Source: Akkermansia muciniphila (GTDB lineage Bacteria > Verrucomicrobiota > Verrucomicrobiia > Limisphaerales > UBA9464). From it: a stretch of DNA of 59,893 nt. Shown piece by piece: positions 1 to 59,893 of this stretch. A model generated the notes under the pieces. It saw nothing but the letters and a program-made list of their open reading frames with translations. It did not search any database and was not told the DNA's origin. The stretch spans positions 1-59,893 of the forward strand of contig CAMDGV010000022.1 in NCBI GenBank assembly GCA_945898055.1, read 5' to 3'. Both the position numbers and the translations under genes were made by a program. The number at the start of each line of letters is the position of its first letter. Position 1 is the first letter of the stretch.

Positions 1-3000
1 TCTGCAAATTGATCTCGCCCTTAGCCGCCACACAAATCTGCTTGGTGGTCATGGCTACAGTCATTCCAACAGAGCGAATATCCCCTGTTTTAGCGGCATT
101 GACGAAGACCAAGAAACTGGGGGTCAAGGCTGTGACGGTCATTGTGTCACCATTCAATGCGAGGACTCGGGCCGCAACCTGTTGGGCCTCATAGCCGTCC
201 GGCTTGGAAACCCACGACACAGTGATCCGATTTAGAGCGTCCACCGCCAAGTTGGCGCGATCAAATCCACCCGCAAAGGCAGGCTCACTGGCTTCAAACA
301 GGGCCACTCGCTCGGGGCTACGTGTATCCCAAGCAGCCAATTGCATTGTCGTTGAACCGGTCGGTTGCCCAAACAGGAAAACGAACGGCGAATTAATATG
401 GGCGGCGATACGAGTGCCGTCACCACGACCCGTGGCAAAGGCGGCTCCCGAACTATTCTGACTAAACTTACCCGTTGCAGTCCCGTCATTATCAAATAAG
501 TAGAAGTCGCTGCCGTTACGAACGGCGAATCCGCCTTTGAATGCCGCTACATTGGCCCATTGATCTCCATCAGCTACCTTGAACGATTCCTTCACCACTG
601 TGCCATCTGGCTTCAAAATCGTGGCAACAACCGCATTTCCTTCCGCTCGAAGTAGCTTTGATCGATCCTCAACCACCGACACATAATTACCATTACTCAG
701 GAAGACAACGTCACCACCAAAACGCGAATTCTGATCACTCGCAGCTTGGCCTGAAGTCTGACGACCAGCCGCTGAATCCAACGCCTTCGCCAGCGGCGTT
801 GGAGTTAGGGTCCCGAGATCAAGGCTAAAGGTTTGCACTGTGCCGTAACGGCTGATGGCTCCACTGGCAGTCGAGCGATCAAAGCCAGTCGCCCAGCGAT
901 TACCTGAATTAAATTCCACATAGTTATGGGGTGAAGCCTCGCCACCGACGACATACGTTTTTGCACCTTGGCGCTTGTCACCCGCCACTCGACCCGGATT
1001 TCCATTTTGGCGGGACCCATTGATCTCTCCCTTAAACGGGGCACCAGCGTCGGTATAAAAACCTTCAACCGTCTTACCAGGTTTGCCGTCCACCGGTTGG
1101 ATTGCCACCACAAAACGTTGCTTATCACTGCTGCCTTCAGCAAAAGTATTTCCCTCAATCAAAAATGCCGAAGTACCCACCACACTGGCATTCGGTTCCC
1201 AGTTACCGAGGGCATCATTGTCTGGAACAATCACTGCCTTGTCGGGGACGATACGAGTTAATCCCAATGACTCAATACTACCTGGAATCAGGGCCGGTAT
1301 CTCCGCAACCACAGCGGCCGAAATCGGTCCGGTAATCGAGTTAGTACCCGGAGTGCCGACGGCGGCCGAAGTATAAGTGACGGTGATAGCCACAGCGTCC
1401 CCGTTGGCTACCTTGAACCCGCGTAGATCAACGCGAAACTTGTTGGCGGCGGTATCCTGATCACTCGCGGATCCTTCAATGAAAGAACCCGCATATTTGC
1501 CCGGTAAGATTACAGGTGCGGCGGCATCGACGACATAAACGTCCACCACATGCTTGGCAAAATTAGCAAGATTAGGCACCGGCAAACTGCCCGTCATAAT
1601 CCCCCCCACCACGCTGATCACATTCGGCAGAGTATCGGTGGCGGGATTCGCCACCGCATTGGCTAGGTAAGCGGCATAGGTTTTGCTCCCTCCATTATCG
1701 GCAAAGGGGAAACCATCGAAGGTACTGTTCACTATCTTATTTCTACGAAGAGTCAGAGGCACTCCGACGCCCGCATCAATCAGTTTAGTTCCCTTGACAT
1801 TCACGATCAGATTCCCCTCGAGATCGTCACTTACCCCGTCGCCATTCGAACCTAAGCGGAACTGCCCATTGGCGCCGCCGACCAAATCAGGGCTATGATC
1901 GGTCAAATCCGGTTGAAGTGTCACCCCATCGACACCCACCCCGAAATAGTTACCGGCAATCACCACATTACTCGCATCTGAATAAAATTCGATATCGTGA
2001 TCGTACGCCGGATGAGCCACAATGTTACGCTCGTTACCATCACTTTTGCCGTCGCCATTGGTGCCAATCAAAGTATTGGTGGTGACTCGGCCATTCTCCA
2101 TGAACTCAACCGTATCAATGTCTGAATCGGTCAAATCCATATAACCCTTCAGCACCGCTTCAACATCAACGAAGGTCAATCCGTCAGGAAACACGTTAAA
2201 ATAATTACCTGAAACCCGAAGATCAGGGGCTTCGATTCCCAAACCTATGTGAGCACCCACCACGATGTTGAATTCTTGCACATCGGCCACACCATCACCG
2301 TCGGTTCCAAAGGTGAGTCCAGAGGAGTAAACGATATTGGTCACTGCCCCAGCACTATCTAGCATTTTGAAGCGGAAAGCAGCCACCGCATCCGTGACTG
2401 GTTTTAGGTTCTCCATTGTCGAGGCGTCACCGGGTTTCAAACCGAACCAACACCCTTGCACCTTCGCATTCTTCGCTTCTTTAACCAACGCCACCCCATA
2501 GATCGACGGATCGCCATCCGTCCCTGGAACATAACGTGCGATAAAACTAAGCCCACGCACCTTAAAACCATCGGCCTCATAAACACCGAGGATGGCATTC
2601 TCACTGCCACCGTAACCCCCAAAGGGAAGTCGAGTCGATCGACGTTGCAACAGATCCGCATTGGTCGCATCTAAACTGGGCCCCGAATCATCTTTACTGG
2701 AATCCAACACAATTTTGATCTGCGCATTATTGCCTCCCAAAATGCCGTTGCTGTTGGGTTTGGACCCAGGTTGGGAATAGCCATCGATGGTCACGTTATT
2801 CGCCGTGATCAATCCATAGCCACCCATCGGGGTGGTGATGACATGGGGACCATCGCCAGCAATGCTAAACTTGATCACATCGCCTTCAGCCAGTTGACTG
2901 ATAGCTTGTTTAAGAGATGTCCCCGCTCCGGGCGCATCGTTGTTGGTTGTGGTGACGACAATATCCTTTGCCTGAAGACCAAACCCTGCTGAAAGCAGAA

Positions 3001-3034
3001 TTAAAGTTGCGAATTTTGATTTGATAAATGACAT
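1..3034 (-). CDS. Secreted right-handed beta-helix repeat protein (3' end beyond window)
   Basis: An open frame runs from an ATG at 3034 to the left edge without a stop (about 1011 codons visible). The start is fixed by a strong Shine-Dalgarno (AAGGAGG, 3041-3047) six bases upstream and by a signal peptide of about 22 residues (MSFIKSKFATLILLSAGFGLQA cut, given here only as its hydrophobic stretch ATLILLSAGFG). The mature N-terminus carries the phrase NNVTIDGYSQPG typical of extracellular beta-helix proteins. Further on a module recurs with the pattern G-[TS]-[ND]-GDG-[VK]-[SA]-D followed by E/N and a hydrophobic pair (FGTDGDGVADVQEFNIVV region, IGTNGDGKSD, LGSNGDGVSD), alternating with GNYF-type turns. 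These Asp/Gly loops may bind calcium. Function is unknown; an adhesin, a surface-layer part or a polymer-binding protein are possible. The C-terminus, where an anchor or sorting domain would be, is outside the window. Confidence 0.85.
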   Translation of the reverse strand, partial: MSFIKSKFATLILLSAGFGLQAKDIVVTTTNNDAPGAGTSLKQAISQLAEGDVIKFSIAGDGPHVITTPMGGYGLITANNVTIDGYSQPGSKPNSNGILGGNNAQIKIVLDSSKDDSGPSLDATNADLLQRRSTRLPFGGYGGSENAILGVYEADGFKVRGLSFIARYVPGTDGDPSIYGVALVKEAKNAKVQGCWFGLKPGDASTMENLKPVTDAVAAFRFKMLDSAGAVTNIVYSSGLTFGTDGDGVADVQEFNIVVGAHIGLGIEAPDLRVSGNYFNVFPDGLTFVDVEAVLKGYMDLTDSDIDTVEFMENGRVTTNTLIGTNGDGKSDGNERNIVAHPAYDHDIEFYSDASNVVIAGNYFGVGVDGVTLQPDLTDHSPDLVGGANGQFRLGSNGDGVSDDLEGNLIVNVKGTKLIDAGVGVPLTLRRNKIVNSTFDGFPFADNGGSKTYAAYLANAVANPATDTLPNVISVVGGIMTGSLPVPNLANFAKHVVDVYVVDAAAPVILPGKYAGSFIEGSASDQDTAANKFRVDLRGFKVANGDAVAITVTYTSAAVGTPGTNSITGPISAAVVAEIPALIPGSIESLGLTRIVPDKAVIVPDNDALGNWEPNASVVGTSAFLIEGNTFAEGSSDKQRFVVAIQPVDGKPGKTVEGFYTDAGAPFKGEINGSRQNGNPGRVAGDKRQGAKTYVVGGEASPHNYVEFNSGNRWATGFDRSTASGAISRYGTVQTFSLDLGTLTPTPLAKALDSAAGRQTSGQAASDQNSRFGGDVVFLSNGNYVSVVEDRSKLLRAEGNAVVATILKPDGTVVKESFKVADGDQWANVAAFKGGFAVRNGSDFYLFDNDGTATGKFSQNSSGAAFATGRGDGTRIAAHINSPFVFLFGQPTGSTTMQLAAWDTRSPERVALFEASEPAFAGGFDRANLAVDALNRITVSWVSKPDGYEAQQVAARVLALNGDTMTVTALTPSFLVFVNAAKTGDIRSVGMTVAMTTKQICVAAKGEINLQ

Positions 3035-3390
3035 AAACTGCCTCCTTTTTTACCTGAGCTGAATACTTAGCTTTTAGCGTTAATAAACCACTTCGAAACG
3101 GAGTGACGGAGAAAAGATTACTTTGGGGAAGCGAGTTAGGTCAACATTGCAGGTAAGGAAACCTCAAGGCGAAAAAGGAAGTTCACCTCTAGCCACCTAA
3201 CTGCACTCAGAGACGTTCCTCACTGACTCCTAGCCCGCGAGATCATCACTGGTGACCCTGTGCACTCTGCGGGTGCCGAGATTAAATTAGTCCCCCCTCG
3301 AGTGTCCGTTGTTCAGCGCCTTTTCCAGATGCGTCGATTTTTCAGCCTGAACTTAAAGAAAGCAGAACCTCCGACGGCGAGATGAAACTT
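3035..3390. other. Intergenic region, no gene recognised
   Basis: About 356 bases between the start of the beta-helix gene and the end of gatA. It must hold the beta-helix promoter (read leftward) and any terminator of gatA. I see the Shine-Dalgarno at its left end but no convincing hairpin with a T run, RNA gene or conserved promoter boxes. Confidence 0.6.
3041..3047 (-). promoter_or_regulatory. Strong Shine-Dalgarno of the beta-helix gene
   Basis: AAGGAGG on the minus strand, six bases before the ATG at 3034. It is the clearest ribosome binding site in the window, where many genes have weak ones, and it decides the start of the partial gene at the left edge. Confidence 0.8.
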
Positions 3391-4857
3391 TCAAGCTACG
3401 GGAGACAGTTCTCGATGCCATGGAGTGCTTTGCTCATAGGCTTGAGCGATCCGAAAAAGAGTCAATTCACCAAAAGGTTTGCCCAGAATTTGCAAACCAA
3501 TGGGCAGCTTGGGCGTCCCTGTAAAACCACAGGGCAAACTCAGTCCGCAGATCCCGGCAAGGTTGCAGGAGATTGTAAACACATCACAGAGGTACATCTG
3601 CAACGGATCATCTGACTTTGCTCCCACTTTAAAGGCCGGGGTCGGCGTTGTCGGAGTCAAAATGGCATCCACCGTTTCGTACGCTTTAAGAAAGTCATTT
3701 CGAATCAGTGTCCGGACCTTCTGAGCGCGGATATAATAGGCGTCGTAATAGCCGCTGCTCAAAACATAGGTACCGAGTATAATACGCCGCTTCACCTCGT
3801 CACCAAAACCCTGTCCTCGCGTGCGACTGTTCAATTCAAAGGGGTCTGCCCCCTCGACGCGAGCACCGTAACGAATACCATCGAAGCGCGCTAGATTAGC
3901 CGAGGCCTCAGCAGGTGCTATAATATAGTAAGTGGCTGCGGCGTACTCCGTGTGCGGCAGGGAAACCTCCACGATTTCAGCCCCTAACGACTGGATTTGA
4001 GCCACCGCCTTGCGGACAGCGGCATCCACTTGCGGGTCCAGGCCCCCGATCATGTATTCTCGGGGTAGCCCAATGCGGAGACCGCGAAGATCATGATTGA
4101 ACCCTGCTTGATAGTTCGGTACGGGCTCATTCATCGAAGTGGAATCCCTCGGATCGTACCCGCTCAGGACCCGGGTCATCAGTGCCGCATCCGACACGTC
4201 TTTAGTGAAGGGCCCAATTTGATCTAAGGAACTCGCGAAGGCAGTGAGCCCATACCGGGAGACTCGACCGTAGGTCGGCTTGACCCCGACACACCCACAA
4301 AGAGCGGCAGGTTGGCGAATAGAACCGCCTGTATCTGAACCCACTGTGGCAAAGGCTTCATGAGCCGCAACTGCTGCCGCGCACCCTCCAGAAGATCCTC
4401 CAGAAATCCGGGTCGGATCCCAAGGATTCAGTGTGGTGAAGAAAGCAGAATTCTCAGTCGAACTGCCCATCGCAAACTCATCCATATTGAGGCGTCCGAA
4501 CACCACCGCTCCTGCGTCTTTCAATCGATTCACTACCGTGGCGTCGTAGGGCGAAATAAAATTACCCAAAATTTTCGAGGCGCAATTAAGTGGCTGCCCT
4601 TTATGGGCAATCACGTCTTTTAAGGCCACAGGCACCCCTAGTAACGGCTTCTCTTGAGAAGAAACCCCTGAAGCCAGCAGACGATCTGCTGCATCTGCTT
4701 GATTTAATGCATCGGTTGCGTCGTAGCTTAAAAAGGCCTTCACCCCCTCATCCACTCGCTTGATCTGGTCAAGGCACGCTTGAGTTGCTTCTCGGGCAGA
4801 ACAGTCGCCCCGCATAATCCGTGCGGTCAGCTCTGAAATAGTCAATCGATGCAGCAT
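3391..4857 (-). CDS. gatA: Asp-tRNA(Asn)/Glu-tRNA(Gln) amidotransferase subunit A
   Basis: 488 residues, normal GatA length. GatA hydrolyses glutamine and passes ammonia to GatB, which amidates misacylated Glu-tRNA(Gln) or Asp-tRNA(Asn). The amidase-signature triad is intact: Lys80 (in VALKDV), Ser155 (in GGSSGG) and Ser179 (in DTGGSI), followed by the usual RQPAALCGCVGVKPTYGRVS stretch. The ATG at 4857 gives an N-terminus that fits the family (helical LTISEL...). Neither gatC nor gatB is next to it: the 374 bases upstream hold no credible gatC, so the complex is assembled from scattered genes or the partners lie outside the window. A general amidase is the alternative, but the GatA-specific context of motifs makes that unlikely. 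Confidence 0.93.
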   Translation of the reverse strand: MLHRLTISELTARIMRGDCSAREATQACLDQIKRVDEGVKAFLSYDATDALNQADAADRLLASGVSSQEKPLLGVPVALKDVIAHKGQPLNCASKILGNFISPYDATVVNRLKDAGAVVFGRLNMDEFAMGSSTENSAFFTTLNPWDPTRISGGSSGGCAAAVAAHEAFATVGSDTGGSIRQPAALCGCVGVKPTYGRVSRYGLTAFASSLDQIGPFTKDVSDAALMTRVLSGYDPRDSTSMNEPVPNYQAGFNHDLRGLRIGLPREYMIGGLDPQVDAAVRKAVAQIQSLGAEIVEVSLPHTEYAAATYYIIAPAEASANLARFDGIRYGARVEGADPFELNSRTRGQGFGDEVKRRIILGTYVLSSGYYDAYYIRAQKVRTLIRNDFLKAYETVDAILTPTTPTPAFKVGAKSDDPLQMYLCDVFTISCNLAGICGLSLPCGFTGTPKLPIGLQILGKPFGELTLFRIAQAYEQSTPWHRELSPVA

Positions 4858-5230
4858 CGCTGAGTGAGAGTAAAACAGGGAACAGTCCTTAGAGCGAAGC
4901 GTTTTTTGGCGAGAATCATTGAGCCTTTTATTTAAAATAATCGTCGTTCTTCAGCGCCACTTTTTCCTTCAAATATTCCGCAGCCAAAGCCACCGACACT
5001 CTAGGTTCAGATGATTAAACTAAGACCCTCTCCAGATTCATTCTTGCGCTGGGACAACTCGCTTTAAGGACCTGTTAATTGATGATTTTGAGCCGCCGTT
5101 CGAATCGACTAAAAGCTCCCATCAAGACAGAAAAAAGCGTCAAGAGACGAAACTCTTGACGCCTATCTAAACGGGTTTCAAAAATACCTTCTAAGGGCAA
5201 AAACTCTCACCCAAGAAGGAGAGTCGCCTC
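4858..5230. other. Intergenic region between ferredoxin and gatA
   Basis: About 373 bases. The right part holds the ferredoxin terminator (described separately). The left part should hold the gatA promoter. A search for a small gatC-like frame on the minus strand found only a 25-codon frame overlapping gatA, so none is called. Confidence 0.6.
5131..5162 (-). terminator. Rho-independent terminator of the ferredoxin gene
   Basis: On the minus strand a perfect 10-bp stem (GCGTCAAGAG / CTCTTGACGC, plus-strand positions 5137-5146 and 5153-5162) with a six-base loop is followed at once by six T residues (5136-5131). It lies about 70 bases past the ferredoxin stop codon and in the right orientation. 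Confidence 0.9.
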
Positions 5231-5231
5231 G

Positions 5232-5465
5232 TTATTTGCCATCGCTACCAATCGCCTCAACAGGACAGCCTTCTAGGGCTTCCTTACAGGCTGCTTCTTC
5301 CTCAGGGGTTTCAGCCTGCTTCATCACATAGGAATAACCTCCGTCATCCCAACGAGTGAAGTTCGCCGGAGCGGTCTCACGGCATAAGTCACAGTCGATG
5401 CACTGATTGTCGACGTAGAACTTGCCAGTGGCGTTTTCAGAATAACGGTTTGCGTGGTCGGCCAT
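5232..5465 (-). CDS. Small [4Fe-4S] ferredoxin
   Basis: 77 residues, cytoplasmic electron carrier. One cluster motif is visible: Cys22-x2-Cys25-x2-Cys28 (CIDCDLC) plus a distal Cys67 followed by Pro (GCPVEAIG). That is the pattern of single-cluster ferredoxins, with no second CxxCxxCxxxCP set. An extra Cys60 lies seven residues before Cys67 and could form a disulfide as in some single-cluster ferredoxins. The protein is acidic (EEEAA, DDGG), as expected for a carrier that docks on basic partners. It is monocistronic, with its own terminator at 5131-5162. No partner oxidoreductase is adjacent, so its redox partner cannot be named. Confidence 0.92.
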   Translation of the reverse strand: MADHANRYSENATGKFYVDNQCIDCDLCRETAPANFTRWDDGGYSYVMKQAETPEEEAACKEALEGCPVEAIGSDGK

Positions 5466-5901
5466 AATTCGATTAGAAAGTCACATTTAGCGGCGGCACC
5501 GAAAGGGAGCGCAAGGTTCAATTTTGAAAATACTTCAATTCAGCCAACCGCCACTCGCCAAACCTTCCACTATCCCAGACCAAAACGCAACTGAACGCCG
5601 CACTCTTCTAAGGAGCACTTCGCCGATTCCTTTAATCCGGCGGGTTAACCGCAAAATAAAATAATCCAGAGTCTTCCCCTGCCCAACGCAGAACTTTTCC
5701 CTTCGCAAATGTCCAAATTCTGACAAGTAAACCTTCACCTCCAATCTGACTCAGATAAAGTCGAGCCGCTGATCGGCCCAGGGAATCATCGCGTCTCTTG
5801 CACTCGGAGCCTCTTCATCGATCTCCTCTTTCTTTTTTTTTCTTCATTATTAAAATCCAAAGTCACTTCTCCAGTCATTATCGGTCCTGCACCGATGCCG
5901 C
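5466..5901. other. Intergenic region between divergent genes
   Basis: About 436 bases between the ferredoxin start (leftward) and the MFS start (rightward). It should hold both promoters. A pyrimidine-rich run with a long T tract lies at about 5823-5845. A 69-codon minus-strand frame at 5535-5744 starts with TTG, has no family likeness and is not called. I see no RNA gene. Confidence 0.55.
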
Positions 5902-7410
5902 ATGAATCGCTTCAAGCACCGACTTCTGCTCTTGTCCTTGAAAGCTTCCACGGTCGAAGCCTGCTTCAGTGTCCCCATGCTCAACCTGACCCTGCCGAAC
6001 TTCCCGTTCGTCATTGCCTTCGCTGTCACTTCCCTCGGTTGGGGCCCCATCGCCGTCGGTCTAATGGCTGCGCTGCCTCACCTCTGTAACATGGCTCAAC
6101 CTCTAATGATTACTGCGCTCCGCCGACGCCTCTCTCTCTACCATATTCTCGTCCTCACTTTTATCTTTAGCGCCCTTCCGTGGGGATTTGTTTCACTACT
6201 CCCTTTTTTATCCAGATTCGCGCGGGATACATCCTTCGCAGCCATCCTCACCGTTGCCACTCTCGCCAATAGCCTCAGTGCTGTCTCGTGGTCGGCAGCC
6301 ATCGCCGAGCTTGTCCCACCCCGCCTCGCTGGGCGCTTCTTCGGTCGACGCAATCTCGTGTTCGGATTCTGGACTCTTTTGACCGTTTTCGTCGTGAGCA
6401 CACTCGCCGAGAGCGGAAAAGACGACGCCTCCCTGATCCTTTTTGGAGGCATCTTTGCCGCCGCTGGGCTTGCTCGATTGATTGGACTTTTTTTTCTGAC
6501 CCGAATGACCTTTCCACTGAGTGTCACTCAACGATCCTCGGTTCCTCCCAATTTTTCCGAAATTAAAGCACCCCTCAGCGATATTCATTTCCTACGTTTT
6601 GTTGGTTTTATTGGCCTCTGGGGCTTTATGCTAAATCTCGGCCAGCCTTTCTACACGGTCTTCCTCGTTCAAATTTTACAACGCCCTCTGGGTAATATCG
6701 GTTTACTAACCGGCCTTGCGGGTATCGGCGGATTACTGACCGTCAAGGGGTGGGGCTGGCTCTCCGATCGGTTCGGAAGCAAACCTGTCCTTCACGTCTG
6801 CGCTGTCCTTTGGTCTCTCGCCGGTTTGACCGCTTGGGCCTTCGCCGGGGAACGGCTCTTCTGGCATCTCGCCGCTGGCTACCTGATTACGGGGGCTGCA
6901 ACCGCCGGTTTTCAGCTCTGCCAATTTCAGCTTATGCTCAAACTATCCCCAACAAATAAAGCGCCCTATGTCGCTGTGTTTCTTGCTCTCAGCAGCCTCA
7001 TGACCGCTCTCGGCCCCATTTTAGGAAGTGTCTTTCTCAATCTCACACCAGATCGCCTAGGAATATTCTTCGGACAGACACTTCGAGATTATCATGTCTT
7101 AATTCTCGGTTCGATGGTGGGTTGCCTTGCTAGTATTCGTTTACTTGGACGCGTCCAGGAAATGGAGGCAAAGGAACCCGAAGCAGTGTGGGATTCAATG
7201 CGACGTGGGTCTGCCATCAACCCTGCGGTGATCCTTGCGACCACCGCCCAAATGATCCTCACTCCTCGGGGCCTTTTCAACCTGAGTTCAACCTCTTTTC
7301 GGGCTGTTCGCCGTCAAGTTCGGATCCTCGGAGATGTCGGAGGTGAGATTGTCGATGGCACTTCTGAAATCCTCAGGGCGAAACTCGGCCGCAACGATAA
7401 GGAGCTCTAA
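5902..7410 (+). CDS. Major facilitator superfamily transporter
   Basis: 502 residues, strongly hydrophobic with about twelve predicted membrane segments (for example FVIAFAVTSLGWGPIAVGLM near residue 37 and the block FVGFIGLWGFMLN near 230). It has the loop-2-3-like pattern GWLSDRFGSKPVL in the second half, the MFS motif G-x-L-[SA]-D-R-[FY]-G. It belongs to the group of MFS proteins annotated as sugar or drug permeases, but the substrate cannot be told from sequence. The C-terminal 80 residues after the last membrane segment form a soluble tail (VRRQVRILGDVGGEIVDGTSE). It stands alone: the ferredoxin upstream is divergent and tRNA-Leu follows after 260 bases. Confidence 0.85.
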   Translation: MNRFKHRLLLLSLKASTVEACFSVPMLNLTLPNFPFVIAFAVTSLGWGPIAVGLMAALPHLCNMAQPLMITALRRRLSLYHILVLTFIFSALPWGFVSLLPFLSRFARDTSFAAILTVATLANSLSAVSWSAAIAELVPPRLAGRFFGRRNLVFGFWTLLTVFVVSTLAESGKDDASLILFGGIFAAAGLARLIGLFFLTRMTFPLSVTQRSSVPPNFSEIKAPLSDIHFLRFVGFIGLWGFMLNLGQPFYTVFLVQILQRPLGNIGLLTGLAGIGGLLTVKGWGWLSDRFGSKPVLHVCAVLWSLAGLTAWAFAGERLFWHLAAGYLITGAATAGFQLCQFQLMLKLSPTNKAPYVAVFLALSSLMTALGPILGSVFLNLTPDRLGIFFGQTLRDYHVLILGSMVGCLASIRLLGRVQEMEAKEPEAVWDSMRRGSAINPAVILATTAQMILTPRGLFNLSSTSFRAVRRQVRILGDVGGEIVDGTSEILRAKLGRNDKEL

Positions 7411-7500
7411 CTTCGTTCAAGCCCAAACTATTGGATTTGCCCTCAGTCAGAGATCGAAAAGGGGTAAAGCAAAAAACAAAAACCTTTTCCTTAGCAAGCC

Positions 7501-7519
7501 GCAGTGAACTCTTCACTGC
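7501..7519. terminator. Inverted repeat after the MFS gene, possible weak terminator
   Basis: Perfect 8-bp arms GCAGTGAA / TTCACTGC with a three-base loop, 90 bases past the MFS stop. There is no T run on the plus strand after it, so it is at best a weak terminator or an RNA-stabilising hairpin. Confidence 0.35.
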
Positions 7520-7670
7520 GCTGGTGAACCGGCTCTTTCTCGTCTGCGGACTGGTCTCATCCAGCAATCCGCAATGAACTATCATCCGTTGTTGGCAAAC
7601 CCTTCGGAAGTCGATTTAATCAACTGCGTGCGCCGGATGGTTAGTGGTCGGTGCAGAGGTCAAACAAAAT

Positions 7671-7755
7671 GGGCGCGTGGTGGAATTGGCAGACACGATG
7701 GACTTAGGATCCATTGGCGCAAGCCTTGCAGGTTCAACTCCTGTCGCGCCCACCA
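7671..7755 (+). tRNA. tRNA-Leu(UAG)
   Basis: An 85-base class II tRNA with encoded CCA. The acceptor stem GGGCGCG (7671-7677) pairs with CGCGCCC (7745-7751), followed by discriminator A and CCA (7753-7755). The anticodon stem ATGGA/TCCAT encloses the loop CTTAGGA, giving anticodon TAG (7705-7707), which reads CUN leucine codons. The T arm GGTTCAACTCC is standard and a long variable arm (about TGGCGCAAGCCT) is present, as expected for leucine. It lies 81 bases before the TPR lipoprotein gene on the same strand. Confidence 0.97.
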
Positions 7756-7836
7756 CTCCTGAAGACACGGTCTGATTCGCTCCTTTCTTCCTTCTCCTCT
7801 TTATTCGATCTTTCTCTCGTTCAACCCGCACTCCCT

Positions 7837-9864
7837 ATGCTGAAACGCACGATTCTCCAGATAATTGCCGTTCTGGCCTTAGCTTGGACTACTGGCGGGT
7901 GTAAACCCTCTGGTGACACGGCCCTCGTCCAGGGAACAGAACTGCTCAACAACGGCTTGACCAACGAAGCCGTGCACATGTTAGAAATAGCCGTCGAAAC
8001 TCTCCCGGGTAACGCCCTCGCTCTGAATCAGCTGGGCGTCGGTTACCAAACCGTGGGTCGCATCGATGACGCTAAGCTTGCCTACCTGCGAGCCATCGAG
8101 ATCGACCCTTCTCTACTCGCTGCCAATTACAATTTAGCTCTCCTCGCCGAAGCCAAAAGCGATTGGTTAGAAGCCGAGCGGCACCTACGTACCTACCTAG
8201 CTGCTAATCCAAATGAAGGCCATTCGTGGGCTCGCTTGGCAACCGTCCAATATCAATCAAAGAAAATCGACGACGCCGAACGGAGCTTTGCGAACGCGAA
8301 ACGTCTCAATGCAACCGCTGCTGAAGACTGGAACACGCTTGGACTGATCAGCATCCAAAAACGACGCTATCGAGAGGCTCAAGACCGCTTCCTCTGGGCT
8401 CGAAAATTAGACGGAAATCATCAACCCGCTCTCCTCAATCTAGCCATCTTACAGCACCAGTATCTCGGCGATCGCAAGAGTGCCCTCACTAACTACAGTG
8501 TGTGGCTCAAAACCAATCGGTCCGAGGCCGTTGCTGAGATCGTGCTCCACTTAACCGCTCAGTTCAACCCGACCCCACCCTCCCGTCCTAGTCTCCCTCT
8601 CACCCTCGCCCCCACTTCCGTCACGAATCTGCCGCTGCCCCTTTCACGATCCAATTCCGCTTTTTCGCCGCCGCGCGCCGCCGTTGCCCCCGGCCCCGTG
8701 GCCAACCTCACTCCGGCACGCACCCCCGCCGTTGCCCCCCGCCCCGTGGCCAACCTCACTCCGGCACGCACCCCTCTTCCTACCGTTCTCACCAACGTCG
8801 CGATTACTTTTCCTTCTAAATCGATTGAGCTTCCCTCCACGCCTGCCCCCCTTTCGGTTTCCCCGGTTACCCCAACTCAACCTCGACTCGAACCTCCGAC
8901 TAAACTCCCTCTTTCCTCCTCATTACTGACACCTCCGACGCAAGAGGTCGTCCAGATCGCCGAAGAGCCACCGCTTCTTCCTGCCCGTGCTCCAATCCTA
9001 TCCCCAGTCAAACCGGCACTTCCTCCCTCACCCGCAACTGATTCCCCGAACGAAGCCATCCCTGACGATCAACCCGATCCCAGTGCCAAGGTCTCCCTTA
9101 AAAAACGAACTGTCTGGAAGCGGGTGAATCCAGCTAACTGGTCAAATCCGGTAAAATGGTTCCGTAAGGATTCGACTAATCCGAGCGAACAAGTCTCCCT
9201 CCCACCCACGCCCGATCTTCCTAAACTCGTTCCAAAAGTCATTTCCAAAAAGACCACCCCTCTTCCAGTTCCGGTGATGGATCTCAATCCCCGAGCCCCC
9301 GAGCCAAAACTCCTTGGGTCGGTGCCGATTACCCGTCTCGAACCTTCGCCTCCGCGCTATACGGCACAACTCACCACTCCACTAAACCCCGGTGATCGCG
9401 CCTCGGCCGAAGTTCAATTCAAGGTAGCCGCAGCAGCGCACCAAAAAGGGACTCTGGCTGAGGCTATAAACGGATATCGGAGGACAATTGCGCTCGATCC
9501 TACTCATCACGAAGCCCACCACAACTTGGCACTTCTGGCCTTAAAGCAAGGCGACCTACCCCTCGCACTCTTGTCTTGCGAAAACGCGCTCCACCTCAAG
9601 CCCAAAGAATTCGAATCTCGGAAGACCTTCGCTCTCGCCCTCCAAAATTCTGGGTTCTTCGCGGATTCAGCGGCACAATTAGAGGGAATACTGCAAACTT
9701 TCCCCTCCGATTCTTCTCTCCATCTCGCCGCGGCGGGATTGTACGCAGGTCAACTCAAGAATATCGCTAGCGCCCGCCGACATTACCAATCCGTTTTAGC
9801 ACTCGAACCAACTCATCCACAGGCCGCCGCCATCCAATCATGGCTCACAACACCCCAGCGGTGA
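7837..9864 (+). CDS. TPR lipoprotein with proline-rich linker
   Basis: 675 residues from the ATG at 7837. A longer frame reaches back into tRNA-Leu and is rejected. The N-terminus MLKRTILQIIAVLALAW is a signal sequence ending in TTGGC, so Cys22 is probably lipidated. Residues about 30-225 are tetratricopeptide repeats (ALNQLGVGYQTVGRIDDAKL, AANYNLALLAEAKSDWLEAE). Residues about 230-530 are a Pro/Thr/Leu-rich, low-complexity linker containing an exact-looking 16-residue tandem duplication (AVAPGPVANLTPARTP then AVAPRPVANLTPARTP) and a basic patch near KRVNPANWSNPVKWFRK. Residues about 560-675 are a second TPR block (HHEAHHNLALLALKQGDLPL). The layout suggests an envelope scaffold with two protein-binding ends and a flexible spacer. 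Partner and pathway are unknown. Confidence 0.8.
   Translation: MLKRTILQIIAVLALAWTTGGCKPSGDTALVQGTELLNNGLTNEAVHMLEIAVETLPGNALALNQLGVGYQTVGRIDDAKLAYLRAIEIDPSLLAANYNLALLAEAKSDWLEAERHLRTYLAANPNEGHSWARLATVQYQSKKIDDAERSFANAKRLNATAAEDWNTLGLISIQKRRYREAQDRFLWARKLDGNHQPALLNLAILQHQYLGDRKSALTNYSVWLKTNRSEAVAEIVLHLTAQFNPTPPSRPSLPLTLAPTSVTNLPLPLSRSNSAFSPPRAAVAPGPVANLTPARTPAVAPRPVANLTPARTPLPTVLTNVAITFPSKSIELPSTPAPLSVSPVTPTQPRLEPPTKLPLSSSLLTPPTQEVVQIAEEPPLLPARAPILSPVKPALPPSPATDSPNEAIPDDQPDPSAKVSLKKRTVWKRVNPANWSNPVKWFRKDSTNPSEQVSLPPTPDLPKLVPKVISKKTTPLPVPVMDLNPRAPEPKLLGSVPITRLEPSPPRYTAQLTTPLNPGDRASAEVQFKVAAAAHQKGTLAEAINGYRRTIALDPTHHEAHHNLALLALKQGDLPLALLSCENALHLKPKEFESRKTFALALQNSGFFADSAAQLEGILQTFPSDSSLHLAAAGLYAGQLKNIASARRHYQSVLALEPTHPQAAAIQSWLTTPQR
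8680..8775 (+). repeat. Two tandem 48-bp repeats in the TPR lipoprotein linker
   Basis: Unit 1 is 8680-8727 and unit 2 is 8728-8775. They differ by about one base (GGC versus CGC codon, Gly to Arg) and keep frame, encoding 16 residues each. Near identity points to a recent slip or unequal exchange, so copy number may differ between strains. Confidence 0.9.
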
Positions 9865-9935
9865 ACCCATGAGTTCCTTCCTCGGGCCGAGCGCTTCTGT
9901 CCGCTCTCACTTTCTTTGAACGACTGCGAACTCCT

Positions 9936-12392
9936 TTAGTCGCGCAGGACCGCACCCAACGCCTCTTTCACTGCCTCGATAACTCGAGCGTGTGCGGCGT
10001 TGACCTCGTCATCTTTCAGTGTGCGATCCGCTGCCCGATAGGTAAAAGAATAAGCCAAACTCTTCCGCCCTTCTGGGACATGTTTACCTCTAAAAACATC
10101 AAAGAGAGTCACCGTTTCTAAATGAGCCGGCTTGGCCTGCTTGACAACGGCCAGAACCGAATCGTGCGTCGTCGACTCAACGACAATCAGCGCCAAATCC
10201 CTCTGGATAGAGGGGAATTGAGCTAGAGGCTTAAAAGATTTCCCTGAATTACCTCGCTGAAATAAAAGATCTAAATCGAGTTCAGCTAGAAAAACGCCGT
10301 CACGAAGATCATACAATTTCGCTAGTTGCGGTTGGAGTTGACCTAATTGACCCAATGCCAATTTTCCTCCTAACGCAATAGAGGCCGATTCGATAAACAG
10401 AGACGTCGGTTCGGGGCGCCGTAGCCAAGCAATGCCACGTAATCCGATTCGCTCAATCACCTCTTCGATCAACCCTTTTAAATCAGGGATATCGCAGCGC
10501 GCATCACGCTCAAGACCGGACCAAAAACGGGGGGCCCGTGCTCCCGTCAAGGCCAGAGCTAAACGCCACCCCTCGCGTACCCCTCCCTCATGGGGCACAA
10601 AAACTCGACCTATTTCAAACAACTGCACATCTCCATTCCGACGACTTAAGTTGTGCCGTAAGGTGTCCAATAAACCGGGTAAAAGCGACGGTCGCAGTGC
10701 ATTCATTTCACTGCTCAAGGGGTTGGCTAAAAGGACAACACTCTCCGTTACCCAACGTGCTGACGCCTCCGACACCAGTGTCTGCCCCTGAGCCTCATCC
10801 AACCCTAACCCCGACAACAAGCGTCGAACTTCGGTCAAACGGTCAAAATGAGCATCCGCCGGATGACTCCCTTGAGCACGGCGAGGCTGTGTCGATGGAA
10901 TTCGTCCCACGCCGAAAACCCGGACCACCTCTTCGATCAAATCTACCTCCCGCTTTAAATCCACACGCCAGGTTGGAATCAGCCAGGTCGCCGTCTCGAT
11001 CGAACCTCCAATTGGGGTCACATCAACCAAACCTAGCCCAGTCAAAATACGACTCTGTTCTTCAGGAGAAATCACCGTACCTGTCAAGGCATCTGTCCGC
11101 TGGTGCCGAAGTGCCACCTGATGCGGATCCAAGGGTGAAGGATAGAACTCGACGCTTCCATCGGCTAACTGCCCTCCAGCTGTCTCCAAAATAAGTGCGG
11201 CACACCGTCGACTGGCGTAGTCACAGATTCCCACATCAGCCCCTCGCTCGAAACGATAACTAGCATCCGTCCTCATTCCCAATGCTTTTGAGGTGCGACG
11301 AATGGAGGCAGGTAAAAAATAAGCAGACTCAATCAGGACATCGACCGTTGATTCGCGAATCTCAGAATTACTGCCTCCCATCACCCCAGCGAGAGCGATC
11401 CCTTTTTCGGCGTCCGCAATCAAAAGAGTCTCCTGCCCTAGACTGTGAACCCGACCATCCAAGGTGGTGAAGGATTCTTCAAAAACGGCGCGTCGTACCA
11501 CAATCGAGGGCTTTCCGCCCGCTCCCGCAGCGATAAGCGAATAGTCAAAGGTGTGGAGGGGGTGACCTGTCTCCAAAAGGACATAGTTCGATACATCAAC
11601 GACATTGTTAATGCTGCGCACCCCCACTTTTTCCAAAGCGGACCGGAGCCAAGCGGGACTCGGTCCTACTTTGACTCCTCGAATGATCCGAGCCGTATAG
11701 CGTGGGCACAGGTCGAGAGCTTCCAAAGAAACCGACACCAACGAAGCTGCGGTGACGCCGCACTCGGCAAGCACTGGGCACTCTGGAAGACGCAACGGTT
11801 GCCCGGTAATAGCGGCGATTTCTCGGGCAATACCGATCAATGAGGTGAGGTCAGGACGATTCGGAGTTATCTCCAGATCGTACACTATATCACTCCCCGA
11901 ACGTCCTAGATAACTTGCCAAAGACTGCCCGACAACAGCCGTCTCACCCAACAGAAGCAGTCCATCCTCTTTGAGATGTCCAATCGATTCCGGATCAATT
12001 CCCAGTTCTTCGTGAGAACACAGCATACCGTGGGACTCGATACCCCGGATCTTACCCACTTTAATGGTAAAGGGTTCTTTATCCCCCAACTTCATCGGCA
12101 GCGACGCTCCGGGTAAAATCAAAGGAACCTTGTCGCCCACTTTAAAGTTTTGCGCTCCACAAACAATCTGGCGCTCGCCCGTGCCATCATTGACCCGACA
12201 GAGTGAAAGTTTATCGGCATTCGGATGTTTGTCGCGGGTAACGATCTGTGCCACGACCACCCCATCCCACTCGCCAGCAATCTTCTGCACCCCCTCAACC
12301 TCGACACCGAGCAAGGTCAGACGTTCTGTCAATTCCTCGGGTGACCAAGGGATGTCGACGTACTGTTTTAGCCAATTCAGAGTAACCTTCAT
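9936..12392 (-). CDS. pheT: Phenylalanyl-tRNA synthetase beta subunit
   Basis: 818 residues, full length for bacterial PheT. It forms the alpha2-beta2 enzyme with PheS that charges tRNA-Phe. Domains in order: N-terminal B1 and an EMAP/OB tRNA-binding fold (about residues 40-150, with VVVAQIVTRDKHPNADKLS), B3/B4 editing domain (about 215-385, with NNVVDVSNYVLLETGHPLHTFD), B5 (about 405-480), the catalytic-like core, and a C-terminal anticodon-binding FDX-ACB domain (last 95 residues, starting FPSIQRDLALIV). The start ATG at 12392 gives the family's MKVTLNWLKQYVDIP. It is separated from pheS by a phosphatase-superfamily gene that ends only 12 bases upstream. Confidence 0.97.
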   Translation of the reverse strand: MKVTLNWLKQYVDIPWSPEELTERLTLLGVEVEGVQKIAGEWDGVVVAQIVTRDKHPNADKLSLCRVNDGTGERQIVCGAQNFKVGDKVPLILPGASLPMKLGDKEPFTIKVGKIRGIESHGMLCSHEELGIDPESIGHLKEDGLLLLGETAVVGQSLASYLGRSGSDIVYDLEITPNRPDLTSLIGIAREIAAITGQPLRLPECPVLAECGVTAASLVSVSLEALDLCPRYTARIIRGVKVGPSPAWLRSALEKVGVRSINNVVDVSNYVLLETGHPLHTFDYSLIAAGAGGKPSIVVRRAVFEESFTTLDGRVHSLGQETLLIADAEKGIALAGVMGGSNSEIRESTVDVLIESAYFLPASIRRTSKALGMRTDASYRFERGADVGICDYASRRCAALILETAGGQLADGSVEFYPSPLDPHQVALRHQRTDALTGTVISPEEQSRILTGLGLVDVTPIGGSIETATWLIPTWRVDLKREVDLIEEVVRVFGVGRIPSTQPRRAQGSHPADAHFDRLTEVRRLLSGLGLDEAQGQTLVSEASARWVTESVVLLANPLSSEMNALRPSLLPGLLDTLRHNLSRRNGDVQLFEIGRVFVPHEGGVREGWRLALALTGARAPRFWSGLERDARCDIPDLKGLIEEVIERIGLRGIAWLRRPEPTSLFIESASIALGGKLALGQLGQLQPQLAKLYDLRDGVFLAELDLDLLFQRGNSGKSFKPLAQFPSIQRDLALIVVESTTHDSVLAVVKQAKPAHLETVTLFDVFRGKHVPEGRKSLAYSFTYRAADRTLKDDEVNAAHARVIEAVKEALGAVLRD

Positions 12393-12404
12393 TCTAGGAT
12401 CGAT

Positions 12405-13502
12405 TCAGGGACGGGTAGCGAAAATTAAAAGTGGTAACGGCGGGCGAATCTCTGGACGGGATCCTGCGAAGTCTTCACCGACTAAAGTGGCAACCGTGGC
12501 AGCCACCTGCGCTTGCAGGACCGGAGGTGTATCGGCACGTTCCCCTAGCGGAGGAATTCCTGGTCCAATCGCTGCAAACCAAATCGATGCCGATTCAGGA
12601 ATCTCGCGACCGTGGGTTTTCCAAGCTACAGGGGCCGCCCCTCGACCATGGTCCACTGAAATTAAAAAAGCAGTCTTTCCACGATATTCAGGCATCGACT
12701 GCACGAGTGCCCACAATTCGCTAACAAATCTGTCGAACTCGTGAATCGCCCGAAGATAACGCTCATAATTCCCCTCGTGCGCCCAGTCGTCGGTTTCACC
12801 AAACGACACATACATCGCCCTCGGTTTTAAAGTGCGAACGGTATGCTTCGCGGCATAGCCCACAAAGGTATCGAGCAAAACTCCGGCCCAGACGGTTCGC
12901 CCTCGCTCCACCATCTCGCTGAGTGCGGAGGGAACCGCTAATCGCTCTGTGCCTTCAGGGACCTCAAAGCCACTCCAAATCGGAATCCGCGATCGTGGTC
13001 CATTTAAAATCCACGGCAACACATCCCAGTTTACGACCGCTGCAACCTTCCCCCGAAAACCAGGTCGCCCACTTATCCATTCAAAAACATTGGTGTTTCG
13101 GTTGAGGATCCGGTCGTTACTCGTCACGGAAGCGTCGGGGGCCCCGGTGAGAAATTCATTGTAGCCTGGATACGAGAAATTAAAGCCGTTGGAGACGCGA
13201 ACTTCACTGTGCTTGTCTCGATTGCCCCAGATTTGGCCCTCTTTTGAGATTGTTTCCCACAGAAAGGGCATCAGTACCGAACGAGAGTCGGCAGGTGTCA
13301 CCCGACGAAACTCTTTTTGAATCGCGTTACTATTGCCCAAATTGCCGTAAGTCTTACCCAGAGGCATATCTTCAGCCCCACGGAAAACCTCCTGCCAACG
13401 GAGTCCATCTGCGGTGATCAGAAAAATATTCTCTGCGGGTGCCGCTTGGAGAGCAACACAACCCCAGAACCAAAGTACAGCGATGCAACCGAATCGATTC
13501 AT
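12405..13502 (-). CDS. Secreted alkaline-phosphatase-superfamily protein between pheS and pheT
   Basis: 365 residues from the ATG at 13502, preferred because it begins a clean signal peptide (MNRFGCIAVLWFWGCVALQA). Two upstream starts exist at 13553 (TTG) and 13550 (ATG overlapping the pheS stop as TGATG), which would add 16-17 residues. Metal-ligand motifs of the superfamily are present: Asp32 in ITADGLRW, GETDDWAHEG, SVDHGRGAAP and a final KTHG His. This fold covers phosphatases, phosphodiesterases and sulfatases; the missing C/S-x-P-x-R sulfatase signature argues against a sulfatase. The product is probably periplasmic. Its place inside the pheS-pheT unit, 47 bases past pheS and 12 before pheT, means it is co-transcribed with tRNA synthetase genes. 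No functional link is evident. Confidence 0.82.
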   Translation of the reverse strand: MNRFGCIAVLWFWGCVALQAAPAENIFLITADGLRWQEVFRGAEDMPLGKTYGNLGNSNAIQKEFRRVTPADSRSVLMPFLWETISKEGQIWGNRDKHSEVRVSNGFNFSYPGYNEFLTGAPDASVTSNDRILNRNTNVFEWISGRPGFRGKVAAVVNWDVLPWILNGPRSRIPIWSGFEVPEGTERLAVPSALSEMVERGRTVWAGVLLDTFVGYAAKHTVRTLKPRAMYVSFGETDDWAHEGNYERYLRAIHEFDRFVSELWALVQSMPEYRGKTAFLISVDHGRGAAPVAWKTHGREIPESASIWFAAIGPGIPPLGERADTPPVLQAQVAATVATLVGEDFAGSRPEIRPPLPLLIFATRP

Positions 13503-13549
13503 AATTCCCTTTGCCGCTCCCAAACGCCGGTCAGTTTCCCAGTAAAACA

Positions 13550-14554
13550 TCAAAACTGCCGAAGAAAACGGGCATCATTCTCGTAAAATAAACGAATATC
13601 GGTGATTCCATACCGCAGCATAGCTATTCGTTCGATCCCAAAGCCGAACGCCCAACCGCTCCAGACTTCCGGATCGTAGCCAACTGTTTCAAAAACTTTA
13701 GGATGCACCATTCCGCATCCAGCAATTTCCAACCAATCTTTGCCCAGCTTTTTCACCAGAGCATTCGTGAAATCAATCTCCATGCTCGGCTCAGTATAGC
13801 TAAAATAATGCGGTCGAAACCGTAATTTAACATCATCACCTAAAACATCCTTGAACACAGCTTCCACGGTTCCCTTGAGATCTCCCAAGGTAACCCCCTT
13901 GTCCACGTAAAGCCCCTCAATCTGGTGAAACGTTGGATTATGAGTGGCATCGGCGTTATCCCGACGGAACACTCGGCCCGGAACGACAATCCGGATCGGC
14001 GGTGGCATGGTTTCCATCACCCGAATCTGAACAGAACTCGTGTGGGTACGCAGCAATGGACGCCCCGGAGTCTCAATGAAAAAGGTATCCTGAGCATCAC
14101 GGGCCGGATGGTCCGATGGCGTATTCAGGGCATCAAAACAGTGGTACTCATCCTCAATTTCAGGTCCATCGGCCACCGCAAAGCCCAATCGTCTGAAGGC
14201 ACGAACAATATCCTCGGTAACCAAGGTCAGGGGATGCAATCGACCGAGAGGACGGCGCCGACCGGGTGCTGTGAAATCAGCCGCTTCCTTGGGTAAGGAG
14301 GCAGTCCGTTCCAAGGTCGCTCGCTTTTCTGCCAAGAGCGCTTCCAACTCCTGTTTAGCCGCATTGATCGCTTTCCCGGCAAGAGGGCGCTCTTCACGGG
14401 CCAGAGCGCTGAGTTCCTTCATCAAAGCTGTGAACCGGCCTTCGGGACCAAGAAACAGTCCTTTGGAACGTTCGAGTGCCGGCAAATCAAGGGCACCCGT
14501 AAACTCAGACACCGCGGCATCTCGGATGGTAGACAATCGGTCTTGAAGGGACAT
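13550..14554 (-). CDS. pheS: Phenylalanyl-tRNA synthetase alpha subunit
   Basis: 334 residues from the ATG at 14554 (MSLQDRLSTIRDAAVSEF), the usual PheS length; a longer frame to 14653 adds 33 residues unlike the family. The N-terminal 90 residues are the tRNA-contacting coiled coil. Class II motifs follow: motif 2 as GRVFRRDNADATHNPTFHQIEG and motif 3 as GFGIERIAMLRYGI, with the Phe-binding stretch GCGMVHPKV. It aminoacylates tRNA-Phe together with PheT. It lies downstream of rplT on the same strand with a hairpin terminator between them, so it may have its own promoter or depend on read-through. Confidence 0.97.
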   Translation of the reverse strand: MSLQDRLSTIRDAAVSEFTGALDLPALERSKGLFLGPEGRFTALMKELSALAREERPLAGKAINAAKQELEALLAEKRATLERTASLPKEAADFTAPGRRRPLGRLHPLTLVTEDIVRAFRRLGFAVADGPEIEDEYHCFDALNTPSDHPARDAQDTFFIETPGRPLLRTHTSSVQIRVMETMPPPIRIVVPGRVFRRDNADATHNPTFHQIEGLYVDKGVTLGDLKGTVEAVFKDVLGDDVKLRFRPHYFSYTEPSMEIDFTNALVKKLGKDWLEIAGCGMVHPKVFETVGYDPEVWSGWAFGFGIERIAMLRYGITDIRLFYENDARFLRQF

Positions 14555-14679
14555 TAAAGGCCTAATTTCAGTGAAAATGGATTTAGAAAAAGCACGATGG
14601 AAACAGAGGAAACTGTGGCCAAAGTTACCATCACCCGACGCAACTGGGGGCAATCGCGAGTCAGCACCATCGCGTCAAC

Positions 14680-14716
14680 AAAAAGCGGGCCCCTTCCGTG
14701 TGAGAAGGTGCCCGCT
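14680..14716 (-). terminator. Hairpin terminator between rplT and pheS
   Basis: On the minus strand AGCGGGC (14716-14710) pairs with GCCCGCT (14690-14684), the stem extended by AGAAGG/CCTT pairing after a one-base mismatch, and a T run follows (14684-14679). It sits about 20 bases past the rplT stop, about 125 bases before pheS. It probably ends or attenuates the rpmI-rplT transcript. Confidence 0.8.
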
Positions 14717-14734
14717 CTAGAAAACAAAACTCAA

Positions 14735-15118
14735 TCAGGCCTTAACCGCGACCGCTGCCGATTTAGCCTTCAGAGCGATCTGGGCGATTTCGACAAGCTT
14801 GGTAAACGCGGCGGCGTCCGTGGCAGCGAGGTCAGCGAGAACCTTGCGATCCATCCCGACATGAGCTGCCTTTAGACCTTCCATAAAGCGACTGTAGGTG
14901 AGTCCGGCAGAGCGGGCCGCCGCATTGATACGGACCTGCCAAAGAGCGCGAAAAGTGCGCTTCTTGGTCTTGCGATCCCGGTAAGAATATTGCAGACCGT
15001 GATCAACGGCATCGCTGGCGTAGCGGTAATGACTGCTCCGGCGCAACCGGAAGCCCTTCGCCATTTTGAGCATTCTCTTACGGCGTTTGCGAGAAGCTGG
15101 GGCGTTTGTAACACGCAT
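14735..15118 (-). CDS. rplT: 50S ribosomal protein L20
   Basis: 127 residues, ordinary length with a short Ala/Lys tail. The N-terminus MRVTNAPASRKRRKRMLKMA and the block RTFRALWQVRINAAAR are hallmarks of L20, which binds 23S rRNA early in assembly. It follows rpmI on the same strand after 83 bases, the conserved L35-L20 pair. In many bacteria infC precedes the pair and L20 represses its own operon; infC is not adjacent here. Confidence 0.98.
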   Translation of the reverse strand: MRVTNAPASRKRRKRMLKMAKGFRLRRSSHYRYASDAVDHGLQYSYRDRKTKKRTFRALWQVRINAAARSAGLTYSRFMEGLKAAHVGMDRKVLADLAATDAAAFTKLVEIAQIALKAKSAAVAVKA

Positions 15119-15201
15119 GTTCTAGGTACTAGTTAAAGTGAGAGTTAAAAGGTGAAAGTGATATGAGTCGTTCGGTCGTTCAACCAAGGATCAGCAGATG
15201 A

Positions 15202-15411
15202 TCAATGTGAAAACGGCAGACACGCCTTGATTTTGTAGACGTCTCTCGGATGGAGAACCTTGGAGGCTCTCAAACGACGACGGCGTTTTGCATTTTTGCC
15301 GGACAGCAAATGCCGTTTGCCAGCATGTGACGTAACCACCTTGCCGGTTGCGGTAATTTTAAACCGCTTGGAAACGGACTTCTTGGTCTTGATACCCTTC
15401 GGACGACGCAT
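15202..15411 (-). CDS. rpmI: 50S ribosomal protein L35
   Basis: 69 residues from the ATG at 15411 (MRRPKGIKTKKSVSKRF). A longer frame to 15498 adds 29 residues with no likeness to L35. The pattern KRFKITATGKV..HAGKRHLLSGKNAKRRRRL is diagnostic. The next upstream gene is divergent (serine acetyltransferase), so the rpmI-rplT promoter must lie in 15412-15536, and infC is not linked. Confidence 0.96.
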   Translation of the reverse strand: MRRPKGIKTKKSVSKRFKITATGKVVTSHAGKRHLLSGKNAKRRRRLRASKVLHPRDVYKIKACLPFSH

Positions 15412-15536
15412 AAAACAGGACTTTCGATGAGACGAAAGGTTGAGGAGGATACGAATGAAGGGAGTGGGATCAAGAGATAAATTCAAAGACTCTCGCAATT
15501 CTCGCTTTCTGACTGTCGCTCCTTCATTCTTTCGGG

Positions 15537-16454
15537 GTGTCGTTTCCGATCACCGAAATCTCTGACGCCCTGCTTGCTAGTTACTCTAAACAGGGCGGGA
15601 TTAACCATCTCGACGGGGTCAATCTACCCTCGAAAGGTGCCGTAGTGCAAATTTGCAGAAGTCTTCTACGGCTGAATTTTCCCGGCTTTTTCGATGATCA
15701 AATTATCCATAGTTCCGAACTCAAATCGGATACCGTCCTGCTCCTCGACGATGTCGCTGGTAATCTTGAGGACGAACTTTACAAAGCACTTCGCTGCTTT
15801 AATTCCTCACCCAACGATCGGGCCGATCCCCGACGTCTTGCCCACACTCTAACCATCGAGTTTCTGCGGGAATTGCCCATCATCCGCGAAATTCTTGCTT
15901 CCGATGTCGAAGCCGCTTTCCGTGGCGATCCTGCCGCTTCCAATCGCGAGGAAATCATCGTCGCGTACCCTTTCGTCGAAGCCATTTCCATTCATCGAAT
16001 GGCTCACGCACTCTATCGCCGAAAGGTGCCTCTTCTACCTCGGATCATGGCCGAATGGGCCCATAGCCGCACAGGTATGGACATCCATCCGGGAGCTCAA
16101 ATCGGCAGTCATTTCTTCGTTGATCACTGCACCGGAACCGTGATCGGTGAAACTGCCATTATCGGCACTCATGTGAAATTGTACCAAGGCGTTGGGTTGG
16201 TCGCCCGTTCGCTCGCTGCAGGACAAGCTCTCCGAGGCCAAAAACGACATCCGACGCTAGAAGACCATGTCACCATTTACGCTAATGCCACTATTGTCGG
16301 AGGCGATACGGTCATCGGTTCGGGCACTACCGTGGGAGCCAATGTCTTCCTTATGCACAGCGTTCCGCCTGATTCGGTTGTCCTTATGGATGATCTCCGA
16401 GTCAAAGTCTCAGCAAAGAAGGAGCGCGCCACCTCGGTGGACTGGCAGATCTAA
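15537..16454 (+). CDS. cysE: Serine O-acetyltransferase (long N-terminal domain)
   Basis: 305 residues. It transfers acetyl from acetyl-CoA to L-serine, the first step of cysteine synthesis. The C-terminal third is a left-handed beta-helix of hexapeptide repeats (AQIGSHFFVDHCTGTVIGETAIIG) with the catalytic pair of the family, Asp182 (MDIHP) and His197 (VDHCTG). The N-terminal about 170 residues are helical (FVEAISIHRMAHALYRR), as in the longer bacterial and plant-like enzymes. The start is GTG at 15537; no ATG lies close to it, and the Shine-Dalgarno is weak. It is divergent from rpmI, sharing a 125-base gap. No cysK is adjacent. Confidence 0.9.
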   Translation: MSFPITEISDALLASYSKQGGINHLDGVNLPSKGAVVQICRSLLRLNFPGFFDDQIIHSSELKSDTVLLLDDVAGNLEDELYKALRCFNSSPNDRADPRRLAHTLTIEFLRELPIIREILASDVEAAFRGDPAASNREEIIVAYPFVEAISIHRMAHALYRRKVPLLPRIMAEWAHSRTGMDIHPGAQIGSHFFVDHCTGTVIGETAIIGTHVKLYQGVGLVARSLAAGQALRGQKRHPTLEDHVTIYANATIVGGDTVIGSGTTVGANVFLMHSVPPDSVVLMDDLRVKVSAKKERATSVDWQI

Positions 16455-16728
16455 GACCTTTTCAAATTAGAAACCCTCTTTTCCTCCCCTTTAACGATCT
16501 TCTCTAAAGACTGCCGAATATTCCGAGCTACTCCACGTTACCCTACAAATCAATCATTGACCCGATTCAGACTGAATTTAAACCGACAGCCTGCAGTCGT
16601 CGATCTCTTGGAATTTTACCGACAATGTCTCTGGTTCCTTTCATCTTCCAACCCTCCATTGTTTTCTTAACGGGATTCGTTCCCCAACCTTTTCACGAGA
16701 TTTCTCCTTCGCACCCTCCCTCTTACGC

Positions 16729-19317
16729 TTGAATCCTTTGACGCCTAATCCCAGAGCTCGAGTCACTGTCGACGGCAAATTTTTTCGGCTTGATGGGCGT
16801 AAATTTCATCCCAAAGGCGTCACCTACGGACCCTTAACTCCCGATGACTTAGGTAACCATTTTACCAACAGAGAGATTACCTCCCGCGACTTCCTCCAAA
16901 TCTGCTCACTTGGGGCAAATCTAATCCGAGTTTATCACGTCCCTCCGAGGTGGTTTTTAGATCTCGCCCTTGCCCACGGTCTGCGCCTTTTGGTGGATGT
17001 TCCTTGGAATCGAAATCTTTGCTTTCTTGATTCGGTCGAATCTCGAGAGACGGCCCTGCAGGCTGTTCGAAATGCGGCGCGAGATTGCGCGGCTCATCCA
17101 GCGCTCTTCGCCCTGAGTGTGGTTAATGAGATCCCTGCTGATGTCGTTCGATGGAGTGGTTCGGCAAATGTCGAGCATTTCATCAATAGGTTAGTGCAGG
17201 CCGCCAAGAGCGAAGACGCTGAACTGCTCTGCACTTTCGGTAACTTTCCCACCACCGAATTTCTCCGTCCCGACTTCATCGATTTTCACTGCTACAACCT
17301 CTACTTGCACGAACGTCAACCTTTCGAAAATTACCTAGCTCGATTGCAGATGCTGACTGAGACCAAGCCTCTGATGCTTGGTGAATTTGGGGTCGATACC
17401 CTCCGTGAAGGGGAGTCGACCCAGGCAGAAATCCTCACTTGGAAAATTGAAAGTGCTTTTCGCGGTGGTTGTGCTGGGGTGGTGGTGTACTCGTTTACCG
17501 ATGAGTGGTGGAATAACGGTCGGCAAATCCTCGATTGGGCCTTTGGCTTAACCCGCTATGATCGCTCACCCAAGGCGTCCTTTAAGGCGGTTCGAGACTG
17601 CTACAAAGTTGCCCCTTGGTTTCCGTTGCCCAGCACCCCTCGCGTTTCGGTGGTGGTGGCTAGCTACAACGGTGCAGCCACCCTGAAAACCTGCCTTCAA
17701 TCCCTCGAGAATCTTAATTATTCCAATTACGAAGTCCTCCTCGTCGACGACGGATCGACCGATTCCACCCCCTCGATTGCAGCCACGTTTCCAGGCATCC
17801 GTACCTTCCGACATTTGGTCAATAAAGGGCTCAGTTGCGCCCGTAATACCGGCATCGAAGCCGCCACCGGCGAGATCGTCGCCTTTACCGACTCAGACTG
17901 CCGCGCGGATGAAGACTGGCTGTATCATCTGGTCGGCGATCTGGTTCGCTCGCGCTTCACTGGCATCGGGGGACCCAATTTCTTGCCACCCGATGATTCT
18001 CCGACGGCTGCAGTCGTGATGGTGTCGCCGGGAGGTCCAGCGCACGTCATGCTCACCGATCGTGTGGCTGAACATATTCCTGGCTGCAATATGGCCTTCT
18101 ACCGATGGGCATTACAGGAAATTGGAGGCTTTAACCCCATCTACCGGCGGGCCGGAGACGATGTCGACATCTGCTGGCGACTCCAACAACAGGGATACCG
18201 CATTGGATTCAGTCCGGCGGGTTTCGTTTGGCACTATCGGCGCAATTCTCTCACCGCTTATTTGCGTCAACAATCCGGTTATGGCGAAGCCGAGGCCCTA
18301 CTCGAACAGCGGCATCCCGAAAACTTTAACCGTTTCGGCGGATCCATGTGGCAGGGGCGCATTTATACCCCCGCTCGGATCGGCGTCGAAACTCGGCGCC
18401 CAGTAATCTACCATGGCATGTTCGGTAGCGCTCCCTTCCAAAGCATTTACACCCGGGACACCAGCCTGATGCTCATCATCGGCACTAGCTTGGAGTTCCA
18501 CGTCTTGGTCACCACCCCCATTCTTGTAATCAGCGCTGTTGTGCCTTTCGTCTGGACCTTGGGAGTGGTCAGTCTGCTGTTTTCATTAACCCTCTGTATC
18601 ACCGCCGCCTGCCAAGCTAAACTCCCCCTAAACCGCCGTCGATTCTGGTCCAAGCCCATGGTGGCTTTTCTTTTCTTCCTTCAGCCGATCGTTCGTGGAT
18701 GGGCTCGGCATCGGGGTAATCTTCTTGATCGCCAACGTCCTCTAAGCACGCGTGAAACCCTCGAATCTCTCAGTCTTGTCGATCGTGAAGAAGCTCTTCA
18801 AGTGCTTCTTTATTGGGCTGAAAAGGGCTTGGATCGTATGCGATTCCTGCAACGGATGCTGGCACGTCTCGATGCACTCGGTTGGCAAAATAAACCCGAT
18901 GCCGGTTGGAGCCCGTTCGATGTCGAAATCTACGGCTCGCGCTGGGCTCGATTACAAGTGCTGACCGCGGTCGAATATCATGAAGGCAATCGACAAATGT
19001 TACGCTGCCGAATCCGTTCGCAATGGAGTTCTTTCGCTCGGGTTATCTTCGCTTCCATCGTCGGCGGCGAACTGCTTTTTATCGGTGTCGTCAGCCGTCT
19101 CCAAGGCTTACCTCCCATTGACCCCTTCTCGACCTTACCCGCAGTCTCCCGCTTCTTACACCATTGGCCTTGGCTTATTCTGCTCTCCCTCTGGCTCTTG
19201 GCTTGGAAACTCAACCACGCTCAACGAGAACTCCATCGCCTCGTCGTCGCTTTTCTAGACGATTGCGCCAAAGAATTTAGCCTTGTCCGAATCTCAAAGC
19301 CGACGATTGATGGCTAA
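16729..19317 (+). CDS. Glycoside hydrolase-like domain fused to a GT2 glycosyltransferase with membrane segments
   Basis: 862 residues, TTG start (16729 or 16738; there is no ATG upstream in frame). Residues about 12-295 are a TIM-barrel of GH2/GH5 type, with a likely acid/base Glu134 in VVNEIPAD and nucleophile Glu219 in LMLGEFGVD. Residues about 305-560 are a family 2 glycosyltransferase: VSVVVASYNG, VDDGSTD (Asp340-341), the metal-binding DSD at 388-390, and GDDVDICWRLQQQGYRI. Membrane segments follow near 575-600 and 615-650 and again near 760 and 800. A GT with an apparent hydrolase on one chain may build and trim or release an extracellular polysaccharide. The barrel could also act only as a sugar-binding module. 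It is not a cellulose synthase: no QxxRW is seen. Confidence 0.85.
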   Translation: MNPLTPNPRARVTVDGKFFRLDGRKFHPKGVTYGPLTPDDLGNHFTNREITSRDFLQICSLGANLIRVYHVPPRWFLDLALAHGLRLLVDVPWNRNLCFLDSVESRETALQAVRNAARDCAAHPALFALSVVNEIPADVVRWSGSANVEHFINRLVQAAKSEDAELLCTFGNFPTTEFLRPDFIDFHCYNLYLHERQPFENYLARLQMLTETKPLMLGEFGVDTLREGESTQAEILTWKIESAFRGGCAGVVVYSFTDEWWNNGRQILDWAFGLTRYDRSPKASFKAVRDCYKVAPWFPLPSTPRVSVVVASYNGAATLKTCLQSLENLNYSNYEVLLVDDGSTDSTPSIAATFPGIRTFRHLVNKGLSCARNTGIEAATGEIVAFTDSDCRADEDWLYHLVGDLVRSRFTGIGGPNFLPPDDSPTAAVVMVSPGGPAHVMLTDRVAEHIPGCNMAFYRWALQEIGGFNPIYRRAGDDVDICWRLQQQGYRIGFSPAGFVWHYRRNSLTAYLRQQSGYGEAEALLEQRHPENFNRFGGSMWQGRIYTPARIGVETRRPVIYHGMFGSAPFQSIYTRDTSLMLIIGTSLEFHVLVTTPILVISAVVPFVWTLGVVSLLFSLTLCITAACQAKLPLNRRRFWSKPMVAFLFFLQPIVRGWARHRGNLLDRQRPLSTRETLESLSLVDREEALQVLLYWAEKGLDRMRFLQRMLARLDALGWQNKPDAGWSPFDVEIYGSRWARLQVLTAVEYHEGNRQMLRCRIRSQWSSFARVIFASIVGGELLFIGVVSRLQGLPPIDPFSTLPAVSRFLHHWPWLILLSLWLLAWKLNHAQRELHRLVVAFLDDCAKEFSLVRISKPTIDG

Positions 19318-19529
19318 CCACCCTCGTTCGCCTCGAACTCTCCAACCGAGCTCTTGGTCCTCGGTTAGGCCTACTGAGCGGATTGGTGGATTTCAGAAAG
19401 TTGAGGGCAGGATTTTCTGGGGTTTTCGGAGGGGAACTCCCCTAGGTCTCCACGACCTACCGAAACATACTCAACCCCATTCAAAGCTGTCCTCGTGGGC
19501 AGCGGTTAGGCTGCTGTCATCCTAGTAAA
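19318..19529. other. Convergent intergenic region with hairpins
   Basis: Between the ends of the GH-GT2 gene and DUF1501. Two hairpins are visible: AACCGAG / CTCGGTT (19344-19366) and AGGGG-AACT-CCCCT (about 19430-19443). Neither has a proper T run, so both are only possible terminators for the two converging genes. Confidence 0.4.
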
Positions 19530-20999
19530 TTAGGTCAAAATCGGTCTCACTACCTGACCGTGTACATCGGTCAAACGACGTTTCACTCCATTGTGATAAA
19601 AGGTCAATTTCTCGTGATCAATGCCCAGTAAATGGAGAATCGTCGCGTGAAAATCTGGAATGGTTACGATGTTCTCGCCCACGGCATAACCAATCTCGTC
19701 TGAGGCCCCGTAACGATAGCCCGGCTTCACCCCAGCCCCACCCATAAAGCAAGTAAAGGCGGTCGGATGATGATCCCTCCCTGAAGCCCCCACACCTTGA
19801 GTGGCCGGACCACGACCAAACTCGGTTGACCAAACAAAGAGGGTGTCTTCAAACATCCCTCGCTGTTTTAAATCCTGAATCAGTGCGGCCACAGGTTTAT
19901 CCATGGTCGCTGCTTGAGTATCGTGGTTTTCTCGTAGATTTTCGTGACCATCCCAATTGATCCGCGGACTCCCAAAAGCACCCCCATTGATTATCTGCAC
20001 AAACCGAACCCCTCGCTCAAGGAGTCGTCGCGCCATCAGACAATTCTTCCCGAAACCTTTATTTGCTTCCTCATTGATTCCGTACATCCGTTTGGTTAAT
20101 TCCGACTCTGCTTCCAAACGAGTGGCCTCAGGAATACTCGACTGCATTCGCGCGGCCAGTTCGTAGGAACGTAGCCGCGCAGCAAACGCTTGATCACCGG
20201 GACTCGAGGCCGCAAATTCCTGATTCATCGATTCCAACAATCGCATATCGGCGTGCCGGTCTGACACACTGATCGTGCTTGGCAAACGGAGATCAGCCAC
20301 CGGTTCAGTTGATTGAGTTCGAAAGGGAACGCCTTGATGATTCGCCGGCAGAAAACCTGATGTCCAATTGATCGAACCGCCTGCCGGTAACCCGCGCGGA
20401 TCTGGCAACACCACGAAAGTCGGTAGATTTTCATTTTCGGTTCCTAATCCATAACTCAACCAAGCGCCCATACAAGGGAAGCCATTCAGGGTGAACCCAC
20501 TATTCATCTGAAAGGTGGCTGGTGTATGGTTATTACTCTTGGCATACATCGAATGAATGAAACAGAGGTCATCCACGCACCCTGCCAAATGGGGTAACAA
20601 ATCACTCACCCAAGCACCGCTCTGGCCCCGCTGACGAAACGGATAAACACTTTTCATCAACATGCCAGGTTGACCAAAGAAACCAAGGTTCTCCCCACGA
20701 CCCACCATCGCCTTACCATGCATCCGCTCCAGTTCAGGTTTATAATCGAAGGTGTCGAGATGACTCACTCCGCCACAGCAAAACACTTGAACCACACGTT
20801 TCGCCTTAGCCGCAAACAAGGGTACTCGAAGTGACTCGTTTGCTGAATCGACCGATGCTACTCCCGCCTCACGGCTCATCAACCAAGCCAATGCCACACT
20901 CCCTAAACCGCCCACTGAATTCGACAGGAAGTTTCGTCGAGAAAGATCGGTGGCGGATGAAGAGGAATTCATTGCAAAATCAAGCCTGTTACTGGACAT
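19530..20999 (-). CDS. DUF1501 family protein (Tat-exported)
   Basis: 489 residues from the ATG at 20999, which has GGAG seven bases upstream and overlaps the stop region of the preceding gene by 11 bases. An internal ATG at 20972 is the alternative. The N-terminus carries a twin-arginine signal (SRRNFLSNSVGG). The body is a typical DUF1501: CCGGVSHLDTFDYKPEL, SMYAKSNNHTPATFQMNSGF, ERGVRFVQIINGG, WSTEFGRGPATQG, HHPTAFTCFMGGAGVKPG. DUF1501 is related to the alkaline phosphatase/sulfatase fold and is nearly always paired with DUF1549-DUF1553 proteins in Planctomycetes and Verrucomicrobia; the biochemical role is not established. Translational coupling with the gene upstream supports a two-protein unit. 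Confidence 0.9.
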   Translation of the reverse strand: MSSNRLDFAMNSSSSATDLSRRNFLSNSVGGLGSVALAWLMSREAGVASVDSANESLRVPLFAAKAKRVVQVFCCGGVSHLDTFDYKPELERMHGKAMVGRGENLGFFGQPGMLMKSVYPFRQRGQSGAWVSDLLPHLAGCVDDLCFIHSMYAKSNNHTPATFQMNSGFTLNGFPCMGAWLSYGLGTENENLPTFVVLPDPRGLPAGGSINWTSGFLPANHQGVPFRTQSTEPVADLRLPSTISVSDRHADMRLLESMNQEFAASSPGDQAFAARLRSYELAARMQSSIPEATRLEAESELTKRMYGINEEANKGFGKNCLMARRLLERGVRFVQIINGGAFGSPRINWDGHENLRENHDTQAATMDKPVAALIQDLKQRGMFEDTLFVWSTEFGRGPATQGVGASGRDHHPTAFTCFMGGAGVKPGYRYGASDEIGYAVGENIVTIPDFHATILHLLGIDHEKLTFYHNGVKRRLTDVHGQVVRPILT

Positions 21000-23736
21000 A
21001 AACAAACTCCGTTGAATTAAGCAAAACCCAACAAACATGGACGAGACCGCGTTCCCCTGCCGCAGATTGCGCGCGATTCAATTCCTGGGGAGAAGCTGGG
21101 TGCCCCAAGGCGAGCCTCCATGCCTGATCGACAGCCTGACTGACATTATTACCGGCTAACCGCAGGGATCGTTGCGCTAACCCCTCCGCCTGCCTTTGCA
21201 CAAAGGACCCATTCATCAAGCCCAGCGCCTGCAATGGCGTGGTGGTCACACCACGGCGTGGAGTCTTTACCGAAGGATCTGGACAATCAAACGCCTCCAA
21301 AAGCGGCTCCTTCCCTGAACTAATATTCATTCGATAAACGGTTCGTCGATTATACTCAGGCTCGCCTTTGTCAAAAAGATGATAAAAAGTCGCCCCATAT
21401 TGGGTGGTTGTAAAAGACCGAAAACTAGCTCCGCCCACTTGTAGATTAATCTGGTCGCTAACAAGTAACATCGCATCGCGAACCGCCTCTGCCTCCAGTC
21501 GACGTGGAGGAAACCGCCACATTAGTTGAGCATCCGCATCCAACGCCGCCGCTTCCGCGCGAAAAGCCGACGACTGACGGTAAGTATCGGACAAAAGAAT
21601 GATCCGGTGGAGCGCCTTGACACTCCATCCAGAGTCGATGAATTCCGAAGCCAACCAATCCAAGAGTTCGGGATGACTCGGCGCGGCTCCACTCCTCCCG
21701 AAGTCACTGGGAGTTCCCACCAATCCTTGACCAAAATGATACTGCCAAACCCGATTCGCCATCACTCGTGCCGGCAGTGGATTGCTGGGATCGGAAAGCC
21801 ATTCAGCAAATTTTAAACGCCGATCCCCCTCGGGGGCCTCCGCTTCAAGCCCAAATTCAGACGTTGCTATCCGGATCGCAGATAAGCCCGCCGGACGCAC
21901 TAGATCCCCAGGAGATTTGACGTCTCCACGCTTGAGGAGCCGGGTCCCTGCCGGTTGCTGACGCGTTCCCGCATAGACGGTGGGAACCGACTGGCTTTCC
22001 AACGCCACTCCTTCCCTCGATCGAGCGACTTTTTCTAAGGCTGTTGATCGTTGTCGCCGCTGCTTCTCATCCAATTCTGCCAACAATTCCGACTGAGAAA
22101 TAATCAGACCCCTGTCTGCCTTAAAGCTCTGCTCAACCTCCGCCGCACTCAGTGCTCGGTCATGGAGAAACGCTTGTCGCACTGCACCCGTCAGCCACAC
22201 CCGCCCCGAGGTCGCATGCCGCCGGCCAAGCACAATCCTCGCTGATCCCGCTGGGAAGACCTTCAAGGGCACGCCAGGATCATAGCTACTCCCATACGGT
22301 TTGCCATTTCTGTAAAGCGCGATGCGGTTGTCCGCCGAATAGACTGCGGCCATATGAACCCACCCTCCCACAGCCGTCTCTTCCAAAGGCCCATCCACAT
22401 CACGCGTCCTCGCAAAACCTTCACTCCCCGCCATCCATTTCCGTCTCTGTCGCTCCCCAAAAACAAGCGCGTCAAAAACACGGCCGTCACTGCTCTCTAA
22501 TGAAATGGCCGCCCCACCCTCTTGCTCCAAATCCGACAACGACACCCACACGGCCAAGGTCTTTTCTCGAATCTCGCGCGGCAACGGACGCGTCTCAAAA
22601 TAGGCACCCGCCACCGGCAACTGTAGGCGGTTATTCTCGACTTTAGCCCCCCCCTTCACCTCTCCGGGCATCACCGTCGTCACCGCTCCGTCAAAAGTCC
22701 AATGAGCCATCGGAACGGGGCCCGCTACCGAAACTACCCTCGAGACGGGGCGCTTCAAAGTGGCCCGCCGTAACCCTTCTGCTTCGATCTGACGAATCAC
22801 CGCTTCGGCCTCACCTAGTTGGCCCTGCCAAGCCACTCGACGCGCGAGCCGTGACGCAGATTCCTCAGCCCCTTCCACCGATCTTTCCCCATGTTTAACC
22901 CCCTCAAACACCGCTTTAACTCGGTAATAATCCACGGTCGGGATCGGATCAAATTTGTGATCATGACACCGTGCGCAATTAACCGTCAGCCCTAGAAATG
23001 TCTGTCCAACCACACTCACCAGATCCTCCATTTCCTCCTCACGAGTAATAGCTTTTTGCGTGGCATTCGCTTGAGAATTTCCAGCCAGATCATAGGGACC
23101 TGAAACTAACAGACTGGCTCCGATAATCCCTTCGCTCGTGACGGGCCGCATGACGTCCCCAGCAATCTGCTCACGCATAAAAAGATCGTAGGGCTTATCT
23201 TTGTTAAAACTATCAATGACATAATCTCGATAAGGCCACGCTGAACTCCGAAAATGGTCATATTCAAACCCCTGACTCTCAGTGTACCGCACGACATCCA
23301 ACCAATGCCTCGCCCATCGCTCCCCATAACGAGGTGATGCCAATAATCGATCCACACTCCGCTCATACCCTCGACTTGGCGACTCCTGCAAAAAGGTTTC
23401 AATCTCTTCGGTCGAAGGCGGCAAACCCGTCAAATCATAGCTCAACCGCCGCAGCAAAATGGACGGCGCTGCCGGCGGGTTCAAGGTCAACCCTTTCGCT
23501 CTCAATCGTTCGCCGATTAACCCATCAATCGGATTGCCATTCTGAGGAGGAATTGGCCTCCGGATCGGTCGATAGGCCCAGTGTATCTCGTTCGTCGACT
23601 TCGACTCCTCGCCCACTACCGTCTCACCTAACACCACCAAAAAAAAAGAGATAATTGTTCGCCAAAACAAACGCCAAAGGGCACGCACACCCTGAAGAAA
23701 GTCCTTGGTGATGGGGGGGAAGAGAGGTGTCTGCAA
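20989..23736 (-). CDS. DUF1549-LamG-DUF1553 protein
   Basis: 915 residues from TTG 23736; a GTG at 23688 would give a tidier signal peptide (MRALWRLFWRTIISFFLVV). The N-terminal 45 residues are an export signal. DUF1549 spans about 65-285 and includes a heme-c type CxxCH in NCARCHDHKFDPI (Cys254, Cys257, His258). A LamG/concanavalin-like insert spans about 340-540 (AHWTFDG, IALYRNGKPYGSS, DRALSAAEVEQSF). DUF1553 spans about 620-880 (RVMANRVWQYHFGQGLV, RQSSAFR, FDCPDPSVKTPRRGVTTTPLQAL). The usual N-terminal PSC1 cytochrome domain is missing. The LamG insert suggests binding of a polysaccharide. It is coupled to DUF1501. Confidence 0.9.
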   Translation of the reverse strand: MQTPLFPPITKDFLQGVRALWRLFWRTIISFFLVVLGETVVGEESKSTNEIHWAYRPIRRPIPPQNGNPIDGLIGERLRAKGLTLNPPAAPSILLRRLSYDLTGLPPSTEEIETFLQESPSRGYERSVDRLLASPRYGERWARHWLDVVRYTESQGFEYDHFRSSAWPYRDYVIDSFNKDKPYDLFMREQIAGDVMRPVTSEGIIGASLLVSGPYDLAGNSQANATQKAITREEEMEDLVSVVGQTFLGLTVNCARCHDHKFDPIPTVDYYRVKAVFEGVKHGERSVEGAEESASRLARRVAWQGQLGEAEAVIRQIEAEGLRRATLKRPVSRVVSVAGPVPMAHWTFDGAVTTVMPGEVKGGAKVENNRLQLPVAGAYFETRPLPREIREKTLAVWVSLSDLEQEGGAAISLESSDGRVFDALVFGERQRRKWMAGSEGFARTRDVDGPLEETAVGGWVHMAAVYSADNRIALYRNGKPYGSSYDPGVPLKVFPAGSARIVLGRRHATSGRVWLTGAVRQAFLHDRALSAAEVEQSFKADRGLIISQSELLAELDEKQRRQRSTALEKVARSREGVALESQSVPTVYAGTRQQPAGTRLLKRGDVKSPGDLVRPAGLSAIRIATSEFGLEAEAPEGDRRLKFAEWLSDPSNPLPARVMANRVWQYHFGQGLVGTPSDFGRSGAAPSHPELLDWLASEFIDSGWSVKALHRIILLSDTYRQSSAFRAEAAALDADAQLMWRFPPRRLEAEAVRDAMLLVSDQINLQVGGASFRSFTTTQYGATFYHLFDKGEPEYNRRTVYRMNISSGKEPLLEAFDCPDPSVKTPRRGVTTTPLQALGLMNGSFVQRQAEGLAQRSLRLAGNNVSQAVDQAWRLALGHPASPQELNRAQSAAGERGLVHVCWVLLNSTEFVYVQ

Positions 23737-24089
23737 TGTGATAATCCAATCTCGGGCTGAACCCGATTTTACCTGAAAAATATTTCTCCAAGCACTAAAA
23801 AATTACGCGGCTGTCAGCTCAGATTGGCCACCAATTCCAGTTGATTTGTCAACAGGTTTTACACAGGTTTTGCATTCTCGTACCCGCTATTTTTAGACGA
23901 GGATGAATCCACTAAAAGGCGACAGAGCAAGGCCCGTTCCAATGGCAAGGGAAGTTGGCCCCTCAGAAGAACCCAAGAGAGGATTGTTCTAATGGTAAAC
24001 TTGATTGGGTCTTAGTTGACTCAATGAGTGAGGAATCAAATCAGTGCTAGAAACGGGCAGAATAACGGGCAACTCCTGTTTGATCAAAG
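23737..24089. other. Intergenic region with a short direct repeat
   Basis: About 353 bases upstream of the DUF1549 gene and downstream of the efflux adaptor gene, both on the minus strand. A 9-base direct repeat ACAGGTTTT occurs at 23852 and 23863, spaced by one helical turn, which could be an operator for a regulator. No gene or RNA is seen. Confidence 0.45.
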
Positions 24090-25172
24090 TCAGCGAAGAT
24101 AAGCCGCCGCCGCAGACGCTGGAGCCAATTGGAGAGCGGCCCCTGGAAATATTTTCTTAACGCCTTCAACCACCACCCAGTCACCGGGATTGAGGCCTGA
24201 AACGACTTCGGCCTTACCCGCTAATCGGATTCCTAAAGTAATCGGCTTTAGAACAGCGTTTGTCTGCGGGCCAACAACAAAAACCGAATAACTATCACCA
24301 TTGGATAAAAGGGCAGGCTCGGGGATGACTAAAGCTGATTCTTTTAAACGAATCGACAAATCCAACTTCACAAACATACCCGCCCGTAGGTGCCCTTCCG
24401 GATTGGCAACGCGTGCCTTCACTAGCGCTGTCCGCGTGCCGGAATCTAATTCTGGCGAAATAAAAGAAACCGTTCCGGTAAAGAGGGTCGAGGGGAACGC
24501 ATCAACGCTAAACTGAATAGCTTGCCCTAACAGGATCTGACCAAGAAAGCGTTCAGGTACACTGACTTCCACTTTCATCACCGAGAGATCAACTAAGGTG
24601 GTTAAAACCGTCGCCTTGGAGATCACTTGTCCTGGGCTGACCTGTCGAGCTCCAATCGTGCCTGCAAATGGGGCAAAAATCTCAGTATCTTTTAGCATCC
24701 GACGTCGCAGTTCAACCCCGCTCTGATTCACGTTAAAAGACGCCGATGTCTGATCAAAATCTTGCTGCGAAATCAGTTTCTCGCTCAGTAACTGCTTTGC
24801 CCGATCGAGGTTCGCTCGACTCAATTCGAGTGAAGCCTCCATCTCCCGTAAGGAAGCGGCCAGCTTTGTCGTGTCGAGTGCCGCGAGAAGAGTCCCCGCA
24901 GCTACTTTTGCCCCTTCCTCAAAGCCAATCCGCTGGATCACTCCCTCTGCCTCAGATTTAACTTCGATCGATTCATTGGCAGCAAGGGTTCCCACCAAGG
25001 GTACCATCTCAGCAATGGCTTGGACCTTCGACTCGACGACCACCACGCGAAAAACTGGCAACCCACGGCCGGTGCCGCCTGAGGCAAGCGACGCCGGTTT
25101 GCAGCCCACAACAAATTCAACCGCCAAAATCACGCCTGTAAGAGCGACTAGCTTTGATAAATTAAACGACAT
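24090..25172 (-). CDS. Efflux periplasmic adaptor lipoprotein (HlyD/MFP family), orphan
   Basis: 360 residues, ATG start at 25172. The signal peptide ends in VVGC, so Cys24 is the likely lipidation site, as in AcrA-type proteins. Domains: split biotinyl-lipoyl halves (GTLAANESIEVKSEAEGVIQ and FAPFAGTIGARQVSPGQVI), an alpha-helical hairpin between them (about 115-165), a beta-barrel (VEVSVPERFLGQ, GTRTALVKARV) and a membrane-proximal domain. In RND pumps such a protein links the inner-membrane pump to an outer-membrane channel. No pump gene lies within reach on either side (353 bases of non-coding DNA downstream, pgsA upstream), so it either serves a distant transporter or is a leftover. Confidence 0.9.
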   Translation of the reverse strand: MSFNLSKLVALTGVILAVEFVVGCKPASLASGGTGRGLPVFRVVVVESKVQAIAEMVPLVGTLAANESIEVKSEAEGVIQRIGFEEGAKVAAGTLLAALDTTKLAASLREMEASLELSRANLDRAKQLLSEKLISQQDFDQTSASFNVNQSGVELRRRMLKDTEIFAPFAGTIGARQVSPGQVISKATVLTTLVDLSVMKVEVSVPERFLGQILLGQAIQFSVDAFPSTLFTGTVSFISPELDSGTRTALVKARVANPEGHLRAGMFVKLDLSIRLKESALVIPEPALLSNGDSYSVFVVGPQTNAVLKPITLGIRLAGKAEVVSGLNPGDWVVVEGVKKIFPGAALQLAPASAAAAYLR

Positions 25173-25335
25173 CTCACGCCTTCGTATTTAAAGCCACATC
25201 AGAGCAGAAGCGAAGATAAAGTCCACTACAACAGAAACCAGAAGCTCTCTCGAGCTCTGCTGTTCAATGACTGTCATCGACCGAAGACAGAGGCAGAGGT
25301 TTTTCGGCTACCTTTACCGGAGCATAACCGGAGCA

Positions 25336-25914
25336 TTACTGCCCTGGAATCGGCCCCGACCGAGGGCTCGCACTTAACTGACGAATCGCGTCACCCGCAT
25401 AGGCAATGCCCGACCAAAGGGTCATAATACCCGCCAGAACCGCGATCCAAAACTGGATCAAAACTGACAACCCCAACAAAGCCCAGATCACCACCACCAT
25501 TTGCGCCACGGTGGCTATCTTACCTGGAATACGCGGCCGAACGGTCACACTCCCACAAGTAGTGTGAATCACACACCACCCCATCACCAACAAAACGTCT
25601 CGGGTAAGAATGATCAATGGCAGCCAAATTGGTAATCGCTCCAGCCGATTCTCAGGAAGTGCGAGGAGAACAATCCCAGAAACTAAAAGAAATTTGTCTG
25701 CCAAGGGATCTAATACCCCGCCCAGTTCCGATTTCTGATGAAAACGACGGGCCACAAAACCATCAACCCCATCCAAAATCGCAACGACAGCAAAGGTGCC
25801 AAGACAAACCCAGCGAACCCAAGGAATACCGTCTTCGCGGAAACACAAAAAAGCGTAAACAAACACAGGAACCAAGAGGGTGCGAAAGAGGGTTATTTTA
25901 TTGGCAGTGGTCAT
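25336..25914 (-). CDS. pgsA: CDP-diacylglycerol--glycerol-3-phosphate 3-phosphatidyltransferase
   Basis: 192 residues, usual length. It makes phosphatidylglycerophosphate, the committed step to phosphatidylglycerol, in the inner membrane. The CDP-alcohol phosphotransferase signature is complete: Asp48-x2-Asp51-Gly52-x2-Ala55-Arg56-x8-Gly65-x3-Asp69-x3-Asp73. Membrane segments surround it (LLVPVFVYAFLCF, WLPLIILTRDVLLVM, VVVIWALLGLSVLIQFW). The start MTTANKITLFRTLL fits PgsA better than other family members. It is divergent from purN and upstream of the orphan efflux adaptor. Confidence 0.92.
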   Translation of the reverse strand: MTTANKITLFRTLLVPVFVYAFLCFREDGIPWVRWVCLGTFAVVAILDGVDGFVARRFHQKSELGGVLDPLADKFLLVSGIVLLALPENRLERLPIWLPLIILTRDVLLVMGWCVIHTTCGSVTVRPRIPGKIATVAQMVVVIWALLGLSVLIQFWIAVLAGIMTLWSGIAYAGDAIRQLSASPRSGPIPGQ

Positions 25915-26117
25915 TCAGTTTTCAAAACAAAGGCACTGCGATAATCGAACAGTCCATCTTGATTTGTCCAACGCAGTACCAAGGGTGAAATAGAGCACAC
26001 TGAAGTTGTTCGCAATCCTCCAAATCTTCCAACACAGGTAAAACAGTGCACCTCCCTCCTTCAAAATCATCAAAGCGCAAGCTTGAGATCGACGTCACCT
26101 CCTGACGTCATTGCTCT

Positions 26118-26741
26118 GTGCACGACGGTAAAATCTTTCGACTGGGTATTTTAGGGTCAGGCAAGGGGTCCAATTTTGCCGCCATTGCCGACGCTATCGC
26201 CACTGGCTCTCTGCCAGCTACGGTGGCCGTGGTCATCAGCGATGTTCGAGACGCAGGTATTCTTGATCTCGCTCGGCAGCGGGGGATTCCTACTCGATTT
26301 ATCGAGCCTGGCCTCTTTCGCACAAAACTGGACGACACAGCCGAGTCAGCCTACGTCTCCGCCCTTCACGAAGCTCAGATCGACTGTATTCTTCTGGCTG
26401 GCTTTATGCGGATTTTAAAAGGGGCTTTCCTTCGTGAATTTGACGGGCGCGTCGTTAATATTCACCCGTCGCTCCTCCCTTCTTTCCCCGGCCTTGACGC
26501 TTGGAAACAGGCTCTCAATTACGGCGTCAAGGTCACCGGTTGCACGGTCCATTTGGTCGATCAAGGCGTCGATACCGGGCCGATCTTGGGCCAAGCTGCC
26601 GTGCCAGTCCTCGACCGAGATACCCATGATTCCTTGCACGCACGCATTCAGGCCGCTGAACGAAAACTCTATCCCGAAATCGTCGCTCGCCTGGCTCGAA
26701 ATGAAATTGAAGTGAAGGGACGAATGGCTCGAGTTCGGTAA
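26118..26741 (+). CDS. purN: Phosphoribosylglycinamide formyltransferase
   Basis: 207 residues, GTG start at 26118. It formylates GAR with 10-formyl-tetrahydrofolate in purine synthesis. The nucleotide loop GSGKGSNF (about 13-20) and the catalytic residues Asn114, His116 (in VVNIHPSLLPSF) and Asp152 (in VDQGVDTGPI) are all present. It is not in a pur operon here. The gene downstream (alpha/beta hydrolase) begins 33 bases later and may share the transcript. Confidence 0.95.
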   Translation: MHDGKIFRLGILGSGKGSNFAAIADAIATGSLPATVAVVISDVRDAGILDLARQRGIPTRFIEPGLFRTKLDDTAESAYVSALHEAQIDCILLAGFMRILKGAFLREFDGRVVNIHPSLLPSFPGLDAWKQALNYGVKVTGCTVHLVDQGVDTGPILGQAAVPVLDRDTHDSLHARIQAAERKLYPEIVARLARNEIEVKGRMARVR

Positions 26742-26774
26742 CCTCTCCCGACCACTCAACTCTCTCAATCTCCC

Positions 26775-27728
26775 ATGCCAAAAGTAATCGCGAGTCGACC
26801 GAGTACGGTCGCGCGCAGTGCCCTGAAGCTCTTCCTTCGTTTCATCGGAATCCTCCTTCTACTTGGACTCTTGCTGGCCGCATCCGCTTGGCTTTATCTC
26901 CATCCATCTCAATCTAGAATCTCTGGGATCGTCTATGGTCAACGGCACGGACATGCTCTCACTTTTGAAGTCCTCCGACCCGCCAAAGCCAATGGTCTCG
27001 GGATTATCCTCATGGTGAGCGGACGCTGGAAATCGAGCACTAACCCCTTTTCCAGTACTATCGTCGGACCACTGCTCCGTCGCGGCTATACGGTTTTTCC
27101 GGTGTCACACCTCTCTCAGCCTGAGGCAACCGTGGCTGAGATTTTCGAAGACGTCAGCCGAGCGGTTCGTAGGATCCGACATAACGCGGCAGACTACGGA
27201 ATTGATCCGATTCGACTGGGAATTACTGGCGGCAGTGCAGGCGGTCACTTGAGCCTTCTGTTAGCAACCCGTGGCGGTCTTGGCCCGCCCCACGCAACCG
27301 ACCCTGTCGACCGAGAATCCAGTGCTGTTCAAGCAGTGGCGATCTTCTACCCAGTCACCGATCTCATTAATCTTGGAGATTCGACAGAAAATTTAGGCGA
27401 TGGCGGCCCGCCTAAGAGTTTCGTCGAGGCTTTTCGTGCACCCCAAGGCTCAGGTCTTCAGTGGAGCACGATCGGTCGCGCCTTGTCTCCTCTCCATAAC
27501 CTTTCCTCCAACTGTCCGCCGACCCTCATCTATCACGGCGACGCCGACACGCTGGTGCCCTTGGATCAATCGATCCGTTACCAAGAGCGGGCACGCAGTT
27601 TAGGCGGTGAAGTAGAACTCGTGGTTCATCGGGGAGGATCCCACGGTTGGCCAACAATGATTTGGGATATTCGAGCCTTTGGAGCATGGTTCGATCGTCA
27701 TTTACTCAACCCGGACTCCAATCGGTAA
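26775..27728 (+). CDS. Membrane-anchored alpha/beta hydrolase (esterase/lipase type)
   Basis: 317 residues. A single membrane helix (about 17-40) places the enzyme outside the inner membrane or makes it a signal anchor. The hydrolase fold shows Ser154 in GGSAGG, Asp258 in HGDADTLVP and His290 in GGSHGWP, which make a complete triad. The nucleophile elbow and order match the BD-FAE/acetyl-esterase group. Next to two sugar acetyltransferase-like genes and a mutarotase, a role in removing acyl groups from sugars is a reasonable guess but is inference. The substrate is unknown. Confidence 0.82.
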   Translation: MPKVIASRPSTVARSALKLFLRFIGILLLLGLLLAASAWLYLHPSQSRISGIVYGQRHGHALTFEVLRPAKANGLGIILMVSGRWKSSTNPFSSTIVGPLLRRGYTVFPVSHLSQPEATVAEIFEDVSRAVRRIRHNAADYGIDPIRLGITGGSAGGHLSLLLATRGGLGPPHATDPVDRESSAVQAVAIFYPVTDLINLGDSTENLGDGGPPKSFVEAFRAPQGSGLQWSTIGRALSPLHNLSSNCPPTLIYHGDADTLVPLDQSIRYQERARSLGGEVELVVHRGGSHGWPTMIWDIRAFGAWFDRHLLNPDSNR

Positions 27729-27794
27729 TTTTTGCAGATTCACAAATTCTGTTCTTTGCGTACTCACACTCTTTCAGGCTTCAATCTCTTCACC

Positions 27795-28934
27795 ATGCCG
27801 TCTCTCTCTACCTCTTCCGAACCGGCGCTCCGTCCAAAACGGTTGGTCAGCCTCGACGCCCTGCGCGGGTTCGATTTGTTCTGGATCGCTGGGGCAGACT
27901 CCATTGGCCACGCCGCTCTCCAGATCGCCAATGGCCCGGTCACTCACGCCCTCGCCGATCAACTCGAACATGTCGCGTGGGAGGGCTTTCGATTCTATGA
28001 TCTGATTTTCCCGCTGTTCGTTTTTATGTCTGGGCTCTCCTTGGTCCTCTCTTTGGGCGGGACGATTCCCTCCGAGAAACGGACTGCCTCGCTCCTTAAA
28101 ATTGGTCGTCGCGCACTTCTTCTGTATTTACTCGGTCTCTTTTATTATCGGGGCGGTGTCGGATGGGAAAATGACCTCCGCTACATGGGCGTGCTCCAGC
28201 GTATCGCTCTCTCTTATTTTGGGGCTGGTGTTCTCTTTGTTCTGCTGAAACCTCGCCAACTACTTTACACCCTCGTCGGAATTCTCCTTGGCTACTGGGC
28301 TCTCATCGCCCTCGTCCCAGTTCCGGGTGTCGGTCCAGCGAATTACAATCAGGGAACTAATTTGGCTCACTGGGTTGATGCTAACTTCTTGGGCGGCAAA
28401 AAGTGGAATGGAACTCATGATCCTGAAGGTCTTTTGAGTACTGTGCCCGCAATAGGTTCCGCAATTCTCGGGGTCTTCGCCGGACTTCTTATGGTGGATC
28501 CATCCAAGACGCCAACAAAACGTGTCCAACTTCTGTTAAGCGCCGGAATAACTCTTTTACTAACCGGTTATCTCTGGGGATTTTCTTTTCCCATTATTAA
28601 AGGAATTTGGACCTCCTCTTATGTCTGCGTCGCTGGCGGTTGGAGCGCACTGCTGCTCGCTCTCTTTTATTGGTTGATCGACATCCGTGGGTGGTCGGGC
28701 TGGGCGCAACCTTTCATTTGGATCGGAATGAACTCCATCGCCATCTACATGGCGTGCAACCTCCTCGAATTAGGGCGTCTCGCCAAAAGAATCACCGGCG
28801 GAGAAGTCAGTACAACTCTCGATTCTTTCTTCCGACCTGGAACTTCTGACCTCATTACTGCCCTAGTTGCCATCGGATTTTGCTTCGCACTCGCACGACT
28901 CCTCCATCAGCGGAAAATCTTTCTGCGGATCTAA
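27795..28934 (+). CDS. HGSNAT-like membrane acetyltransferase (DUF5009), copy 1
   Basis: 379 residues from the ATG at 27795; a longer frame to 27732 adds 21 residues that overlap no known domain. The start of the conserved part is RLVSLDALRGFDLFWIAG, followed by about ten membrane helices and the family phrases FRFYDLIFPLFVFMSGLSL and DPEGLLSTVPAIGSAILGV. This family is related to heparan-alpha-glucosaminide N-acetyltransferase, which moves acetyl from cytosolic acetyl-CoA across a membrane to amino sugars. The bacterial members are not characterised in detail. It is followed after 27 bases by a paralog. Confidence 0.87.
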   Translation: MPSLSTSSEPALRPKRLVSLDALRGFDLFWIAGADSIGHAALQIANGPVTHALADQLEHVAWEGFRFYDLIFPLFVFMSGLSLVLSLGGTIPSEKRTASLLKIGRRALLLYLLGLFYYRGGVGWENDLRYMGVLQRIALSYFGAGVLFVLLKPRQLLYTLVGILLGYWALIALVPVPGVGPANYNQGTNLAHWVDANFLGGKKWNGTHDPEGLLSTVPAIGSAILGVFAGLLMVDPSKTPTKRVQLLLSAGITLLLTGYLWGFSFPIIKGIWTSSYVCVAGGWSALLLALFYWLIDIRGWSGWAQPFIWIGMNSIAIYMACNLLELGRLAKRITGGEVSTTLDSFFRPGTSDLITALVAIGFCFALARLLHQRKIFLRI

Positions 28935-28961
28935 TCTTTCTAATCTACTCCTTCCCATACC

Positions 28962-30209
28962 ATGTCAGCAGGAACCTCTCATCTATCCGGGACTCCAACC
29001 ACCGGTGCCGACTCAAATCTTCGATCGGGCGATACTTCATCCCGCTTGATGTCTCTCGATGCCTTACGCGGCTTCGACATGTTTTGGATCGTCGGCGGTG
29101 CTGGAATTGTTCGTGTTCTAGAGAAATTCACAGGCTCATCGGTACTCGGCGGAATCCGTGCACAACTCAGCCATGTCGAATGGGCTGGCTTCCGTTTCTA
29201 CGATCTCATCTTTCCTCTGTTTGTTTTCATCGCAGGTGTGTCCTTGGTTTTTTCAACCCGTAAATCAGTCGAACGACACGGTCAACTGGGTGCAGTCAGG
29301 CGTTTGCTGATCCGCGGTTTTCTCCTCTTTTTGATTGGCGTTTTTTATTCGGGTGGAATATCCGCCGGACTCGATGAGATCCGCTGGTTAGGTGTTCTAA
29401 ACCGCATCGCCATTGCATCGACTGTCGCCGGACTTTTAGTGGTCTTCCTCACTGTACGAACCTTGGCTGCGGTCACTGCCGGCATCTTGTTGGGCTACTG
29501 GGGACTTATGCAGTTTGTTTCCTTCCCTGCCCTGCGACTCGAAAAAGGTGCTATCGCCGAAGAAATCGCTCGAACCGGTAACACAAATCTACACCAACTC
29601 TATCGGTCGACGTCTTCTCGCGTTTCAGGCCGCTATGACCCAGGCTATAATCTCGCCAACCATCTTGATTTCCAATATCTGCCGGGTCGCAAGTACGATA
29701 CCTACTATGACCCAGAGGGCTTGCTCAGTAACTTGCCGGCGGTCGCCACCTGTTTGCTCGGGGTACTGGCTGGATTCCTCATCACCTGCACTTCCATTCC
29801 CGCTGCGCGCCGTACCCTTTTGCTGATGGCCGCTGGGGTCGGGTGTCTCACAGTGGGCTATCTCTGGTCCTTCCAGTTTCCCATTATCAAAAAAATATGG
29901 AGCTCGTCCTTTGTCTTGTTCGCCGGTGGATGGAGTTTCCTTTTGTTGGCGATCTTCTTCCAAATAGTTGATGTCTGGCGCTATCGTTTTTGGTGCCGCC
30001 CCTTTGTCTGGATTGGTACCAATGCAATTACCATTTATCTTATGTCTAGCTTCGTTGGATACCCAAAGGTCTTTGGCCGATTTCTTTCCCCAGAACTTAA
30101 GTCTCAAATGGGGGTTTCAGGCGAAATTTTGTTGGCTGTTGGTGGGTTACTGGTGCTCTTCCTTTTTGCAAGATCTCTCTACCGACGCAATCTCTTCCTC
30201 CGACTGTAA
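28962..30209 (+). CDS. HGSNAT-like membrane acetyltransferase (DUF5009), copy 2
   Basis: 415 residues. It is clearly a paralog of the gene before it: SLDALRGFDMFWIVGG, WAGFRFYDLIFPLFVFIAGVSL, DPEGLLSNLPAVATCLLGVLAGF and PFVWIGTNAITIYL all have counterparts at the same places. It has an extra 40-residue insertion in the middle (near KGAIAEEIARTGNTNLHQLY) and a longer N-terminal tail of about 28 polar residues. About ten membrane segments are present. The pair is a tandem duplication that has diverged strongly, so the two probably act on different acceptors or as a heterodimer. This is inference. Confidence 0.87.
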   Translation: MSAGTSHLSGTPTTGADSNLRSGDTSSRLMSLDALRGFDMFWIVGGAGIVRVLEKFTGSSVLGGIRAQLSHVEWAGFRFYDLIFPLFVFIAGVSLVFSTRKSVERHGQLGAVRRLLIRGFLLFLIGVFYSGGISAGLDEIRWLGVLNRIAIASTVAGLLVVFLTVRTLAAVTAGILLGYWGLMQFVSFPALRLEKGAIAEEIARTGNTNLHQLYRSTSSRVSGRYDPGYNLANHLDFQYLPGRKYDTYYDPEGLLSNLPAVATCLLGVLAGFLITCTSIPAARRTLLLMAAGVGCLTVGYLWSFQFPIIKKIWSSSFVLFAGGWSFLLLAIFFQIVDVWRYRFWCRPFVWIGTNAITIYLMSSFVGYPKVFGRFLSPELKSQMGVSGEILLAVGGLLVLFLFARSLYRRNLFLRL

Positions 30210-30273
30210 AACCTCCGGCAGAACCCTTTTTTTGAGATCTGACCGAAGCCCATCGGATTCAAGAAAGCTCTCG

Positions 30274-31335
30274 ATGAAAACTGCGAAGGAATCTCTCCAT
30301 CTGCACCACAAGATCGCACTCTTAGGTGTATTTTTGATTTTCATGCCAAGGCTCCTTGGAGGCGAGTTGCTCTGGGAAAAACTCGAACCCATCCCCAATT
30401 CAATCGGCGCAGCAGGCTCCTTTGCTGGTGTCGATGGCTCGGTTTTAATCGTCGCCGGCGGTGCTAATTTCCCCGGGAAAAAACCGTGGGAAGGCGGAGC
30501 AAAAGTATGGCACAATGCCGTGTCGATTCTCCCTAGTCCCCGCGACCGCTGGCGGGCAGTTGGCACTCTAGTCTCACCTTTGGGCTACGGGGTCGCCCTG
30601 TCGCATCCACGGGGACTCCTTTGCCTCGGAGGCAGTTCGCCAACCGAACATCATCGCGACGTGTTTTTCCTGCACTGGACAGATTCTCGTCTCGAAACAG
30701 AAAAAGTACCTTCGCTCCCAGAACGGCGAGCGACCATGGCTGGCGTTCTCATTGGGGATAAAGTTTATATCTTTGGCGGTACCGACACACCGAATGCCAC
30801 TTCAGCAAAGGCCACACTCTTTGCCCTCGATCTTGCTGAGAAAAAACCCGAATGGCGAGAGTTGGAACCGTTACCGGCCGCCGGTCGCATTCTCTCCACA
30901 GCGGGGACCTATGACGGTTCTCTCTATATCTTTGGAGGCGTTGCGCTCCAACAAAACGTCGACGGAAAACCAGTTCGCCAATGGCTGCGGGATGCTTGGC
31001 GCTATACTCCTGGGCGAGGTTGGGGGCGCCTGATCGATCTACCTCGACCGGCGGTTGCCGCTCCCGCACCGGCACCCTTGATCGGAGGGAGACTTCTTTT
31101 GCTAGGCTCAGACGATGGATCAAAAGAACTTCGATTGCCCTCAGAACATCCCGGATTTTCGAGAGCTATTCTCGCCTATGATCCGCTCAAAGATGTTTGG
31201 GAAGAAGTCGGCAACGTGCCACAAACACAGGTCACCACCAGTGCTGTCGTTTGGGGAAATCGATGGGTGATTCCCAGCGGTGAAATCCGTCCCGGTATCC
31301 GATCACCGGAGGTATGGTCAGCGCTTCTGCGCTAG
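30274..31335 (+). CDS. Kelch-type cyclically permuted mutarotase, N-acetylneuraminate epimerase-like
   Basis: 353 residues from the ATG at 30274; a longer frame reaching to 29968 overlaps the acetyltransferase and is rejected. A signal peptide (about 12-32, ALLGVFLIFMPRLLGG) sends it to the periplasm. The opening of the mature protein, IPNSIGAAGSFAGVDGS then IVAGGANFPGKKPWEGG, is the signature of the permuted mutarotase family that includes NanM. Kelch blades follow (VYIFGGTDTPN, LYIFGGVALQ, WGNRWVIPSGEI). NanM speeds the alpha/beta exchange of sialic acid at C2. Whether this protein acts on sialic acid or another sugar cannot be told; no nanA, nanE or nanK is seen here. Confidence 0.88.
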   Translation: MKTAKESLHLHHKIALLGVFLIFMPRLLGGELLWEKLEPIPNSIGAAGSFAGVDGSVLIVAGGANFPGKKPWEGGAKVWHNAVSILPSPRDRWRAVGTLVSPLGYGVALSHPRGLLCLGGSSPTEHHRDVFFLHWTDSRLETEKVPSLPERRATMAGVLIGDKVYIFGGTDTPNATSAKATLFALDLAEKKPEWRELEPLPAAGRILSTAGTYDGSLYIFGGVALQQNVDGKPVRQWLRDAWRYTPGRGWGRLIDLPRPAVAAPAPAPLIGGRLLLLGSDDGSKELRLPSEHPGFSRAILAYDPLKDVWEEVGNVPQTQVTTSAVVWGNRWVIPSGEIRPGIRSPEVWSALLR

Positions 31336-31438
31336 TGCCATTTTGACCGAGTCTCGCGACGTGGGTTGGGAGATGTTGCGGCGTCTTCCGGCTGCAACGA
31401 ACGTTACCGTGGCTGAACTCCTGCCTTACAACTGGTAA
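31334..31438 (+). pseudogene. Remnant of an IS66-type transposase C-terminus
   Basis: A stop-free stretch ending at TAA 31436-31438 reads SAILTES...WEMLRRLPAATN..VAELLPYNW. The pattern of SAI near the start, L-x-RLP-x-x-TN and a final ELLP-x-NW followed by a stop is that of the C-terminal domain of IS66-family transposases. Only about 35 codons are left, with a deletion in the middle and no further IS sequence upstream, where the mutarotase gene ends (31335). It is therefore a scar of an old insertion, not an active element. Confidence 0.5.
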
Positions 31439-31691
31439 TCAGCAAAAGACGAGTCCGATCGGACGACCTTACTCCCCGCGTCTTCGATCATAGAATACCC
31501 TATTTTCGCTCACGAGGGAACGACGGGGTTGGTCGTATATAATCCTCAGCTCAAATCCTGAACACTGGCCACCCAAAATTTCTGAGACTGAGCTTCATGC
31601 CGCCTTGATGCTGGAGACACTGGCACGCTCGCAATGCTGACTAGCCTTTCAGGGTTAAGTCTTTAAGATCCAACGGATATACACTGACCTT
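31336..31691. other. Intergenic region downstream of the mutarotase gene
   Basis: About 356 bases. The first 100 hold the IS66-like remnant. The remainder should contain the promoter of the MFS gene at 31692. No RNA gene or clear terminator is seen. Confidence 0.5.
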
Positions 31692-32972
31692 ATGAGCACT
31701 CCTTCAACTTTAGCCCATCCACGTCCTCTCTGGATGGATCTTTTACACCCTGCGGTGATTGTTGGTGCGCTCGGATACTTTGTTGATATTTACGATCTAA
31801 CCCTTTTCATGACGGTTCGTGAGCAGAGCCTCCGGGAACTGGGCCTTGAACATCTGATTAAGGGAGGGCAGTGGTACCATGATCTAATGTCCTGGCAAAT
31901 GGCCGGCATGCTCCTCGGGGGAATATTTTTTGGGATATTAGGCGATAAAATAGGACGGCTAACCGCGCTGTTCGGCTCGATCCTCCTGTATTCTCTGGCG
32001 AACATTGCGAATGGTTTTGCCCAAAACTTTGAAACGTACGCGGCCTTCCGTTTCATCGCTGGGCTTGGCTTAGCGGGCGAACTCGGCGGGTGTATCGCGC
32101 TCGTCTCTGAATCTCTCTCAAAGGAGCGACGCGGTTACGGCACGGCACTCGTCGCCACTGTCGGGGTCTTCGGAGCGGTCGTCGCGGGTCTGATGGCGGA
32201 ATTAGTGACGTGGCGAACCAACTTTTTTATCGGTGGTGGCCTTGGACTCGCCCTTCTTGCCCTGCGGGTCGGAGTCCATGAGTCAGGTATGTTTCAGCAC
32301 GCGAAGGCAACCCAAAGCGCAGGTGCGGTGTCTCGAGGAAACTTCTTGGCCCTCTTCACAAACTCCAATCGTCGCGCCCGTTACCTGCGCTGTATTCTAA
32401 TTGGCTTACCTACTTGGTACACGATTGGAATTTTGATCCAACGCGCTGGATCACACTTTGCTCCTGCCATGCAAGTTGATGGATCGATTCTTTCAAGCCG
32501 CGCGGTAGCTTTGTTCTATCTCGGTCTTACTTTTGGAGATCTCGGTAGCGGTTTTGGTAGTCAGTTAATTCAGTCACGGCGTAAGACGGTCTTTGCCTTT
32601 TTGGTTTTTAGTGCTCTTTGCGTTGGTATGTATCTGCTCGGGACGACCGGATGGACTGCATCTACGTTTTATGGGCTAATCTTCCTACTCGGTCTTGGCA
32701 TGGGTTACTGGGCCATTTTTGTGACGATTGCCGCCGAGCAATTTGGAACTAATCTGCGAGCGACCGTTGCCACCACCGTCCCCAATTTCGCTCGGGGTTC
32801 ACTCATCCTTCTAACCCTCAGCTTCACTCGGTTGACAGGCCCTAAAGACCATCCATGGCTATCGGCCCCTCAGGCCGCTGGTGTCCTTGGAGTTATTTGC
32901 TTTGCCGCAGCCTTCTACGCCCTCTGGGGAATGGAAGAAACGTATGGTAAGGATCTCGATTTCCTCGAGTAA
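31692..32972 (+). CDS. MFS transporter, metabolite:H+ symporter type
   Basis: 426 residues with about twelve membrane segments. Motif A of the superfamily is clear in the 2-3 loop: GILGDKIGRLTALFGS. The opening FVDIYDLTLFMTVRE and the helix-4 block GLGLAGELGGCIALVSE resemble the sugar/acid symporter branch of MFS, which includes sialate, proline and aromatic acid carriers. It lies on the same strand as the mutarotase after 356 bases that include an IS remnant, so it may once have been closer to that operon. Substrate unknown; an acidic sugar is a possibility from the context only. Confidence 0.85.
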   Translation: MSTPSTLAHPRPLWMDLLHPAVIVGALGYFVDIYDLTLFMTVREQSLRELGLEHLIKGGQWYHDLMSWQMAGMLLGGIFFGILGDKIGRLTALFGSILLYSLANIANGFAQNFETYAAFRFIAGLGLAGELGGCIALVSESLSKERRGYGTALVATVGVFGAVVAGLMAELVTWRTNFFIGGGLGLALLALRVGVHESGMFQHAKATQSAGAVSRGNFLALFTNSNRRARYLRCILIGLPTWYTIGILIQRAGSHFAPAMQVDGSILSSRAVALFYLGLTFGDLGSGFGSQLIQSRRKTVFAFLVFSALCVGMYLLGTTGWTASTFYGLIFLLGLGMGYWAIFVTIAAEQFGTNLRATVATTVPNFARGSLILLTLSFTRLTGPKDHPWLSAPQAAGVLGVICFAAAFYALWGMEETYGKDLDFLE

Positions 32973-33292
32973 TCTCTCGTTTTCTCTGTTCAAAAAGCAG
33001 TGACTCGCAGGGGAACCCTCTTCGCCCTCCGGTTTCCGCAACGACCGATTCAACTGAACTTCACTCGATCATCGACCTCGTTGTCGGACGTTTGATTTCG
33101 ACTCCGAAAGCCAACTGCTCAGGCACTAATATCTATTCGGGTGCGACACCGATGACGCCATCCGAGAGGTGATCCTGAAAAATCTGCGTTGGATCATAGC
33201 CGCCTCTTCCGATCCATCAGAAAGAAACTCAATGGGATCCATACCCCGACCGGATTCAGGCCATTCCATTTCTGCTTGAGGTCTATAAATCG
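32973..33292. other. Convergent intergenic region, no gene recognised
   Basis: About 320 bases between the ends of the MFS and phoH genes. A 46-codon minus-strand frame in the right half has no family likeness and no clear start signal, so it is not called. No terminator hairpin with a T run is obvious. Confidence 0.5.
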
Positions 33293-34714
33293 TCAAAGAA
33301 TGTTGGCCGCGAGTTCAGCCAGATCACTCCGTTCGCCCCTCTGGAGTTCTACGTGGGCTGCCAAGGCTTGTTCCTTGAAACGACTGATAATGTAGTTGAA
33401 ACCGTTCGAAGCCGCATCGACGTAAGGATTATCAATCTGATAAGGGTCGCCCGTCAGGATGATTTTCGTCCCCTGACCCACTCGGGTGAGAATGGTCTTG
33501 GCCTCAAGCGGCGTGAGATTCTGGGACTCGTCCACGATCATAAACTGGTGGGCGATACTGCGACCGCGAATATAGCTCAGGGCCTCCACCACGATGGTGC
33601 CACTCCGGAGCATGTCGGCGGTCCGACGATGCTCATGGCCCATGTTCAGGTCGCCTAACATTGCCAGTGCATCATGGATGGGCTGCATCCAAGGAGCGAG
33701 TTTTTCGTCGAGTGATCCGGGTAAGAAGCCTAGTTCTTTCCCCATCGAGACCGTCGGACGAGCCACCACCAGCCTACGGAATTCCCGATCATTGACCGTT
33801 CGCTTTAAGCCGGCGGCGAGGGCTAGTAGCGTCTTGCCGGTGCCGGCCTTTCCCATAAGCGTGACCAGTTTTACTCGCTCGTCGAGCAGTGCATCGAAGG
33901 CGAAATGCTGCTCTCGGTTCTTGGGCCGGATGCCCCAGACATTCTGGCAATCCTGGAGAGGGATAAGTTTGGTCCCTGTGGCGTCCACCTTGCAGAGTAC
34001 TGTCCGCTTAATATTCCCTTCCTCGAAGAGAGTGCAATACTCGTTGGGGAAGCGAACTCGTCCCGTCGGCAACGCCGCCTCGCCGTTGAACTTGAGTTCG
34101 GCGATAGCAGCCACCGGCAGCGTCAACTCGAACATCCCCGTGTAGAGATCCTTCAGGTTGACCTGATCGGTCTCATAATCCTCGGCCGCAAGCCCATAGA
34201 CATCGGCTTTCAGTCGAAGGTTGATGTCTTTGGTGACGAGAATGGTTGGACGGGACCGTTGCTGGCTTTGGATGCAAAGGGCCTGCGCTAGAATTCGATT
34301 ATCAATGCTCCCGGTGGCCATCACATCCCGGGGCGACTTCTTCTTGGGTGCGGCGAGAAAAATAATCTGAAGGCAGCCCCCATTGGCCAAGGTGACCCCT
34401 TTGTTAAGGTTCCCCTCACGACGGAGAGCATCAAGTCGGCGTGAAACGGTCCGGGCATTCTGTCCTCGCTCGCTCGTCTCCCGCTTGAACTTGTCCACCT
34501 CCTCCAGGACCTCGATGGGAATCAGAACATTATTGTCCTGGAAGTTGAGTAATGCGTTCGGGTCGTGCAGCAGGACGTTGGTATCGAGAACATAGTTTTT
34601 GATCCGTAATTTTTCCGATTCTGTTCCGGTTGAAGACGGGGTGCCCCGAGGTTTGCAGGGAGCTTTCACGAGGCCCTTGGCCTTCGCGCCGATCGAACGT
34701 GTGGTGCTATCCAT
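33293..34714 (-). CDS. PIN-PhoH ATPase (PhoH2 type)
   Basis: 473 residues. N-terminal PIN ribonuclease domain (about 38-175) with acidic residues Asp44 (LDTNVL), Asp138 (SIDNRIL) and Asp163 (TKDINL). C-terminal PhoH ATPase (about 265-473) with Walker A GKAGTGKT (288-295) and Walker B FMIVDESQN (Asp395, Glu396). Proteins of this design are thought to be RNA helicase-ribonucleases. The first 35 residues are basic and unlike the family, so a later start is possible but the frame has no better one. It stands alone, converging with the MFS gene; no antitoxin-like small gene is seen upstream. Confidence 0.93.
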   Translation of the reverse strand: MDSTTRSIGAKAKGLVKAPCKPRGTPSSTGTESEKLRIKNYVLDTNVLLHDPNALLNFQDNNVLIPIEVLEEVDKFKRETSERGQNARTVSRRLDALRREGNLNKGVTLANGGCLQIIFLAAPKKKSPRDVMATGSIDNRILAQALCIQSQQRSRPTILVTKDINLRLKADVYGLAAEDYETDQVNLKDLYTGMFELTLPVAAIAELKFNGEAALPTGRVRFPNEYCTLFEEGNIKRTVLCKVDATGTKLIPLQDCQNVWGIRPKNREQHFAFDALLDERVKLVTLMGKAGTGKTLLALAAGLKRTVNDREFRRLVVARPTVSMGKELGFLPGSLDEKLAPWMQPIHDALAMLGDLNMGHEHRRTADMLRSGTIVVEALSYIRGRSIAHQFMIVDESQNLTPLEAKTILTRVGQGTKIILTGDPYQIDNPYVDAASNGFNYIISRFKEQALAAHVELQRGERSDLAELAANIL

Positions 34715-35063
34715 CAGAAAAGCTAAATGCGCCGTCCACGGGCTTGGTTCAAGACGAATTCTCCCTAGATCGAAAAATAGGCCGTAGAACGTGGTAACTT
34801 TTGCGTGACGGCCAAGAAATGAATTCTAAGACACGCTTTGTCTGAAGGCTCGACCTCGGGTCAATTTCGCGAAGCTCACTGTTGCAAATTAGAGAGAGCT
34901 CCAGATTCAAACGTACCCACTTACGGAAGTGCCTTCATTTGACTTAAACGGGAACGCAAATCGCCCCTTGAAGGATGCCGGCAATTCGATCTACTAAAGC
35001 TTCACCTATCTCGCTTCGACATTTATCTCGCACTTACCGAAGGCCAACACGCTTTCACCGATT
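34715..35063. other. Divergent promoter region, phoH2 and DUF1501 operon
   Basis: About 349 bases between two divergent starts. It should hold the promoter of phoH2 (leftward) and that of the DUF1501-DUF1549-PSC1 run (rightward). I see no recognisable operator, RNA gene or small coding frame. Confidence 0.55.
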
Positions 35064-36449
35064 ATGTTAAATATTACTGGAGACGCTTCCATCACCAACT
35101 GCGACGGAACAACCCGCCGTGATTTTTTGCAGATTGGATCCCTCGGTGCGCTGGGGTTGTCTTTGGCAGATATGGCCGGATTACGAGCGCGTGCATCCGA
35201 GGTCGCTCATCCACCGACGGACAACGGACGTTCTTGTATTTTGATTTTTAACCTTGGAGCACCGTCGCAAATCGATCTGTTTGATCCGAAGCCCGACGCC
35301 CCGCGCGAGATTCGAGGTCCCTTTAAACCGATTTCTACTAAGGGCCAGTTTCAACTCACCGAACTGCTCCCTCGGCACGCTGCAATCGCTGATCGCTTTA
35401 GTTTAGTTCGATCGGTTTTTCACACGGCTGCGGCGGTCCATGACACGGGGCATCAGCTCATGCAAACTGGCCGATTGTTTCAAGGAGGAGTCAATACCCC
35501 TCATGCGGGTTGTGCCCTTGAATTTCTTCGCGGACGCCGCAGCGATCTTCCGGCCAACGTGATCCTTCCTGAACCGATGGGAAACACGGGAGGCGGCATG
35601 CCCCATGGCCAGGATGCGGGCTTTCTGGGCAAGGCTTTTGACCCTTTCTCCATTCGTTCAGACCCTTCCAAAGCCGACTTTAAGGTTCCAGATTTGCTTC
35701 CTCCTCAAGATCTGGGTGAAGCTCGCTTGGAACGGCGAAAGTCGCTGAGAGCCATCATTGACGACTCAGTACGTCGATTCGAATCAAGCGAGAGCGCCAA
35801 ACTTATGGATGCCAACTTCGCCGCCGCCTACCGATTGATGAGTAGCGAAAAAGCACGCGAAGCTTTTGACCTCGGCAAGGAATCTCAGAAAACTCGAGAA
35901 CGCTACGGCCTGAACCGGTTTGGACAAAGCTGTCTACTCGCTCGACGGCTGGTGGAACGGGGGGTTCGATTTGTCACCATCAATACCTTTATTACAGTTT
36001 TCGACGAGATTACTTGGGACATCCATGGTTCCAAACCCTTTACCAGTATCGCCGGGATGAAGGACATCGTTTGCCCGATGTATGACCAAGCTTATAGCGC
36101 GCTAATTGAGGACCTTCATCAGCGGGGGATGCTTGACTCGACCCTCGTCGCCAATCTGGCTGAATTCGGGCGAACGCCAAAGATAAATCCCACGGGTGGA
36201 CGCGACCACTGGCCGGCTTGCTGGACCGTCTATTTTGCGGGTGGCGGAGTAAAAGGAGGGCGCGTGGTCGGGCGCTCGGACGAGATCGGTGGTTACCCTG
36301 CGGAACGTCCAGTGAAACCGGCCGACATTGTTGCAACGCTCTACCACAGTCTAGGGCTGGACTTGGAGACCCATCTTCCTGGACCGCAAGCACGCCCCTT
36401 TCCTTTGGTTGATTTTGGTACTCAACCCATTCGCGAACTCTTCTCCTAA
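35064..36449 (+). CDS. DUF1501 family protein (Tat-exported), second locus
   Basis: 461 residues. Twin-arginine signal TTRRDFLQIGSLGALGLSLA (about 16-35). Core family motifs: LIFNLGAPSQIDLFDPKP, SVFHTAAAVHDTGHQLMQTG, ERGVRFVTINTF, LAEFGRTPKINPTGGRDHWP and GGGVKGGRVVGRSDE. It is only distantly related to the DUF1501 at 19530-20999; this one is of the group with the GGRDHWP motif. It leads a three-gene run with 30 bases to the DUF1549 gene, suggesting the three are made together. Confidence 0.92.
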   Translation: MLNITGDASITNCDGTTRRDFLQIGSLGALGLSLADMAGLRARASEVAHPPTDNGRSCILIFNLGAPSQIDLFDPKPDAPREIRGPFKPISTKGQFQLTELLPRHAAIADRFSLVRSVFHTAAAVHDTGHQLMQTGRLFQGGVNTPHAGCALEFLRGRRSDLPANVILPEPMGNTGGGMPHGQDAGFLGKAFDPFSIRSDPSKADFKVPDLLPPQDLGEARLERRKSLRAIIDDSVRRFESSESAKLMDANFAAAYRLMSSEKAREAFDLGKESQKTRERYGLNRFGQSCLLARRLVERGVRFVTINTFITVFDEITWDIHGSKPFTSIAGMKDIVCPMYDQAYSALIEDLHQRGMLDSTLVANLAEFGRTPKINPTGGRDHWPACWTVYFAGGGVKGGRVVGRSDEIGGYPAERPVKPADIVATLYHSLGLDLETHLPGPQARPFPLVDFGTQPIRELFS

Positions 36450-36479
36450 GGGCGAAGCGACCCTAAAACCACTGCGGCC

Positions 36480-38732
36480 ATGTTTCTTCTTTCGTTTTTT
36501 TTCTCCTCACCGTTCCGACGCTACGCTCAGTTGCTTTGTCTACTGACTGGAGTCGAGATGTCCGCGGAGTTAGCGGACATCGTCATTAGCCAAAACAGCC
36601 CCGAACCCAGTTTCCGCAATCATGTGCAGCCCATCCTGACCAAGGCAGGCTGCAATATGGGTGCGTGCCACGGGGCTGGGGCCGGTAAAAATGGGTTTTA
36701 TCTAAGTCTACGTGGCTACAATGACGATGCCGATTGGACAGCAATCACCCGAGCGGCTGCGGGACGTCGAATCGATGCGTCGGACCCTGGACGCAGCTTA
36801 CTCCTTCTGAAGGCGACCGGAACTCTTCCACACAAAGGAGGCAAACGTTTCGAAACAGACTCACCAGAATATCAGACTTTAGCTCGTTGGATTGCTGCTG
36901 GATCCCCAGCCCCCAAGATGAGCGATCTAAAATTGGAACGACTCGAAGTTCTCCCGCCCCAGTCGATGGCTAAACTCGGTGAAACGAAACAAATCAAAGT
37001 CCTCGCACATTTTGGAGGAAATCGAATCGAAGACGTCACGCGCTGGGCTAAATTTACCTCAACCCAAGAAACAGTCGCTCAAGTAGACGATTCAGGATTA
37101 GTGCGTGTGATTGGTTCAGGCGCAGGTGCCATCAGTGTCTGGTACTTAAGCCAGATCGCCGTGGCTCATGTTACTGTCCCTTGGACAAACCCAACTCCAA
37201 CTCAGCCTTTAAATCGTCTTCGATCCCGTGGCTTTATCGATGACCAAATAAACGCAAAGCTCGTCGAGCTAAACTTGCCACCATCCCCCCCTGCCGACGA
37301 CGCTACGTTCATCCGGCGCGCCCATCTGGACACTCTGGGCACATTGCCCACGAAAGAGGATGTTCGATCCTTCCTCGCCGACTGCCGCAAAGACGGCCAA
37401 GGGGCCCGTGATGCACTGGTCGAGCGCTTACTGCGTCGACCGGAATTTGTCGACTACTGGACTTACAAGTGGAGTGATTTGTTGCTGGTGAATTCGCGAA
37501 CTCTTCCCCCGAAAGCCGCTCGTGCCTATCATCGGTGGATACGGCAACAAGTGGAACGTAACACGCCATGGAATGTCATTGCCCGCGATCTGGTTTTAGC
37601 TAAGGGAAGCAACTTCGAGAACGGCGCCGCTAATTTTTTTATCCTACACGATGACCCACGAACCATGGCAGAAACGGTCACACAGACCTTTATGGGCATG
37701 AGTGTCGGTTGTGCTCGATGCCATAATCATCCAAGTGAACGTTGGACCAACGACGATTATTTTGCCTATGCCAATCTTTTCGCACGGGTTCGTTCAAAAA
37801 ATAGTTCACTTGAAGCCGAACGAATTCTCGTATCATTACCCTCAGGCGACCTCGCACAACCTCGCACGGGTCGCCCTCAAAAACCACGGCCCCTTGGAGG
37901 GAAAACAGTCGACGACAGCAGTCTTCCAGATCGCCGTGAAGCGGTTGTTGACTGGCTAACTAACGATGCTAACCCCTACTTTGCCAAGGCCATTGTCAAT
38001 CGAGTTTGGGCTAACTTTTTTGGAATAGGCCTTGTCGAAAGAGTCGATGATCTTCGGGTCAGCAATCCATCGAGCAATGAAGCCTTGTTTAAAGCAACCG
38101 CCGATTTTCTGATCCGTCAACGCTATGATCTAAAGTCTCTGATGCGGGAGATTTTACGGAGTGAAGCCTACCGACGTAGCAGCGAATCGTTACCTGGCAA
38201 TCGAGAAGATACTCGATTTTACTCGCGATATCACCCCCACCGCCTAATGGCCGAAGTCATTCTCGACGCCTACGCCCAAGTGACCGGTGTTCCGACGGAT
38301 TTTAAACGATCGACCGAAAACGGGGATAACTTTGCCCTGACCTACCCGAAAGGCACTCGGGCCCTAGAGCTCCCTGACTCACAAATCGCCAGCTACTTCT
38401 TGAAGAGCTTCGGCAAACCAGACCGTCTACAAAATTGCGATTGTGAGCGATCCTCTGAGCCCAGCGTGGCCCAAGTCTTGCACATAGCCAATGGATCTAC
38501 CTTAAATGATAAATTACGCTCTGAAGCGTGTTTGCTCTCCCGCGCCACCGGCGATCTCACCACTGATATTGAGGATGCCTACCTGCGGGCTTATAGTCGT
38601 TTTCCAACCCAATCTGAGCAATCCCGCATCATGGAAGCTGTCAAATCCGCTCCAATATCGGATCGGCATGCCGTGCTGGAAGACCTCTACTGGGCACTCC
38701 TGAGCAGTAAAGAATTCTTGTTCAACCACTAA
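36480..38732 (+). CDS. DUF1549-DUF1553 protein with N-terminal CX4CH motif and Ig-like domain
   Basis: 750 residues with an N-terminal export signal (about 1-30). A cytochrome-like segment at about 45-80 carries CNMGACHGAGAGKNGF, a spacing of four residues between the cysteines instead of the usual two. Residues about 155-235 resemble a bacterial Ig-like group 2 domain (FGGNRIEDVTRWAKFTS, GLVRVIGSGAGAISV). DUF1549 follows (about 255-450, including the canonical heme motif GCARCHNHPSERW), then DUF1553 (about 480-740, AIVNRVWANFFGIGLVE, RSEAYRRSSES). It is exported and may bind two hemes. The start of the next gene lies six bases after its stop. Confidence 0.9.
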   Translation: MFLLSFFFSSPFRRYAQLLCLLTGVEMSAELADIVISQNSPEPSFRNHVQPILTKAGCNMGACHGAGAGKNGFYLSLRGYNDDADWTAITRAAAGRRIDASDPGRSLLLLKATGTLPHKGGKRFETDSPEYQTLARWIAAGSPAPKMSDLKLERLEVLPPQSMAKLGETKQIKVLAHFGGNRIEDVTRWAKFTSTQETVAQVDDSGLVRVIGSGAGAISVWYLSQIAVAHVTVPWTNPTPTQPLNRLRSRGFIDDQINAKLVELNLPPSPPADDATFIRRAHLDTLGTLPTKEDVRSFLADCRKDGQGARDALVERLLRRPEFVDYWTYKWSDLLLVNSRTLPPKAARAYHRWIRQQVERNTPWNVIARDLVLAKGSNFENGAANFFILHDDPRTMAETVTQTFMGMSVGCARCHNHPSERWTNDDYFAYANLFARVRSKNSSLEAERILVSLPSGDLAQPRTGRPQKPRPLGGKTVDDSSLPDRREAVVDWLTNDANPYFAKAIVNRVWANFFGIGLVERVDDLRVSNPSSNEALFKATADFLIRQRYDLKSLMREILRSEAYRRSSESLPGNREDTRFYSRYHPHRLMAEVILDAYAQVTGVPTDFKRSTENGDNFALTYPKGTRALELPDSQIASYFLKSFGKPDRLQNCDCERSSEPSVAQVLHIANGSTLNDKLRSEACLLSRATGDLTTDIEDAYLRAYSRFPTQSEQSRIMEAVKSAPISDRHAVLEDLYWALLSSKEFLFNH

Positions 38733-38738
38733 TCTGTT

Positions 38739-41700
38739 GTGGCTTTCTCTCAACCCACCCATCCGCTTTGTCTTCGGACAGGAAGACGCCTCTTACCTTT
38801 CGTTTGGGTCGTACTCCTGTTCAGACTGATCTCCCTTCGACACCTCCAAGCAACCGAATTTTTTGAAGTTGAAGCACTGCTGCAACAACATTGCGTCGAG
38901 TGTCATGGCTCTCAAGAACCGGAGGGCAGTCTCGTCCTCGACTCTTACCAAGGCTTGCTCCGCGGGGGAGAATCTGGGCCAGCGATCGTTTCGGGTAAAA
39001 GCCGAGATTCACTGCTGGTCCGCGCAATAGAAGGCCGCTGGGGTAAATCAGGAAAGAATGAGTTTATGCCTCCCGGCAAACGGGATCACTTGAAGCCTGA
39101 AACCGTGGCAGTAATCAAATCTTGGATCGATGCCGGTGCCAAACCACCCGCCTCACCCACCCAATCCAGTAACCTCAAAGTTCCTAAAATTTCTCCCAAA
39201 GGCACTCCAACTTCTCCAATCAATGCCCTTGCCTATAGTCCCACTCACAAGCTTCTCGCTGTCGCTCGTCAAGACACAGTCGACTTACTGATCTGGCCTT
39301 CACGCTCAGTTCAAAGCTCCTTGAAAGGTCTCGCAGGGCGAATCAATTCCCTCGTGTTTTCATCCGATGCCCAAACCCTTTTTACCGCGGTGGGCACGCC
39401 CGGAGCTTCTGGGGATATTCAGCAGTGGGAGGTCAAAACTAGCCGACTCTTGAGAACTCTTTCCGCACATAGAGATAGCATCCAAGCCCTCGCTCTGTCG
39501 AATGACGGTGCCACTTTGGCCTCAGCTGGCTACGACGATGCCATCCATCTGTGGCGGGCTAATAATGGCTCCTCCACGAATGACAAACCCATTCGCAGCA
39601 TTCGAGCCAGTCAAGGTGCCATCTTCGGACTCGCCTTTCGTTCCGACGGACAGGTGCTCGCCAGCGCCAGCTTTGACCGTACCGCTAAACTTTTTGATAC
39701 AACAACGGGTGCTCGGATTGAAACCTTCGGCCAAGCTCTCAAGGAACTCAATACACTCCTCTTTTCTCCCGACGGCAACACCTTGTGGACCGGTGGAAAC
39801 GACAACCGAATTCGAGCCTATTCCATCGGAAAAAATGCTCGAGAAGGCTCCAACCGTTTAGTCGCATCGGTCTTCGCTCATGAAGGGGCCATCTTGCAAA
39901 TTGCGGTCAGTCCCGACGGACGCACGGTCGCCTCTGCATCAGATGACCGCACCGTAAAGCTCTTTGAGTCAAGCGACCTCCGATCACGCTCTTCCCTCGA
40001 ACTTCAACCTGACTGGCCCACCGCGCTGGTATTTGCTGGCAATGAAACTCTCGTCGTTGGCCGAGCCGACGGTTCCCTCGGATCCTATCCCACCACCCCT
40101 GCCGCCACCCCCACCATCGCACCTTCCAAACCTGAGCTAATTCGACTCACTCCGCTCGGGATCACCCGAGGCAAACGGACTCGGGTTCATCTTTATGGCA
40201 CAAATCTAGAAGCGGCCACGGTCATTAGCCTCTATCGCGGGCGAATGATTGGCGCTCTTGCTGCCTCCCGTGACGCTTCTGGTCTCTATGTCGATCTCAC
40301 CCCATCTGCGGAGGAAGAACGCGGCCCTTGGGAGGTTTCCATCAGCGCTCCAACGGGAGATTCTGCTCGGCTTAAACTCTGGATAGACGATCTACCACAA
40401 ACGAGGGAAACCCGAATCCCAAGCCTGCCCATTGCCGCTTGGGGCGTCCTCGATACACCCGGTAAATCAGCCGAATTTACCTTCACCGCCAAGGCTGGCA
40501 CGACTCTTATCGCAGATCTCTCGGGCCGTTCAATCGGAGCTGCGGGGGCCTTCACGCTCCGACTCTTCGATGAAAATGGACAAGTCCTTCGCTCCGACGA
40601 GAACACGACCCAGTCTGAGGATCCTTGGATGGCCCATACCCTCACTCGGTCCGGTCTTTACCGGATTCGAGTTTCCGATGCCACCTACGGAGGGTCGCCG
40701 CAGCACTTTTTCCGCCTCAGCCTCGGTTCATTTCCATTTGTTACAGGCATCGCACCGTTGCTCATTCCCGCCAACCGTTCTTCAAGCATACGACTACTTG
40801 GATTCAACCTGCCCGACTCTGGAAAAATAACTCTGAAAGCAGGCGCGCCCGGTGACGTTTTGCTTCCCAAACCAGCGATTCACTACCGGACACGGCGCCC
40901 CCGAAAATTACTCGCAATCGAAGAGCACCTACTGACCGCGACTGAACGACTCGGAGCACCCCTAGAACTTCCCATCCCTAGCTTAGTCACCGGCGGATTT
41001 GAAACTCCTAACGACGCCGATGACTTCCAATTCCAAGCGCGTAGTGGAAAGACCTATGTAGTAGAATCTCAAGCGGCCCAATTGGGGTCCCCAGCAGACA
41101 CTCGTATCACTGTCCTGACTCCGGAGGGAAAACCGATCGAACGTCTTCGGCTTCAGGCCGTTCGAAATTCGGCAATCACCTTTCGACCGGCAACCTCCGA
41201 CGATACCTCAATTCGATTGGAAAATTGGGAAGAAATGGAACTAAATAACCTTCTTTGGTGCGGGGGCGAAGTAATGAAATTATTTCGCGCACCTGAAGGT
41301 CCTGATTCAGCCTCAGTTTTCTACAGCGCAAACGGACGACGACGAGGGTGGTTCGACAGTTCCCCGATGTCCCATCCGGTCGACGAGCCAGTTTATATTG
41401 TTCGCCCCCTCCCCCGAGGCCAAGCCCCTGAGCCCAACGGACTTCCGGTGTTCGCACTTTACTACGATAACGACGACAACGCGCTGCGAAGTCCAAATCT
41501 CGATTCTCAACTCTTCTTTACTGCCCCTTCGGACGGTCCTTATTGGATTCGTGCGACGGACTCTCGCAATGCAGGCAGCCCAGCACACCAGTACACCTTG
41601 CGCCTTCGTGAAGCCTCACCCGATTTCAAAGTCGAACTCACCGATCTTCCCAGCAGTGTCGCGTCCGGAAGCGGGCATTCCTTTAAAGTGGTTGCGGAAC

Positions 41701-42299
41701 GTGTCGACGGATTTGACGGCGACATCCGCGTAGATTTTGATCACGTACCCGACGGATGGGACCTTCAATCACCCCTAATCATCGAAGCCGGTCATACTGC
41801 AGCCAACGGTAATCTTCAGGCCCGAACTAACCGTCTCACAGACATCCAACCCAATTGGAGCCTTGTCACTGGGATTGCCTCTGCTCGAATTGAGGGTCGA
41901 TTCAAGGTCATTCGAATAACTACCGCCCTCAAACCGAAGCTCCAAGACCAAGCCCCAAAGCTTTTTGTCCGCCTTAATCCAGTCAACGGAGCAGGAAATG
42001 AAGTTCAAATCATCCCAGGTGGGACAACTCGAGCAAGGCTCTCTATTATCCGAAACGGGATCGACGGGGTGGTGAGTTTCTCCATCGAAAATCTCCCTCA
42101 TGGAGTCATCGTGGAAAATCTGGGCCTTAACGGTATCACTTTTCTTAGCAATGAAAACGAACGAGAAATCTCGCTTCATTGTGCACCTTGGGTGTCTGAG
42201 CTAGATCGTCCTTTCCATGCACTTGAGAACCAAGCTGGACGACAAACATCTCGCTCCCTGCAATTGAAGGTCCGTAAAGAGAAAAGCCCTTCTCAATAA
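38739..42299 (+). CDS. PSC1 cytochrome-WD40 protein with pre-peptidase C-terminal domains
   Basis: 1186 residues, GTG start at 38739. A signal peptide (about 15-38) is followed by a planctomycete cytochrome C (PSC1) domain with CVECH (Cys52, Cys55, His56) and the phrase EFMPPGKRDHL. Residues about 160-445 are WD40 repeats (ISALALSNDGATLASAGYDD type, FSPDGNTLWTGGNDNRIRAYS, VSPDGRTVASASDDRTVKLF). The rest has at least three PPC-like beta-domains (DLSGRSIGAAGAFTLRLFD, GLYRIRVSDATYGGSP, YWIRATDSRNAGSP). Such proteins are usual third partners of DUF1501 and DUF1549 genes. Heme plus propeller plus PPC suggests an exported redox or scaffold protein; the reaction is unknown. Confidence 0.9.
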   Translation: MAFSQPTHPLCLRTGRRLLPFVWVVLLFRLISLRHLQATEFFEVEALLQQHCVECHGSQEPEGSLVLDSYQGLLRGGESGPAIVSGKSRDSLLVRAIEGRWGKSGKNEFMPPGKRDHLKPETVAVIKSWIDAGAKPPASPTQSSNLKVPKISPKGTPTSPINALAYSPTHKLLAVARQDTVDLLIWPSRSVQSSLKGLAGRINSLVFSSDAQTLFTAVGTPGASGDIQQWEVKTSRLLRTLSAHRDSIQALALSNDGATLASAGYDDAIHLWRANNGSSTNDKPIRSIRASQGAIFGLAFRSDGQVLASASFDRTAKLFDTTTGARIETFGQALKELNTLLFSPDGNTLWTGGNDNRIRAYSIGKNAREGSNRLVASVFAHEGAILQIAVSPDGRTVASASDDRTVKLFESSDLRSRSSLELQPDWPTALVFAGNETLVVGRADGSLGSYPTTPAATPTIAPSKPELIRLTPLGITRGKRTRVHLYGTNLEAATVISLYRGRMIGALAASRDASGLYVDLTPSAEEERGPWEVSISAPTGDSARLKLWIDDLPQTRETRIPSLPIAAWGVLDTPGKSAEFTFTAKAGTTLIADLSGRSIGAAGAFTLRLFDENGQVLRSDENTTQSEDPWMAHTLTRSGLYRIRVSDATYGGSPQHFFRLSLGSFPFVTGIAPLLIPANRSSSIRLLGFNLPDSGKITLKAGAPGDVLLPKPAIHYRTRRPRKLLAIEEHLLTATERLGAPLELPIPSLVTGGFETPNDADDFQFQARSGKTYVVESQAAQLGSPADTRITVLTPEGKPIERLRLQAVRNSAITFRPATSDDTSIRLENWEEMELNNLLWCGGEVMKLFRAPEGPDSASVFYSANGRRRGWFDSSPMSHPVDEPVYIVRPLPRGQAPEPNGLPVFALYYDNDDNALRSPNLDSQLFFTAPSDGPYWIRATDSRNAGSPAHQYTLRLREASPDFKVELTDLPSSVASGSGHSFKVVAERVDGFDGDIRVDFDHVPDGWDLQSPLIIEAGHTAANGNLQARTNRLTDIQPNWSLVTGIASARIEGRFKVIRITTALKPKLQDQAPKLFVRLNPVNGAGNEVQIIPGGTTRARLSIIRNGIDGVVSFSIENLPHGVIVENLGLNGITFLSNENEREISLHCAPWVSELDRPFHALENQAGRQTSRSLQLKVRKEKSPSQ

Positions 42300-42367
42300 T
42301 GGCTTACCGAGAGAAGAGAGGAGCATCAGCAAGGCCAGCCTGTTTTAATACCCTACTCATCATTTTT

Positions 42368-42607
42368 CTATGTTAATTCGGTTATTTTGATACCAAAGTG
42401 ATTTTCTATGACGACAACCTCACCTCGCGCAATTAGTTTTGAGTTAACATGAAGATCAACAGGAGAGTCGGCAATTTTGTCTAATTGAACAACCGACCCG
42501 ACCGCAAAATTTAAAATATCTCGCATCGGCAACTGACAGGAACCGAGCTGGACACTGACTGCAACTGGAATATCAAGAATAATATCAATATTAGTAGGCT
42601 CACTCAT
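42368..42607 (-). CDS. fliN: Flagellar motor switch protein FliN (short)
   Basis: 79 residues from the ATG at 42607 (MSEPTNIDIILDIPVAVSVQ). A longer frame to 42691 overlaps fliM and is rejected. It is a single SpoA/CheC-like C-terminal domain with the usual LNFAVGSVVQLDKIADSPVDLHVN and GEVVVIENHFGIKITEL. FliN is commonly 100-140 residues with an extra N-terminal part, so this is near the minimum. It is part of the C-ring below the MS ring and takes part in switching and export. It is the last gene of the flagellar operon. Confidence 0.92.
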   Translation of the reverse strand: MSEPTNIDIILDIPVAVSVQLGSCQLPMRDILNFAVGSVVQLDKIADSPVDLHVNSKLIARGEVVVIENHFGIKITELT

Positions 42608-42618
42608 GAAATTAAAAA

Positions 42619-43641
42619 TTATCGATTGATAGCTTGATGAAGTTCCACGGCCATCTGACCGTGACTTGAACCCAAGCGCCCCATAAAACAAGGCTTAGAG
42701 CCTAATCGAACGGAAATATCTACGTTAAAATCTGCAGGTAATGGAATGATATCGCCAACCTGTAACTGCGCAACATCACCAGCCCTCATCTTAAGCCCAT
42801 TCCATTCAGCAAAAACTTCCATTTTTGAATCATCTAGCTTAGGATTCCATCGATTCAAAACACGATCTGGTTTTACCGCTAAATCAGCAGAAACCGGCTT
42901 AAATCGATCACTTAATTTATGGATCAGCCCCTCTAAAGTAACATATGGAAAAGCAATTTGGATAGTCTCAACACAGTCTCCCATTTGAGCCTCCATTGAC
43001 AACACCAGCATAATATCATCTGCGGATGTTGTCTGGAGAAATCCTCCACTCGTTTCGTGACCAAACATTTCAGGTCGCAGATCTTGGAATGCAGCCCAAT
43101 GAGTACACCATTCGGTAATTATCAAGGAAATCACCTGATCAACCAGAGTTACTTCCAATTCCGAAAGATCTCTATTCCCAGTAATTGACAACCCCGCCCC
43201 ACCCAACAAACGGTCTACAATCGTCAAACCGAGACGCGGTGGCAGATCGAGCAAGCAAATCCCGCGCAGCGGTTCAACCCGAAATAAAGTCAAATGCGTC
43301 GGACTGTTCAGGGTCTCGCACCATTTTTTGTAGGGTAAAGTTTGCAACTGCGACATTTGCAGTGAGAATTCCAAACGCAAATAAATCGAAAGCCGCGCTG
43401 CCAAAGCCTCAATGAACTCTTCGTGATGGATCCGAAGTTTTCGAATTTCAATTGGAGAAAGGAAAACAGGTGTCCGGAAATCGTAAGATGCAATCGATTC
43501 CCGCGAATGCTGCTTCTTACTCCCATCAGCCTGATGAACAAGCGCACTTACTTCGTCCGCTTGGACCTGTGCTAAAAGTCGCTCAACCTCCGACTGCGAC
43601 AAAACATCGCTCACATCACCTTCTGTATTAAAGATGGACAT
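42619..43641 (-). CDS. fliM: Flagellar motor switch protein FliM
   Basis: 340 residues. The N-terminal part has VLSQSEVERLLAQV, near the CheY-binding EIDALL region of other FliM proteins, and the middle domain contains YKKWCETLNSPTHL and LIITEWCTHWAAFQDLRPE. The C-terminal SpoA-like domain (about 250-340) has DVAQLQVGDIIPLPADFNVDISVRLGSKPCFMGRLG. It forms the C-ring with FliG and FliN, and in chemotactic cells receives CheY-P. It lies 11 bases upstream of fliN and 11 downstream of fliL. Confidence 0.95.
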   Translation of the reverse strand: MSIFNTEGDVSDVLSQSEVERLLAQVQADEVSALVHQADGSKKQHSRESIASYDFRTPVFLSPIEIRKLRIHHEEFIEALAARLSIYLRLEFSLQMSQLQTLPYKKWCETLNSPTHLTLFRVEPLRGICLLDLPPRLGLTIVDRLLGGAGLSITGNRDLSELEVTLVDQVISLIITEWCTHWAAFQDLRPEMFGHETSGGFLQTTSADDIMLVLSMEAQMGDCVETIQIAFPYVTLEGLIHKLSDRFKPVSADLAVKPDRVLNRWNPKLDDSKMEVFAEWNGLKMRAGDVAQLQVGDIIPLPADFNVDISVRLGSKPCFMGRLGSSHGQMAVELHQAINR

Positions 43642-43652
43642 AACTAAATATT

Positions 43653-44342
43653 CTACTGAACTGCAAGATCGGTAATCAAGACTTCTTGAACTAAATTATC
43701 TTTCATTATATCTTGGCAAATGGCTAGAATTTCTAATTTTATAAGATTACGAAAACCGGCTGCCTCAATATCAACAACCGTCTTTCCGGACAATACGCCA
43801 GAGACTCCATCCCTCAATTTTGAATCCTTCAAAGCGACTGCATTCGTCCAAAAACTAATCAAGGAATCAAACTTTTTCTCTCCTTCTTTTGGTTCCGATG
43901 GTTTTTTTTCTTCTAGTTTAATTTTATCATGCTTTTTCTTTAATGCTTTTGGATTACCAACAAGCGAAAAGTTAGCAACAAGATAACGAGTAGCCATCGT
44001 TCCAGATACGTTTACAGTTAATGGCTTACTAATACTGGCAATATAGGGACTATCTGTATCTACCGAAGGATTATCACTCTTCTTAGGGCCGTCAGACCCT
44101 CCACTATCTTTCTTTGCCGGGGTTTCTTTATCAGTGTCCTCGACTTCCACTTTAGATTTTGATTTTGAGTTCAGCTCGGGAATTAAATAAAACTTAGTGA
44201 CCGCAAATGCAATGAGCGGCATCAAAATGAGGTTAACCAAAGTTGGCACCCAGGGCTTGACTGGTCCGCCTAACTTAGGCCCTGGGATCGATGCTTTTGT
44301 CGATTCCTGCGCCTTCTCTGAGACTGGACTGGGGGAAGCCAT
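43653..44342 (-). CDS. fliL: Flagellar basal body-associated protein FliL, with charged insert
   Basis: 229 residues; FliL is usually 150-180. A single membrane helix (VNLILMPLIAFAVTKFYLI, about 36-54) is followed by a Lys/Asp/Ser-rich segment of about 40 residues and then the stomatin-like FliL domain (about 95-229: KPLTVNVSGTMATRYLVANFSL). A second polar stretch interrupts that domain (KKHDKIKLEEKKPSEPKE). The C-terminus LVQEVLITDLAVQ is typical. FliL supports stator function near the motor. It is in the operon between flgE and fliM, its usual neighbour. Confidence 0.88.
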   Translation of the reverse strand: MASPSPVSEKAQESTKASIPGPKLGGPVKPWVPTLVNLILMPLIAFAVTKFYLIPELNSKSKSKVEVEDTDKETPAKKDSGGSDGPKKSDNPSVDTDSPYIASISKPLTVNVSGTMATRYLVANFSLVGNPKALKKKHDKIKLEEKKPSEPKEGEKKFDSLISFWTNAVALKDSKLRDGVSGVLSGKTVVDIEAAGFRNLIKLEILAICQDIMKDNLVQEVLITDLAVQ

Positions 44343-44347
44343 GATTC

Positions 44348-45127
44348 TTAACGCTTGAGGTTAATCAACTCTTGGAGGATCTCATCGGAGGTAGTAATTA
44401 TTTTCGAATTTGCTTGGTAAGCACGTTGGGTAACAATGAGGTCTGTAAACTGAGATGCAAGATCGACGTTAGATGACTCCAGTGACTGCCAGCGAAGCAC
44501 TCCTCGGCCCGCACTACCCGGGGCCCCCTCAGCTTCCGGACCCGCTGCAGCCAGATTGCCGAACCGGTTTCCTCCCACTTTTGAAAGCAACCCTAAATCC
44601 GAGAAATTTTGCACCTTAATTTGCCCCAAAGGCTTGGGATCCTGAGGTTTGCCATCCGCCGCAGGTCCTCGAGATAACATAATCTTGCCATCTTCCTGAA
44701 TCTGCCATGAAACCCCGTCGACTCCTAGATTGATCGAAATGTCCCCATCAAGTCCTTGAACCTTCATTCCATCTTGAGTTACCAAGAAACCAGTTTTATC
44801 AAGCCGGAAATCACCGGCACGAGTCGCGAACGTCTCACCCGCCGAATTCTTCACCAAAAAGAAGCCGTTACCCTCGATCGCCATATCATAAGGTTGCCCA
44901 GTCCCATTGATTAACCCTTGGGAAAAAGTGTTGGTCACTCCTGCCAATTTAACCCCAGTACCAATTTGTGATCGTTCACTTAAAACTTGACTGAAGGAGT
45001 CAGCGGCATTGGTCCGACCCGCACGATAACCAACCGTGTTAATGTTCGATATATTGTTACCAATGACATCGAGACGATTCTGCTGATACTGCAGACCGCT
45101 AACCGCTGAATTGAGGGATTTAAGCAT
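44348..45127 (-). CDS. flgE: Flagellar hook/basal-body rod-like protein, FlgE-like by position
   Basis: 259 residues. N-terminal rod-family motif ALNSAVSGLQ..QNRLDVIGNNISNINTVGYR and C-terminal VDLASQFTDLIVTQRAYQANSKII are clear, so this is an axial protein of the FlgE/F/G group. The length is that of FlgG, and short for a hook protein (usually near 400), since the central domains D1-D2 are reduced. Its place after flgD, as in many operons flgD-flgE-fliL-fliM-fliN, argues that it is FlgE. It could instead be a distal rod protein. It is exported through the flagellar channel. Confidence 0.8.
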   Translation of the reverse strand: MLKSLNSAVSGLQYQQNRLDVIGNNISNINTVGYRAGRTNAADSFSQVLSERSQIGTGVKLAGVTNTFSQGLINGTGQPYDMAIEGNGFFLVKNSAGETFATRAGDFRLDKTGFLVTQDGMKVQGLDGDISINLGVDGVSWQIQEDGKIMLSRGPAADGKPQDPKPLGQIKVQNFSDLGLLSKVGGNRFGNLAAAGPEAEGAPGSAGRGVLRWQSLESSNVDLASQFTDLIVTQRAYQANSKIITTSDEILQELINLKR

Positions 45128-45173
45128 AGTTTTAAAAGATTAGAGGTGGAATTTTGGAAATTGTTTCGTGGGA

Positions 45174-45740
45174 TTAGTGTATTCCCTGACGAAAAACTGG
45201 ACCTGAAAGCGGGGTACTTCCAATAAACGGCAAGGTAGTGGGAGGCAAAATCTGGCTCAGAGGCACCGAGGGTCCTGCCGGATACATCTGGACGGATTGC
45301 ACCGTTTCGAAATCGTAAGGCGTGTTATTGACCACCACTTGGGATCGCCCACCATTTGCGCGCACGGCCGAGACCATTCCTTCTACCGTCGAACCTGTCG
45401 CTGGATCCTTAAGAGTAACCACCTGTCCCAGAAGCGTGTTCGCCTGCGAACCCTGAAATTGCGTGCGCAAGCCCGCGATATCGGACTGCATCAGACGCGT
45501 CTGCTCGAGGGTATTGAACTGAGCCATCTGGGCGATAAAATCAGTATCCTTCTGCGGATTCATCGGATCCTGATGACTATATTGAGCCGCGATGAGCTTA
45601 AAAAACTCTTCCTGACCCAAGGTTTTCACCGGCGTACGCTTAAACATCACCGCCCCAGATGGATCAGACATCTGGGTGGCCGGGAGTCGAGGCGCCACAG
45701 CAGCGGCTTTCGCAACATTCGAAGAAGAAGGAATACTCAT
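45174..45740 (-). CDS. flgD: Flagellar hook assembly protein FlgD
   Basis: 188 residues from the ATG at 45740 (MSIPSSSNV); a longer TTG frame to 45758 overlaps fliK. The conserved FlgD N-terminal motif is LGQEEFFKLIAAQYSHQDPMNPQ followed by DFIAQMAQFNTLEQT. It caps the growing hook to help FlgE polymerise and is shed later. The C-terminal half is shorter than in E. coli but keeps the tudor-like GSTVEGMVSAV region. Confidence 0.94.
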   Translation of the reverse strand: MSIPSSSNVAKAAAVAPRLPATQMSDPSGAVMFKRTPVKTLGQEEFFKLIAAQYSHQDPMNPQKDTDFIAQMAQFNTLEQTRLMQSDIAGLRTQFQGSQANTLLGQVVTLKDPATGSTVEGMVSAVRANGGRSQVVVNNTPYDFETVQSVQMYPAGPSVPLSQILPPTTLPFIGSTPLSGPVFRQGIH

Positions 45741-45748
45741 AGAGAAAT

Positions 45749-47638
45749 TTAGGCCCAAGACTCGAGAAGGTGAAGAGAGCTATCCCCCCGTGAGGAGACG
45801 CCAGAATGACCAGAAACCGGAGCGCCAGAGGAAACTCGGAGGGAGTTAGAACCGATGGGTGGCAACTGACGGTTCGATTCCAGATCGCGCTGTCTCTGCG
45901 GTTGCGATCCAAAATCGCCATTGAAATTTAAGGTGCTCGAGGCAGTCGTTTCGACAAAACTCGATTTGGATTCAAAAGGCTGAAGACGGATTCCTTGAGT
46001 TTGTAGAGACGTCTGAAGGTCCGACCATCCGGCCTTGAATCCTTCGGCGTCACCACGTTCTAAGGTTGCGCGAACCTCTACTTGCCCCCTCTGCATCCGA
46101 AGCTCGATCCGAACCTCAGACTGCAAATCAGGCCGAACCACCGCAGTAATAACTCCCGGTCGAAATTGCCGAAGAAGCGAGGCCTCCGTTGACACCAACT
46201 CAGCCAACCGATCTAGACGCTGCGTCGAACCCGTCCCACCCGCATTCGTTTCACTCGTCACTCCTTTTGGCGATAGAGTTATTTCTTCCGGTCGCAGACC
46301 AACGGTTAGCGGAACGGACAACAGACCTTCTGAAACGAGCGTCTTTTCCTGACCCAGCAGGAATTGCCCCGAAGACTCGGCAATTTCGGTCATTTGTCCT
46401 GGGTTATTCATCCGTTTCTTCTCTGAAGCATCATCCGTGCCGACCTCTTCAAGCTTCGGAAATTGATTATTTTTGGAGGCCCCAAGTGCTTGCACTTCCA
46501 CCTTTGGCAGAAGCCCCACATTTTGCTCCACCCGTTGCTTCGATCCCGCTTGAGCCTCCCCTTGCACGCTCCCTTCATCCGGTTGCCTGAAAGTCAAGGG
46601 GGCTTCACTGTTTGATTCGATCCCTGCCTCGCGTGCTGAACCCACTACCACCGAATCTACCAAAGGGCACCCCAACGGGGTCGACGCTGCCCCAGAACCA
46701 AGTGGAAGAGCATCCCAACGAACGGAGCCTCGATGATTCAAATCCGGCATCTGCTTCCAATCCTCGAAAGCAAGTGCCTCTGACTGCAAAGACTCTGATC
46801 TGTTTTCGATTTCCTTCTGATTTCTGGCGGGAATTTCCGACCTTTGCCCCAGTTTATCGACCTCTAAAGGCAAGGCAGTTCCCAAGGTCATTGGATTCGA
46901 TGATTCCCAACCTGATCGAGAACGCAACGCCACCAAACCAGAAGAACAAACCACGCGTGGGTCAGCCACCGCTTGCAAATCCTCAACCCCTCCTTCTTCC
47001 TCCACAGCCTTAGTTTCTATTCTTGACTCACCAGTGGCTGTGCTCGAACTCAGCTTAACCCCAGGCGTCCGATCGAAATCAATGGAAGATCCATAACTAA
47101 CCTGAATGGAGGAAGCCAAGGATTCGATTGGGGCAGACTGATCTCGACACTCTCCACGTTCTCCATTTTCAAAGGAGTCAAAGCATCCTTCGTCCAGAGA
47201 TACATTACTTGCCGAGTCCTTGATCAGACTAGGCAAAATCTGAGCGTGTGCGACCCACTGTGGGTTGATTGGTACTGAAACAGAATCCTCCGCGAAGTCG
47301 CTGGGCGAGGACCTGCCTCCCATTGGGGACTTCCCTGATGTCCTCTCCCCTCGGGTCCGCTCAGAAGACCCAGTCTGAACCAAAGCAGGAGCCCTCATAG
47401 GTCGGTTTGAAAAAACCGGAACGGGTCTGGCGGAGGCAACGGCGCGGTCAGAAGCGGGCCTAACCTTTGAATCAAAGCCCCTAGGGGACCCGGCAGATTT
47501 TCCCATCAAACTTTTGAAGTCATCGAGGGCGCCGGACTTATCCACATCGACAGGATAATGAGACTTTGGGAGAAGAACCAACGTCGGTTGGCCTATTGAA
47601 ATCGGGGCGTCCTTGCTGAAAGAGTCGGGTGATTTCAC
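45749..47638 (-). CDS. fliK: Flagellar hook-length control protein FliK
   Basis: 629 residues. GTG start at 47638 overlapping the preceding stop (GTGA). The N-terminal 480 residues are low-complexity, Ser/Pro/Glu-rich and unlike anything I know, as usual for a molecular ruler. The C-terminal Flg_hook domain lies at about 490-585: LLRQFRPGVITAVVRPDLQSEVRIELRMQRG. FliK is exported and triggers the switch to filament export when the hook is complete. Long and poorly conserved, so the identification rests on the C-terminal domain and its position before flgD. Confidence 0.88.
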   Translation of the reverse strand: MKSPDSFSKDAPISIGQPTLVLLPKSHYPVDVDKSGALDDFKSLMGKSAGSPRGFDSKVRPASDRAVASARPVPVFSNRPMRAPALVQTGSSERTRGERTSGKSPMGGRSSPSDFAEDSVSVPINPQWVAHAQILPSLIKDSASNVSLDEGCFDSFENGERGECRDQSAPIESLASSIQVSYGSSIDFDRTPGVKLSSSTATGESRIETKAVEEEGGVEDLQAVADPRVVCSSGLVALRSRSGWESSNPMTLGTALPLEVDKLGQRSEIPARNQKEIENRSESLQSEALAFEDWKQMPDLNHRGSVRWDALPLGSGAASTPLGCPLVDSVVVGSAREAGIESNSEAPLTFRQPDEGSVQGEAQAGSKQRVEQNVGLLPKVEVQALGASKNNQFPKLEEVGTDDASEKKRMNNPGQMTEIAESSGQFLLGQEKTLVSEGLLSVPLTVGLRPEEITLSPKGVTSETNAGGTGSTQRLDRLAELVSTEASLLRQFRPGVITAVVRPDLQSEVRIELRMQRGQVEVRATLERGDAEGFKAGWSDLQTSLQTQGIRLQPFESKSSFVETTASSTLNFNGDFGSQPQRQRDLESNRQLPPIGSNSLRVSSGAPVSGHSGVSSRGDSSLHLLESWA

Positions 47639-48258
47639 TTTTGAGAATTAGACTGCATAAGCCGAAGACGATTAGTAAGCTCCGCAACTTTTTTGACCCC
47701 CTCAGCATCTACTTTTGACATTGAATCTAGAATAACCGCCACCTGAGCTGGTTTGAGTGTGGATAGATATTTTGCAGCCATCTCCGCGCCCAATTCCGAC
47801 AACACCTTGGCGGCTGCCGGCGCTTCCATCAAAGAAAAAGTCTTAGCCAGACGTGTTATATTAGTCTGCTCATCACTCTTAATTTGCAGCAGAGTTTTGC
47901 TAATATCAGACTGAATTTGAACGATATTTCTCATTACAACTTGCAACTCAACTTTCTCTGATTCAATTCGCAATTTTTTGGAACTTAAGTCCCTCTCTTC
48001 TTTATCAAGTTTAGATTTTTTCTCCTTAAGCTCCTTAACCAACTGTTCAACTTCAGGATTAAAGTAAGACCAAGAAGGCTCATGTTCTTTTTCACTATTA
48101 GATTGAGGCTCTTTCGACACTAATTCAGATTCATTATCCTCGTGCTGAGCGACATTGGGTGTTATCTTATCTCGATAACCTAGCATTAGACCGGTAATTA
48201 TAAAATAAAGTAATCCTCCGCTCAGATTTAGAACGACAGATTTAAAAAATGATTTCAT
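47635..48258 (-). CDS. MotE-like flagellar protein with coiled coil and MgtE-N-like domain
   Basis: 207 residues. One N-terminal membrane helix (VVLNLSGGLLYFIITGLML) then a long Glu/Lys coiled coil (about 70-130) and a C-terminal MgtE_N-type helical repeat domain (LAKTFSLMEAPAAAKVLSELGAEMAAKYLSTLKPAQVAVILDSM). The last part is the same fold as in MotE, a chaperone-like protein of alphaproteobacterial motors, and is found between fliJ and fliK in many other operons. The precise role in this group is not known. It overlaps fliK by four bases, so is translationally coupled. Confidence 0.75.
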   Translation of the reverse strand: MKSFFKSVVLNLSGGLLYFIITGLMLGYRDKITPNVAQHEDNESELVSKEPQSNSEKEHEPSWSYFNPEVEQLVKELKEKKSKLDKEERDLSSKKLRIESEKVELQVVMRNIVQIQSDISKTLLQIKSDEQTNITRLAKTFSLMEAPAAAKVLSELGAEMAAKYLSTLKPAQVAVILDSMSKVDAEGVKKVAELTNRLRLMQSNSQK

Positions 48259-48280
48259 ACAAGTTTAAGCAATAGATTGA

Positions 48281-48727
48281 TCAACCCCAACCCAATGGCA
48301 TTCGCCTAAGCGCAAGTTCATCTAGTCGTTTTTGCTCATCGAGAAGCGCCTCCTGATCATAGATAGATCGCTCCTTGGATTGAAATTTTTCTATCAATTC
48401 ACGTTCCCGACGCGCATCCATAACCTTAACAAGCGACGTCTCAACCACCTCGCTGGCTCGACGCAAAACCTCTGATGCAGTCGTCCACTCAGTCTCTAAA
48501 CCATCTCTGTAGCTAAGAAATTGGCTCAACAGAGTCGCGGAACATCCCACTGATATTGCACGTTGAATCTCCGTATACAGAGAGGATCTGGCAGCTGTAA
48601 CTGTCTCTAGATTAATCACGGATCGTTGACGAATTAAAACAACTTCGGCATAAGAACGAAGAGCCTGTTCTTCACGACTTTTTCGAAGATCGTGTAGGAC
48701 ACTGACTTTAGATTGAAAACGTTTCAT
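48281..48727 (-). CDS. fliJ: Flagellar export protein FliJ
   Basis: 148 residues, almost entirely helical coiled coil with the FliJ opening MKRFQSKVSVLHDLRKSREEQ. It is a stalk-like partner of the FliI ATPase and chaperone escort in flagellar type III export. It lies between fliI and the MotE-like gene, the usual place. Sequence conservation in the family is weak, so position counts as much as sequence. Confidence 0.88.
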   Translation of the reverse strand: MKRFQSKVSVLHDLRKSREEQALRSYAEVVLIRQRSVINLETVTAARSSLYTEIQRAISVGCSATLLSQFLSYRDGLETEWTTASEVLRRASEVVETSLVKVMDARRERELIEKFQSKERSIYDQEALLDEQKRLDELALRRMPLGWG

Positions 48728-48782
48728 TCCAATGCCCCCAGAATTGCCCTCAGTCCGGTGAGATTGATGTTAATAAATAATT

Positions 48783-50126
48783 TCATCCCTTGCGCCCTTT
48801 TAGTACTGCATTGAGAGCCTCCCAAGAGGTCCCAGCAGAGTAGCCAGACTGAGTTCCCTGTCGCAGAAAAGAGTTAATAGAATCATTTAAACGTATTGCA
48901 GTATCAATTTCATGATTTGATCCTGCAACATACGCACCTAAACTAATAATATCAGCATTTTTACGATATATAGCCATTAATTCTCGAGCCTTACCGGCGA
49001 TCTCCAACTGTTCATTACCGCATAGATCACGAGTTAATCGACTAATACTCTGCAGAATATCAATCGCTGGATAATGATTCTGTTGTGCTAAATGTCGATC
49101 GAGAACGATATGACCATCAAGGATGCCTCGTACAGTATCTGCAACCGGTTCATTCATGTCATCGCCCTCAACAAGCACGGTAAAGAAGGCGGTGATAGAT
49201 CCGATTTCACCAGCACCAGCACGTTCGAGAAGCTGAGGCAGGAGAGCAAAAACGCTGGGAGTATATCCACGGGTCGCTGGAGGTTCGCCAACCGCCAAAC
49301 CAATTTCACGTTGAGCCATCGCAAAACGTGTGACTGAGTCCATCATCAAAAGAACCGACCGCCCCTGATCTCGAAAATATTCCGCTATAGCCATCGCGGT
49401 ATAGGCCCCCTTCAACCGACATAAGGCAGGCTCGTTGGAAGTCGCAACAACCACAACCGACTTTCTCCGCCCCTCTTCAGTTAGATCTTTTTCCAAAAAT
49501 TCCCGCACCTCACGTCCACGTTCACCCACTAAGGCGATTACATTAATGTCCGCCTCTGAATGAGCGGCCATCATACCGAGCAAGGTTGATTTACCCACAC
49601 CCGACCCTGCAAAAATACCCAATCGCTGCCCCCGACCGACTGGAATTAAGGTGTCAATCGCCTTAATTCCCGTACTAAAAACCTTATGGATCCGAGCACG
49701 ACGCAGTGGATGGGGTGGAACTCCCATACATCGAGCAACACCCGATGGACGAATCGCCTCCATCGCGTCCATCGGTTCACCTAAACTGTTGAGGACTCGG
49801 CCCAGCAATTCATCTCCAACCGGGATCTCTAAAGGACGACCGTGAGCAATGACTTCCGAACCAGGATGTATGCCTTGAAGATCTCCCAGCGGCATGAGCA
49901 GGACACGCCCAGCCCTAAATCCCACCACCTCCGCCAAAGTATGCCCATCGTGGCGAGCACTTTCGATCCGACAAATCTCGCCGACGGCACATAGAGGCCC
50001 CTCGCTTTCAATGACAAGGCCGATCATCTGCACGACCCTTCCTCGCTTTTCGACGACACGTGTGCTCCTGACTCGTTCAAGAACACCCGCCATACGGGAG
50101 TGCGAACTAGAAGGCTCAGGGATCAT
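48783..50126 (-). CDS. fliI: Flagellum-specific ATP synthase FliI
   Basis: 447 residues. The T3SS ATPase of the F1-beta family, which energises flagellar export. Walker A is GSGVGKST (174-181) and the Walker B-like stretch is SVLLMMDSVTRFAMAQRE. The N-terminal beta-barrel and the YTPSVFALLPQLLERAG region are normal. The start overlaps the end of fliH (ATGA), and the gene is followed by fliJ after 55 bases. Confidence 0.97.
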   Translation of the reverse strand: MIPEPSSSHSRMAGVLERVRSTRVVEKRGRVVQMIGLVIESEGPLCAVGEICRIESARHDGHTLAEVVGFRAGRVLLMPLGDLQGIHPGSEVIAHGRPLEIPVGDELLGRVLNSLGEPMDAMEAIRPSGVARCMGVPPHPLRRARIHKVFSTGIKAIDTLIPVGRGQRLGIFAGSGVGKSTLLGMMAAHSEADINVIALVGERGREVREFLEKDLTEEGRRKSVVVVATSNEPALCRLKGAYTAMAIAEYFRDQGRSVLLMMDSVTRFAMAQREIGLAVGEPPATRGYTPSVFALLPQLLERAGAGEIGSITAFFTVLVEGDDMNEPVADTVRGILDGHIVLDRHLAQQNHYPAIDILQSISRLTRDLCGNEQLEIAGKARELMAIYRKNADIISLGAYVAGSNHEIDTAIRLNDSINSFLRQGTQSGYSAGTSWEALNAVLKGRKG

Positions 50127-50710
50127 AACTCAATGGATTGACGGAGCAGCTCAAACTTGGACTCACGTCGAGCATCGAGAGAACCAAATTCTGTTTGAAT
50201 GAGACATCCCCCACGCCCCACCGCAGTTGACACCTCAAACTGAACTCGGGTACCGCCTATTTCCTCGTGTCTCAAGGGGCTATTAATTGATTCCAACAAT
50301 GCAAGGTCCTCCGGATGCAACAAGACTCGGATGCGACCACTATCCTCTAATGAACCCAATGCCTCTCGAACAGCGACCTCCACCATTTGAGGCGTTATTT
50401 CAATCGTATTCACCACTTTACGGGCCACTTCGAAAGCAATAGCCACCACCGTCTGCTCACACTCTCGAATCACTCCAGAAAGCGCCTCTCTTAGCTGCTG
50501 CAAAAGGCCATTTTGCATGTATTGCATATCCAAACGTTGCTGGATCAATTGCTGATGCAGCGACCGCTCTCCCTCTGCACGCCCTCGTTCAAAAGCATCT
50601 TCCTCCCGCCGCATCCAAGCACTCTCAAGTTTCCCGAGCGATAAGGTCACCAGATGAACATCTTTAGGAGGCTCAGAAAATTGAATTTTATTGGCGACTT
50701 CGAGCTTCAT
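50123..50710 (-). CDS. fliH: Flagellar assembly protein FliH
   Basis: 195 residues. The N-terminal part is charged and helical (AWMRREEDAFERGRAEGERSL), the middle coiled coil includes repeated Gln-rich stretches, and the C-terminal domain has the FliH/V-ATPase subunit E-like pattern ECEQTVVAIAFEVARKVV and IRVLLHPEDLALL. It inhibits and positions FliI at the export gate. It overlaps fliG and fliI by four bases each. Confidence 0.92.
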   Translation of the reverse strand: MKLEVANKIQFSEPPKDVHLVTLSLGKLESAWMRREEDAFERGRAEGERSLHQQLIQQRLDMQYMQNGLLQQLREALSGVIRECEQTVVAIAFEVARKVVNTIEITPQMVEVAVREALGSLEDSGRIRVLLHPEDLALLESINSPLRHEEIGGTRVQFEVSTAVGRGGCLIQTEFGSLDARRESKFELLRQSIEL

Positions 50711-51753
50711 TTTGACCCGCTGCTCGACTCGGACCCCGCTGAAAGCTCCTCTTCGGCCTCCACTCTCCGAGCAATCTCAATAATCCGGAACTGTGCTACT
50801 TCGATATCTCGTAATCGAAGAGGCCCCATAAAACCAATCTCTTCCTGTACCGTCTCCGCCGCCCTCTTGGAAATCGCCGCAAACATAAAATTCTTCAGCG
50901 AATCACTCGTCGTCTTCAACGAAATCGCCAAATCACGCATATCTACCTCTCTAAGAATTCGCTGCAACAAAGGAAGCTCCAAATTACCAATATCCTCGAA
51001 AGTAAACATTTTTTGGCGAATCGATTGCCCCAACTCTGGATTTCGCTCTTCTATATTAATTAGTAGCGATTTGCTTACATTCTTATCCAACGCATTCAGA
51101 ATATTTGCAGCACTCTTAATGCCGCCAGTCTGATTCAATGCCCGTGTATGTTTCGTGCCCAATTTCTTATTTAATACTTCAACTACTTTTTCAACTATCT
51201 CAATCGGAGTCGGATTTAGTGTAGCCAACCTCTCAACTACTTGTTCTCGAACTTCGCTCCGCAACATGACTAATATTTCAGAAGCTTTATCAGGTGGAAG
51301 ATAACTAAGAATCAAAGAAATAGTTTGCGGCTGCTCACCCTTCAAGAGATTAAATACCTGTCGAGAATCTAATTCGACAATTTGCGCCATCGACGAGACG
51401 GGAGTGCGAGTCGGAGAGACTCGGCTAATAACATTAGCAGCATTATAAAGCCCAAGCGCCTTCTCTAGTACTTGCTGAGTATAATCAATTCCACCCCGTA
51501 GAGCCGTGCTGGCTTCCAGTGCTATATTAGTAAATTCTGAAAGAACTACATTCTGTAATTCCACGTTCATCATGCCAACTTTAGACATCTCACCACAAAT
51601 CGCCTCCACTTCTTCAGGAGGTAAGTTGCGCAAGACAGTCACCGATGTTTCTTCACCCAGAACCACCAAGAGCATTGCGAATTTCTGAATTCTATTAAGC
51701 TTCGCAAAATCCTCTACTCGATTCGAAATTGTCTCTATTTCTTTAGCACGCAT
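50707..51753 (-). CDS. fliG: Flagellar motor switch protein FliG
   Basis: 348 residues, standard length. It forms the rotor face that meets the stator. The EHPQ-like motif of the middle domain is KGEQPQTISLILSYLPPDKAS, and the C-terminal domain contains KMFTFEDIGNLELPLLQRILREVDMRDLAISLKTTS with the charged torque residues. Small gap (4 bases) to fliF and ATGA overlap with fliH. Confidence 0.97.
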   Translation of the reverse strand: MRAKEIETISNRVEDFAKLNRIQKFAMLLVVLGEETSVTVLRNLPPEEVEAICGEMSKVGMMNVELQNVVLSEFTNIALEASTALRGGIDYTQQVLEKALGLYNAANVISRVSPTRTPVSSMAQIVELDSRQVFNLLKGEQPQTISLILSYLPPDKASEILVMLRSEVREQVVERLATLNPTPIEIVEKVVEVLNKKLGTKHTRALNQTGGIKSAANILNALDKNVSKSLLINIEERNPELGQSIRQKMFTFEDIGNLELPLLQRILREVDMRDLAISLKTTSDSLKNFMFAAISKRAAETVQEEIGFMGPLRLRDIEVAQFRIIEIARRVEAEEELSAGSESSSGSK

Positions 51754-51757
51754 ATTA

Positions 51758-53395
51758 TTATTTTACTTTCTCGCCGCTCCGCATCATCCAAGTCCTTAGA
51801 GCGTGGGTCATGTTAGTCGGATTCTCTCGTACTAACTTATTCATCATTTCTGATGTAATAACAAAAGGATCAATTTCCTCAGTTTCTGACCGACGACGAT
51901 TGCCGTTACTTTCACCTTTCTTCTCTTCAGCACCCACTGGAATACCGATAGGTATTTCTTCGATTGAAGTCTTCTGCAATGTCCTCCAGAAAAGAAAGAG
52001 TACAGCGAGACCCAAAACTGGGAAAATAGAATTTTGGGCTATTTCCCACAAGTAACGTTGACGATCAGACCTTTCAATTTGGATCTCCATTATCTTGGCT
52101 GGATCCTCGTTGAAGACCATTTCTACGATCCTGAGTTCATCCATCAAGCGACCTGTTTCAACGGACGTCTCTTGGATACCAAGAGCTGCCCGCACCCCGT
52201 TTCTGATGATTTCAATTTCGTTAGTTGATCTTGGTCTTTCGACTACATTGGTACCTGACCCAGTTGTTCTCATCGGCATAAATACCGCTGCCGAAATCCG
52301 CTTGACTCGCCCAGGTACATTATTTTGTGTCGTTATAGTCTGGCTAATATCATACTGGTTTTGAGAAATTTTCTTCAATGTATTGTTACGACTTGAGCCA
52401 GCGGCATTGATTGGTGAAACCGTATTTGTGTCAGCAATTGGAGTTGCGGCTACGCCCGCAGGTAACCCCCCTGCGACTTGGTTTCCTATTGTATTATCTA
52501 TCTTTTCATCTGTTACAGTTCCACTCCGCAACACCTGCCCCTCAGGATCATATTTGGTTGTATTAAGCTGAGTCGTAGTAAAATCTAATTCGACAGCGAC
52601 CCTAACTAAAACTTTCCCAGCTCCACCCATAATTACGGTAAAGACAGACTCTACTTGTTTTGCTAAATAACTTTCATACTCTTTCTTCTGCTTCAACTGC
52701 GTAGCGCTGGAGCCTCCAATGGGATCTGAATCCGACTGATCTGTTAAAAGATTACCTAGGTTGTCTGTTACACTGACCGATCCTGGAACCAATCCTTCGA
52801 CCGAGTTAGCCACAAGAAAACGAATGGCGTTGACCGTACCTGCCGAAACCGGTGCGTTCCCGCGCAACTTCAGAAAGACTGAGGCACTTGGCTTTTTCTG
52901 ATACTCAACCAACAACCGATTTTCCGGCATCACCAACAGTACCTGAGCTGACTCAATGCCATCAACCTTAGAAATTGTCATAGACAATTCACCTTGGATC
53001 GCTCGCATATAGTTGACCCGCTGAACAAAGTCAGAAATCCCAAAATTAGGTTTATCAAAAAGGGAGAATCCTGCTGATCCACCACCCGGAATTCCTTTTG
53101 TCACGAGTTGCATTCGTAACCGATGAACTTGGTCTGAGGGCACCAAGATCGACCCGCTCCGAAGTCGATAGGGCACTTTACTTTCGTCGAGTGCCGCGAC
53201 AACTTTACCTGCCTCGGCATCGCCCAAGTTGCCGAATAAAACAGCGTAATCAACTCGACTGGACCAGAGCCCAATCGCAAGGAGTCCACCGATGACAACC
53301 AAAGCAGACAGGACAATTGAGATCTTCTGATTTAGCCCCAACTCCTTCCAAATTGCCGTCAACTGCTTGGCTATGAGTGCAAGACTGTTATTCAT
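51758..53395 (-). CDS. fliF: Flagellar MS-ring protein FliF
   Basis: 545 residues with two membrane helices, near the N-terminus (SIVLSALVVIGGLLAIGLWSS) and near residue 460 (IFPVLGLAVLFLFWRTL). Between them is the secretin/YscJ-like domain with VDYAVLFGNLGDAEAG and DGIESAQVLLVMPENRL. The C-terminal tail that binds FliG is short but present (RENPTNMTHALRTWM). It builds the MS ring, the first part of the motor to assemble. Separated from fliE by 107 bases, the largest gap in the operon. Confidence 0.97.
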   Translation of the reverse strand: MNNSLALIAKQLTAIWKELGLNQKISIVLSALVVIGGLLAIGLWSSRVDYAVLFGNLGDAEAGKVVAALDESKVPYRLRSGSILVPSDQVHRLRMQLVTKGIPGGGSAGFSLFDKPNFGISDFVQRVNYMRAIQGELSMTISKVDGIESAQVLLVMPENRLLVEYQKKPSASVFLKLRGNAPVSAGTVNAIRFLVANSVEGLVPGSVSVTDNLGNLLTDQSDSDPIGGSSATQLKQKKEYESYLAKQVESVFTVIMGGAGKVLVRVAVELDFTTTQLNTTKYDPEGQVLRSGTVTDEKIDNTIGNQVAGGLPAGVAATPIADTNTVSPINAAGSSRNNTLKKISQNQYDISQTITTQNNVPGRVKRISAAVFMPMRTTGSGTNVVERPRSTNEIEIIRNGVRAALGIQETSVETGRLMDELRIVEMVFNEDPAKIMEIQIERSDRQRYLWEIAQNSIFPVLGLAVLFLFWRTLQKTSIEEIPIGIPVGAEEKKGESNGNRRRSETEEIDPFVITSEMMNKLVRENPTNMTHALRTWMMRSGEKVK

Positions 53396-53426
53396 CTAGA
53401 AATGAGGTCTAAGGAGAAATCTACCG

Positions 53427-53454
53427 ACCCGGATAGATCCGATGGGATCTGGGT
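53427..53454. repeat. Inverted repeat in the fliE-fliF gap
   Basis: AGATCC (53435-53440), loop GATG, GGATCT (53445-53450), flanked by ACCC (53427) and GGGT (53451) which pair after a four-base bulge. It lies in the largest untranslated gap of the operon, and could stabilise or process the mRNA between the early genes and fliF. No T run follows, so it is not an ordinary terminator. Confidence 0.5.
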
Positions 53455-53502
53455 AAATAGATAGAGTGGTGATTGGAAATTCATGGAGTGTATTGAAAAG
53501 GT

Positions 53503-53982
53503 TCAGACCTGCATCCGCATTAGTTCTTGATACGATTCCAGCAATTTATTGCGTACCTCAACCATCAACTGAAAGGAGACACTCGCTTCTTCCATAGCGA
53601 TCATTGCCTGATGTAGGGAAACGCCTTGGTTACCGATTAGCCCTCTGACTGCCTCCCCTGCGACTCCCTGTCTGGCGTTCACATCACCGATTAAACCTCC
53701 CAGTGAATCAGCAAAAGAATCTCGCCCAGAGACCCGTCCAAAAGAAGGCAGCGCTGAGGCCATTGATTGGGCCCCACCCATCGAAGCAGGGTCGGAATCA
53801 GTCTTAAAAGCCCCAGTTAGCTGAGACAGTTCCTTCGATGGAATTATCTGACCCGTTCCGTCCATCCCGCTCGCCTTCTGAAACGCCTCCATTGCGCCAC
53901 TGCTCGCGCCGCCACCCGCCCCCCCTTTTTGCAAGGCAGAACCCGTGAACGACCGAAGAGCAGCGATGGAATCAAGAGCCAT
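53503..53982 (-). CDS. fliE: Flagellar hook-basal body protein FliE (extended N-terminus)
   Basis: 159 residues versus about 100-110 in the family. The C-terminal part is a normal FliE (DVNARQGVAGEAVRGLIGNQ.. SLHQAMIAMEEASVSFQLMVEVRNKLLESYQELMRMQV). The first 60 residues are Gly/Ser/Ala-rich and unstructured (GGAGGGASSG). FliE joins the MS ring to the rod and gates export. The start ATG at 53982 follows flgC by 14 bases; later ATG codons exist but the first fits operon spacing best. Confidence 0.9.
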   Translation of the reverse strand: MALDSIAALRSFTGSALQKGGAGGGASSGAMEAFQKASGMDGTGQIIPSKELSQLTGAFKTDSDPASMGGAQSMASALPSFGRVSGRDSFADSLGGLIGDVNARQGVAGEAVRGLIGNQGVSLHQAMIAMEEASVSFQLMVEVRNKLLESYQELMRMQV

Positions 53983-53996
53983 AGTTCAATTCACTT

Positions 53997-54425
53997 TTAA
54001 CGTTTACCGATCGCCATGGACTGCTGAGCCATTTGACGCGCATTCTTCACCACTGCCAAATTCGCTTCAAAGGCCCTCGAAGAAGCGATCATATCGACCA
54101 TCTCCTCGTGCACATTGACATTGGGATACTGGACATTTCCGTTTTGATCGGCATCCGGATGTCCAGGATTAAAAACTTCACGAAAAGGAGCTTGATCCGG
54201 AGTAATCTTCGAGACGTGCACTGTATGAACATCACCCGATGTTGCTCCCCCGGCACCTTTAGACAGCAGCGATTCAAAAACAACCTGCTGACGCCGGTAG
54301 GGTTCACCATTAGGCCCACGCGTGACTTGGGCATTGGCCAAATTCTGGGAAACAATGTCGAAACGGGTTTGCTCTGCTTCGAGGGCTGAGGACGTACTCT
54401 TAATTCCGGATAGAAGTTGGATCAT
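53997..54425 (-). CDS. flgC: Flagellar basal-body rod protein FlgC
   Basis: 142 residues, normal length. Rod-family N-terminal pattern SALEAEQTRFDIVSQNLANAQ and the FlgC-specific C-terminal block NVNVHEEMVDMIASSRAFEANLAVVKNARQMAQ. It is a proximal rod protein, exported through the flagellar channel. Directly between flgB and fliE (11 and 14 bases). Confidence 0.96.
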   Translation of the reverse strand: MIQLLSGIKSTSSALEAEQTRFDIVSQNLANAQVTRGPNGEPYRRQQVVFESLLSKGAGGATSGDVHTVHVSKITPDQAPFREVFNPGHPDADQNGNVQYPNVNVHEEMVDMIASSRAFEANLAVVKNARQMAQQSMAIGKR

Positions 54426-54436
54426 AAGGGTTAAAA

Positions 54437-54817
54437 TTAGGCGCGACCGGTAATGGCTAAACGCAGCTTAAGGAGGGAACCAGACACCAACTGAGTTTCC
54501 AGTGTGTGAGCAACGGTATTCTGGTTCATTTCCAGCATCTCTTGCTCTAGCTTCACGGTATTGCCGTCGCGATTCGACGATATCGCCGTGAGATCTTGAG
54601 ACACCGTCGGTCGCAGCATGCCCATTCGAGTCATATCGTTTGAATTTAAGGCTAAGGATAATTCAGTCTGAAAATTCTGCGCGACATCGACCCTCTTGTA
54701 GGCAGGTGTTTCAACATTGGCTAAATTGCTGGAAATCGCCTCATGCCGAAGAACAGTTGCATCCAAGAGTTTCTTGGTTGCCACGTAATTAGTTTGATTA
54801 AACAGGGACTGTATCAT
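54437..54817 (-). CDS. flgB: Flagellar basal-body rod protein FlgB
   Basis: 126 residues from the ATG at 54817 (MIQSLFNQTNYVATKKLL). A frame extending to 54856 adds 13 residues and is not preferred. The rod motif is LRHEAISSNLANVETPAYKRVDV, and the C-terminus LEQEMLEMNQNTVAHTLETQL fits FlgB. It is the first gene of the 15-gene flagellar operon. Its promoter should lie in the short space upstream, before the duplicated glycosyltransferase fragment begins at about 54958. Confidence 0.94.
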   Translation of the reverse strand: MIQSLFNQTNYVATKKLLDATVLRHEAISSNLANVETPAYKRVDVAQNFQTELSLALNSNDMTRMGMLRPTVSQDLTAISSNRDGNTVKLEQEMLEMNQNTVAHTLETQLVSGSLLKLRLAITGRA

Positions 54818-54957
54818 GCCTGCGCCTTCGCTCTTCCTTTGATAAGCAGCGAGCATGCCGAGACTCCTTCAAAGCCTTACCCCCATTTTTATTGGTTTTC
54901 AGCACGATCGCGGGGCGAAACACACTGCGACTGGGCATTTGCTGCCGAGCGCCACTC
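54818..54957 (-). promoter_or_regulatory. Presumed promoter region of the flagellar operon
   Basis: The 140 bases between flgB and the duplicated fragment must carry, or transmit, the start of the flagellar transcript. No sigma-28, sigma-54 or sigma-70 pair matches well; a TGGC...GC-like run at 54938-54957 has the wrong spacing for sigma-54. The duplicated copy abuts this region, so upstream control sites may have been moved or replaced. Confidence 0.3.
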
Positions 54958-55450
54958 TTCGAAACAGGCAGAAGTTGCGATATCGCACGAAGTCATCTTA
55001 CCGCCATCCACCCGAACAGAAGAGCCACGGACCAGGGCACGGCAACAGTGGCGGGTTTTCCGAGGCCGACCCGCGCCAATTAGTGACTAAATTGCTGGGT
55101 ATCGCCGATCCAAAAGGGTTTTCGGGCGAGTGTCCGAAGCCAAAAGACGATGAACGTATCTAGGAATGGAACCGCCAATACCGCCAATACCGCCAATACC
55201 GCCAATACCGCCAATACCGCCAATACCGCCAATACCGCCAATACCGCCAATACCGCCAATACCGCCAAGGAAGTCAAAGGGGGACACCGTCTGCGAGAGC
55301 GAGATTCGGTCGGCATAAAAATGAGGGTGCAAAGGGAGCACCGCGATGAGGTCGCCCACCAAAGCCCTCCCTGCATCTCCCAGAGAAACGGTTGCTCAGG
55401 GATAATTCTACGGCAGAAATCCCAAAAGAGCGCCCAAAATCAACCCCGCG
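54958..55450 (-). pseudogene. Tandem duplicate of the 3' part of the MraY/WecA-like gene, decayed
   Basis: A copy of 55455-55865, at about 90-95 percent identity by eye, shifted by 497 bases. It corresponds to the last about 124 codons of the intact gene plus 35 bases after its stop. The copy is non-functional: it has no start, five G in a row where the intact gene has four (a frameshift near 55276-55280), and a nine-base unit repeated ten times instead of once. The size difference of 82 bases is fully explained by 9x9 extra bases plus the extra G. The boundaries begin at TTCGAAACAGG and end at CAACCCCGC in both copies. Confidence 0.93.
55171..55269. repeat. Nine-base minisatellite ACCGCCAAT, ten copies
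   Basis: Ten perfect head-to-tail copies of ACCGCCAAT from 55171 to 55260, ending in the variant ACCGCCAAG (55261-55269). The intact gene has one copy plus the variant (55668-55685). On the minus strand in the gene's frame it encodes repeated Leu-Ala-Val, and because nine is a multiple of three the expansion would keep frame. Being perfect, it is recent, and its copy number is likely to vary. Confidence 0.97.
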
Positions 55451-55454
55451 ACTG

Positions 55455-55865
55455 TTCGAAACAGGCAGAAGTTGCGATATCGCACGAAGTCATCTTACCG
55501 CCATCCACCCGAACAGAAGAGCCACGGACCAGAGCACGGCAACAGCGGCGGGTTTTCCGAGGCCGACCCGCACCAATTGATGACTAAAATGCTGGGTATC
55601 GCCGATCCAAAAGGGTTTTCGGGCGAGTGTCCGAAGCCAAAAGACGGTGAACGTATCTAGAAATGGAACCGCCAATACCGCCAAGGAAGTCAAAGGGGAC
55701 ATCGTCTGCGAGAGCGAGATTCGGTCGGCATAAAAATGAGGGAGCAAAGGGAGCACCGCCATGAGGTAGCCCACCAAATGACTCCCTGCATCTCCCAGAA
55801 AAACGGTTGCGCGGGGATAATTATAAGGCAGAAATCCCAAAAGAGCGCCCAAGATCAACCCCGCA
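55455..55865 (-). repeat. Parent copy of the tandem duplication
   Basis: This 411-base part of the MraY/WecA-like gene and its 3' flank is the source of the decayed copy at 54958-55450. Only four bases separate the two copies (55451-55454). Confidence 0.9.
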
Positions 55866-56470
55866 AAAGCCCCTGCCATAATATGGCCACTATTCGCATA
55901 AATAATTCCAAAAAATAAAGCCCCAATAGCTCCTAAGCCGCCGCATAACCCGTTCATATTGTCGCTAAGATTGAAGACATTGGTCACCACCACAATCCAG
56001 ACCACCGTCGCTAGTCCATTCAACAGGGGATTAAGAACGAAAAACGCTCCTTGAACTCCTCCTAAAACAACGATTATCGCCATCAGAATCTGACCCAAGA
56101 ATTTGTGGGCTGGTTTCAGTTCCAAATGATCATCGCACCCTCCCAAGAGGACCATTCCGACCGCTGCCACCACAACGGTGGCCAATGAGACAAGTAGTCG
56201 GAAAGGAATCTCGGTCAATTTTGTGAAAAACCCCGACTCAAAGAATCCTCCCATAATCACTAACGCTACCACCGATGCCCCCGAAAGCAGGCCAGTCAAA
56301 ACAGCAAATCCGCCGGCTAAAGGGACGGGGTGAGTATGGATCTTTCGAAAGCCGGGATCATCCAATAGGCCTAGACGCCGACACAAATTCCGCCAAAAGG
56401 GCAGGCTGAGCCCTGAACCGAGTGCTCCGGCCGCCACGGACAATAGAAAAAAATTCTCAGGAAAGCTCAT
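55490..56470 (-). CDS. MraY/WecA-type glycosyltransferase (GT4, polyprenyl-phosphate sugar-1-phosphate transferase)
   Basis: 326 residues, about ten membrane helices. This family transfers a sugar-1-phosphate from a UDP-sugar to undecaprenyl phosphate, starting cell-surface polymers. Signature motifs are intact: DDP..RKIHTHPVPLAGG (Asp37-Asp38 and Lys43), GGCDDHLELKPAHK (Asp113-Asp114), NVFNLSDNMNGL (Asn167, Asp170), FLGDAGS (Asp227) and the HxxH-like HFSH (294-297). The presence of the last motif and the family context fit WecA-like rather than MraY proper, but I cannot choose the sugar. No other polysaccharide gene is on this side except the membrane-TPR protein upstream. Confidence 0.88.
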   Translation of the reverse strand: MSFPENFFLLSVAAGALGSGLSLPFWRNLCRRLGLLDDPGFRKIHTHPVPLAGGFAVLTGLLSGASVVALVIMGGFFESGFFTKLTEIPFRLLVSLATVVVAAVGMVLLGGCDDHLELKPAHKFLGQILMAIIVVLGGVQGAFFVLNPLLNGLATVVWIVVVTNVFNLSDNMNGLCGGLGAIGALFFGIIYANSGHIMAGAFAGLILGALLGFLPYNYPRATVFLGDAGSHLVGYLMAVLPLLPHFYADRISLSQTMSPLTSLAVLAVPFLDTFTVFWLRTLARKPFWIGDTQHFSHQLVRVGLGKPAAVAVLWSVALLFGWMAVR

Positions 56471-56826
56471 TCGATCTGCCGACCTTGATCACCGAGACAC
56501 TCTAGATACAGATTATCTAGACCCTTTACCATTGCCTCAGTACCAAAACCGTTAAAAGTTGTCGCCCCGACTCCCCCATTCGGTCAACTACAATTAAGAT
56601 TCATAAGGATGAGTGGGCCGGACCAAATCAGGTTCAATCCGCACCAGACCTGACACGGCAAGCGCGTCCGGTTCGAGTGCGACTTCCGCGCCATGGGTTT
56701 GACCCGATATTAGTTCGAGTTTCCCAAGGGGAATCCGACTCAATCCGAGCAACCGAGGCTAAGGTGTTTTTTTGGGTTCCGCCAACCAGCAACCGAGCGA
56801 TAACAGGGCAAACACGCCTGCCATTC
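56471..56826. other. Intergenic region, no gene recognised
   Basis: About 356 bases between the GT4 gene and the membrane-TPR gene, both on the minus strand. It must hold the promoter of the former. A minus-strand frame at 56634-56915 is a shadow of the TPR gene's 3' end. A T run with flanking sequence at about 56764-56772 has no clear stem. Confidence 0.5.
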
Positions 56827-59643
56827 TTACCGCGCTGCGCGAAGGGCAGCCAGCCGTTGAACGACATTGGTGAATTCCCCCGTTTGGCGAGGTGCGATTT
56901 CCAAATAACGCTCAAGATGTTCTACTTCTTGACGCCCATTTTTTTGCAGACGAGCTACCTCAGCCAGCCCATAACAGACCTGAAAGTCTTCCGATCCATC
57001 TCGAATTAAGCGTTGATAATCTGCCCGCGCTTCCTCTAATTGATTCAATTTGAGACGAGAAATAGCCCGATTTATCCGTGCTAAAGCATTATCGGGGGAT
57101 TGATCCAACACTCGGGTTAAGACCTCAGCAGCCTCCTTAAATTTCTCAGTCTGAAGAAAAATCAAGGCCCGACGGGAAATAGCTTCTAAGCTTCTCGGAA
57201 ATGCTTTTTCCCATTGATCGGCAATCGAAAGAGCATCATCCGCTCGCCCATGAAGCAAATATAAATAGGATAAAAGGTCAGCGACCGAACCATTCAATGG
57301 ATCTAAACTCAGTGCCAATCGCAGATGACCTTCTGCTGACTTAAAATCGTTATTTTCCAAAAAGATCCGTGCATCAAATTCAGCCATCTTGGATTTCTCC
57401 AAAGGAGTCCATTCACCCTGATCCGTGGCGGATCGCACCGCAGCCATCGCATTAGTGGCCGATTTCAAATCTCCGAAAGCAAATGCAGAACGAATAAAGC
57501 TTATCCGATACAATCGATTGGTGGGCACTAGATGGACCGCCCGATCAAAGCTTAAAGCGGCCCGACGAACCAATCCCTGATTTTGGGCGAGCAATCCAGT
57601 CCCGAACAAGCGGAGAAACTCCGGTTCATCCACGGGCCCATGAACATCTAACAATCCTGCTTTTTTATCCCAGGCATTCCATGCCTCGACCCCGGGCATT
57701 TTACCTGCTGAAAGTGACTTATTAACTAATAGATTCGCGACCGCCGCGGCATTTTCCGGATTCAGATTTATCGCTAAGTTGAACGCCTTAGCCGCTTCAG
57801 CGAGATGCCCTGCCCGCTGATAAAAAACCCCGGAAACATTAGCTGTCCGTGACCATAGGCTGCTCACAAGAAACGCATTGGAGGCACCTGATGCCCGATC
57901 ACGGACCGCCGCTTGGGTCACCGGTTCCACCGTCTTCCAAAACTGTTGGACCGCCGCCAGATCAGCGTCTGCGGTTGGTTTTTCCAGAAGTGATTGACGA
58001 GGTAACGCTCCCTGAATGGAACCGACCGGTATAAAATCAAATAACTCGGCAAAAAAACTAAAAACAGGCGCAGCGCAAAAGAGCCGTTTCGATCGTGCCG
58101 CCTCGCTCGCGACCGTGAGCCAGATGCCCGCTACATTTTCCCTCGCATTTACCACATTCGTCAACCCGGGCCACTGGTTCCCGTGGTGCTTCAGCATAAA
58201 TCGTCGATAATCCAGAAGTGGAGCCAAATGGCTACTCACCACCATCAACCCCGAACTGGTACCCATCGTTTTGTCGCCAGCCAACAAAGCTCGTCCCAAC
58301 AGCGGATCCTCACAGTAAACCAAGGACGATCCGCTTCTCATGGGAATCAGCATCGTTTTAACATATTCCTGTAATCCTATTCCGTTCTCCACCCGCACCA
58401 CGGGGTAATTGCGATAAAGAAGTACCGCTGGTACCGCGACCGTGGCCGCGACCGATAGGCCAGCCAACAGTCGAAAGAACATCCGCCCCAAAGAACTCTC
58501 TTGAGAGACATAACGATCATCGGGTTTCACCGTTGCCATCAATAAATAATACCCGGCCAAATAACCCACCACGAGACTACCACAGAAAGAAAAGGTCAGT
58601 AAAGGAAGCCCATACCCCAGTTGCCTCGGGCTGAATCGGCTATCAAATGCCACTGCAATGCAGGCGACAAACCAAACTAATTTCAACAACTGCCAGACCA
58701 ATTTAGTCATTAAGCGATCCACGCCTGTTCCTGACGGAGTTCCCCAGCGAAAGCCCAAAGCGGCTAGGGGGAAGATCATAAGTAACGCCAGAAAAACAAA
58801 ACGAGGGCGAGGAAACATCAATAACTGGTTTTTTTTCTCCTCGAGAATGCCCACCATAATTTGCCAAAAACCTTGATCTAACCGACTCGTCAGATTTCCA
58901 AACACTGGGATGAGTAAAAGAAGGCTCAATCCCAAAAAGAAGGCCAGAAAAAGGCGAACAAGAAAGCCCCATCGAAAAAAGGCTACTCCCTGCATCCAAG
59001 CAACCGAAACCAAGAAAAACGGAGCGAACCCGAGCATGCTCCAGTTATCGGCACACCCCAAACCAACCACCAAGGCCAATTTGGTCAACCGCCCCTCTTT
59101 TTTATCCAATCGAAACTCCAGAAGATTCCGAATGCACCAAGCAAACAAAAGCAGATCCAGCATCTGTCCCGTGTACGCCGTTGCATGTTCCCAAAAAAGA
59201 TACTGAAAACTAAGCAAAAGGGTCGCGAGCACGGGTGGCACCCAAGCTAACGGGATAGTGAGGAGGGCGATTGAAGACCGTTCGCGGATGCGCTCTTCAT
59301 TTTGACGATCATAGGGTAGAAGGGCGACTGAGCGAGCGAGCAAAAAAAGAACACTTCCCGCCATCAAAGAAGTAAAAAAATTAGCAAGAAAAGGAAAGGA
59401 AAGACCCGTCCGCGTTAGTCCACTGACCAACCATCCAAAAATCAAGTGAAGGGGTTCGGTATTGGGAGACTCAAAGGCCCAACCAGAGGCCCCCACTATT
59501 GGCAAGAGGCTCTGTATGCCAATCCATGGATTTAGGGTCGCCAAAAAGACGACCAGAACCGAAGACGCCAACAGCCATGGCAGCTTCCGTGTGACAAAGA
59601 GACGAGAAGAACGCGAAACATCTGCCATATGTTTCTTAAGCAT
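56827..59643 (-). CDS. Multi-membrane GT-C/DUF2723-like protein with C-terminal TPR domain
   Basis: 938 residues from the ATG at 59643 (MLKKHMADVSRSSRLFV); an ATG at 59628 is possible. The open frame continues upstream to 59811, but that stretch is group II intron sequence and is not part of the gene. Residues about 20-450 hold about ten to twelve membrane helices with the pattern FQYLFWEHATAYTGQMLDLLLF and GCADNWSMLGFAPFFLV, close to DUF2723 proteins of the GT-C superfamily. The usual first-loop acidic motif (D-x-GE) is replaced by FESPNTEPLHLIF. Residues about 560-930 are TPRs (AAKAFNLAINLNPENAAAV, AEGHLRLALSLDPLNG, ARINRAISRLKLNQLEEARADYQR). The shape matches eukaryotic TMTC mannosyltransferases, suggesting protein glycosylation, but the donor and acceptor are not known. 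Confidence 0.7.
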   Translation of the reverse strand: MLKKHMADVSRSSRLFVTRKLPWLLASSVLVVFLATLNPWIGIQSLLPIVGASGWAFESPNTEPLHLIFGWLVSGLTRTGLSFPFLANFFTSLMAGSVLFLLARSVALLPYDRQNEERIRERSSIALLTIPLAWVPPVLATLLLSFQYLFWEHATAYTGQMLDLLLFAWCIRNLLEFRLDKKEGRLTKLALVVGLGCADNWSMLGFAPFFLVSVAWMQGVAFFRWGFLVRLFLAFFLGLSLLLLIPVFGNLTSRLDQGFWQIMVGILEEKKNQLLMFPRPRFVFLALLMIFPLAALGFRWGTPSGTGVDRLMTKLVWQLLKLVWFVACIAVAFDSRFSPRQLGYGLPLLTFSFCGSLVVGYLAGYYLLMATVKPDDRYVSQESSLGRMFFRLLAGLSVAATVAVPAVLLYRNYPVVRVENGIGLQEYVKTMLIPMRSGSSLVYCEDPLLGRALLAGDKTMGTSSGLMVVSSHLAPLLDYRRFMLKHHGNQWPGLTNVVNARENVAGIWLTVASEAARSKRLFCAAPVFSFFAELFDFIPVGSIQGALPRQSLLEKPTADADLAAVQQFWKTVEPVTQAAVRDRASGASNAFLVSSLWSRTANVSGVFYQRAGHLAEAAKAFNLAINLNPENAAAVANLLVNKSLSAGKMPGVEAWNAWDKKAGLLDVHGPVDEPEFLRLFGTGLLAQNQGLVRRAALSFDRAVHLVPTNRLYRISFIRSAFAFGDLKSATNAMAAVRSATDQGEWTPLEKSKMAEFDARIFLENNDFKSAEGHLRLALSLDPLNGSVADLLSYLYLLHGRADDALSIADQWEKAFPRSLEAISRRALIFLQTEKFKEAAEVLTRVLDQSPDNALARINRAISRLKLNQLEEARADYQRLIRDGSEDFQVCYGLAEVARLQKNGRQEVEHLERYLEIAPRQTGEFTNVVQRLAALRAAR

Positions 59644-59721
59644 TGAATAGAAAAAGGATAAAGGCAACGGCTTCAATAAAATTCGGGGGGCGTTGACTTT
59701 GACGGAGTCGTGTGGAATCGG

Positions 59722-59893
59722 GTAGGGGTAGGGATGGCCGTTGTCGGCCACCCCTCCCTCCGAACCGGACTGGCGGATTTCCCGCATCCGGCTCTCCAGT
59801 CGGTGAGTCACCCGCTTGTGGCGGGACTGGTGCGTTTGGCTTGGGCTAAGGCGTATAGAGAGATTAGCCCGAGCTTCTCGAAGAACGCATTGG
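59722..59893 (-). mobile_element. 3' end of a group II intron
   Basis: Read on the minus strand. Domain V (59794-59762, 33 bases) begins GAGCCGGA and ends TCCGGTTC, so the closing stem pairs with the conserved AGC triad. The inner stem is GCGG/CCGC with loop GAAAT and a small bulge CAG. Domain VI follows at about 59760-59722: TGGCCG/CGGCCA with an ACAA loop, an outer G/C-rich stem, and an unpaired A (59729) seven bases before the likely 3' splice site at about 59722, where the sequence ends in AC. The reverse transcriptase stop codon lies 13 bases before domain V. The 5' part is beyond the right edge. It sits about 80 bases upstream of the membrane-TPR gene, in the same orientation. Confidence 0.82.
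59808..59893 (-). CDS. Group II intron reverse transcriptase, C-terminal end only
   Basis: The frame that ends at TGA 59810-59808 and leaves the window on the right encodes NAFFEKLGLISLYALAQAK followed by a short tail. The phrase N-[AP]-[FY]-F..-GL-[FI]-SL is the usual C-terminus of group II intron maturases. Only 27 codons are visible, so the domain content and intactness cannot be judged. Orientation and place agree with domain V just downstream. Confidence 0.75.
   Translation of the reverse strand, partial: NAFFEKLGLISLYALAQAKRTSPATSG

Follow-up and report, generated by a model that had tools for sequence, protein, structure and literature searches.

Gene order and the duplicated segment

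The window (the whole 59,893-nucleotide stretch of DNA that was analysed) encodes on its minus strand a TPR gene, an intact sugar-phosphate transferase gene and a flagellar operon beginning with flgB. A partial second copy of the transferase gene, containing a perfect nine-base minisatellite, is located between the intact gene and flgB. From high to low coordinates, the features are:

56827-59811, minus strand: TPR gene
55490-56470, minus strand: intact glycosyltransferase family 4 gene (WecA/MraY-like polyprenyl-phosphate sugar-phosphate transferase), 326 aa, PF00953
55447-55864, minus strand: right (parent) copy, made up of the final 375 bp of the CDS and the next 43 bp downstream, from a gapped alignment
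55668-55684, no strand assigned: seed of 1 + 8/9 unit in the intact gene (17 bases, LAVLAV before PFLDT), from the alignment
55447-55449, no strand assigned: putative duplication junction with 3-bp microhomology (CGC), on which the matches of the two copies end and begin
54950-55449, minus strand: left copy, a pseudogene fragment interrupted by in-frame stops (parental codons 216, 220 and 298) and by an extra base at 55279
55171-55268, no strand assigned: perfect minisatellite, (ACCGCCAAT)10 + 8/9 unit (TRF score 196, 10.9 copies, 100%)
54844-54860, minus strand: sigma-54-type -24/-12-like site between the duplicate and flgB, CGGCAT-N5-CTGC, 42 bp from the FlgB ATG
54437-54817, minus strand: flgB, then flgC, fliE and fliF (TIGR01396, TIGR01395, TIGR00205 and TIGR00206, all above cut-off)

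The transferase product matches PF00953 with an E value of 1.7e-29 (103.3 bits, against a gathering score of 27). Its closest NCBIfam models are wecA, archaeal MraY and mraY, all of which score under their cut-offs. Matches to this protein were found in 57 of 59 genomes (own genome counted).

In a gapped alignment, the left copy (500 bp) pairs head-to-tail with the right copy (418 bp), inside which the 3' 375 bp of the transferase CDS fall. The copies differ by 23 substitutions over 418 aligned bases (5.5%). The indels between them are a single extra G at 55279 and an 81-base insertion, both in the left copy, and the insertion consists of nine additional ACCGCCAAT units. The left match ends and the right match starts on the same CGC, and the tandem period is 497 bp. 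The match is not due to chance (BLAST E 4e-107 for its longer piece); a partial copy adjoins the intact gene head-to-tail, as in a tandem partial gene duplication. An earlier note on this DNA had described a head-to-tail duplication of the 3' 411 bases. The duplication is confirmed and its length is corrected to 418 bp, as the match extends 8 bp further left via two mismatches. The "5-10 percent" of other changes given there agrees at its low end with the measured 5.5% plus one extra G.

The longest exact run common to both copies is 78 bp (54958-55035, identical in the other copy), and another is 57 bp. The 78-bp identity could reflect some gene conversion between the copies. The palindrome TGCGATATCGCA is present in both, having been duplicated along with the segment, and is presumably due to chance. 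Inspection of the sequence and of the list of open reading frames revealed no mobile element at either edge of the duplicate.

Decay of the left copy

In the parental frame, the left copy is interrupted by stops at codons 216 (TAG), 220 (TGA) and 298 (TAA), and it also carries a frameshift. Nineteen codons differ between the copies, and 15 of these differences alter the amino acid or create a stop. Residues were compared with those of 42 relatives, a set that omits L032-L040 (further matches in genomes already used, L032 excepted), L041-L043 (on the same contigs as L003-L005) and L044 (which ends before the motif). At 11 of the 15 changed codons the right residue is present among the relatives and the left residue or stop occurs in none. 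Some residues that are invariant in all 42 relatives are nevertheless changed on the left (e.g., 224 Phe, 230 Ser and 294 His). Codon 257 leans slightly the other way, with the left residue in two of the 42 relatives and the right residue in none, and at codons 237, 275 and 300 the comparison is split or does not decide between the copies. The broken frame and the altered conserved residues mark the left copy as a decaying pseudogene fragment.

The nine-base array

The array spans 98 bp and encodes Leu-Ala-Val codons on the minus strand. Its near-identical head-to-tail units are of the kind that defines bacterial minisatellites and VNTRs (several units of about 6-100 bp). Ten perfect units, against one in the parent, had been reported in the earlier note; the array is indeed perfect, and the counts are better given as 10 + 8/9 and 1 + 8/9. 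A two-unit pattern searched across the 4.63-Mb draft genome with at most two mismatches gave 11 overlapping matches, every one within the array or the seed. The AC-rich strand of the array is without structure. The G-rich strand folds somewhat better than shuffled sequences and is not unusual (z -1.36; 18 of 200 shuffles fold as well). Thus, no strong hairpin explains slippage at this site.

Repeats elsewhere in the genome were sampled in twenty 20-kb stretches, which total 400 kb of the 4.63 Mb. Other perfect short-unit arrays in this sample comprise units of 10 bp (5.7 copies), 13 bp (3.0 copies) and 9 bp (3.6 and 2.8 copies), and three of the 20 stretches, including a low-complexity one, contain local direct repeats of 60 bp or more within 4 kb. 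Arrays and local duplications of such a kind are not rare in this genome. The 400-kb sample contains no perfect array as long as that at 55171-55268, which therefore lies at the upper end for the genome.

Some of the other repeats can be described individually. On contig C9 (L074:11571-11627), a perfect array of ACGCCCGTCA with 5.7 copies lies within an ORF of 118 aa without a Pfam match. Contig C14 (L079:10511-13128) carries direct repeats of 390, 155 and 77 bp with 93-97% identity over 2.6 kb, and the two ORFs tested there are without Pfam match. In the window itself, a 48-bp unit, a whole number of codons, is present in two copies (8678-8774; 97% matches) inside the gene for a 716-aa TPR protein (7714-9864).

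Comparison with related genomes

Among the 59 genomes (own genome counted), the nearest orthologues of the transferase share 53-54% protein identity, and none closer was found in the genus set of 19 genomes (own genome counted). A record search that may omit records very near the window's own yielded no other genome of the species. With the closest orthologues at this distance, the events cannot be dated from outside comparison. Searches at title and abstract level returned no publication describing this locus or genus.

The gene order TPR gene, transferase, flgB is identical in 16 non-redundant congener loci, which appear to represent 16 different genomes of the window's genus. They derive from 21 gaps, from which L041-L043, L050 and L051 were dropped (same contigs as L003-L005, L037 and L038); the congeners G006 (contig cut within the gene) and G008 (34% match only) fall outside this count. 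The gap between the transferase stop and the FlgB ATG is 162-276 bp in the congeners versus 672 bp here. The three closest relatives have gaps of 171-172 bp, and subtraction of one 497-bp period from 672 bp leaves 175 bp. The intergenic region is thus ordinary apart from the duplicate. The duplicate is absent from all 16 congener gaps and, among the loci compared, appears to be present only in this genome.

Repeated LAV units before the PxxD motif were found in none of the 42 relatives. Three of the 42 carry a 3-residue insertion relative to the query within residues 255-275, and these sequences are not LAV repeats. None of the 58 other genomes contains three exact ACCGCCAAT units.

Three public records titled Akkermansia muciniphila (L043, L046 and L048) contain this flagellar locus and correspond to genomes belonging to the window's genus. 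A. muciniphila is not known to be motile, and the species names of these records look doubtful.

The region upstream of the flagellar genes

As the earlier note had it, the array lies some 350 bases upstream of the flagellar start; its edge lies 354 bp before the FlgB ATG (54817). The left copy as a whole ends 133 bp from this ATG, and the 132 bp next to flgB, including the promoter-like site, are in place. In all 16 non-redundant congener gaps CGGCAT-N5-TTGC is found at 38-40 bp before the FlgB ATG. This pattern and its CTGC variant may represent a sigma-54 -24/-12 promoter, whose consensus they resemble, and the genome encodes a protein with a sigma-54 DNA-binding domain. A search for the strict pattern does not recover the site in the window, which is one base off; it matches the window once, elsewhere (1672-1686), against a chance expectation of 0.45. 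The support therefore comes from conservation and fixed position in the congeners and not from the window's site alone. The conserved site suggests that, in this verrucomicrobial genus, flgB and the genes that follow it may depend on sigma-54.

The duplicate lies upstream of the promoter-like site and thus does not separate it from the operon. The transferase also precedes flgB in the 16 congener loci, and for both of these reasons the flagellar proximity of the duplicate is probably incidental. No Rfam match was found in the region, nor was there an excess of promoters (none, 1.4 expected) or terminators (five, 3.8 expected).

At one congener locus (L055:5177-8942), flgB is followed by a weak FlgC match (32%) only, and neither FliE nor FliF was matched at E 1e-4 in 3 kb of further sequence. 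The flagellar operon there may be broken or replaced.

Origin of the duplicate and of the array

The best account, to which we give a probability of about 0.88, is a single tandem duplication, decay of the spare copy and then slippage from a two-copy seed. About 415 bp would have been duplicated in a one-off event, of which 375 bp come from the end of the WecA/MraY-like gene and about 40 bp from the sequence downstream; the 3-bp microhomology at the junction is of the sort seen with template slippage or illegitimate recombination. Lacking the 5' part of the gene, the spare copy would have decayed as a pseudogene and is probably neutral. Replication slippage in this unconstrained copy would then have taken the tract from about two to about 11 units; in the intact gene, selection probably holds the length of the helix. 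The birth of minisatellites from short repeats via slippage or unequal crossing-over has been described as a model (Haber and Louis 1998, cited in PMC6947457).

The order of duplication and expansion rests on parsimony. The proposal of the earlier note that the minisatellite grew after the duplication is upheld, given that no expansion is seen in any of the 42 relatives and that the array is perfect inside a 5.5%-diverged copy. If the array were as old as the duplication, the probability of finding its 98 bp untouched would be 0.065-0.004, for a left branch bearing 50-100% of the 23 changes. This favours later growth as modest evidence, because slippage also homogenises arrays and so erases differences; the further claim that the growth was recent is therefore moderately supported. 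The reverse order, in which expansion occurred in the intact gene before duplication and the intact copy later contracted to about two units, is compatible with the two sequences alone. We consider it improbable, as it requires the tract to lose all its extra units again, to the state found in all 42 relatives, and the array is without the divergence of its surroundings. Similarly improbable is an assembly artefact in which two strain haplotypes were joined head-to-tail. The draft genome consists of 136 contigs and a divergence of 5.5% is within the range of strain differences, but the intact gene of a second strain is not expected to have three stops and a frameshift, and the gap minus one period (175 bp) is near that of the closest relatives. 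These features make a haplotype join unlikely. The lengths of the longest shared exact run (78 bp) and of the array (98 bp) also argue against it; both would be within reach of commonly used long k-mers.

Two further readings concern function. The earlier note had suggested that recombination could move variable repeats into the functional gene, and this is not borne out: the left copy is broken, the right copy is without added units and no relative is expanded. The left copy could in principle be a hypervariable store from which LAV units are shifted into the intact transferase to vary the length of a membrane helix. The unit length is a multiple of three, and exact runs of 78 and 57 bp suffice in principle for homologous recombination. 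This reading is nonetheless hard to credit in view of the three stops and the frameshift in the would-be donor, the lack of expansion in the intact gene and in all 42 relatives, and the absence of the duplicate from the 16 congener gaps, which leaves no sign of a maintained system. Recurring donors or expanded recipients, as expected of a gene-conversion cassette, were found in none of the 42 relatives and none of the 58 other genomes. An effect of the array or insert on expression of the flagellar operon, through enhancer spacing or transferase read-through, would be compatible with duplication, decay and slippage as the origin. The duplicate is upstream of flgB, a conserved sigma-54-type site adjoins flgB, and sigma-54 promoters use upstream activator sites. 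Such an effect is very unlikely, since the flgB-proximal stretch with the promoter-like site was left in place, the insert is missing from all 16 congener gaps, and neither the Rfam scan nor the counts of promoters and terminators point to one. Overall, the duplicate and its array look like the product of ordinary mutation, not like a device that works.

Comparison with known systems

As described in an excerpt of a Wolbachia report (PMC3287509), bacterial VNTR loci likewise consist of near-identical head-to-tail units on the chromosome, with slippage proposed as their source. The Wolbachia units described there are 105 and 141 bp versus nine bases here, and the array in our window differs further in that its seed is coding sequence in a pseudogene fragment and in that it is known from one genome.

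Decayed tandem partial gene duplications show the same head-to-tail partial copy, microhomology junction, stops and frameshift. There is no essential difference from the present case, in which the minisatellite would be a secondary event. Contingency loci for phase variation likewise have short-unit repeats, and here too the repeat is near a gene of an envelope-polysaccharide family. In those loci, however, the repeat lies within a functional gene's promoter or reading frame, whereas the expanded array here is in the broken copy only, outside the promoter and frame of the working gene, and a nine-base unit cannot switch frame.

Implications

The case alters nothing in existing knowledge, and a function of the duplicate is without evidence. 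We regard it as highly improbable that the spare copy is a slippage-prone donor to the transferase or that array length alters the region upstream of the flagellar promoter. Were either true, the result would be heritable variation in envelope polysaccharide or motility; in the case of a donor, Leu-Ala-Val triplets would enter a membrane helix beside the conserved PxxD motif. On the account of duplication, decay and slippage, the locus would be a tidy example of the birth of a minisatellite, in which a two-copy repeat grew only in the copy that is free of selection, so that the intact neighbour, with 1.9 units, acts as a built-in control.
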